Below, one piece after another: positions 1 to 34,946 of a stretch of DNA of 34,946 bases. The first letter of the stretch is position 1; every line of letters begins with the position of its first letter. This DNA is from Brasilonema sp. CT11 (GTDB taxonomy: Bacteria > Cyanobacteriota > Cyanobacteriia > Cyanobacteriales > Nostocaceae). The position numbers and the translations under genes are program-made. The notes below the pieces were generated by a model. It saw only the letters and a list, made by a program, of their open reading frames with translations, ran no database searches and was not told where the DNA came from. Location of the stretch: assembly GCF_017982655.1 (NCBI RefSeq), contig NZ_JABXYX010000083.1, positions 1 through 34,946 on the forward strand, written 5' to 3'.

Positions 1-60
1 ACCTAATAAGCGCTGTACTTCTTCTGGATTGTTCGCAATGTACCCTGCTATGTTAGCCAT
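1..60 (-). CDS. Partial N-terminus, probable transposase (runs off left edge)
   Basis: On the minus strand an ATG at 60-58 opens a frame that leaves the window after 20 codons, reading MANIAGYIANNPEEVQRLLG. Similar starts (a short helix, then NPEE, then QRLLG) are common in cyanobacterial transposases with an N-terminal HTH domain, so I suggest an IS element begins here. Too little is visible to name a family, and an ordinary hypothetical protein is possible. Confidence 0.35.
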   Translation of the reverse strand, partial: MANIAGYIANNPEEVQRLLG

Positions 61-131
61 TTTTGTGTAGTAAAAAGATCACTTAATCTTCTTTTACCAC
101 AGAATGCATATATTTCGGAGATGTCTATTAT

Positions 132-455
132 TTAGTTTGTCAATTGTATAGCAGTAGAATGCTTGACAATATTAGCCAACTCCTGCAACTGACTTATCGC
201 TTCTGCACCCTCCAACTTGATTAATTCGCGGTCATTCCACATTTCCATCCAAGTAATGCCGTAATCAGACACTAAAAACCGAATCAGGTGGTTTTCTCCT
301 AGGCTAACCATAAATGAAGCACTTTTCATTTGGTCGCCGCATGTATAACAAGACGTAGGATAGCCACGCAGCTCAAGTATAATTGCCAAGGCTTGCAGGT
401 TGATTACCAAGTCTTGGATGAATTGCCGATGTTGTTGCGCTAATCTTATAAACAC
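132..455 (-). CDS. Hypothetical protein, 107 aa
   Basis: I do not recognise this protein. The frame opens with GTG at 455 and no good ribosome-binding site is visible. The N-terminal half is predicted helical (about residues 5-30), followed by a CYTCGD segment with two cysteines at about 36-39 that could suggest a metal or redox site. The C-terminal half alternates hydrophobic and charged residues as in a small alpha/beta fold. There is no signal peptide or membrane segment. It lies behind the partial transposase at 1-60 on the same strand, with about 70 bases between. It could be a passenger gene or a cyanobacterial orphan. Confidence 0.5.
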   Translation of the reverse strand: MFIRLAQQHRQFIQDLVINLQALAIILELRGYPTSCYTCGDQMKSASFMVSLGENHLIRFLVSDYGITWMEMWNDRELIKLEGAEAISQLQELANIVKHSTAIQLTN

Positions 456-639
456 TAGTTTTCTCCAACCACTACAAGTTATGCGATCGCTTTTATAATT
501 TCTTTAGATTTATGTCTGACGTGATTAAGTTGCCAAAAAATCGTGTTTTGATAGAGACGCGATTCATCTCAACCATATTTTCCCAAAAAAGTTAAAAGGC
601 TGTTTGTAAAGGATTGTCAACACCCCAGCCAAAAGGGTA

Positions 640-765
640 GGGACTTTTAGCCTCACTTTATCAACTGAAACGACGGTATTGGTGGTAGCGTCCGAGAGTG
701 CGCCCCCTATGCCTGGGGCACGGCTGCGCCTATCGGGCCTAGCGCTGCCGCTTCTTTTTGCCAAC
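640..765. repeat. GC-rich interspersed repeat in the 456-897 intergenic stretch
   Basis: The gap 456-897 holds no convincing gene. At about 690-760 the base composition turns GC-rich (CGCCCCCTATGCCTGGGGC, then TGCGCCTATCGGGCC), unlike the AT-rich flanks. The short minus-strand frame through it encodes an Arg/Ser/Ala/Gly-rich peptide typical of translated cyanobacterial repeats rather than a protein. A HIP1 octamer lies at 483-490. Confidence 0.5.
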
Positions 766-862
766 TTTACTTTTCTTTAGAGAAAGCCTCTGAGAAGATT
801 TGTATGAAGATATATCAACAAAATGATGAAAACTCCCTTATTACTTTATATATTATCTATTA

Positions 863-878
863 TTGCACACGTGTGCAA
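863..878. promoter_or_regulatory. Perfect 16-bp palindromic LacI-type operator
   Basis: TTGCACAC followed directly by GTGTGCAA is a perfect palindrome with a central CG, the classic form of a LacI/GalR-family operator. It ends 19 bases before the LacI-family start codon at 898, so autoregulation is the simplest reading. AT-rich sequence before it (841-862) could hold the promoter. The palindrome is seen directly; its function is inferred from the family. Confidence 0.7.
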
Positions 879-897
879 ACGATATTTAACATAGCAA

Positions 898-1935
898 ATG
901 AGCAAACGAAGAATTTCAATCGAAGATATTGCTAAAAGAGCAGGCGTTTCTCATTCCACGGTTTCACGCGCTTTGCGAGATAACTCTCTGATTAGCCCAA
1001 AGGTGCGGGAGCAAATTAAGCAACTGGCGCAGGAGATGAACTATGTGCCTAATGCTATTGCCCAAAGCTTGCTTTCTTCACGCACCAATACCATTGGGGT
1101 AGTAGTAACTTCAATCGCAGATCCCTTTTACGCCGAGGTAGTAGAGGGAATCGAACAGGTAGCCAGTGAGGCAGGCCTGAGTGTTGTATTAAGTGCTTCA
1201 CACCGAGATGTTGAGCAGGAAATAGCTGCTATTGATAGTTTTCATCGCCGCAGAGTGGATGGTATCTTGCTAACCGACTCGCGAATTAGTAAACAGCATA
1301 CGCAGCTACTAGCACAAATTGCTGTGCCAACAGTTCTGATTAACAGCCAGACCAAAGATCAATCAGAAATGTTTTACTCAGTAGAAATAGACGATCATTT
1401 AGGTGCTCGATTGGCCGTAGAGCATCTAGTAAGTGTAGGACACAATTCTATAGGTTACCTGGGTGTGGGCGATCGCAGCAGGTCAAACCAACACCGCCTG
1501 GAAGGATATCAAATGGCTCTTAATGAAGCTAACCTACCACAAATTAGTGATTGGGTTGCAATCAGTGATGAAGACTATGCAAGAACAAACGATGTTGTTA
1601 TTGGCCAAAAGATGCTACCTAAACTATTCACTACTGGGGTAACTGGCATCTTTTGTTACAACGATATGGTAGCAGTTGGCGCTCTCTTGGCTTGCCGGGA
1701 ACTAGGTATTTCTGTACCGCAAGATTTAAGTCTAGTCGGATTTGATGGTATTGCTGTGTCTGGTTACGTTACGCCGCCACTGACGACAATTTGCCAGCCA
1801 ATGTTGAAAATTGGTTCTGATGCTATGCAAATGCTACTCGATTTATTGGAGGAAAAAAGTGTGGAAAACCGCGTTTTGTCTCCTTTTCTGCTAAAGCGGG
1901 GTAGTAGTGGGGCATTAAGAAATGACCATACATAA
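898..1935 (+). CDS. LacI/GalR-family transcriptional regulator
   Basis: At 345 aa this has the normal length for the family. Residues 7-26 (SIEDIAKRAGVSHSTVSRAL) are the LacI helix-turn-helix, followed by the hinge helix (YVPNAIAQSLLS, 49-60) and a periplasmic-binding-protein-like sensor domain from about residue 64 (NTIGVVV, ADPFYAEVVEGIE, later GLFAG-type segments such as IFCYNDMVAVGALLA and LVGFDG). It should bind the palindrome at 863-878, 19 bases upstream, in the absence or presence of a sugar-like effector. The next coding sequence downstream is only the 3' end of an SDR sugar-acid dehydrogenase, so the regulator probably once controlled a hexuronate or similar catabolic operon that is now lost. 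The effector cannot be told from sequence. No strong Shine-Dalgarno precedes the ATG. Confidence 0.92.
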   Translation: MSKRRISIEDIAKRAGVSHSTVSRALRDNSLISPKVREQIKQLAQEMNYVPNAIAQSLLSSRTNTIGVVVTSIADPFYAEVVEGIEQVASEAGLSVVLSASHRDVEQEIAAIDSFHRRRVDGILLTDSRISKQHTQLLAQIAVPTVLINSQTKDQSEMFYSVEIDDHLGARLAVEHLVSVGHNSIGYLGVGDRSRSNQHRLEGYQMALNEANLPQISDWVAISDEDYARTNDVVIGQKMLPKLFTTGVTGIFCYNDMVAVGALLACRELGISVPQDLSLVGFDGIAVSGYVTPPLTTICQPMLKIGSDAMQMLLDLLEEKSVENRVLSPFLLKRGSSGALRNDHT

Positions 1936-1982
1936 TTTAGTGGTACTATCACTTATTAATAAATTTCAAGCAAACAAAAATT

Positions 1983-2213
1983 GGAGAGCAAAATCGAGAT
2001 TTGCTCCTAAATGCAGATGGAAGTTTGAGCGCTCGCGGACAAAAAATCATTGATCATACCCCTGCAGGACGTTTTGGAGAACCGGACGAATTACTCAGCA
2101 CCTTGATTTGGTTATGCAGTTCTGGTTCTAGTTTCGTCAACGGAGTCGTTGTGCCAATAGACGGTGGGTTTAGTATCTACAGTGGAGTTTTAAAATGCAT
2201 TCGCTGGCTGTAA
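1983..2213 (+). pseudogene. 3' remnant of an SDR oxidoreductase (D-mannonate oxidoreductase-like)
   Basis: Only the C-terminal third of a short-chain dehydrogenase is present. The homologous reading appears to begin at about 1983 (GEQNRDLLLNADGS) and continues through RGQKIIDHTPAGRFGEP, then WLCSS, and VPIDGGFSIYSGV, the usual C-terminus. A short extension (LKCIRWL) precedes the stop. The Rossmann nucleotide site and the YxxxK catalytic motif are missing. No start with a ribosome-binding site exists; the first TTG at 2001 is fortuitous. The combination RGQKIIDHTP plus GRFGEP plus YSGV is typical of SDR-type D-mannonate oxidoreductases (fructuronate reductases). The fragment starts 47 bases after the LacI-family gene, so a deletion probably removed the 5' part of the gene and any intervening genes. 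Confidence 0.75.
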
Positions 2214-3257
2214 GGAGTGGAACACTTTATAATCTAAAAGAGATAATTTTCTTTAATTAATTTTTTTTCAAATCTTCTCTTGGCTCATTTATTTTTTATA
2301 AAATCAGGCATATAATCTTGAATGATTATATCATATTTTTTTGTTCAAATTCCTTTTTTGGAGTTAATACATCTTTACTTTTCAAAAGAAAAAAAAAGAA
2401 AAATAATCCAAAACAAATGGTAAACTAATAAAAATTAAATAGAATGCATCATTAAAAAAATGAAATTGACTTACTTAAGAACCTACTCAATAAAACAGTC
2501 TAAGCGTTGAGAGGTTGAGTTCTTCACAAATATGCTAATTGCAGGATAAAGATAACAGCGATTAGTACATAGTCAAAAGTTTGATGACTCTTCGACTGAA
2601 AGTTAGATTGAAGAATTAAGCGTATAAAAAGATAATACTTTGCTGAAAGCTTCAGTCAACGGACTTTGATTTAGCAAGAATACAAGAAAGTATGCTTGCA
2701 ACAAAGTAAGGCGATTGAGACATTTTTTAAAACAACAATACTGTGAGCCACTACTATGTGACGGCGGAAATAAAGTTACCCTATGGCTGACGCCACGCCT
2801 TACGGCTATCGGGGAAGACCTCCGGTCTCGCTGCGCTAACACCAGTCGCCTAGGTCGGGAAACCCCTTCGGGTTCGCCAGATGCCTGCGGAGGGAAACCC
2901 TCCCGCAGCACTGGTCTCACCTCCAAAGAGCGCTGGTTCACAACTCCAAATCAACGAGAAGTTTATAATGTAAGCTTTTGGACTTTTGAACGTTGGAACT
3001 AAACCCAATAATATCAAGCGTTTGTTGGGTTTCGCTTAAGCTCCAAGCTACACTTTGTATCTCCATTTAAAGACACTACGCCAACAACGGGGCGGCAGTT
3101 GCTATCCCTATGGAAAACCTTCTGGCGAGCGTCTACAACGGGAGTAACTCCCTTCAAAAATACAAACCAGCCAAGCTCCAGTTTTATTAAGGCAACAACC
3201 TAAATGGCACATTTAAAACTGATGACGGCCTGATCACGCCAAAGTAGTTGAAAAACA
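2214..3257. other. Long intergenic region, AT-rich then repeat-rich
   Basis: About 1 kb without a supportable gene. 2214-2700 is strongly AT-rich with no ORF of note. 2780-2945 is a GC-rich repeat (listed separately). 3060-3180 contains another degenerate repeat-like stretch (ACGGGGCGGCAGTTGC, then CTTCTGGCGAGCGTC). The last 80 bases lead into the porin gene. Confidence 0.6.
2780..2945 (+). repeat. GC-rich interspersed repeat, copy 1
   Basis: Shares the 18-base core CAGTCGCCTAGGTCGGGA (2843-2860) with the copy at 20995-21125, and shares CACCAGTCGCCTAGGTCGG and CCTCCAAAGAGCGCTGG with the inverted copy at 5447-5560. It contains nested complementary stretches (GGGAAACCC, GGAGGG/CCCTCC). The open frames across it on both strands are low-complexity Arg/Ser/Gly/Pro-rich readings and are not called as genes. 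Confidence 0.75.
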
Positions 3258-4874
3258 ATGATGAAAAAAATTTTATACAGTTTTGTGCTTCTGTTTTTGA
3301 CATGCCCAGCAGTCTGGGCAGCACCTTTAGAGAATACTTCTAATACAGCAAATGTTAACTCTGGAAACTCGCAGGAACAAGTCACCTCAGTTTCCAAGCT
3401 TTCTGATGTCAAACCAAGCGATTGGGCATTCAGTGCATTGCAATCGCTGGTAGAACGCTACGGCTGTATTGCAGGTTATCCCGACTCTACCTATCGCGGC
3501 AATCGTGCCTTGACCCGTTATGAGTTTGCAGCTGGTTTAAATGCTTGCTTGAACCGGATTAATGAGTTAATTGCAACAAGTACTAACGAGCTAGTCAACA
3601 AGGAAGACTTAGCAGTCCTGCAAAAGTTGCAGACAGAGTTTACCACGGAACTGACAACTCTGCGTGGCAGAGTGGATGTGCTAGAAGCACGTACTGCAAC
3701 ATTGGAGGCGCAGCAGTTTTCCACTACTACCAAATTGAATGCTCAAGTTATTACCGCTATTAGCGATACCTTTGGTAACGGAGTGGGTGGCAATCGTGAT
3801 CGCTCGAAATTCTACTTTGCGGATCGTGGTCGTCTCAACTTTGAGAGCAGCTTCACAGGCAAAGATTTGTTACGAGTCCGTCTGGAGTTCGGCAACTTCT
3901 TTGATTCTAATGGCAAGAGCCAGATTGAGTTAGCGACAGGTACCGGGATGACGAGGCTGAACTTTGATTTTGATAGCAACAATACCGTCACTATTCCTCA
4001 CATTCGTTACTTTTTTCCTGTCAGTGATTCTGTTTCTTTTGTAGTAGGACCCACAGGTATTGGCTACACCGACATCACAGACACCGTGACTCCTGCCACT
4101 ATTGCCGATGACGGGAACGGGGTTCCCTCACTGACTGCGGAATATGATCCTATCTTCCGGCGAGGCGGTGGCGGTGCTGCTGTGAATTGGAACATCAATA
4201 AAGACCTGATTCTAACTCTGGGCTATTTGGCTGATAACCCCAATATTCCATCTGAAAAAAATGGGTTATTTAATGGTGGCTACAATGCGTTGGCGCACCT
4301 GGTGTATTACGGTAAACAAGGGGCGGTTGGGGTCGCCTACTCTCATGGATATGCCGCACCTGGTGGGGTTAATCTCACAGGCGTGACAGGTAGTATTCTG
4401 TCAATTTCTCCCTTTGGGAACCGCATTCCTACTTCCAATAACATAGTGAGTGGACAGGCATTTTATCGCTTTTCTCCAAACTTCCAGATACATGCCTGGG
4501 GCGGATATATTTGGGCAAATGCCGAGAACTCTAATTTCAGTGATATTTCTAATGGTAGGGGTCAAACAGATTCACTTTTCGTCAGAAGTGGTGACAATGC
4601 CAATCTGTGGTATGGGGCGATCGGTGTGTCATTTCCAGATGTCGGGGGTAAGGGTAACCTACCAGGAATTGTCTTTGCTGTGCCACCACATGTGTCCAGC
4701 AGCGATGTCCGTAAAGAGGGGGACAACGCTTACCACATCGAAGCATTTTACCGCTGGCGGCTAAACGACAACATCTCGGTGACTCCTGGTTTTTGGGTCA
4801 TTATTAACCCGGAAAACAACAGCAAAAATGATACGCAGTACGTGAGCGTGCTTCGCACTACGTTCGATTTCTAA
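3258..4874 (+). CDS. Iron-uptake / OprB-type porin with SLH domain
   Basis: This is a 538-aa outer-membrane beta-barrel of the cyanobacterial SLH-OprB porin family, which passes small solutes and inorganic ions including iron. The signal peptide is residues 1-21 (KK, hydrophobic core, VWA|AP cleavage). An SLH domain spans about 46-107 (KLSDVKPSDWAFSALQSLVE, then TRYEFAAGLNACL), which binds the cell-wall layer. A coiled coil at about 112-153 (ELTTLRGRVDVLEARTATLE) forms the periplasmic linker, and an OprB barrel runs from about 155 to the end. The last residue is Phe (TTFDF), as expected for insertion by BamA. Two ATGs are adjacent (3258, 3261); I chose the first. The stop codon TAA at 4872-4874 overlaps the end of an IS630 remnant, so any downstream partner gene has been separated. 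Confidence 0.92.
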   Translation: MMKKILYSFVLLFLTCPAVWAAPLENTSNTANVNSGNSQEQVTSVSKLSDVKPSDWAFSALQSLVERYGCIAGYPDSTYRGNRALTRYEFAAGLNACLNRINELIATSTNELVNKEDLAVLQKLQTEFTTELTTLRGRVDVLEARTATLEAQQFSTTTKLNAQVITAISDTFGNGVGGNRDRSKFYFADRGRLNFESSFTGKDLLRVRLEFGNFFDSNGKSQIELATGTGMTRLNFDFDSNNTVTIPHIRYFFPVSDSVSFVVGPTGIGYTDITDTVTPATIADDGNGVPSLTAEYDPIFRRGGGGAAVNWNINKDLILTLGYLADNPNIPSEKNGLFNGGYNALAHLVYYGKQGAVGVAYSHGYAAPGGVNLTGVTGSILSISPFGNRIPTSNNIVSGQAFYRFSPNFQIHAWGGYIWANAENSNFSDISNGRGQTDSLFVRSGDNANLWYGAIGVSFPDVGGKGNLPGIVFAVPPHVSSSDVRKEGDNAYHIEAFYRWRLNDNISVTPGFWVIINPENNSKNDTQYVSVLRTTFDF

Positions 4875-5309
4875 TACCAATTCTCTATGAAGTTGCACTA
4901 AATAAAGCGGAGGTGATGTAATTCCATCCACAAATCGAAGCGATTGCTTCCGGAGAAATGGAATCAAGAACATGTTTTAGCTTCTGGCGCAACTCATCTA
5001 AATTTGTGCAGTGTTCCCAGGACAGTTCGTACTTAATGTCTTCCCATAAGCGTTCAATGGGGTTAAGCTCAGGACTGTTGGCAGGCTGAAAAATTGGAAT
5101 GATATTATCAGGCCATTTTAAGTCCAAAGATTTGTGAAAATGACAAAAGTCCATTTGTACCAAATTCAGGGCGTCGGGGTATGCTTTTGAAAAAAGGTCT
5201 AAAAAATCTTGGAAACACGTACTATCAAGGTGAGAAAACTCCCAGAACAAGCTATCTCCAGTTGCTGGTTCGACCATACCATACAGCTAAAAGTTTTTCC
5301 GTTGCCAAC
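4872..5309 (-). mobile_element. IS630-type insertion sequence remnant
   Basis: The left end (TAATACCAATTCTCTATGAA, from 4872) starts at a TA and matches two further copies of the same terminal sequence at 5310 and, inverted, at 5395-5427. Inside is the 3' part of a transposase on the minus strand. The 5' part of the transposase and the true right end are missing: the sequence runs into the MITE at 5310. The insertion touches the porin stop codon. Confidence 0.7.
4885..5309 (-). pseudogene. IS630-family transposase, C-terminal fragment
   Basis: The frame encodes the DDE catalytic C-terminus of an IS630-type transposase: FSHLDSTCFQDFLDLFSKAY, then the second Asp in LVQMDFCHFHKS, IPIFQPANSPELNPIERLWE with the conserved catalytic Glu context, and the closing CGWNYITSALF. 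The longest open part starts at an internal Met (5277). Just before it the same frame reads WQRKNF, stop, LYGMVEPATG, so a TAG at about 5287-5289 replaces a residue (probably Tyr) in the conserved FYLYG segment. The N-terminal HTH half is absent. It therefore carries a stop codon and a 5' truncation and should be inactive. Confidence 0.85.
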
Positions 5310-5427
5310 TAATACCGATTCTCCATGAAGATGCACTTAATATTTATTAAACGAACCGCCAAGACGCCAAGAACGCCAAGAATTAAAGAGTAAGTATTAA
5401 GTGCAAGTTTACAGAGAACTGGTATCA
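5310..5427. mobile_element. 118-bp MITE with IS630-like inverted repeats
   Basis: The left end 5310-5342 (TAATACCGATTCTCCATGAA, then GATGCACTTAATA) is an imperfect inverted repeat of 5395-5427 (TATTAAGTGCAAG, then TTTACAGAGAACTGGTATCA). Both resemble the IS630 end at 4872. The about 50-base interior carries the interspersed sequence ACCGCCAAGACGCCAAGAAC. Short, non-coding, with transposon-like ends and TA boundaries, it fits a MITE mobilised by an IS630 transposase. Confidence 0.75.
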
Positions 5428-5446
5428 GTTCCCTCCTTTTTAAGGA

Positions 5447-5560
5447 GAGCCAGCGCGTTGCGGTGAATCCAGCGCTCTTTGGAGGGTTTTCCGACCTAGG
5501 CGACTGGTGAACCCGAAAGGAGGTTCCCTCCGTTGTCGCGACTGGCGTGGGCTAGGGAGG
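5447..5560 (-). repeat. GC-rich interspersed repeat, copy 2 (inverted)
   Basis: The reverse complement matches the copy at 2780-2945: CACCAGTCGCCTAGGTCGG, CCTCCAAAGAGCGCTGG and a TTCACC end. It sits between the MITE and the 3' end of lnt and has no coding content. A small hairpin (CTCCTT, TTT loop, AAGGAG) lies at its left edge, 5433-5447. Confidence 0.7.
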
Positions 5561-5568
5561 ATCAATCC

Positions 5569-7191
5569 TTAACTGAACTGTATTGAACTATAACCTATCA
5601 ACCATGCTAATATTCCCCCTCCCAACAATAACGGCGTCAACCAATCACCCCAACGCACGTATAAAGTTTGAGTTTGTCGTCGATAAATCGTTTCTGCATG
5701 CACTTCATACGTATTATGTCCAGATATCCACACTGTTTTGCCGTGGGGATTGACAAAAGCTGAATATCCTGTATTTGTTGCCCGTACCGCCCATCTATCA
5801 GTTTCTATTGCCCGCATGATATCCTGTGCATGGTGCTGCGCTGGCATAGCTGCACTGTAATGAGCATCGTTTGAAGGACTCAATATAAATTGCCCACCCG
5901 CTGCAGCTTGACGGCGAAATTGCCCAGAAAAAGCAGATTCGTAACAAATACCAACAATAGCCCGACCAAAAGGTGTGTCAAATAGCTGATTTGGCGAACC
6001 AGGAACTTGATGTTCATCCAAAGGCGATAAACGGCTAATAATACCACCTAAAATTGATTCAAACGGAATGTATTCCCCAATCGGAACCATCTTTGTTTTA
6101 CCATAGCGGCTTTTGATCTCACCATCACCAGCGACTGTAAATAAACTATTTGTATAGCTGGTTCCCTGTTTGTAAAAACCGCCAATCCATGCAACCACAC
6201 CTTTTTCCCGCACTGCTGCAACCATTGAACTACGTATAATTTCATTCTGGAAAAAAGGTAAAGCACCTTCTGGGGTTAACACAGCAGCTACATTTTGATT
6301 TGCCAGTTTCAAATATCCAGTGGTGTAACCTTCAATAGCGCGACGAAAACCTTCTGGGTAAAGCTTGATTTCGTTGGGGACATTTCCCTGAACAATCCCC
6401 ACTTTTAGTGCTGCTTCTGCTGGTTGCGCAAGAGGACGGCTGTATAAACCAAATCCGATGAGGTGGAGAGTGATGAATAGTGCTACGGCGGTTGATAGAT
6501 AAACGAACCGCCAAGACGCCAAGAACGCACAGGAGAAAATAAAGTTTTTCTCTGCGCCCACCGCGAACTTTGCGGGAGGAACATCCACACCGCAAATTCG
6601 CTCTCTGCGGTTTATGAAACCTTCAGCTATTAAACCATTCACCGCGACAACAGCAGCTGTCACCACACTAGATCCAGAAAGTTGACCTAGGTGTAAAATA
6701 ACAAGATTATGCGGACTTTGAGTGTAAGAAAGAGAACTCCACCAAAGAGGCCCTGCACTCCAAAGGGCTTCTAATCCACACCATAAAGCTGTGCCAATTA
6801 AGACACGAGCGAAGCCATTGTGAATAGAACGGGAAATCACTCGCATCCCTGTTGCCCAACTCGCGACTAATGCAGCTCCCCAAAGGGTAATGAATAGCCA
6901 GCAAAAAAGGGCGATCGCCAAACTTGCCAACCAAGGAACGCCCATCCAAGTCATCGGGTGAATCCCGGTAATCCAGGATAGGGCAATTCCGTGATATCCA
7001 ATACCCCAGACGAGGGCGAGGGCGAGGGAGGGAGATGGGTTTTTGCGTTGTGCAGAACGAATAACTAATATCCAGAGGGGAGCAAGGGAGAACCATGCAA
7101 AGAACCATGCACCAAAAGGTGCGACAGTCAGTCCCATCAAAACTCCACTACATAGAGCAATCACGTAAGGGATCAAGTTGGTAAACTTCAT
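5569..7191 (-). CDS. lnt: Apolipoprotein N-acyltransferase
   Basis: Lnt transfers a third acyl chain to the N-terminal cysteine of lipoproteins in the inner membrane. From the ATG at 7191 the protein is 540 aa. Hydrophobic helices fill the N-terminal ~190 residues and a final one lies near the C-terminus. The nitrilase-like domain carries the catalytic triad: Glu in LTPEGALPFF, Lys in RYGKTKMVPIGEYIP (with the second conserved Glu in GEY) and Cys in GICYESAFSG. An upstream ATG at 7230 would overlap gyrA by 20 bases and add a hydrophilic tail ([11 protein letters not shown]). I prefer 7191 because AGGA stands 10 bases before it and it avoids the overlap. About 37 residues around NRRERICGVDVPPAKF are encoded by an interspersed repeat inserted in frame, which explains the extra length over E. 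coli Lnt (512 aa). Probably co-transcribed with gyrA. Confidence 0.93.
   Translation of the reverse strand: MKFTNLIPYVIALCSGVLMGLTVAPFGAWFFAWFSLAPLWILVIRSAQRKNPSPSLALALVWGIGYHGIALSWITGIHPMTWMGVPWLASLAIALFCWLFITLWGAALVASWATGMRVISRSIHNGFARVLIGTALWCGLEALWSAGPLWWSSLSYTQSPHNLVILHLGQLSGSSVVTAAVVAVNGLIAEGFINRRERICGVDVPPAKFAVGAEKNFIFSCAFLASWRFVYLSTAVALFITLHLIGFGLYSRPLAQPAEAALKVGIVQGNVPNEIKLYPEGFRRAIEGYTTGYLKLANQNVAAVLTPEGALPFFQNEIIRSSMVAAVREKGVVAWIGGFYKQGTSYTNSLFTVAGDGEIKSRYGKTKMVPIGEYIPFESILGGIISRLSPLDEHQVPGSPNQLFDTPFGRAIVGICYESAFSGQFRRQAAAGGQFILSPSNDAHYSAAMPAQHHAQDIMRAIETDRWAVRATNTGYSAFVNPHGKTVWISGHNTYEVHAETIYRRQTQTLYVRWGDWLTPLLLGGGILAWLIGYSSIQFS
6495..6612. repeat. Interspersed repeat inserted in frame within lnt
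   Basis: Positions 6501-6528 are identical over 28 bases to the MITE interior at 5349-5376 (core ACCGCCAAGACGCCAAGAAC). The following sequence (CTCTGCGCCCACCGCGAACT) looks like repeat rather than lnt. It translates, on the lnt strand, to a Cys/Arg/Phe-rich stretch between the last N-terminal membrane region and the helix STAVALFITLHLIGF, with the reading frame kept open. Confidence 0.7.
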
Positions 7192-7210
7192 CCCCTGCTT
7201 TTCCTGCTTT

Positions 7211-9793
7211 TTACTCTGCTTGTGCTGCATCTCCAGTATCGGGGGGAACTATTGCCACTCCCGTGATCACGTCATCTTCGTCTAGGCGCTGCACTCGTAC
7301 TCCTGTTGCCGATCGCGATTGGACGGAGATCGCATTTACCGCCTGACGTATGATGATACCGCGACTGGTAACCATCATAGTTTCATCATGACTGTTGACA
7401 ATATGCAGAGTTGCCAGCTGGTCTTTAATTTTACGATTTTTGAACTTAGTTGCTGTTAAACCCTGACCAGCACGGTTTTGCAGGCGAAACTGGGCTACTG
7501 GTACGCGCTTGCCGTATCCTCCGATTGTAATCACTAACACCCAAGGTCCTATACTGCCGTTGGCTGGAACTTCGGTAGACTCTTCATTTTCAATCTCTTC
7601 CGTTTCGACTTCCTCAATTTCGGGTTCTGTTTCTGTATTCAAAGTGGCAAGAATGGCAGCGGGGAGAATATCCATTCCCACCAGTTCATCTCCTTTCTTG
7701 AGTTTCATGGATTTCACCCCACGAGTTGCCCGACTCAAAGGACGCAATTGTTCATGGTCGCATCTAAAGTGAATTGCTACACCCTGACGCGAACCGATGA
7801 TCACGCTGTCTTCGACTCTGGCGCGTCGCACCCAACGCAGTTGGTCGCCTTCTTCCAAGGAAATGGCAATCAAGCCGTTGGCACGAATGTTGCTAAACGC
7901 TGCTAACTCGGTTTTCTTGATATAGCCGCCCTTGGTCAGCATGACCAAATATTCATCACTGGTAAACTCTGTAACAGGGACAATTGAAGTGATTTTCTCC
8001 TCTTTGGGAATGGGTAGCATTTGCACAATTGGTGTGCCGCGACTGGTACGGGAACTAACGGGGATTTGATACGTTTTCAGGCAGTAAACAACGCCTCGTT
8101 CGCTAAAAAATAGAACGCTGTCATGATCGCAGCAAGTCAAAAAATGCTCAACGTTATCATCTTCTTTCATCTTGGCAGCTGCTTTGCCTCTGGTTGCACG
8201 GCTTTGTGCCTCAAAGGTATTCACTGCCATTCGTTTGATGTAACCTTGTTCAGTCAGCAGAATCAAAGCTTTTTCATTGGCAATCAAATCACGCTCATCT
8301 ATTTCTCCTTCCAGGGGTGAAATGACCGTGCGACGAGGTGTGGCGTGTTTTTCCCTAAGTTGCTTAACTTCGGTTTCAATAATTTCTAAAATCCGCTCTC
8401 GCCGTGCCAAGATATCCTGCAAGTCAGTAATTATTGCCTGCAATTGCTCGTGTTCCTGGCGGATTTTGTCTGCTTCTAGAGCTGTTAAACGCCGCAGTTG
8501 CATTTGCAATATTGCATCTGCTTGCGCTTCGGAAAGTCCGTAGGTTGTCATCAACTCGCCTTTGGCTGTTGGTGCATCAGGTGCGTGGCGAATTAAGTTA
8601 ATGATTTCATCTAAACGCCCTAGGGCAATCAACAAACCTTGCAGTATGTGGTCGCGTTCTTCGGCTTTGCGCAGTTCGTAACGAGTGCGTCTGGTAATAG
8701 CTTCAACGCGGAAATCCAAAAATACTTGTAAAAAGTTCTTCAGGGTAAGTATCTGGGGTTCGCCATTCACCAGCGCCAGCATATTTGCCCCAAAGTTGGC
8801 TTGCAGTGGCGTTTGCTTGTAGAGGTTATTTAACACAACTCGGGGATAAGCATCGCGCTTGAGTTCGATCACAATTCGCATACCATCGCGATCGCTTTCA
8901 TCCCGAATATCGGCAATTCCCTCGAGCCTTTTTTCGTTCACCATCTCGGCGATTTTTTCTATCAACGCCGCTTTGTTGGTTTGGTAAGGCAATTCGGTGA
9001 TGATAATTGCGTCTCTGTCAGGGCGTCCCCGTTGTTCAATAGTTTCAATTGTAGCCACGCCGCGCATGGTGATTGAACCGCGCCCGGTGGTATAAGCTTC
9101 TTTAATTGCCGTCGTCCCTAGAATCTGACTCCCAGTAGGAAAGTCAGGTCCGGGGATATACTGCATTAACTGAATGTCGGTTATTTCTGGATTTTCAATC
9201 AGTGCTACCAACCCATCAATCAATTCAGCCAAGTTATGCGGGGGGATGTTGGTTGCCATACCCACTGCAATCCCAGAGGAACCATTGAGCAGCAACTGTG
9301 GGATACGTGCCGGTAGGACTGTAGGTTCTTGCTGGGAAGCATCGAAGTTATCGATGAAATCTACTGTTTCCGATTCGATATCTTGTAGCAGAGAATCGCT
9401 GGTTAAAGCTTCCAAGCGGCATTCTGTGTATCGCATTGCCGCTGGTGGATCGTTGTCTACCGAACCAAAGTTTCCATGCCCTGCGATCAGCGGTGATCTC
9501 ATGGAAAAATCCTGCGCCATCCGCACCAAAGCATCATAGACTGCTGTGTCGCCGTGGGGGTGATATTTACCCAACACTTCCCCTACCACACGAGCGCATT
9601 TACGAAAGGGGCGATCAGCACTCAACCCGAGTTCATGCATTGCATAGAGAATGCGACGATGCACAGGTTTCAGACCATCCCTGGCGTCTGGTAGTGCCCT
9701 ACCTACAATGACGCTCATTGCGTATTCCAAATATGACCGGGACATTTCAATCCGCAGATCAGTAGGGATAATCCTCTCCTGAGAGGTTGTCAT
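7211..9793 (-). CDS. gyrA: DNA gyrase subunit A
   Basis: The 860-aa subunit cuts and rejoins DNA in the gyrase A2B2 complex that introduces negative supercoils. The catalytic tyrosine is Tyr122 ([14 protein letters not shown]). The quinolone-resistance region reads [17 protein letters not shown] with Thr83 and Asp87 at the E. coli positions; Thr83 in place of Ser is a natural variant. The coiled-coil domain and six-bladed C-terminal pinwheel follow, and a GyrA-box-like [13 protein letters not shown] is present. An acidic insertion ([17 protein letters not shown], near residue 735) sits in the C-terminal domain. Length and intact C-terminal domain favour GyrA over the ParC-like paralogue. A minus-strand TATAAT (9894-9899) about 100 bases upstream is a possible -10 element. 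lnt follows 19 bases downstream and is probably in the same transcript. Confidence 0.96.
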
Positions 9794-9989
9794 AACCCAA
9801 AAAACTCCAAAAATTGCAAATTTTAGGCTTTTTACTGGAAAAAAATGATTTTTTTTCCCAGTTATTGCTGAATCACTGCTATAATCTGATACAATTATAG
9901 CATCTTTTGCCGTTTTCTGGGTTGTACGCTGAGCAGTGAGCAGTTAAAGTACGCTGTTATTAAGCTGTTAATTGATATCTGATATGTGA

Positions 9990-11294
9990 CTACTGATGAT
10001 TAATCACTGTTTGTTTTTCAGACTTGAGTTGAGAAGCAATAAAGGGGACTTTGGGGGCAAGAAAAAATCCAATCAAACTGGCAAACAGAATTGGAGTCAA
10101 GGGACTAAAATTTGTCAATTTTGACAGTAGCAAGGTTGTACTGATAGGTGTGCGCGTGACTGATACATTGATAGCCGCCATTGTACAAATCATGGCAAGG
10201 GTGGGATTGAGTCCGGGAAGAAATGTTGCTACAGCTTTACCAACACAAGCACCAATGAAAAATAACGGAATGATAAATCCACCGCGCCATCCACCACCTA
10301 CAGTTATGCTAATGGCAGCCATTTTAGCAATAGCAAGTATAAATAAGAAAATAACAGGAAAGCTTTGATTAACAACCTCATCTAACTCTTTATGTCCAAA
10401 ATAACGAGTCAAAGGTAAGAAAGTTGCTAAAATGCCCAATCCCAACCCCGCTATGGTTGTGCGTAGATAAATTGGTCCAGGAATCAAGGCAAAAATTCGG
10501 TCACATCCGCGAAAAATGCCCATGAAAATCCATCCTGCCACAACTCCTACAATCCCAAACATCATAGCTACAGCAAAATCATCAATGCTATCTAGGTGGT
10601 ACTGAGGAAAATGCCAAGTTGGTGCAATCCCCAAGTGTGTAATAGCCGCAAATACCACATAACTCGCGCAACTTGAAACAATAGCTGGCATCAGCGCTTC
10701 GTAGTACTCCACAATATGCTGATGGTGCAAAATTTCTAGGGCGAACATTGCACCACCAAGGGGTGCGCCAAATAAAGCAGTAAAACCCGCAGCCATCGCT
10801 GCTAAACTCATAGATCTCACGTCTTCACCTTCGAGTCTTAAACGCTCAGCTACCCAAGTGCCAAAAGAACCTGTAACCTGTACCAGTGGTGCTTCTGGTC
10901 CGGCGCTACCGCCAGCTGATATACTGACTAAGGAAGCAAGAATCATTGAGGGATTTTTGCTAGCATCCAACCGTCCGCCCCGAAAATGGATGTTATCGAC
11001 AATAACGGCAATTTCACCAGGATTACCAAGGAAATGAATCACTAAACCAATGGCTAAACCGGCTAATGGCATGACCAACAAAAGACTCAAACCCTGAAAT
11101 CTTTGCAGTCCGTGAGTCATCAGTTCTAGAAGATTCCAGTACAGCCCAGCAAATAAACCACAAAAAGTTCCCACAATAGCCCAGCTTAAAACCCAACGTG
11201 AAATCATGAAAGGATGACGTCTTGCTCGTCCGAAGAGTTGAGAAAAAGTCCAACGTTGAGTTGACTCAGTAGGAGGGCGCTTGTTTGGTAGCAC
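9990..11294 (-). CDS. ClC-family chloride channel / exchanger
   Basis: A 434-aa integral membrane protein with the broken, re-entrant helices of the ClC fold. The signature GGSAGPEAP (128-136) corresponds to the GxEGP selectivity motif; Glu134 aligns with the gating glutamate (E148 of the E. coli protein). Other family segments are GFTALFGAPLGGAMFALE and GGGWRGGFIIPLFFIGACVG, followed by a last region with ISTTLLLSKL. No CBS domains follow, as in short prokaryotic members. It exports or exchanges chloride or another halide in the plasma membrane; channel and proton-coupled modes cannot be separated by eye. The start ATG at 11294 gives a hydrophilic cytosolic N-terminus before the first helix. 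It is transcribed alone on the minus strand, with about 160 bases to the next gene. Confidence 0.9.
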   Translation of the reverse strand: MLPNKRPPTESTQRWTFSQLFGRARRHPFMISRWVLSWAIVGTFCGLFAGLYWNLLELMTHGLQRFQGLSLLLVMPLAGLAIGLVIHFLGNPGEIAVIVDNIHFRGGRLDASKNPSMILASLVSISAGGSAGPEAPLVQVTGSFGTWVAERLRLEGEDVRSMSLAAMAAGFTALFGAPLGGAMFALEILHHQHIVEYYEALMPAIVSSCASYVVFAAITHLGIAPTWHFPQYHLDSIDDFAVAMMFGIVGVVAGWIFMGIFRGCDRIFALIPGPIYLRTTIAGLGLGILATFLPLTRYFGHKELDEVVNQSFPVIFLFILAIAKMAAISITVGGGWRGGFIIPLFFIGACVGKAVATFLPGLNPTLAMICTMAAINVSVTRTPISTTLLLSKLTNFSPLTPILFASLIGFFLAPKVPFIASQLKSEKQTVINHQ

Positions 11295-11452
11295 TGCTAA
11301 TTTCCCTGTGTAAGTGAGACGAAAGATACAAAATTTGTTCTTTTTCTATGCTAGATCTCACTTGCACCTGACTATTTACGGGATTTACGTTATTTTTGCG
11401 TAAGTCCTGAAATTTTGAATAGCATTACAAAACTTTACATAATCATAACGTT

Positions 11453-11818
11453 TTAGACCTGTGGTTTTGATAGCGCCTGTAGTTCTTCCCAAGTATAATG
11501 ACGGGGCAACTCGACTGGTTTATTATTAGCTCCTAACTTCAACTCAACATTCGGGTTGAGTTCTTCAGTCGCTTCTTCAGTTAATTCTGCCAGCTTATTG
11601 CCTGCCAGACCACCAGCGATCGCTCCCGCAATTCCACCAATAGCAGCACCCATCTTACCACCAATTATCGAGCGACCTAGGGCGGCTCCCGCTGCGCCAC
11701 CCCCTACAGCACCTATACCTCTAGCAGCAATATGGGAATCCGTCGCTTCTGACGTATTGTGTTGCAGTTGCTCGTGTAGTTTCTCTTGTGGTTTACTTTG
11801 CTGTTCATCGTTCGCCAT
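11453..11818 (-). CDS. Glycine-zipper protein, 121 aa
   Basis: A hydrophilic N-terminus (about 30 residues, Gln/Glu/Lys/His-rich) is followed by a hydrophobic glycine zipper at about 34-75 (GAVGGGAAGAALGRSIIGG, then AAIGGIAGAIAGGLAG). An acidic helix (LAELTEEATEELNP) and a C-terminal tail (LPRHYTWEELQAL) come next. Such proteins associate with membranes and are often linked to stress responses; some resemble bacteriocin-like or colicin-entry peptides. No signal peptide or precise family is recognisable. AGGA is placed 7 bases before the ATG, so the start is well supported. The neighbours (GMC oxidoreductase upstream on the same strand, ClC downstream) give no clear functional link. Confidence 0.85.
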   Translation of the reverse strand: MANDEQQSKPQEKLHEQLQHNTSEATDSHIAARGIGAVGGGAAGAALGRSIIGGKMGAAIGGIAGAIAGGLAGNKLAELTEEATEELNPNVELKLGANNKPVELPRHYTWEELQALSKPQV

Positions 11819-11880
11819 AATATTCGTCCTTTGTTATTTGTAAACTTTCACGCACCAATGACTAATTACTACTGAAAATC

Positions 11881-13452
11881 TTATTTCAATCGTTCAGCTA
11901 GATGATCGCCAACACGCAAAGCGTTTGCAATAATTGTCAGCGTTAGGTTAACTCCGGAATTTGAGGGGAAGAAGCTACTATCCACAACATAGAGATTATC
12001 AACATCATGAATGCGGCAGTTGATATCCAGGACTGAAGTTTTGGGATCGCTACCAAAACGACAAGTACCGCATTGATGAGCGACTGCTTGTAGCGGAATT
12101 TCATTGCGTGGATAAAGACCGAACGGGAGAACGTGCATCGCTTTTCGCCCAATAGATTTCATCACCGATGTCCAGCGATGAACTAAGCGCTGGGCAGCTT
12201 CGGTATTATTGAGGGTGTAATCTACATACAATTTCTCACCCTCAACACGCACGCGATTGTTAGGATCGGGTAAGTCCTCAGTTTGCAGCCACCATCCCAC
12301 CGAACGTTCAGCTATTTGGTGGAGTCCAAACTCTGGAATCAGTTTAGCAAAAGGCGCGAGCATTGGGGGTGCTTCTGCCGGGATCATATCTGCAAGTACA
12401 TTCCCAGTGTTTTGCACCATTCCCATTGGATAGGGAAAATCTGGTTCACCCCAGTAAAAATCGTTAACGGCGATCGTCTTTTGAAAGTGTGCTTTGTTGG
12501 GTTCAAAATGGATTGACAAAAGCGCAAATTCCTGCTGCTTCATCAAATTTCGCCCCACCTGATCGGAACTGTTCGCCAGTCCGTTAGGATGTTTGTCGTT
12601 TGCAGAACGCAACAGCAGGGCAGCAGAGTTGATCGCCCCACAAGCAACCACAACAATATCTGCCGAGAAGTGATGCAAATCGCCGTTGACATCGGTTTCG
12701 ACTGCGGTTATTTCCCGCCCAGACTCACTTGTATGCAGTTTCAAAACCTTGGCTTTCGTCAACAACGTTATATTTGAGCGATCGCGGATGGGACGAAGAG
12801 TATTGACTTCAGCATCAGCTTTGGCATGAACAAGACAGGGAAAACCGTCATGGGTATCGCAGCGAATACAGGGACTGTTGCTAAAGTCAACCTCGTTTAT
12901 CTTCATTCCCATCGGCAGATGGAATGGGTAGTAGCCCAATTGTTTGATGCAGTCAGAAATTTCCTGCATATCTGGCTCATGACTGACTGCAGGATAGGGA
13001 TATGGCTCGCTGCGAGGCGGATCAGTTGGATCTTCGCCTTGCTGTGCATGAACATCATACAACTTTTCTGCCTGAGTGTAGTACGGCTCAAAGTCCTGAT
13101 ATTTCAATTCCCAGGCAGGAGAAATGCCGTCTTTGTGGATCACCTGCTCGAAATCTCGTTCTCGCAGTCGTAATAACGCTGAACCATACAATTTAGTATT
13201 GCCACCTACCCAGTAGCCAGTTTGCGGACGAAAGGCTTTACCATCTTTGTCATACCAATGTTCGTCCGTGTGGTATCGTTCTTTCTGGTAAACCTCTGAC
13301 GCAGTCCAATTTTCTTTTTCTCTGGGTAAAAAATCACCCCGCTCTAACACTAGAATTTTCTTACCTGTTGGTGCTAGGCGATAGGCTAGGGTTCCACCTC
13401 CTGCACCAGTACCAATAATGATAATGTCATAGCGATCGCTTGTAGTAATCAT
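11881..13452 (-). CDS. GMC-family FAD-dependent oxidoreductase
   Basis: This 523-aa flavoenzyme of the glucose-methanol-choline family oxidises an alcohol or sugar hydroxyl. The N-terminal dinucleotide motif is YDIIIIGTGAGGGTLAYRL (8-26) with LVLERG closing the beta-alpha-beta unit. GYWVGGNTKLYGSALLRLRE is the second flavin-binding signature. The C-terminus has HQCGTCRFG (His459) and PSNSGVNLTLTIIANALR with the FAD and active-site residues. A cluster of cysteines (CIRCDTHDGFPC, mid-protein) is typical of this bacterial subgroup. No signal peptide is present. It diverges from the SMP-30/gluconolactonase gene at 14127; an oxidase making a lactone next to a lactonase is a plausible pair, though the substrate is unknown. 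Confidence 0.92.
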   Translation of the reverse strand: MITTSDRYDIIIIGTGAGGGTLAYRLAPTGKKILVLERGDFLPREKENWTASEVYQKERYHTDEHWYDKDGKAFRPQTGYWVGGNTKLYGSALLRLRERDFEQVIHKDGISPAWELKYQDFEPYYTQAEKLYDVHAQQGEDPTDPPRSEPYPYPAVSHEPDMQEISDCIKQLGYYPFHLPMGMKINEVDFSNSPCIRCDTHDGFPCLVHAKADAEVNTLRPIRDRSNITLLTKAKVLKLHTSESGREITAVETDVNGDLHHFSADIVVVACGAINSAALLLRSANDKHPNGLANSSDQVGRNLMKQQEFALLSIHFEPNKAHFQKTIAVNDFYWGEPDFPYPMGMVQNTGNVLADMIPAEAPPMLAPFAKLIPEFGLHQIAERSVGWWLQTEDLPDPNNRVRVEGEKLYVDYTLNNTEAAQRLVHRWTSVMKSIGRKAMHVLPFGLYPRNEIPLQAVAHQCGTCRFGSDPKTSVLDINCRIHDVDNLYVVDSSFFPSNSGVNLTLTIIANALRVGDHLAERLK

Positions 13453-13489
13453 GTTATTTAACAGTTATCTGCTTCTTCCGGTGGTTGTT

Positions 13490-13585
13490 TTATAAGAGTT
13501 GTCCTTTTCCAACTTCACAAAAACGTATTTTTTGTGAATCAATGCGATACTGGCTGGGCATCAATTTTGAAGCTAAATAGCACAT
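13490..13585 (-). pseudogene. Possible N-terminal remnant of an alpha/beta hydrolase
   Basis: A 31-codon minus-strand frame reads MCYLASKLMPSQYRIDSQ, then KIRFCEVGKGQLL and stop. The second half looks like the usual start of alpha/beta hydrolases (a beta-hairpin followed by xxxEVGxGxPLLLLHG), broken just before the oxyanion-hole HG motif. No nucleophile domain follows. It may be a truncated relic or a chance resemblance. Confidence 0.25.
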
Positions 13586-14126
13586 ACAATTTTTACCGCA
13601 AGTCTTGCCCATTATGATATGTGGGGTTGCGGTTCCATTGGTCTACGCTAAAGTATAGTACTGTTGCAGCAGATGCCAGGGCATTTTTTCTTAACACTCA
13701 ATTTTTTTATCTATTGATACTTTCATACCTATTTTTTAAAGACTTTTTTCTTTTTTTCATTTTTCATCTTAATTAATTTAATAATATTTTTTTAATCTCT
13801 TCTTAACCTGAAAATCATAAATTACTCTCACACTTTTTTGATATGCTCACGTTAAAACTTATAATACAGTATTTCTTCCGCCTAATGGCTTAGTCTTTAT
13901 TTCTATCTCTAGAGATACTTATGTTTCACTTCAGTTTCATTTTTGTAAAAATATCCGAAAAGGAGGGATACCTAGTTATTGAGAAAAATTCTAAGAAATT
14001 TCCTCAAGATATTTGCATATTTCTATCTACGGTTTGAGGTAAATTGATATCAATGAAATAACAATTAGCATGGTCAAGGAAGCTGTCATTGTCATCAACA
14101 ACCAAATTAAAAGGCAAGAGATATTT
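13586..14126. other. Intergenic region between divergent GMC and SMP-30 genes
   Basis: 540 bases, AT-rich from 13690 onward with long T tracts. AAGGAGGG at 13961-13968 resembles a strong Shine-Dalgarno, but no usable start follows at the right distance. Promoters for one or both divergent genes should lie here; I cannot place them securely. A longer start for the SMP-30 gene at 14070 is possible. Confidence 0.5.
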
Positions 14127-15032
14127 ATGCCTGAAGTTATAGAGATTTATGATGATCGCATGTCTCAACTTGTGCGTCCAGATGCTACACTTCAAAAGCT
14201 TGCTGACGGCGCAGTTCATAGCGAAGGTCCGGTTTATTTTCACGAAGACGACAGTGTAATATGGAGTGATGCTCATGGTAATCGCTTATTCCGTTGGAAC
14301 AAAAGCGATGGTATGAGCGTTGTGCGAGATCCATCAAATTATCAAAGTGGTAATTATCGAGATTTAGAAGGTCGTTTGGTTGCGTGTTTGTCAGGCGATC
14401 GCGCTATAATTCGCCGCGAACACAACGGTGAGTGGAAAATTTTAGTAGATCGTTATCAAGGTAACCGCCTCAATAGCCCCAATGACTTAGTAGTCAAGCG
14501 CGACGGTACAATCTGGTTTACCGATCCACCCTATGGACTGACTCAGCCAAACCAAGGATATGGGGGTAAAGAAGAACAAGCCGGAAGTTATGTGTTTCGT
14601 TTCGATCCAGCAACGGGTGAAATTTATCCAGTCGTAACGGACATGGAACGCCCTAATGGGCTATGCTTTAGTCCAGATGAAAGTTTATTGTATGTATCGG
14701 ATACCTCAGAATTCGATTATCCTCAAGGACATCATTATATCCGTGTATATACGGTTGTTGAAGGTCAGCGAGCGACTGATGGTCGGGTGTTTGCAGTCAT
14801 TGAACCAGGACAACCCGACGGGTTCCGTGTAGACGAACACGGCAATATTTTTACTAGTTCTCAGGATAGCGTGCAGGTGTTTGCAGCTGATGGTACTCGC
14901 TTGGGAAAAATCCTAGTACCGGAAACCTCTACTAACCTTACCTTCGGGGGACAGGAACGCGATCGCTTATTTATCACAGCTGGCAAATCTTTATATGCCA
15001 TCTACCTTAATACTCGTGGGGTGCAACAATGA
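14127..15032 (+). CDS. SMP-30/gluconolactonase family protein
   Basis: A 301-aa six-bladed beta-propeller lactonase (from the ATG at 14127) that hydrolyses sugar lactones such as gluconolactone. Likely metal ligands are Glu33 (HSEGPVYF), the NSPND loop (Asn119), Asn177 (ERPNGLCFSPDESLLYVSDT) and Asp231 (GQPDGFRVDEHGNIFTS), in the order known for SMP-30 enzymes. An in-frame ATG at 14070 would add 19 residues (VKEAVIVINNQIKRQEIF). I prefer 14127 because GGCAAGAG precedes it and family members commonly start near EIYDDRM. No signal peptide, so it is probably cytoplasmic. Its stop overlaps the DoxX start by four bases (ATGA), indicating translational coupling. The divergent GMC oxidoreductase could supply its lactone substrate. 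Confidence 0.9.
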   Translation: MPEVIEIYDDRMSQLVRPDATLQKLADGAVHSEGPVYFHEDDSVIWSDAHGNRLFRWNKSDGMSVVRDPSNYQSGNYRDLEGRLVACLSGDRAIIRREHNGEWKILVDRYQGNRLNSPNDLVVKRDGTIWFTDPPYGLTQPNQGYGGKEEQAGSYVFRFDPATGEIYPVVTDMERPNGLCFSPDESLLYVSDTSEFDYPQGHHYIRVYTVVEGQRATDGRVFAVIEPGQPDGFRVDEHGNIFTSSQDSVQVFAADGTRLGKILVPETSTNLTFGGQERDRLFITAGKSLYAIYLNTRGVQQ

Positions 15033-15571
15033 TTTACAAATATGCGATCGCCTTCGCAATATCTTTTTTCTTCGCTGCATCAAATCTCCCCAAGCTAGGT
15101 TTAAACTTAGTCAGTTCACTCAATACTGTGTACCCGGACGGACTCCCAGGCTTAGTGCTTTTACTACTGCGAGTCAGCGTTGGCGGGTTATTTTTACTAC
15201 ACGGCTACCCCAAGATAACTCACCTGCGACAGTGGGCTGAGTCTCTGAAAATGCCTGTTTTTATGTGCTTTCTCTCAGCTGCGTCCATGTTAGGTGGCGG
15301 AATTTTTCTGATTATTGGATTTCTTACACTCTTGGCAACTTTGCCTATTTTCTGCTCAATGGCGTTCGCAGCATATTTAGACATTTCTGGAGGTAAACCT
15401 TTTGTAAGTCAAGATCCATATTTAATTCCTGAAGGACAGTATAAAGGTCCCAACGGAATAGGTGAACCGCCAAGTTGGGAAAAGGCATTTATGTACTGTG
15501 TAATGCTGATCGCGATCGCGGTTTTGGGTCCAGGTGCGTATTCGCTGGATGCTGTCATTTTTGGACGGTGA
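15029..15571 (+). CDS. DoxX-family membrane protein
   Basis: This 180-aa protein has about four hydrophobic segments: residues 5-20, about 38-58 (LVLLLLRVSVGGLFLLHGYP), about 80-115, and near the C-terminus (AFMYCVMLIAIAVLGPGAYS). The LLRVSVGGLFLLHGYPK stretch is characteristic of the DoxX/DoxD family, linked in some organisms to quinone or thiol redox chemistry at the membrane. The start ATG overlaps the SMP-30 stop codon (ATGA), so the two are co-translated. That coupling suggests an electron-acceptor role for the neighbouring oxidation module, which is inference. Confidence 0.88.
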   Translation: MIYKYAIAFAISFFFAASNLPKLGLNLVSSLNTVYPDGLPGLVLLLLRVSVGGLFLLHGYPKITHLRQWAESLKMPVFMCFLSAASMLGGGIFLIIGFLTLLATLPIFCSMAFAAYLDISGGKPFVSQDPYLIPEGQYKGPNGIGEPPSWEKAFMYCVMLIAIAVLGPGAYSLDAVIFGR

Positions 15572-15712
15572 CAATTATCGAACAATTAATATCAAAACTT
15601 ATAGCTGATTCACCTCAAAAGACATATTCCTCTACACAGTTCTATCTGGCTAAAATTCTGTAAGAGGCGCTGATAATAGTACTTTTTTCATTTACAATCG
15701 CCAGCCTAATAA

Positions 15713-17998
15713 ATGCCATCTACAGATAAACGTCCTTTCAGTTGGTTGTTACAACAGTTTCAACTCAAGCCAGGTAAGCCCGCCATTTTCTCCGGATTGC
15801 GTAGCCTTATTATACTAGGTGTGCCGATTGGAGTTGGAGTCATTACAGGTAATGGTGCTACAAGCGCGATCGCCACTATGGCAGCTTGGTTCGTTGGTAT
15901 GGTAAATGTTGACGGAACCTATCGCCAGAGAGCAACTGCTATGATAGCAGCCACTGTGGCGCTGACTACGGTGTTCCTGATCGCGAGTCTGGTTAGCAGT
16001 CATCTGGCTTTAGCAGTCCCAACGACGTTCGTTGTGATATTTATAGCAGGTTTAGCAGGATTGTATGGCAGCGTCGCTGCATCTGTTAGCTTGGTGACTT
16101 CGATCATGTTTGTGATCTCGCTTGCTAAATTTGCTTCATTTTCCAATTTCTCTACTCTTATTCAACACTGCGCGCTATGTCTGGCTGGTGGAACATGGAC
16201 AACTGTGTTGTTATTAGGAGTATGGGTGATGCGTCCTAACGTACCTGCAATGGAGGTAGTCGCTAACTGTTATCTCTCGTTGAGTAATTTTATAGACTTG
16301 GCAAGCCAGAGAACATTAAATCCAAAGAACCGTCAGGAGTGGGAACAGCGATTTTTGCAAGCGCAAGATACTGTTATTCAAGATTTGACATCTGCCCGTA
16401 GCGTCTGGACAACTATATGGACTAGGCAAAAAGGAGCTGATTTGCGGGGAAATAGCTTACTGTTGTTGATCGAGGATGTAAATCAAATTGTGAATTCTGT
16501 TGTAGCACTGAGGGAACTGTTGGTGATTGCATCTGAACATCAACTATTTTCTCGGTTAGACAAAGAAATTCAGCAAGTCATACAACAGTTGGCAATTGCT
16601 TTGAAAGTGTTGTCAAAAGCAATCACCAAAGGAAAAAACTCACCTCACCTGGGAGATCTGGATCGGACGGTTGAAGCACTAGAACATCAGTACAAAGTTC
16701 TGCGTTCTCAAGTCCTCAATCAAAAGATAAATGTTCAGACAGACGAATATTCCGATCTACTCAACCTTGAAAAGATTACAGCCAGTCTTAAAAACCTGGC
16801 ACAGCAAATTCATACTGATGCGGATATTGTTACAGATTTAAGACAGGGAAAACAGCGCAGCATTGCCCAGCGAGACATTTCCCCTCCAGCACAGTCAGAA
16901 CATTCTACAATTATTGATACACTGCGGAATAACTTTACTTTTGATTCAGTTTTGTTTCGTCATGCGTTGCGCCTAGCACTGATCACAACCCTGGCTGAAT
17001 TACTTGCCTCACTATTGCAACTACCTAGAGGTTACTGGATAACCCTAACTGCTTTAGTTGCGCTTAAGCCCAACTATGGTGGAACATCCGAGACAACAAT
17101 ACAAAGAGTCATCGGTACTATTTTGGGTGGAATTATTGGGATTATTCTGGTCTTATTAGTTAAGAATTCTTTGGCGATTGCAGTCTGCTTCCTGCTGCTC
17201 GTGTTTACTGCTATGTCAGTGCGACCATTAAGCTATAACATATTTACCATACTGCTGACTCCCGCCATCATCTTGCTACTTCATCTTATTAGTGCAGGTG
17301 GCTGGCAGGTTGGAGTATTGCGTATCGTTGATAGCTTGGTTGGGGGTGTTTTAGCACTGGTTGGCAGCTATTTGCTTTTCCCCCGTTGGGAACGACACCA
17401 ACTTCCTGCACAACTGGAAAAGACCATTCGAGCAAATCTTACCTACTTTCAACAGGTGATTGCTAACTATCTCCATCCACACCAGGATGCATCAGCTGAT
17501 TCTATTAATATGCTACGCCATCAAGCGGCATTAGAAAACGTCAACGCTGCCGCCGCCGCTCAACGATTGTTCAGCGAACCTCGTCACATCCAGGGAGAAA
17601 TCGAACCTGTAATGACGCTGATGGTATACATTCGTGGCTTTTTCAGTTCGGTGACAACTCTGGCAGAACATCTGCGGGAATTCAGTGGTGAGTACCAATT
17701 TACTGAACTCAAACCACTTGCCGATACCATTATCCAAATTTTGGAAAACTTAGCAGATGCCCTTAGACAAGGACAGCCACCCCAACAGTTACCAGCGCTG
17801 GATAGCTATCTTGAAGCAATTCACAACCAAATTCAACAGCTACATACCGCTCGTATATTAGAAATTGCCAGAAGTTGTAACACTTTAACTCCCACATTAC
17901 AAGCCGTTCGAGAACAAACTCCTCTATCCTTAGAACTAGATCGAATTGTTAATGAAATTAAAGTTATGCACTGTGTCGTTGCTCGTCTGCAGGAATAG
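15713..17998 (+). CDS. FUSC-family exporter (AaeB-like inner-membrane protein)
   Basis: A 761-aa protein built as two homologous halves. An N-terminal block of about six membrane helices (25-175) is followed by a soluble helical region (180-400), a second membrane block (about 415-560) and a C-terminal helical domain (570-761). The segment HALRLALITTLAELLASLLQ, then LPRGYWITLTALVALKPNYG, and RVIGTILGGIIG is the FUSC (fusaric acid/aromatic acid resistance) signature. Relatives such as AaeB export aromatic carboxylic acids. It begins about 140 bases after DoxX on the same strand and may belong to the same operon. The C-terminal peptide (EIKVMHCVVARLQE) recurs in altered form at 21139-21183, suggesting a second, lost paralogue. 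Confidence 0.92.
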   Translation: MPSTDKRPFSWLLQQFQLKPGKPAIFSGLRSLIILGVPIGVGVITGNGATSAIATMAAWFVGMVNVDGTYRQRATAMIAATVALTTVFLIASLVSSHLALAVPTTFVVIFIAGLAGLYGSVAASVSLVTSIMFVISLAKFASFSNFSTLIQHCALCLAGGTWTTVLLLGVWVMRPNVPAMEVVANCYLSLSNFIDLASQRTLNPKNRQEWEQRFLQAQDTVIQDLTSARSVWTTIWTRQKGADLRGNSLLLLIEDVNQIVNSVVALRELLVIASEHQLFSRLDKEIQQVIQQLAIALKVLSKAITKGKNSPHLGDLDRTVEALEHQYKVLRSQVLNQKINVQTDEYSDLLNLEKITASLKNLAQQIHTDADIVTDLRQGKQRSIAQRDISPPAQSEHSTIIDTLRNNFTFDSVLFRHALRLALITTLAELLASLLQLPRGYWITLTALVALKPNYGGTSETTIQRVIGTILGGIIGIILVLLVKNSLAIAVCFLLLVFTAMSVRPLSYNIFTILLTPAIILLLHLISAGGWQVGVLRIVDSLVGGVLALVGSYLLFPRWERHQLPAQLEKTIRANLTYFQQVIANYLHPHQDASADSINMLRHQAALENVNAAAAAQRLFSEPRHIQGEIEPVMTLMVYIRGFFSSVTTLAEHLREFSGEYQFTELKPLADTIIQILENLADALRQGQPPQQLPALDSYLEAIHNQIQQLHTARILEIARSCNTLTPTLQAVREQTPLSLELDRIVNEIKVMHCVVARLQE

Positions 17999-18033
17999 TT
18001 TTATAAGGAAAATACCGAAAACCTAGTTCATTC

Positions 18034-18297
18034 CTATGCCGCCACAGCCCACTCAAGTTGTTCATAGCCCACACCGCCGCCGCATAGACTCCTGTCACCT
18101 TTATGAATCCATACAAACACAGCATCTAACACCATCTGCCAGCAGTATTTGCGCCGCATGTCCAACTTCCCCATCCCATGCTCTATTGCCCATTTCTTGA
18201 CCAGTTTGGTATCTAGTAGGCTCAGCAGGTCTTTCACGTTATGGCGCAGCATATTTATTGTGACTTTATTGAAAGTTTTGGTAATATGTTTGTACAT
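18034..18297 (-). CDS. Hypothetical protein, 87 aa
   Basis: I do not recognise this protein. It is basic (MRRKYCWQMVLDAVFVWIHK) with a predicted helical N-terminus (LRHNVKDLLSLLDTKLVKKW) and an alanine/glycine-rich C-terminus (CGGGVGYEQLEWAVAA) that may be repeat-derived. A weak GGA lies about 10 bases before the ATG. It is divergent from the ribbon-helix-helix-like gene at 18466 and shares its 170-base upstream region. It could be a fragment of a larger gene or a spurious frame. Confidence 0.35.
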   Translation of the reverse strand: MYKHITKTFNKVTINMLRHNVKDLLSLLDTKLVKKWAIEHGMGKLDMRRKYCWQMVLDAVFVWIHKGDRSLCGGGVGYEQLEWAVAA

Positions 18298-18383
18298 GAT
18301 AAATATCCAAGCCGATAATTAACGTCCTGGTCTGGGTATTATTCAAATCCTACTGCCAAACTTTTTCTAGGAGTGGTGGCGGT

Positions 18384-18435
18384 GGTTATTAACCTTTGTA
18401 TTTATTAAACCTCTTTTATAATAGGTTAACCTATT
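18384..18435 (+). promoter_or_regulatory. Promoter with overlapping palindromic operators
   Basis: A sigma-70-type promoter, TTTGTA (18395-18400), 16 bases, TATAAT (18417-18422), lies before the 18466 gene. A perfect 16-bp palindrome, AATAGGTT then AACCTATT (18420-18435), covers the last bases of the -10 element. A second, shorter repeat GGTTA-T-TAACC (18384-18394) lies just upstream of the -35. Both share GGTT/AACC half-sites, as expected for cooperative autorepression by a small dimeric DNA-binding protein. Confidence 0.55.
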
Positions 18436-18465
18436 TTCTAAGTCAAGAGTAAAAAATATATTTTT

Positions 18466-18696
18466 ATGTCACACACTTATGGTAAAGCAGTAAAAGGTCA
18501 CCGAGGCTTTGTATCACAAGGTAAGGATATTGGTGGCGACGTTAAAGTTATTGGTTGTAAGTTCCCACCTGAAGTTGATGCAGTCTTAAGGACTCTTCCT
18601 AACCGCTCAGAGAAGCTTCGGCAGTGGGTTATTCGATGTATGCTCGAAGAGGGTCTGCTTGACCAACATTCATCAACTCAGTCTCCCAACAGCTAG
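18466..18696 (+). CDS. Small ribbon-helix-helix-like DNA-binding protein, 76 aa
   Basis: The C-terminal half reads VIGCKFPPEVDAVLRTLPNR, then SEKLRQWVIRCMLEEGLL: a beta-strand followed by two helices joined by a polar turn, the pattern of ribbon-helix-helix (CopG/MetJ-type) repressors and of cyanobacterial PPEVDAVLRxLPNRS proteins. The N-terminal 25 residues are Gly/Lys-rich and probably flexible. No membrane segment is present. A palindromic operator overlaps its promoter 31 bases upstream, consistent with autoregulation. Such proteins occur as plasmid copy or partition regulators and antitoxins; no toxin gene follows within 430 bases, though the divergent 18034-18297 frame is a possible partner. 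Family assignment is by pattern only. Confidence 0.6.
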   Translation: MSHTYGKAVKGHRGFVSQGKDIGGDVKVIGCKFPPEVDAVLRTLPNRSEKLRQWVIRCMLEEGLLDQHSSTQSPNS

Positions 18697-18779
18697 TTAA
18701 TTCTAGTACAGCTATTAATAAAGATAGATTCTTGGGCGGACACCTGGAACAATGTCTGCCCCTTTTGCTTTGGTAAACC

Positions 18780-18955
18780 ACCAAGTGCGATCTGCCGAAG
18801 GCAGCAGCGTTTGCGCAGCGCCCCCTTAGGGGCTAGCTATCGCCCGTATGTTGCCCAACCCTGCGGAGCAGGCTCCCCCAAAGCTCCGCTTTGGGGGAGC
18901 CTGTTCTTTCACAACAGGCTCGGCAACAGGGCGCGCTTTGCGATCGCCTACCAAA
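18780..18955. repeat. GC-rich repeat with a 16-bp perfect hairpin
   Basis: Within the gap 18697-19133, a stretch unlike its AT-rich flanks contains the hairpin CAGGCTCCCCCAAAGC (18869-18884), loop TCC, GCTTTGGGGGAGCCTG (18888-18903). It is nested inside a weaker outer pair (TGTTGCC near 18849, GGCAACA near 18922). The left part (GCCGAAGGCAGCAGCG, then TGCGCAGCGCCCCC) has further short palindromes, and a HIP1-like GCGATCGCC closes it. No T-run follows, so it is not a typical terminator. The remaining gap up to 19133 shows nothing else. Confidence 0.7.
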
Positions 18956-19133
18956 AACAAGTAGCCCATTTCTAGATACAGTTGCGAAAAAAAATATTGT
19001 TAATTCCTTCACTCACTGTTGGTAATATATTTGCACCCAACAGAAAACCGCTACAGCTGCTTGTGTCTGAGCGTGTATGTTTCTATTGTGATGCTGATCT
19101 AGCCCCGTTAAACAAAGTCAAGAGGTTACTAAT

Positions 19134-20840
19134 ATGAGAAGCAGGATGCTGGTTTTGGCTGTTGGAGCTTTATTAACTAGCTTTGAAGTTAGTATTTCTC
19201 AAGTGGTTTTGGCTGCAGTCCCTGTAGAAGGCAAGAACGGTGTAGTAACCACCTCGCAAAAATATGCATCGGAAGTTGGGTTACAGATTCTCAAAGATGG
19301 TGGTAACGCCATAGACGCAGCTGTTGCTGTTGGGTATGCATTAGCAGTGGTTGATCCCTGCTGTGGCAATATTGGTGGCGGTGGATTCATGACGATCCAT
19401 TTGGCTAACGGTAAAAATACGTTTATCAATTTTCGAGAGAAGGCACCATTAGCAGCAAAACCGAATTTATACCTCGATCAAAACGGCAATGTGATCCCCA
19501 AGTTGAGTACTACTGGTTATCTTGCTGTCGGCGTTCCGGGCACAGTTTTAGGACTTGAGCGGGCACTCACAAAATATGGAACTATGAGTCGCAAGCAAGT
19601 GATGCTTCCGGCGATTCGGCTAGCCGAGAAGGGTTATGTTTTGCAGGAGGGAGACATAAAAAACCTAAGTCCGAAGACTGCAAACTTTGCATCTGAGCCG
19701 AACGTCGCCGCCATTTTTTTGAAAAACGGTAAGACTCCATATCAAGTAGGCGATCGCTTGGTACAGAAAAACTTGGCTAAGGTTCTATCGCTGATTGCAA
19801 CTAAGGGATCGCAGGCTTTCTACAAAGGATCTATTGCTGATGAATTGGTAAAAGCTAGCTCAGAAAATAAGGGGATTCTGACTAAAAAGGACTTAGCCAA
19901 TTACACCGTGGAAGAAACACAGCCACTCAGGTGTAACTACCGAGGTTATGACATTATTTCTTCCCCACCTCCGGGAGGCGGGATTGTTGTTTGTCAGATG
20001 CTAAATATTTTGGAAGGCTACCCGCTTTCTAAGTTGGGGTTCCGCTCACCTACAAGTGTGCAACGCATATTGGAAACAATGTTGTATGCTTACGGCGACC
20101 GAAATACTTACTTAGGAGATCCGAACTTTATCAAAATTCCCCTGGATCGATTACTTTCTAAAGACTACGCGGCTAGTATTCGCAATAAGATCCCCGAATC
20201 TGGTGCTACCCCACCTTGCCAAGTCAACTCTTGTGCAACTACAAAGGAGGGGACTAACACCACTCATTACTCAATCGTTGATAAATATGGCAACGCAGTA
20301 GGGGTAACTTATACAATTAATGCTCTGTTTGGGGCTGGCGTGATTGCTGGTAATACAGGTTTCCTCCTGAACAATGAGATGGACGACTTTACATCAAAAC
20401 CAGGAGTGGCGAATTTATTTGGCTTAGTGCAAGGAAGTCAAAATGCAATTCAACCTGGTAAGCGACCTCAAAGTTCTATGAGTCCAACCATTGTGTTGAA
20501 AAATGGTAAAGTTTTTATGGTCACTGGTAGCCCTGGAGGTTCAAGGATTACCACAATTGTTCTAAATGTCATCACTAACGTGATCGACTACGGCTTTAAT
20601 ATTCAAGATGCTGTAGACTATCCTCGCTTTCATTATCAAGGCTTGCCCAATTCGATCTACCTTGAACAAGGTTCCTTGTCACCTGACACTATACAGTCGC
20701 TATCACAAATGGGATTCAAATTTAAGAATGAAACCCTGACTTGGGGGGCATCAGAGTCGATCTTGGTGGACCCTACAACTGGTTTGTTCTACGGTGCTAG
20801 CGATCAGCGCAGACCAGCAAGTGCAGCTCTTGCGTTCTGA
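19134..20840 (+). CDS. ggt: Gamma-glutamyltransferase (secreted or periplasmic)
   Basis: A 568-aa precursor of the N-terminal-nucleophile enzyme that cleaves glutathione and other gamma-glutamyl compounds. A signal peptide spans about residues 1-28 (MRSRMLVLAVGALL, then VVLAA), so it acts outside the plasma membrane. The proenzyme should self-cleave before Thr376 (GTNTTHYSIVD), which becomes the nucleophile of the small subunit. Arg101 (FREKAP) binds the glutamate carboxylate, NNEMDDF and RPQSSMSP line the pocket, and GSPGGSR forms the oxyanion loop. CNYRGYDIISSPPPGGG is also conserved. AGAGG lies 8 bases before the ATG. It stands alone between repeats, with no cotranscribed partner. Its likely role is recycling of extracellular glutathione. 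Confidence 0.94.
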   Translation: MRSRMLVLAVGALLTSFEVSISQVVLAAVPVEGKNGVVTTSQKYASEVGLQILKDGGNAIDAAVAVGYALAVVDPCCGNIGGGGFMTIHLANGKNTFINFREKAPLAAKPNLYLDQNGNVIPKLSTTGYLAVGVPGTVLGLERALTKYGTMSRKQVMLPAIRLAEKGYVLQEGDIKNLSPKTANFASEPNVAAIFLKNGKTPYQVGDRLVQKNLAKVLSLIATKGSQAFYKGSIADELVKASSENKGILTKKDLANYTVEETQPLRCNYRGYDIISSPPPGGGIVVCQMLNILEGYPLSKLGFRSPTSVQRILETMLYAYGDRNTYLGDPNFIKIPLDRLLSKDYAASIRNKIPESGATPPCQVNSCATTKEGTNTTHYSIVDKYGNAVGVTYTINALFGAGVIAGNTGFLLNNEMDDFTSKPGVANLFGLVQGSQNAIQPGKRPQSSMSPTIVLKNGKVFMVTGSPGGSRITTIVLNVITNVIDYGFNIQDAVDYPRFHYQGLPNSIYLEQGSLSPDTIQSLSQMGFKFKNETLTWGASESILVDPTTGLFYGASDQRRPASAALAF

Positions 20841-20937
20841 ATTCAAATTTTAAGTCAGTTGGCTTTTGTTTGACCCAGTTGTCAGCTTAATTATCGTTAC
20901 AGTGTTGGATTGCAATACTGGATATAAGTTATAGTTA

Positions 20938-20970
20938 TTGACACTCCCCTGCCGTCATGCGAGGGGATTC
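20938..20970. repeat. Hairpin resembling an IS200/IS605-type end
   Basis: TTGACACTCCCCTGCC, then GTCATGCGAGGGGATTCTG forms CCCCT (20946-20950)/AGGGG (20962-20966) with GC pairs inside. ACACTCCCC...GGGGATTCT is the usual look of IS200/IS605 or TnpB-element ends in cyanobacteria. No tnpA or tnpB is nearby, so it would be a relic. Confidence 0.35.
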
Positions 20971-20994
20971 TGTAATCTACGTCAGAACTTGCTC

Positions 20995-21125
20995 TACCAG
21001 GCTCGCACCCTTCGGGCGTGACCGGAGGTCACGCTGCGCTAACGCAGTCGCCTAGGTCGGGAGATCCTCCTACAGCGCTGTCTCACTAAGTAGCGTAGAG
21101 GTTCCAACTCCAGAGCGCGTTACTT
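20995..21125 (+). repeat. GC-rich interspersed repeat, copy 3
   Basis: Contains CTGCGCTAACGCAGTCGCC, then TAGGTCGGGAG, sharing the 18-base core CAGTCGCCTAGGTCGGGA (21045-21062) with copy 1 and the CTGCGCTAAC lead-in. The rest is diverged. It fills most of the gap 20841-21236 between ggt and the nuclease gene. Confidence 0.65.
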
Positions 21126-21138
21126 CGGGATTGCCCAT

Positions 21139-21183
21139 GAAATCGCAATTATGCACTGTACAATCGCTCGTCTGCAAAAATGA
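21139..21183 (+). pseudogene. 3' tail of a second FUSC-family gene
   Basis: This frame reads EIAIMHCTIARLQK and stop. It aligns without gaps to the last 14 residues of the FUSC protein ending at 17998 (EIKVMHCVVARLQE), with 9 of 14 identical, and the nucleotides have diverged. It is best read as the remaining tail of a paralogue whose body was lost or replaced by the repeat just upstream. Confidence 0.55.
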
Positions 21184-21186
21184 CCT

Positions 21187-21226
21187 TTTGATAAGTGCGA
21201 GCGTACTTATTTATTATTTGATAAGT
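21187..21226 (+). promoter_or_regulatory. Candidate promoter with ATAAGT repeats before the BamHI-like gene
   Basis: TTTGATAAGT occurs at 21187-21196 and again at 21217-21226, exactly 30 bases apart, and ACTTAT (21205-21210) forms an inverted pair with the first copy (ATAAGT, 8-base spacer, ACTTAT). A promoter TTGATA (21188-21193), 18 bases, TATTAT (21212-21217) can be drawn through them. This would place transcription about 13 bases before the ATG. Repeats of this kind often bind R-M controller proteins; that role is inferred. Confidence 0.4.
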
Positions 21227-21236
21227 AAACAAAGAT

Positions 21237-21830
21237 ATGAAGATTGTTCAAGAAGTATCCTTAATAAGTCTTGGTAGCTTTGAAGAATCAAACGATTGGT
21301 CTATCATTCGCTCCGAAATCCGTAATGCTGTCTCTCTAATCGTACATCCTTCCAATACACTTAGCTTTACAATCAATCCAATAAGACATGGTAATGGTGT
21401 GAAGCCAATCAAAGAAGCTTGCATGATTGCCTTGAAGGATAGATTTGGATGGAGGCTTGAAACTTCAATCAATTATGCTACTAAATCACCAGGTAAAGTA
21501 GATGCAACAAAAGTTATTGATAATTACCTTTTCGCTCTTGAGTGGGAAACTGGTAACATTTCTTCAAGCCACCGAGCAGTTAATAAATTAGTTTTAGGAC
21601 TATTACGTAGTGTTTTTCTTGGTGCTGCTTTGGTACTTCCTAGCAGAAAGTTATATCCTTACTTAACTGATCGAATCGGCAACTTTGAAGAATTAGAACC
21701 GTACTTTGATGTTTGGCGGGCAGTCAGAATCGAAGAGGGTTTTCTTGCAATCTTTGTAATTGAACACGATCAAATTGACAGCAATGTCCCCACAATTACT
21801 AAAGGAACAGATGGTCGTGCATTGATCTGA
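21237..21830 (+). CDS. BamHI-family type II restriction endonuclease
   Basis: A 197-aa homologue of BamHI (213 aa), which cuts GGATCC as a dimer. Conserved blocks are HGNGVKPIKEACMIALKDR, LEWETGNISSSHRAVNKL, PYLTDRIGNFEELEPYFDV and SNVPTITKGTDG. The metal-site residues match: Glu75 (BamHI E77), Asp89 (D94), Glu102 and Glu104 (E111, E113). The residues that read the DNA in BamHI also match: Asn107 (N116), Ser109 (S118), Arg113 (R122), Asp145-Arg146 (D154-R155). This predicts GGATCC specificity. The protein ends right after KGTDGRALI and lacks BamHI's basic C-terminal arm of about 16 residues; neighbouring frames do not encode it. The methyltransferase gene converges on it, with 40 bases between stops. 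The ATG at 21237 has only a weak AAAG before it. Confidence 0.93.
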   Translation: MKIVQEVSLISLGSFEESNDWSIIRSEIRNAVSLIVHPSNTLSFTINPIRHGNGVKPIKEACMIALKDRFGWRLETSINYATKSPGKVDATKVIDNYLFALEWETGNISSSHRAVNKLVLGLLRSVFLGAALVLPSRKLYPYLTDRIGNFEELEPYFDVWRAVRIEEGFLAIFVIEHDQIDSNVPTITKGTDGRALI

Positions 21831-21870
21831 AGTTATTCTGTATAGATAATTATTGTGTAGATTAGGGAAG

Positions 21871-22839
21871 CTATGATTGTGACGCAGTTTTTTTGTGCGG
21901 CTTCAATCTCTTGTTTCCTCTTGCTGATTCCCATTCCTCTGTAATTCCGTTAGCTAGATTAGTCAGCCGATCCACTGCAGGAGCTATGTCGCCAATTTCT
22001 GAGCCAATCCAGTAACGGTGTAGTTTTTCCGCCGCATAGAATGTGGTGCCAGCTCCTCCAAATGGATCAACCACAATTTGTCCTGGATTAGATGCCATTG
22101 CAATAATACGCTCTAGCATAATAGGAGCGAGTTCGTTAGGAACTCGTTTTTTGTGCTGACGATGCCGAACTGGTGGAATGTCAGTCCACATTTCCTCTGT
22201 TAATGTCCATAAGACTTCGGTAGGATCAGCCTCAACAGCATCTTCCCAAACATCTTCTGGCTCATCCCACACATCCATTAAGTTAATGCCCTTTTCATTC
22301 AATTTTTTGCGATGTCCACCATAATCACGAATTTCTCCACCGCAATGGCGACAAACTTGAATGGGTGTATATATCTTGTTGAAAACCGCTGGTTCTCCTT
22401 TGGTGTAATAAAGTAGTCCGTAGTGAGCGGGAGACATCTTTTTGCCTCTAGGAAAGGCTTTTGGCATTCTGCAAGCTATCCAATGCCTAAACCACATCCC
22501 TCGTTGATTGAGATATGCACCATACTCTATGCACCATCTAGGGAGATTGAATACAAATAAACTTCCACCTGGTTTAAGTACTCGAATACTCTCACAAAGC
22601 CACAGATGCGACCAAGCTAAATACTTCTCCGTCTCCATACGATCGCTTACACCTTCACCATATTCTTTACCAAGATTAAAGGGTGGATCGGCAAAAATGA
22701 CATCTACAGACTCATTGGGTAATGCTGACAAGAGTTTAAGACAGTCTCCTTGGTAAAGAATACCATGCTTACTTGTATACACCTGTCGTAGTCCCTGCTG
22801 AGTAGCAACTGATGTCGCAATCAGTTGAAAGGGGAGCAT
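21871..22839 (-). CDS. Beta-class site-specific DNA methyltransferase
   Basis: A 322-aa AdoMet-dependent amino-methyltransferase and the presumed protective partner of the convergent BamHI-like nuclease. Catalytic motif IV is FADPPFNLGKEYGEG (DPPF at 51-54); the AdoMet-binding motif follows near the C-terminus, VVDPFGGAGTTFYAAE (258-266), the beta-class order. Between them lie VLKPGGSLFVFNLP and a variable target-recognition part containing CRHCGG, a possible half zinc site. DPPF with NLGK resembles N6-adenine enzymes (HinfI/CcrM type) more than the SPPY-type N4-cytosine enzymes that include M.BamHI. AAAGG lies 8 bases before the ATG. The HTH gene is 49 bases upstream on the same strand, and a promoter with a palindrome lies in between. 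Confidence 0.92.
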   Translation of the reverse strand: MLPFQLIATSVATQQGLRQVYTSKHGILYQGDCLKLLSALPNESVDVIFADPPFNLGKEYGEGVSDRMETEKYLAWSHLWLCESIRVLKPGGSLFVFNLPRWCIEYGAYLNQRGMWFRHWIACRMPKAFPRGKKMSPAHYGLLYYTKGEPAVFNKIYTPIQVCRHCGGEIRDYGGHRKKLNEKGINLMDVWDEPEDVWEDAVEADPTEVLWTLTEEMWTDIPPVRHRQHKKRVPNELAPIMLERIIAMASNPGQIVVDPFGGAGTTFYAAEKLHRYWIGSEIGDIAPAVDRLTNLANGITEEWESARGNKRLKPHKKTASQS

Positions 22840-22876
22840 CTATGTAACCTTTCTTACGTCTATTTTAGTTAATTTT

Positions 22877-22911
22877 AGTTTACAAACTCTATTGACAATT
22901 GTCAATAGAGT
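22877..22911 (-). promoter_or_regulatory. 26-bp palindrome overlapping the methyltransferase promoter
   Basis: ACTCTATTGACAA followed directly by TTGTCAATAGAGT (22886-22911) is a perfect 26-bp palindrome. On the minus strand its TTGACA (22905-22900), a 17-base spacer and TAAACT (22882-22877) form a promoter for the methyltransferase, 38 bases before its ATG. On the plus strand TTGACA (22892-22897), 17 bases, TATGAG (22915-22920) forms a mirror promoter, antisense to the HTH gene. The HTH stop codon lies inside the palindrome. It could also fold as an 11-bp hairpin, but no T-run follows. Confidence 0.65.
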
Positions 22912-23137
22912 CTGTATGAGAAGTTGTACTACGTGGTTGATAAGGCTTGCCAGTAGGTTGATTTTTGTATTTTTCTATCTCATTAGCTTCTAGATAGTAA
23001 TAACGCCCAAGTTTGGAAGCTACGATCTGTCCATTTTTAATTAAGTCATGAACTCGCTGACGGGTTACACCGAGTAGCTTGGCAGTTTGAGCTACAGAGA
23101 GTAGTTCAGGACTGTTATTTGAAGAAGAGTATGTCAT
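22889..23137 (-). CDS. Small excisionase-type HTH DNA-binding protein, 82 aa
   Basis: Residues 12-60 (LLSVAQTAKLLGVTRQRVHD, then LIKNGQIVASKLGRYYYLEA) are a typical excisionase/MerR-like winged HTH (HTH_17): a recognition helix followed by a beta-hairpin wing and a helix NEIEKYKNQ. The N- and C-terminal tails are polar and flexible. It precedes the methyltransferase by 49 bases on the same strand and its stop codon sits in the 26-bp palindrome, so it probably regulates the R-M genes like a controller protein, though classical C proteins are of the XRE fold. Phage-type excisionase function is less likely because no integrase is present. AT-rich sequence upstream (23138-23180) could hold its promoter. 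Confidence 0.82.
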   Translation of the reverse strand: MTYSSSNNSPELLSVAQTAKLLGVTRQRVHDLIKNGQIVASKLGRYYYLEANEIEKYKNQPTGKPYQPRSTTSHTDSIDNCQ

Positions 23138-23311
23138 AGAATAAGCTCAGAGAATGCTATGGTCTCACAAATAAATTTTCCAAAATATTGCATTCTCAAG
23201 CGTAACTTAACTGCTGTCAGCGAAGCACATCATAAAAAGGCGGGTTAACAGGCTAAAATTTTGTTGCATTAGACGGCTAGTCTTAATCCACAAATTGATC
23301 TGCTATTGGAT

Positions 23312-24271
23312 TTATTCCTCAATCAGCAACATCGCGTGTCCATCAGGATCTTTAACTAAACAACCCTGACGGTAAGGACTTGCACTATCTGTAAACTGCA
23401 CGATCGCCGACGATACAAACTGCACACCCGAAAGTCGCAGCGTCTCTACAGCCTGCTCAATATCATTAACAACAAGTTCAAGCTGCATATGTGCAGTCTC
23501 GCTACTTTTCCAATCGCTCGGCATTGGGCGACCATTTCCAGGCACAATATAATCCAACATTTCAATTCCTAAACCGCCTTGAATTGGTCGCAGTGGTGTC
23601 ACTTGGACTTTGGCTTCTGGTAAACCATCAAGGTGGGCTTGGGTTTCTCCCTGATTGAGACTACCGCCATCAATTTGCATTCCTAGAGTATCGCGGTAGA
23701 AGTTGAGACTTTGCTCGGTGTTTGCAATAGCGATCGCACTATGATCAATTCCCAAAAATAAGTTCTCTGTGTCCTGATGCCATTTATCTTGTCCTTTGTC
23801 AGCAGGAAACCAAATGAGTTCTAAATTGTGACCGTCAGGATCTTTAAACTTAAAGGCTCGTACACCCGCAGATGCTTTATTATCAGGTGGTATTGTCTGC
23901 GGTTCCACTGAAATAGGTTCAATGGGAAATGAACGCAGATGAGCATAAGCACGATCCATATCACTGACTGCGATCGCAAAATGTTGAAACCACAAATCAT
24001 TGCTTCGGGAATCGCTGGGGATTAATTTTCCCTCAACATTGAGATAGTGCATCAATTCGATGAGTTCATCACCTAATTGTAAAGTAATAATGCGAATGTT
24101 TGCTGTTTCAACACCTTCAAGGTCACCATAATCTTGTCCGGCAACTGTGATATCTGAAACCACTTTAAAACCGAGTGCTTGGGTGTAGAAATTTAAAGAG
24201 CGATCGCCATCTGTCACCGTTAATCCAATGGCGCGAATTCTTTGCACCTGTATTTTATTATTTATAACCAT
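23312..24271 (-). CDS. Two-domain VOC (glyoxalase/dioxygenase superfamily) protein
   Basis: A 319-aa protein with two vicinal-oxygen-chelate domains (about 8-155 and 168-318). Domain 1 starts RIRAIGLTVTDGDRSLNFYT, where the usual first metal His is not evident, but HFAIAVSDMDRAYAHL and DPDGHNLELIWFP supply typical ligand positions. Domain 2 has IDHSAIAIANTEQSLNFYRD (His), AHMQLELVVNDIEQA and KDPDGHAMLLIEE (Glu), a full set. Family members include glyoxalases, extradiol dioxygenases and fosfomycin-resistance proteins; the substrate is unknown. If only one half binds metal, domain 2 is the likely active one. It is monocistronic, on the minus strand after the R-M island. Confidence 0.85.
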   Translation of the reverse strand: MVINNKIQVQRIRAIGLTVTDGDRSLNFYTQALGFKVVSDITVAGQDYGDLEGVETANIRIITLQLGDELIELMHYLNVEGKLIPSDSRSNDLWFQHFAIAVSDMDRAYAHLRSFPIEPISVEPQTIPPDNKASAGVRAFKFKDPDGHNLELIWFPADKGQDKWHQDTENLFLGIDHSAIAIANTEQSLNFYRDTLGMQIDGGSLNQGETQAHLDGLPEAKVQVTPLRPIQGGLGIEMLDYIVPGNGRPMPSDWKSSETAHMQLELVVNDIEQAVETLRLSGVQFVSSAIVQFTDSASPYRQGCLVKDPDGHAMLLIEE

Positions 24272-24765
24272 CTTGAAAAATTGTAATTTTTATTTTTACT
24301 GAAAACTCTTAATATTATGTAGATTTTATATGTAAATACGTGATTTTCATCAAATTATCCAAAAATTACTGATCAACGTCATGGTAATAATTAAAGACAC
24401 ACAATGGACGGCATCCCGCTGTGCTAACAATAGTCATAATAGTTAAATAATCACGATAACATTTTCTGCAATAATAGATTACTGATCAATTATAATTTAT
24501 GATATGATTTGTGCTGAGTTTTTAAACTTCATGCATTAAAATTTTAATTCAATCATGCATAATTTTTTTATAGCTCTTAAGATAGAGATATTTATTACTC
24601 CAATGGTTATAAGCGATCGCCACTGCAAACACCTAATATTTATGCCATTACCACATAAATAGCTATAAAAAGCTGTAATAATTCAATCATAATAAAATTA
24701 TAAATGCATGATTATACCAGTTTTTTGATATTAAAAATACTAAAATACAAACATTTCCCCGCGTT
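24272..24765. other. AT-rich intergenic region
   Basis: 494 bases between the divergent VOC gene and the SDR remnant. Strongly AT-rich, with one HIP1 octamer near 24615. No ORF with a ribosome-binding site, no repeat of the GC-rich families, and no clear operator was seen. Promoters for both flanking genes are expected here. Confidence 0.5.
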
Positions 24766-24908
24766 ATGAGTTATTCGCCTTACTTGCTTAAAGGTCAAAA
24801 AGCACTCGTGACCGGTGCTAGTTCTGGCATCGGTGAAGGTGTAGCCCGTCATTTAGCTGCATGTGGTGTGGTATGACGTTGTATCCAGGTTTTACGGAGA
24901 ATGGTTGA
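24766..24908 (+). pseudogene. Internally deleted SDR (glucose 1-dehydrogenase-like) gene
   Basis: The first 34-36 codons encode an intact SDR nucleotide-binding start: MSYSPYLLKGQKALVTGASS, then GIGEGVARHLAACG. After GVV the frame stops at TGA (24874-24876). From about 24870, in another frame, the sequence reads GMTLYPGFTENG and stop (24906-24908), the typical last residues of these cyanobacterial dehydrogenases (usually ...DGGMTLYPGF). So the 5' and 3' ends are joined and roughly 200 codons, including the YxxxK active site, are gone. It stands 6 bases before the debranching-enzyme gene and was probably cotranscribed with it. Confidence 0.8.
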
Positions 24909-24914
24909 ACTGTT

Positions 24915-27035
24915 ATGCCTACAAAAGTTAGTGTCAATTCTGGTTTAATAACAATTAACGATGGTTCCTGCTTTCTGGTAACAGCTTGCAATGGTTCTAT
25001 TAACGAAAATAAAGCTCAAGGCTTTTTTGTTCAGGATACACGTCTAATTTCTTACTATGAAATTTCTCTCAATCGCCATCAACTTGAGCTACTAGCTTCT
25101 AGCAATATCACTCATCATAGTGCGCTTTACCAATTTACTAACCCGCAATTTTCTACTGTTAAGGGTGTTTTACCTTCAGGTAGTTTACTCGTAACTATTC
25201 GCCGCGACATTGTGGGAGAAATGTATGAAGAGATTGATATAACCAATTATCACGGGGAAACTGTTCAGTTTCAATTAATGCTAGCTATTCGCTCGGATTT
25301 TGCGGATATATTTGATGTGAAATCACACCAAGTATTGACGCGGGGAGAAACACAAACAACATGGAAAGATGGTGTACTCACTAGTGAATATCGAAACGGA
25401 GAATTTTCGCGAGGCATTATAACTAAGCCAGTTGATTCCACCTCAAAAGCGAGATATGCCAATGGTCGTTTAATGTTTGATGTGGCGATCGCTCCCGGTG
25501 AATCATGGCACACTTCTATCAACTTTATAGCTAAAGTCAATGGAAATGTCCTCAAACCTGAAGATAGCGGTGCTGTATCTCAAAACACAAAAGCCGCAAA
25601 GGTAAAGGACGAGTGTGTGATTAATGCCACAATAATGCGATCGTCCAATGCCGAAATTGCCGGATTTTATGAGCAGGCACTCATCGATATGGCAGCGTTG
25701 CGGATTGAGGTGGATGACAAGGAGCAGAAATTTTGGATGCCTGCTGCTGGTATTCCTTGGTTTGTTGCCGTCTTTGGACGCGACTCAATTATTACCAGCT
25801 TGCAAACAATGGCAGTTTATCACGAATTTGCTCGTGGCACATTGCTGAGACTAGCTCAGTTACAAGCAACTGAGTTAGATGACTGGCACGATGCCGAACC
25901 TGGTAAAATGCTGCATGAATTGCGTCAAGATGAGTTAACTAAACTACATCAACTACCGTACAGTCCCTATTACGGAACAGTAGATACTACTATTCTCTGG
26001 ATTGTGACTCTTGCTGAAGCTTATCACTGGAATGGCAATTTAGCTATGCTCAATGAGTGCCGATCGCCATTTGAAAAAGCACTAACTTGGATTGATAAAT
26101 ACGGTGATTTTGATGACGATGGGTTTGTAGAGTATTTAACTCGTTCTACCCACGGATTACGCAATCAAGGCTGGAAAGATTCGGGTGACTCGATGGTTTA
26201 CCCGGATGGTAAGTTAGTTGAGCCACCAATTGCATTATGTGAGGTGCAAGGTTACGTTTACGATGCTTGGCTAAAAGCAGCTTTAATTTATGAAGTGTGG
26301 GGAGAACAAGAGCAAGCGAACAAGCTACGTCAAAAAGCACAGCAACTTTATCAACGATTTAATGATTGCTTTTGGATGGAGTCGGAAGAGTTTTACTGTT
26401 TAGGATTAGATAGTAAGAAGCAGCAAATCCAATCAATTACCTCAAATCCCGGTCAATTGCTATGGTCTGGAATTGTACCAAAAGAAAGGGCGCAGAAGAT
26501 AGCCGAACGACTTTTTCAACAAGATATGTGGTGTGGTTGGGGTGTGCGGACTTTAAGTGCCAAAAATCCAGCATATAACCCAATTAGTTATCAACGGGGT
26601 AGTGTTTGGCCTCATGATAACTCTATCATCGCGGCTGGATTAAAAAAATACGGCTATCACGAAGAAGCTAACCGCATCGCTGAGGGAATATTTGCGGCTG
26701 CGAGTTATTTTCAAGCCGGAAGAATGCCAGAACTGTTTGCAGGAATTGAACGCCGAGAGGATAACTTTCCAGTGCCTTATCCAGATGCAAATATACCTCA
26801 AGCATGGGCGGCTGGTTCAATTTTCTTACTCATCCGGAGTATTTTGGGACTCGAAGCCGATGCATCACAGCGACATTTAAAAGTACAGCCTTCACTTCCA
26901 GAATGGTTGGCAGATTTAGAACTGACAAATCTAGCTGTGGGAGAAGCTATCGTTGGATTGCGTTTTTGGCGAGAGGCTGAACAAACCCGATGGGAAGTTA
27001 CTCATAAAAAAGGCGAGTTACAAGTTTCTGAATAG
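24915..27035 (+). CDS. Amylo-alpha-1,6-glucosidase / glycogen-debranching-type enzyme
   Basis: A 706-aa protein with an N-terminal beta-sandwich domain (about 8-215, starting ITINDGSCFLVTACNGSINE) of the glycogen-debranching N-terminal type, followed by an (alpha/alpha)6-barrel glucosidase domain (about 250-690). The barrel has AAGIPWFVAVFGRDSIIT, then LRHELRQDE-type helices, WIDKYGDFDDDGFVEYL, GWKDSGDSMVYPDG, QRGSVWPHDNSIIAAGL and MPELFAGIERRED. The acidic residues in FGRDS, KDSGDS and PELFAG are likely catalytic or substrate-binding. It should cleave alpha-1,6 or related alpha-glucosidic bonds in storage or compatible-solute metabolism. There is no signal peptide. It follows the decayed SDR gene by 6 bases and precedes the CDF transporter by 18, indicating one transcription unit. 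Confidence 0.9.
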   Translation: MPTKVSVNSGLITINDGSCFLVTACNGSINENKAQGFFVQDTRLISYYEISLNRHQLELLASSNITHHSALYQFTNPQFSTVKGVLPSGSLLVTIRRDIVGEMYEEIDITNYHGETVQFQLMLAIRSDFADIFDVKSHQVLTRGETQTTWKDGVLTSEYRNGEFSRGIITKPVDSTSKARYANGRLMFDVAIAPGESWHTSINFIAKVNGNVLKPEDSGAVSQNTKAAKVKDECVINATIMRSSNAEIAGFYEQALIDMAALRIEVDDKEQKFWMPAAGIPWFVAVFGRDSIITSLQTMAVYHEFARGTLLRLAQLQATELDDWHDAEPGKMLHELRQDELTKLHQLPYSPYYGTVDTTILWIVTLAEAYHWNGNLAMLNECRSPFEKALTWIDKYGDFDDDGFVEYLTRSTHGLRNQGWKDSGDSMVYPDGKLVEPPIALCEVQGYVYDAWLKAALIYEVWGEQEQANKLRQKAQQLYQRFNDCFWMESEEFYCLGLDSKKQQIQSITSNPGQLLWSGIVPKERAQKIAERLFQQDMWCGWGVRTLSAKNPAYNPISYQRGSVWPHDNSIIAAGLKKYGYHEEANRIAEGIFAAASYFQAGRMPELFAGIERREDNFPVPYPDANIPQAWAAGSIFLLIRSILGLEADASQRHLKVQPSLPEWLADLELTNLAVGEAIVGLRFWREAEQTRWEVTHKKGELQVSE

Positions 27036-27053
27036 TTAATATTATTTACCCGA

Positions 27054-27980
27054 ATGGCATCTGATTCATCTAAGAAAACTATCTTTGTAGCGATGGGTGC
27101 TAACTTAGCGATCGCCATCACTAAATTTATCGCCGCCGCCTTTACTGGCAGTTCAGCTATGATATCTGAAGGTATTCATTCTCTGGTAGATACTAGCGAT
27201 CAACTTTTACTACTGCTAGGAATTCGCATGAGCAAAAAGCCAGCAGATGATAGCCATCCCTTCGGTTACGGTCAAGAACTTTACTTTTGGACTTTAATTG
27301 TTGCTATCCTCATTTTTGCCATTGGTGGCGGAATGTCTATTTATGAAGGAATTTCTCATTTAATTCATCCTAGCCCTTTAGAAGACCCAATGTGGAATTA
27401 TATCGTACTGGGTCTGGCGATAGTATTCGAGGGTTATTCTTGGACTGTTGCGTTAAAAGAATTTTTGCCAACCAAGGGCAATCAAAGTTTTTGGCAAGCA
27501 ATTAAAAGCAGTAAAGATCCGACTGTATTCACCGTCTTATTTGAGGATACTGCTGCTATTTTAGGTCTGCTTGTTGCCTTAGTAGGAATCTTCTTGGGAC
27601 ATTTCTTTAACAATCCTTATTTTGATGGTGTTGCCTCTATTATTATTGGTGTTCTCTTGGCGGTAGTAGCAGTATTATTAGCTCGTGAAAGTAAAGGATT
27701 ATTAGTTGGTGAGAGCGCTAATCCTCATACTATAGCGAATATTCGATCTTTAGCAAAAACAGAGCCTAATGTGCAAGACGTCATGCGTGTGCTAACAATG
27801 CAGCTTTCACCACAGGAAGTCTTACTGAACTTAGAAATTCAATTTTGCAAACATTTATCAGGTGAGGAGATAGCATTAACGGTGGAGCGTTTGGAAGAAA
27901 AAATTCGCCTTTCTCATCCGGAAATCAAGCAAATTTTTATTGAAGCCAAATCTTTGGCTGCTACTCGTAAATCTTCTTGA
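27054..27980 (+). CDS. Cation diffusion facilitator (CDF) transporter
   Basis: A 308-aa inner-membrane metal/proton antiporter. Six membrane helices lie in the first ~215 residues. The helix-2 metal site is ISEGIHSLVDTSDQLLLLLG (HxxxD) and the helix-5 site is VLFEDTAAILGLLVALVG (ExxxD-type, with Glu/Asp), followed by the cytoplasmic ferredoxin-like domain from about residue 220 (ESANPHTIANIRSLAKTEPN). The substrate is likely Zn, Fe or Mn. The FEDTAA form, with Glu where zinc exporters usually have His or Asp, leaves specificity open. It begins 18 bases after the glucosidase and is probably in the same operon; the link looks positional rather than functional. Confidence 0.9.
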   Translation: MASDSSKKTIFVAMGANLAIAITKFIAAAFTGSSAMISEGIHSLVDTSDQLLLLLGIRMSKKPADDSHPFGYGQELYFWTLIVAILIFAIGGGMSIYEGISHLIHPSPLEDPMWNYIVLGLAIVFEGYSWTVALKEFLPTKGNQSFWQAIKSSKDPTVFTVLFEDTAAILGLLVALVGIFLGHFFNNPYFDGVASIIIGVLLAVVAVLLARESKGLLVGESANPHTIANIRSLAKTEPNVQDVMRVLTMQLSPQEVLLNLEIQFCKHLSGEEIALTVERLEEKIRLSHPEIKQIFIEAKSLAATRKSS

Positions 27981-28033
27981 CTCCTGAATTTTGTCTTCTG
28001 ACTCTTTCTTATCGGTATCACAAGCGCAAAGTT

Positions 28034-28531
28034 ATGAATAGTGAACAACTTGATAACCCATCACCCCAGTCTACCGGATCTCAAGCCTTGCATTCCCATG
28101 AGAATCCAACACAACCGACAATTGATTACTGGCATGTCTGGACTGACGAAGACGGTGTAAGTCACCAGTCCCGTTCTCAAATTCAGGACTTCATCCAGAA
28201 AGGTATAGCCCCGGATACCTCGCCTCAGTGGCTGTCTAAATTAAAGCAGTCTGGTGCCACAATCACTTTTACTGTGTTACCCGTAGGATGGGTTGGCAGC
28301 TGGCATGAGAACCCGAAGCCCCAGTGGATTATCCCTTTGTCAGGACGCTGGTTTGTGGAGACTATGGACGGGCAGCGAGTAGAAATGGGTCCTGGTGAAA
28401 TTTCATTTGGACAAGACCAAGGCACAAAAGCGGACGCGCAAGGTCAGAAAGGTCACTTATCTGGTACAGTAGGCGATGCGCCAGCTGTTCTGATATTGGT
28501 GCAATTTGAAGAGATACCAAGCATGGAGTAG
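28034..28531 (+). CDS. Cupin-domain protein
   Basis: From the ATG at 28034 the protein is 165 aa. The frame extends upstream to a TTG at 27977 overlapping the CDF stop, but MNSEQLDNPSPQ is the more natural start. A helical N-terminal half (DYWHVWTDEDGVSHQSRSQI, then QWLSKLKQ) is followed by a single beta-barrel cupin (about 90-160): GWVGSWHENPKPQWIIPLSG, RWFVETMDGQRVEMGPGEIS and VLILVQFEE. The first cupin motif has His/Glu-like residues (WHENPKPQ), and GHLSGTV supplies the later His, so a metal site is possible. Its function is unknown. It follows the CDF gene by 53 bases and may end that operon. Confidence 0.8.
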   Translation: MNSEQLDNPSPQSTGSQALHSHENPTQPTIDYWHVWTDEDGVSHQSRSQIQDFIQKGIAPDTSPQWLSKLKQSGATITFTVLPVGWVGSWHENPKPQWIIPLSGRWFVETMDGQRVEMGPGEISFGQDQGTKADAQGQKGHLSGTVGDAPAVLILVQFEEIPSME

Positions 28532-29292
28532 CCCCAGCAACTCTATGCGATCAAGCAAGCTAAAGGCATTGGGCGAAGATTACTCAGCACTCATGGAATT
28601 AGCTCAACCCTAATTTGGTTCGCGCTTGATAAAACAGTAAAGACTTTGAGAGCAAAAGGTGTAACTTCTATTTAATTTGGGAATATCGAAACCTTCAGAA
28701 TCCCGGTTTCTCCAAGAAACCGGGATTCTCCTTTCTCCCGAATTATTCAGGAGTGGTATATCTAAAATCTGGTTCAGAATTCCAGGGACCGCGCCGATCA
28801 ATTTCTACCTTGCCATTAGCGACTTTTGCGTCATTTTGAACTTCAATAGGCATATTTCAACGAAATTTATCTATCATTTTACTCATATTTCTTCTAGGTT
28901 ATGGCGTCGGTATAACAAAGTGATGACAAAATTGTGTCATTTTCTTATTACTGGTACTAAATATTCACAGTATGATTGGTTAGATATTACCAAACATTGG
29001 ATCTGTGACCTCGATCAACAAATTAAGCGCTTTCATAAACATATTTAAAAAGGATAGTCTTACTTTCATTCAGCAACGTAGAAAATTGTGAGGTTTTGTG
29101 TTAAATAAAAATAATCGAACAGTATCTATAAACACATATAAATGAAATCAGAATGAAATTAGACTATATAATTAGTAAGAAATATTTTTAATACCATTAG
29201 GTAGACGCGATCGCATTCTTCATTTCTTAAAGTAAAGGCAAAGAGGTATAAATACTGCCTCATATACAATCTATTGCTTTAGGAGTTGAATA
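28532..29292. other. Intergenic region with a palindromic repeat, no clear gene
   Basis: 761 bases. A frame across 28677-29048 mixes hairpin-derived and AT-rich sequence and has no recognisable domain, so it is not called. The right part (29050-29280) is AT-rich, should contain the promoter of the Csp-like gene, and has a HIP1-related GCGATCGCAT near 29208. Confidence 0.5.
28697..28729. repeat. Palindromic element with 15-bp stem
   Basis: AGAATCCCGGTTTCT (28697-28711), loop CCA, AGAAACCGGGATTCT (28715-28729) is a perfect inverted repeat. The GGTTTCT/AGAAACC core resembles the hairpin at 34662-34691, suggesting a common small palindromic element. No T-run follows on the plus strand (CTTTCTCCC), so termination is uncertain. 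It lies about 165 bases after the cupin gene. Confidence 0.65.
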
Positions 29293-29627
29293 ATGACCAC
29301 AACTAAAAATCACCAATCCTTGCTGGAAACTTGCATTCAGAATTGTTTGGATTGCCTACACGACTGCGAATACTGCGCCAATGCCTGTTTAAGTAGTGAC
29401 ATAGTGTAGATGATGGCTGAATGTATTAAGCTGTGTCCGGATTGCGCTGACACTTGCAGTCTCTGCGCTCGTTTGATGTCTCGTAATTCAGTACTCCATG
29501 CTCAAATGTGCAGTGTTTGTGCTACAGCTTGCGAACACTGTGCTAGCGAGTGCGAAAAACATAATAGTGACCACACTGCAAGCGCTGCGCTGATTCTTGT
29601 CGCCAAATGGCTGCGGCAATGGCGTAA
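29293..29627 (+). pseudogene. Broken four-helix-bundle copper-binding (Csp/DUF326-like) gene
   Basis: AGGAG (29281-29285) and an ATG at 29293 start a Cys-rich protein: CIQNCLDCLHDCEYCANACL. After residue 38 an in-frame TAG (29407-29409) interrupts it. The frame then continues MMAECIKLCPDCADTCSLCA, CSVCATACEHCASECEKHN, the CxxC spacing of copper-storage proteins that bind Cu(I) inside a four-helix bundle. Near 29573 a 2-nt excess (CCACACTGC for CCACTGC) shifts the frame. In the restored frame the end reads HCKRCADSCRQMAAAMA and stop (29625-29627), the usual C-terminus. Both lesions are minor, so inactivation looks recent; a sequencing artefact is less likely for two independent changes. Confidence 0.85.
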
Positions 29628-29697
29628 ATACACGATAACTTGTGCTGCCTAGGTTGAGCGTTGATCAAAAAAGTCAGGTTTTGGGCAGTATTGTCAT

Positions 29698-29750
29698 TTA
29701 GGCGATGGGCGATTGCCCTTTGGGCAGACGCCTGCATGCGTATCGCCACC
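29698..29750. repeat. Short GC-rich repeat-like stretch
   Basis: GGCGATGGGCGATTGCCC, then TTTGGGCAGACGCCTGC resembles dispersed cyanobacterial repeats with palindromic halves (GGGCGATTGCCC; GCAGACGCCTGC). It creates an apparent 50-codon N-terminal extension in frame with the downstream hydrolase, which I do not consider coding. Confidence 0.4.
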
Positions 29751-29810
29751 TTTCTCATCTGTTTTTTCTTTACTAAAGTTATCACAACTGTTATTGTAAT
29801 TAATTTAGAC

Positions 29811-30608
29811 ATGTTATCTAAAGGCAGCCATCCTTATTTTCTGACTACCCAGCCATGTAACCCAAACCATCCGCTATTTATATTTCTACCAGGAATGGAT
29901 GAGACTGGAAAGGAATCAATTTGCATTCAAACAGCAGGTTTAGAAGTGGCTTTTGATGTACGTTCTTTTGTGATTCCACCTGATGAATTAACAACTTGGG
30001 ATGAAATGACAGAAGAATTAGCATCTTTAATTCAGATAGAACTCGAAAAAGCACCACGCTCATCTGTTTACCTCTGTGGCGAATCATTTGGAGGTTGTTT
30101 AGCGTTGAAGGTTTTAGAGAAATTTCCTCAATTATTTACGAAGGTTATTTTAATTAACTCTGCTTCTTCATTTCATCGTGTACCTTGGCTGAATTTTGGT
30201 TCAATGTTATTTCCTTATACACCTAAATTCTTTTATAAAATATCTTCATTTGTAGCTTTGCCTTTTTTAGCTCATTTAAATCGCCTTTCACCCGCCGGAA
30301 AACAAGCTTTATTACAATCAACCAGTTCTGCACCTAAAAAAACTGCTAGTCAGCGTTTATCTTTAATGAGAGAGTTTGAGCTTGACGAGAAAAAACTTTC
30401 TCAAATAACTCAAAGAGTCTTATTAATTGGTAGTAAGGAAGACCGACTTTTACCTTCAGAAGCAGAGGCACAACATTTAGCTAAAATTTTTCCCAATTCT
30501 CAATTAGTAATTTTACCAGACAGCGGTCATGCTTGTTTGGTAGAAGCGGATACTAATCTTTATCAAATATTGTTATCTGAGAAATTTATCGATGTGTCAT
30601 GTATTTAA
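29811..30608 (+). CDS. Alpha/beta hydrolase
   Basis: From the ATG at 29811 the protein is 265 aa. The catalytic triad is visible: Ser92 in YLCGESFGGCLALK (the GxSxG elbow), Asp211 in IGSKEDRLLPS and His240 in LPDSGHACL. The oxyanion region is FIFLPGMDETG. The upstream in-frame TTG (29661) would add 50 residues coded partly by repeat DNA and is rejected. There is no signal peptide. Substrate unknown; relatives act on esters or lipids. The gene lies behind the broken Csp-like gene on the same strand, without an obvious link. No clear Shine-Dalgarno is present (ATTTAGAC before the ATG). Confidence 0.85.
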   Translation: MLSKGSHPYFLTTQPCNPNHPLFIFLPGMDETGKESICIQTAGLEVAFDVRSFVIPPDELTTWDEMTEELASLIQIELEKAPRSSVYLCGESFGGCLALKVLEKFPQLFTKVILINSASSFHRVPWLNFGSMLFPYTPKFFYKISSFVALPFLAHLNRLSPAGKQALLQSTSSAPKKTASQRLSLMREFELDEKKLSQITQRVLLIGSKEDRLLPSEAEAQHLAKIFPNSQLVILPDSGHACLVEADTNLYQILLSEKFIDVSCI

Positions 30609-30671
30609 ATAAACGAAATTGGAGAAAATTAGCTATGTTTCGTTTTATGGAACCCTTTAGGGCATAGAGTG

Positions 30672-31589
30672 TCAAAATCTATATTGCCGATAAACCTCAC
30701 TCGCAGCCCGATGCACTAAGGAATGACGATACACAAGTGATTTGAGATCATCAGCATATCCACCACCAATCACGCAAGCAACTCTATAGCCAGCAGCAAT
30801 ACAAGTACCCAAAACTTGCATTTCTCGGCGGTATAAACCAGTATCAGTTAAAGCTAATTTTCCTAGCTTGTCCCCGACATGAGGATCAACACCAGCATCG
30901 TACAACACTAAATCTGGCTTAACCTCAGATAACAAATCTGGTAAGTATTTAGCTAATGTTTGCAGATAAGCATCATCTTCCATCCCCACAGGTAGGGGAA
31001 TATCTAAGTCACTTTTTTGCTTAGTACCAGGAAAATTAACTTCGCAGTGCATAGAGAAGGTGAAAACACTATCATCGCCTTGAAAGATAAAAGCAGTACC
31101 ATCCCCTTGATGTACGTCCAAATCTACAATCAAAATTTTCTGAACTAGGCGGAGTTTTTGCAATACACGAGCTGCAACTGCCAAATCATTGAAAATACAA
31201 AAACCAGATCCATAACTGGGAAAAGCGTGATGAGTACCACCAGCAGTGTTACAAGCCAAACCGTACTTTAGCGCTAATTGTGCCGTGAGAATTGTTCCAC
31301 CAACGGCGACACATGTACGATTAACCAGTGAGGAACTCCAAGGTAACCCAATACGTCGCTGTGCTTTAGCATCAAGAGTGCCCTCACAATAAGCTTGAAT
31401 ATATTCTGAGGTGTGAACTAACTCTATTAACTCTTGTGGCGGGCGTGAGGGCAGATGAAATTGTTCTTTTTGCGCCACGCCATCTGCTAATAATAATTCG
31501 TAGAGTTGCCGAAATTTTGGCATCGGGAAGCGATGACCTTCAGGTAGTGGGGCAACGTAGTCAGGATGGTAGACTATCGGCAAGTCCAT
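30672..31589 (-). CDS. Histone-deacetylase-family zinc hydrolase
   Basis: From the ATG at 31589 the protein is 305 aa, in the arginase/deacetylase fold. His120-His121 (NTAGGTHHAFPSYGSGF) form the catalytic pair. Zinc ligands are Asp158 and His160 (ILIVDLDVHQGDGTAF) and Asp235 (LYDAGVDPHVGDKLG). The transition-state Tyr is Tyr278 (IGGGYADD). Bacterial members deacetylate acetylated lysines or small amines (acuC and acetylpolyamine amidohydrolase types); the substrate here is unknown. A TTG at 31622 would add 11 residues (AVKTFYNNYF) but it falls in a degenerate copy of the ACCGCCAAGACGCC repeat, so MDLPIVYHPDY is preferred. It is convergent with the alpha/beta hydrolase gene. Confidence 0.92.
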   Translation of the reverse strand: MDLPIVYHPDYVAPLPEGHRFPMPKFRQLYELLLADGVAQKEQFHLPSRPPQELIELVHTSEYIQAYCEGTLDAKAQRRIGLPWSSSLVNRTCVAVGGTILTAQLALKYGLACNTAGGTHHAFPSYGSGFCIFNDLAVAARVLQKLRLVQKILIVDLDVHQGDGTAFIFQGDDSVFTFSMHCEVNFPGTKQKSDLDIPLPVGMEDDAYLQTLAKYLPDLLSEVKPDLVLYDAGVDPHVGDKLGKLALTDTGLYRREMQVLGTCIAAGYRVACVIGGGYADDLKSLVYRHSLVHRAASEVYRQYRF

Positions 31590-31803
31590 GAAGTAATTGT
31601 TGTAAAAAGTTTTAACCGCCAAAACACCAAGAATATTATCGCGTTGATTTTGTTGTTTCTACACAAAGCTAAGAAATAGGCGATATTTTTTGTCTGCTAA
31701 TATAGTTTAAGTTACGTAGATTTCCACCAGTTTTGTTTACACTGGACAAGGAAACAATTGAGAATTTTAATCTCAAATCCAAAATCGAAAATTAAAAATT
31801 GTC

Positions 31804-32853
31804 ATGATACAACATTGGATTTTGCCACTTGTATTTATCTTGGCTGGCTTGCTTGGTGGAATTATATGCGAAAAAATTATTTTTACAAGACTCAACAAAT
31901 TTGTTACTAGTAGACGAATTCCGGGGAGTGGAATTATATTTCGTTCCCTAAACCGTATGCCCTTCTTCTGGTGCCTACTTGCTGGGTTGTATGCTGCAAC
32001 TGTTAGTTATGGTCGTTTTGAGCAGCCAGAGGTTGCTGAATTATTAAAAAAGATTATTACTGGTGCTTTTTTGTACACAGTCACAATCGTTTTTGCCAGA
32101 CTCACTGCTGGATTTGTCAATTTATTTTTTCGGAGAACAGATGGCTTTTCCGCCTCACTACTTTCTAATGTTGCTAAAACTGCCGTTATAGTTTTAGGAA
32201 CATTAATTGTATTGCAAACATTAGGAGTTCAAATTACACCAATATTAACAACGTTAGGTATAGGTGGTATAGCAGTTGGTTTGGCACTTCAAGATACACT
32301 AGCAAATTTGTTTTCCGGTTTTTATTTAATTGTCTCTAAGCAAGTCAGGACAGGAGATTACGTTAAATTAGATGGTGGTGGTCATGAAGGATACGTCACA
32401 GATATAACTTGGCGAAATACGACCATAAAAGAGCTTTCTAATAACGTCATCATAGTACCAAATTCTAAGCTAGCTTCTGCTATTTTCACCAACTATCATC
32501 TCCCAGTTAAGGAAATTACATTAACCATGAACGTGGGAGTAAGTTACGATAGTGACCTTGAGCAAGTTGAAAGGGTGACTGTAAAGGTTGCTAAAGAAGT
32601 CATGGAAGAAATCGCTCCAGAATTAACAGCAAATGAACCTTATATAAGATTTAACGAATTTGCAGATTATAGTATAAATTTTACGCTTTATATGCGGGTC
32701 AATGAATTTTTTGACCAGCGCTTGGCTAGACATTTATTTGTTAAGAAATTACACAAACGCTATCAAAAAGAAGGAATTACAATTCCGTTTCCAGTCAGAA
32801 ATGTTCATGTGCAAGGTAATGGAAGTCAAAATGGAGCAATGACTTTGGAATGA
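31804..32853 (+). CDS. MscS-family mechanosensitive ion channel
   Basis: A 349-aa membrane protein with helices at about 3-25, 48-68, 80-105 and 120-140. The pore helix and beta domain follow: LTTLGIGGIAVGLALQDTLA, then NLFSGFYLIVSKQVRTGDYV, WRNTTIKELSNNVIIVPNSK and IFTNYHLP, all characteristic of MscS. The C-terminal alpha/beta domain runs from about 240 (VGVSYDSDLEQVERVTVKVA) to VRNVHVQG. It gates on membrane tension and releases osmolytes after hypo-osmotic shock. The Gly/Ala packing of the pore helix (GIGGIAVGLA) is intact. It is monocistronic. Its 3' end overlaps on the other strand with the TetR remnant frame. Confidence 0.92.
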   Translation: MIQHWILPLVFILAGLLGGIICEKIIFTRLNKFVTSRRIPGSGIIFRSLNRMPFFWCLLAGLYAATVSYGRFEQPEVAELLKKIITGAFLYTVTIVFARLTAGFVNLFFRRTDGFSASLLSNVAKTAVIVLGTLIVLQTLGVQITPILTTLGIGGIAVGLALQDTLANLFSGFYLIVSKQVRTGDYVKLDGGGHEGYVTDITWRNTTIKELSNNVIIVPNSKLASAIFTNYHLPVKEITLTMNVGVSYDSDLEQVERVTVKVAKEVMEEIAPELTANEPYIRFNEFADYSINFTLYMRVNEFFDQRLARHLFVKKLHKRYQKEGITIPFPVRNVHVQGNGSQNGAMTLE

Positions 32854-32996
32854 AAAGAAGCTGCTTTATTCCATAGCTTCGCTGTAGCATAGCGGCAGAT
32901 CGCATTCACCCCCAGTTGCTTAAAGCCCGATTCTGCCAAGAGTTTACCAACAGCTGCTAGAATTCGTGCCTTTGTTTCTTCTTTATCCCGAACCAT
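32826..32996 (-). pseudogene. Truncated TetR-family repressor (N-terminal HTH start only)
   Basis: The minus-strand frame begins at ATG 32996: MVRDKEETKARILAAVGKLL, then AESGFKQLGVNAI, the first helix and start of the HTH of TetR/AcrR repressors. After GVNAI it changes to CRYATAKLWNKAAS, coded by a short repeat-like palindromic stretch (CCATAGCTTCGCTGTAGCATAG), and ends at 32828-32826 inside the MscS gene. The recognition helix and ligand domain are absent, so it cannot act as a repressor. A palindromic operator remains 20 bases upstream of its start. Confidence 0.8.
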
Positions 32997-33015
32997 GAAT
33001 CGTTCTCATCTACTT

Positions 33016-33037
33016 GTCACCAATTGGTGACTATGAT
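33016..33037 (+). promoter_or_regulatory. TetR-type operator and -10 element before the thioesterase gene
   Basis: GTCACCAA followed directly by TTGGTGAC (33016-33031) is a perfect 16-bp palindrome of TetR-operator style. It lies between the TetR remnant (starting at 32996, minus) and the thioesterase (33071, plus). TATGAT (33032-33037) directly abuts it and would serve as the -10 for the thioesterase. With the repressor truncated, the promoter may be constitutive unless another regulator binds. Confidence 0.65.
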
Positions 33038-33070
33038 ACATTCTCACTGAGCAGTACCTTAGGATTCAGG

Positions 33071-33523
33071 ATGCAAAAGATTTCCTTTGAGTTAGAGGTG
33101 TATTCTTTCCACATTGATTTCATTGGGCACGTGAACAACACTGTCTATATTCAGTGGATGGAAATTGGACGGACAAAACTGTTGGAAGCCGTTGGGATGC
33201 CAACGCAGCAAATTTTTCAGCAAGGGTTTGCTCCGGTTCTGGTTCAAACCAACATTACCTATAAATCGCCATTCTATTTAGGCGATCGCGTGCGGGTCCA
33301 AATGTGGATCTCTGAACTGAAGAATGCATCTGCTATTATGCAGTTCCAGTTTTATAAAGAACAAGGAACACTGGCAGCAGAAGGATGGCAAAAAGGATTG
33401 TTTGTGGATACACAAACAATGCGTCCAAGACGTTTACGCCCAGAGGAACGTTGTTTGTTCGCACCTTATGTGCATTCAACGGTGGATACTCAACTTGCTA
33501 ATTCACTGGTTGATGTACCGTAA
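33071..33523 (+). CDS. Hotdog-fold acyl-CoA thioesterase (YbgC/FadM/4HBT type)
   Basis: From the ATG at 33071 the protein is 150 aa, the usual size. The signature VYSFHIDFIGHVNNTVYIQW (helix-capping DxxGHVNN) carries the likely catalytic Asp16, and the long hotdog helix is MEIGRTKLLEAVGMP. ITYKSPFYLGDRVRVQMWIS and FYKEQGTLAAEGWQKGLFVD are the typical central strands. Such enzymes hydrolyse acyl-CoA or acyl-ACP thioesters; in cyanobacteria some act on phylloquinone intermediates. A start further upstream would extend into the operator region, and AGGATTCAGG precedes the chosen ATG. The gene probably was controlled by the neighbouring TetR repressor, now truncated. Confidence 0.88.
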   Translation: MQKISFELEVYSFHIDFIGHVNNTVYIQWMEIGRTKLLEAVGMPTQQIFQQGFAPVLVQTNITYKSPFYLGDRVRVQMWISELKNASAIMQFQFYKEQGTLAAEGWQKGLFVDTQTMRPRRLRPEERCLFAPYVHSTVDTQLANSLVDVP

Positions 33524-33527
33524 AACG

Positions 33528-33638
33528 ATGATTATTGTTTGTTGGATATTGTTTGGTTTAGTAGGTGCAATTTCGTTTCTTCTTGCTTCATTTTCCATAG
33601 ACAATTGCTTCACTACACGCTCCGCTGCCTATGCCTAG
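33528..33638 (+). CDS. Short hydrophobic ORF, 36 aa (doubtful)
   Basis: Four bases after the thioesterase stop, ATG at 33528 opens MIIVCWILFGLVGAISFLLA, then SFSIDNCFTTRSAAYA and stop. The first 20 residues could form one membrane helix, while the C-terminal part is coded by a GC-rich repeat-like stretch (CGCTCCGCTGCCTATGCC). It may be the truncated start of a membrane protein, a real miniprotein or chance. Confidence 0.3.
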   Translation: MIIVCWILFGLVGAISFLLASFSIDNCFTTRSAAYA

Positions 33639-33762
33639 AGGGCACGCTTTCCCCTTACGCAATTGACTTGTATTTATCCGGATATGATATTAGCACGTTG
33701 TGCCTAATCGTTTGAAATTAGAGAAAATGAATATATGAGGAAAAACGTTAAGAATCTTAATA

Positions 33763-34653
33763 ATGACTGGAACAACGCAGCAGCAATCAACAACCAGCTT
33801 TGAAAAACTCTTTTGGACTTGGCAGGGTCACAAAATTCAGTACACTGTCATGGGTACTGGACGCCCGTTAGTACTGGTTCATGGCTTTGGTGCTTCGATT
33901 GGACATTGGCGCAAAAATATCCCCGTTTTAGCTGCGGCTGGTTATCGAGTTTTTGCTCTTGACCTTTTGGGGTTTGGAGGTTCTGATAAAGCTCGGTTAA
34001 ATTATACAGTAGATCTGTGGGTAGAACTGCTCAAGGATTTTTGGACAGCACACATTACTGAACCTGCTGTATTTATCGGTAACTCCATCGGCGCACTTTT
34101 GAGTTTAACGATGGTGGCGGAACATCCAGAAATAGCTGCTGGTGGTGTTTTGATTAACTGTGCAGGTGGGTTGAGCCATCGATCGCACGAGTTAAACCCA
34201 CCGCTACGGATTGTGATGGGAGCTTTTAACTCTTTGGTGCGATCGCGCATCACCGGAGCACTTGTCTTCAACCGCATCCGTCAAAAAGCCCAAATTCGCC
34301 GTACCCTATACCAAGTTTACCGTAACCGGGAAGCCGTCACCGATGAATTGGTAGACTTACTCTATGCTCCTTCTTGTGATCCAGGAGCGCAACAAGTTTT
34401 CACCTCTATCCTCACTGCACCTCCAGGTCCATCTCCAATAGAACTTTTGCCCAAAGTCGCCCGCCCATTGCTGGTGATATGGGGTGCAGATGATCCCTGG
34501 ACACCAATCACTGGGGCAAAAATATACGAAAAAGCGCGGGAGAATGGCAAAGATATCCAAATTGTGCCAATTCCAGGTGCTGGTCATTGTCCTCATGATG
34601 AAGTACCAGATCTTGTCAATCAGCAGATTTCGGATTGGTTATCATCTTTGTAG
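33763..34653 (+). CDS. Alpha/beta-fold hydrolase
   Basis: The 296-aa protein has a complete hydrolase core. The oxyanion loop is LVLVHGFGASIGHWRKN (HGFG), the nucleophile elbow is FIGNSIGALLSL (Ser108), the acid is Asp243 or Asp244 in VIWGADDPWTP, and the base is His275 in IPGAGHCPHDEVP. A cap domain lies at about 135-215 (LRIVMGAFNSLVRSRITGAL). Relatives include haloperoxidase/haloalkane-dehalogenase-like and pheophytinase-like enzymes of photosynthetic organisms; the substrate is not resolved. There is no signal peptide. It is monocistronic with its own hairpin terminator 8 bases after the stop. Confidence 0.9.
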   Translation: MTGTTQQQSTTSFEKLFWTWQGHKIQYTVMGTGRPLVLVHGFGASIGHWRKNIPVLAAAGYRVFALDLLGFGGSDKARLNYTVDLWVELLKDFWTAHITEPAVFIGNSIGALLSLTMVAEHPEIAAGGVLINCAGGLSHRSHELNPPLRIVMGAFNSLVRSRITGALVFNRIRQKAQIRRTLYQVYRNREAVTDELVDLLYAPSCDPGAQQVFTSILTAPPGPSPIELLPKVARPLLVIWGADDPWTPITGAKIYEKARENGKDIQIVPIPGAGHCPHDEVPDLVNQQISDWLSSL

Positions 34654-34661
34654 ATTGACAG

Positions 34662-34691
34662 AGAAACTCGGTTTTATAAAACCGGGTTTCT
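34662..34691 (+). terminator. Hairpin terminator after the alpha/beta hydrolase
   Basis: AGAAACTCGGTTTT (from 34662), loop of about four bases, AAAACCGGGTTTCT (to 34691), with one T-G wobble, forms a 13-14-bp stem starting 8 bases after the stop codon. A short T-rich end (TTATTGC) follows. It resembles the palindromic element at 28697-28729. Confidence 0.6.
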
Positions 34692-34711
34692 TATTGCAAT
34701 TGATTGAAAGC

Positions 34712-34822
34712 TTACTGCTTACAAGCTTGATCAGTTCCTTGTTCAGGCAGAGGAAACTGCGATCCCTCTAGATATTCGGCAAAATGTTGGCGAAAGTATG
34801 TCCAAGAAGTTTGATTGTCATA
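34712..34822 (-). other. Start-less minus-strand frame, possible gene 3' fragment
   Basis: In the same frame as the transposase-like end (34823-34946), but after its stop, the minus strand reads YDNQTSWTYFRQHFAEYLEG, then SQFPLPEQGTDQACKQ and stop (34714-34712). It has protein-like composition and no start codon in the usable place. It may be the tail of a gene interrupted by the element to its right, or chance. Confidence 0.25.
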
Positions 34823-34946
34823 CTAAGTTGCGTTCAGAGGTAGTATCCTGAGATGAGGGAAAAAAGTTAAAGAACGTAGGCGAGCGCAATCAGAACAAAG
34901 TTCTCGTAAGCCTTGGCAGAGTACATCCTCAACTTGATCTAAAGAT
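34823..34946 (-). CDS. Partial 3' end of a probable transposase (right edge)
   Basis: The minus-strand frame enters from the window edge and ends at TAG (34825-34823). The visible 40 residues read SLDQVEDVLCQGLRELCSD, then CARLRSLTFFPHLRILPLNA. The pattern of a Leu-rich helix with a closing SLTFFPH segment resembles the last helices of IS630-type transposases (compare SPEAIASICGWNYITSAL at 4885-5309). Only this tail is in the window, so the assignment is tentative. Confidence 0.4.
   Translation of the reverse strand, partial: SLDQVEDVLCQGLRELCSDCARLRSLTFFPHLRILPLNAT

Follow-up and report, generated by a model that had tools for sequence, protein, structure and literature searches.

The window, i.e. 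the whole stretch of 34,946 nucleotides from Brasilonema sp. CT11 that was analysed, carries three neighbouring genes which together are best read as a complete BamHI/OkrAI-like restriction-modification system of type II (Table 1). We consider it probable that this system both cuts and protects GGATCC, and that its methylase is repressed by a small HTH_17 protein acting at a palindrome. According to the mechanism we propose, the HTH_17 protein would bind as a dimer at the palindrome, across the -35 element of the methylase promoter, and the bound dimer would repress transcription of the methylase. In a newly arrived system the methylase would be made freely at first, and it would be throttled as the HTH protein accumulates.

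Table 1. Positions of the genes and sites of the restriction-modification locus in the window.
Feature	Position	Strand	Basis
Promoter-like site 5' of nuclease, TTGATA-18-TATTAT	21188..21217	+	Consensus scan alone, 10/12
BamHI-family type II restriction endonuclease, 197 aa	21237..21830	+	PF02923, 3.7e-78
Beta-class amino-methyltransferase, 322 aa, FADPPFNL motif	21871..22839	-	PF01555, 5.4e-37
Sigma-70-like methylase promoter, TTGACA-17-TAAACT	22877..22905	-	Consensus scan, 10/12
Perfect 26-bp palindrome, proposed operator	22886..22911		Longest in window, conserved in 25/25 HTH loci
HTH_17/excisionase-type protein, 82 aa, probable methylase regulator	22889..23137	-	HTH_17, 6.6e-11; TIGR01764, 3.6e-8

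The nuclease and the GGATCC site

An initial annotation of this DNA had named three open reading frames, with the nuclease and methylase genes convergent, and the list of open reading frames agrees with it in both respects. The nuclease matches PF02923 over the entire profile (positions 1-157 of 157, 261.1 bits, cut-off 22.8), and it is 55% identical to OkrAI across 174 residues and 43% identical to BamHI across 163 residues. The nine residues that the annotation had singled out as shared with BamHI are all identical in the alignment, in BamHI as well as in OkrAI. Glu75, Asp89, Glu102 and Glu104 correspond to E77, D94, E111 and E113 of BamHI, and Asn107, Ser109, Arg113, Asp145 and Arg146 to N116, S118, R122, D154 and R155; we take these residues to have catalytic (metal-ligand) and base-contact roles. 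Judged by its sequence, the nuclease likely cuts GGATCC. A lone, divergent BamHI-like protein with 32% identity, in which FLAGN replaces WETGN, is encoded on a Priestia plasmid (L101:5001-5570), and no methylase was found near it. Directly 5' of the nuclease gene in the window lies a dispersed repeat of about 80 bp (21008-21087); the 307 bp around it match 40 other sites in the same genome, mostly across the 80 bases, and the repeat belongs to no Rfam family, a search of the window with Rfam at gathering thresholds having given no match.

Avoidance of GGATCC in host DNA was considered as a proof of specificity and was rejected, because five other palindromic hexamers are equally avoided in the long contigs of the host and because GGATCC is likewise depleted in relatives that lack the nuclease. 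These long contigs (235 kb) contain a single GGATCC site against 17.7 expected, which ranks 6th among 64 palindromic hexamers, and the short contigs (10 contigs, 33 kb) contain 8 sites against 8.9 expected. The genome of the window as a whole has 98 sites (control 511), a count that is probably inflated by the short contigs, and G083, another genome with the system, has 567. When 9 nuclease-positive genomes were compared with 20 nuclease-negative ones, the latter being the listed negatives and not a random draw, a one-sided Mann-Whitney test gave p values of 0.106 for sites per megabase and 0.020 for the ratio to the reversed control; inside the family (5 vs 20 genomes) the values were 0.093 and 0.074, respectively. 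In the ten 3-kb contigs of G000 (L104, L107, L110, L111, L113, L115, L116 and L119-L121) GGATCC and TTCGAA occur at the expected rate and GCGATCGC sites are fewer; in eleven long stretches GGATCC and TTCGAA are strongly avoided. It may be that the assembly includes foreign DNA in the form of these short contigs.

The methylase and its partnership with the nuclease

The surroundings of BamHI-family nucleases were compared in 90 loci, i.e. the window, 7 loci from cyanobacterial genomes, 79 of the best 80 out of 266 relatives, and 3 of 4 plasmid hits, the second Geobacillus plasmid being left out; L012 and L042 were excluded as duplicates of L025 and L014, respectively. Because the best 80 of the 266 relatives were taken, the survey is weighted toward close relatives. 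The presence of methylase, HTH and XRE genes was called by bit-score thresholds in tblastn searches with few probes, so distant forms can go undetected.

The window methylase carries FADPPFNL near its N-terminus and DPFGGAGTT near its C-terminus, an arrangement that is the order of the beta group according to an excerpt of PMC2890505, and it matches the MTase_II model of PADLOC (428 positions) at 1.3e-90. Methylases of the FADPPFNL type were found near the nuclease in 79 of the 90 loci, as the sole type in 59 and together with an SPPY-type methylase in 20. The SPPY type is present in 29 loci, it is the only type in 9, and the window locus is without it. Two loci have neither type, namely L054, whose contig ends just past the nuclease, and L101, the lone nuclease mentioned above. 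The motif varies slightly (L081 reads FVDPPFNL and L036 reads FADPPFNI), and in L033, L086 and L096 the matched methylase piece did not include it. Where both types occur, one nuclease is accompanied by two methylases side by side; the SPPY-type methylases are larger, with 455-463 aa (examples among L059-L097, e.g. L070:983-3240).

The initial annotation held that the nuclease works here with a different methylase, and that BamHI itself goes with a larger, SPPY-type enzyme. The first statement is contradicted by the survey, since the window type of methylase stands beside 79 of the 90 nucleases, including the one on the Geobacillus plasmid pGeo12b (L100), which shares 146 of 209 residues (70%) with BamHI. 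The methylase of this Geobacillus locus is of the FADPPFNL type and is 45-46% identical to the window methylase, and therefore no methylase exchange took place here; as the FADPPFNL type is the majority partner, the nuclease-methylase pair in the window is the usual one. As for the second statement, the larger size is correct for the Geobacillus enzyme (414 aa vs 322 aa in the window), and the SPPY type is not confirmed for BamHI, the methylase of this near-BamHI relative being of the FADPPFNL type. From the Geobacillus relative, M.BamHI is predicted to belong to the FADPPFNL family. The phage collection contained no methylase relative above 60% identity, and the viral contigs contained no relative of the Geobacillus methylase.

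The window methylase most likely protects the same site as the nuclease. By analogy with M.BamHI, the modified base is probably N4-methylcytosine. DPPF motifs are typically found in adenine methylases, a point that was counted against the N4-methylcytosine reading. M.BamHI is known to produce N4-methylcytosine, i.e. GGAT(N4mC)C (excerpts of PMC3646050 and PMC2890505), so if M.BamHI is a member of the FADPPFNL family, DPPF need not imply adenine methylation.

The HTH_17 protein and its distribution

The 82-aa protein encoded just before the methylase had been annotated as an excisionase-type HTH regulator, in a class distinct from the XRE-type controller of BamHI, and this assignment of class is borne out. 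The protein reaches 33.6 bits with TIGR01764 ('excise', cut-off 28.8), which places it among the Xis-like winged HTH proteins, and it is above cut-off for HTH_17; with HTH_3 it reaches 12.3 bits, under the cut-off of 23, and the MerR_1 match (E 0.1) is also under cut-off. A profile search of the PDB gave a weak match to Gp37 (4j2n, E 0.0057). The protein was also considered as an XRE-type C protein, an identity that was rejected because of the low HTH_3 score and because three XRE probes showed no similarity near the window nuclease. No integrase was recognised by eye among the open reading frames at 18.5-26 kb.

At the thresholds used, the HTH_17 gene is present in 25 of the 90 loci and an XRE controller in 40, and the two never occur together. 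The HTH loci are cyanobacterial except for one from Chloroflexota (L056), and in all of them the nuclease and methylase genes are convergent. A tree of the loci of the quick kind, in which 40 of 86 inner branches are open and long rows are included, requires 7 changes of the HTH label compared with 22.2 in shuffles, i.e. the trait is clustered, with several losses or gains. Close homologues of the protein (76-100% identity) were found in 4 of 386 cyanobacterial genomes, every one beside this system, and 7 further genomes gave distant hits alone, which cover a part of the protein at 25-55% identity. No homologue turned up in the genomes of 11 HTH-less loci, the HTH-bearing controls being detected in 2 of 2 cases (the completeness of these 13 genomes was not given), and the viral contigs contained one distant relative. 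The HTH gene is thus dedicated to this restriction-modification locus.

These data also bear on the view taken in the initial annotation, namely that the system was reassembled in this genome, the nuclease having been joined by recombination to an unrelated methylase and an unrelated regulator. The wider family has indeed added or exchanged methylases, as can be seen from the loci with both types and from those with the SPPY type alone, but the window methylase is of the majority type and shares its family with the methylase of the near-BamHI nuclease, and the regulator is common to 25 loci. We find a recombination of this kind hardly credible. What stands is the regulator alone, and both its frequency in the survey and the tree mark it as a trait of a cyanobacterial/Chloroflexota lineage rather than an event in this genome alone.

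The divergently arranged relatives have methylases that are longer by an N-terminal domain of roughly 100 aa (e.g. L016:7346-7681 and L100:4201-4554). A MerR model matches this domain weakly, at E values up to 0.1, in 8 out of 16 cases, and its comparison with XRE controllers by hhalign gave a probability of 20.7%. The methylase of L098 has an XRE-like domain at its N-terminus. Given the long methylases of the divergent relatives and the XRE controllers next to their nucleases, we infer that the family may have solved the control of the methylase more than once. The XRE controller and the nuclease of Salmonella enterica subsp. diarizonae are separated by a 296-aa open reading frame of unknown kind (L084:5049-5939), and the Photorhabdus locus L089 shows the same spacing between these two genes.

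The palindrome at the methylase promoter

The palindrome, which the initial annotation did not mention, provides the best evidence for any regulation by the HTH protein. It spans the stop codon of the HTH gene and the -35 element of the methylase promoter, and the next-longest perfect palindrome in the window has 16 bp as compared to 26 bp. The promoter scan found 9 sites overall against 6.2 expected, which is not above chance, and the call of the methylase promoter is not evidence alone; the spacing of this promoter is conserved in most HTH loci. Since the promoter is near consensus and its -35 element and a large part of its spacer lie within the site, a bound dimer should block it, and so the HTH protein is likely a repressor of the methylase.

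Scored against a consensus of 21 positions, all 25 HTH loci reach values of 18-21. Among the 19 HTH-less loci, L057 scores 19 and 17 others score 9-16, which gives a score of at least 18 in 1 of 18 testable loci (L033 is outside the test as its contig ends within the methylase); the shuffles in this scoring were plain base shuffles, and the comparison is not blind because the consensus was derived from the HTH loci. The association is also partly physical, because gene and site share sequence where the HTH gene ends, and any loss of the gene harms the site as well. Several observations reach beyond mere physical overlap. The stop codon of the HTH gene shifts while the site stays put, with offsets of +20 in 12 loci, +14 in 11 and -2 in 2. 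Over 26 loci, 10 of the 26 site columns are invariant, compared with none of 24 columns upstream and none of 34 downstream, where the ungapped comparison of the flanks lowers their apparent conservation, most of all downstream. Finally, the exact 22-base core is found in 3 of 386 genomes, always at this junction; the fourth HTH genome is one mismatch off, and 19 other genomes have one-mismatch core sites only. Within the genome of the window, the 20-base core is matched exactly at one site, and the next best site has 2 mismatches.

Counting against the operator reading, one central pair of the site is asymmetric, with A-A in 14 of the 26 loci counted (14 of the 25 HTH loci), and no HTH gene was found in the genome of L057. 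This Chloroflexota locus keeps the palindrome and the promoter upstream of its methylase. The HTH-less loci L015, L044 and L047, compared by eye, have TTGACA-17-TATTAT at the same place and lack the palindrome.

Alternatively, the palindrome could work at the RNA level, as a hairpin in which the HTH transcript ends and which serves as a terminator, attenuator or stabiliser, with the HTH protein acting elsewhere. The strand does fold strongly (z -4.56 vs shuffles), but there is no T run after the palindrome, the site is absent from the list of the terminator scan, and it overlaps a promoter. Moreover, double changes that preserve pairing occur in only 1 of 13 symmetric pairs, in 2 of 26 loci, and single changes break pairs; this near-lack of compensatory changes speaks for DNA bound by a protein rather than for an RNA stem, and we regard the hairpin as very unlikely.

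A different role for the protein is also conceivable: it might activate the methylase in the manner of MerR, between -35 and -10, or autoregulate the HTH-methylase unit. The MerR-like character of HTH_17, visible in the MerR_1 match below cut-off, and the location of the palindrome at a promoter agree with this. MerR-type activation works by untwisting promoters of non-optimal spacing. Here the centre of the palindrome lies just past -35, and the spacer of 17 bp is already near optimal, so untwisting is uncalled for. We judge such a role unlikely and retain repression of the methylase as the preferred reading.

No copy of the palindrome was seen by eye before the nuclease gene, where the upstream DNA varies between loci, and the promoter-like site found there in the window showed no conservation in the relatives when compared by eye. 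The nuclease, lacking a copy of the site, is probably constitutive or otherwise governed. By eye, a possible inverted repeat, ACTACTC/GAGTAGT, precedes the nuclease in L027, L028, L053 and other loci and is not present in the window, and another possible inverted repeat, GAGAATGC/GCATTCTC, lies before the HTH gene of the window at 23150-23197.

Comparison with known systems

The balance between methylase and nuclease in type II systems is an old question that has mostly been approached via XRE controllers near the nuclease. It is interesting to compare the window with the systems that are closest to it. OkrAI (PDB 3odh), an isoschizomer of BamHI, shares with the window nuclease the identity given above and all nine aligned residues, and BamHI and OkrAI are described in an excerpt of a review (PMC4081073) as drifted versions of a single enzyme. 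With BamHI and its Geobacillus relative L100, the window has in common the nuclease family and the FADPPFNL family of methylases, the latter as judged from L100. At the same time, the two arrangements differ: in L100 the genes are divergent, the nuclease has an XRE controller next to it and the methylase is lengthened by an N-terminal domain, whereas in the window the genes converge, the methylase is short and an HTH_17 protein is encoded next to it. Ives is said to have described, in 1992, an intergenic controller gene in the BamHI system.

Like the HTH protein of the window, the C proteins of type II systems are small HTH proteins encoded inside the restriction-modification unit. They belong to another HTH family and are encoded upstream of the nuclease gene (PMC12255303, excerpt), while the HTH gene of the window and its putative operator are upstream of the methylase. 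Another likeness is found in RptR, a small non-C repressor that is dedicated to a restriction-modification locus and acts at palindromic sites over a promoter; RptR differs in that it serves type I systems and uses repeated 6-bp TAGCTA sites (same excerpt), and for these reasons an identification of the window regulator as RptR was rejected. The words 'excisionase' and 'MerR' do not occur in that paper. In a library of open-licence papers we found no description of an excisionase- or MerR-type controller of restriction-modification, which does not imply its absence elsewhere.

M.BamHI has a fidelity index of 2, the lowest in the table of PMC3646050 (excerpt), and such low fidelity would be a reason for holding a methylase of this kind at a low level; repression of the methylase could explain how over-methylation is avoided in a family whose best-known member has low fidelity. 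In comparison with the systems above, the nuclease and methylase of the window are a known kind of pair, and the regulator with its putative operator is the new part. On balance we lean towards the view that an excisionase-like dimer, acting at a 26-bp palindrome shared by the 3' end of the gene encoding it and the -35 element of the next promoter, represents a class of restriction-modification controllers directed at the methylase. One BamHI-type lineage would then have a separate repressor of the methylase, while its divergent relatives have an XRE controller and often an HTH-fused methylase. A lineage of a textbook enzyme family appears here to set the dose of its methylase by an unrelated regulator and a single identifiable putative operator.
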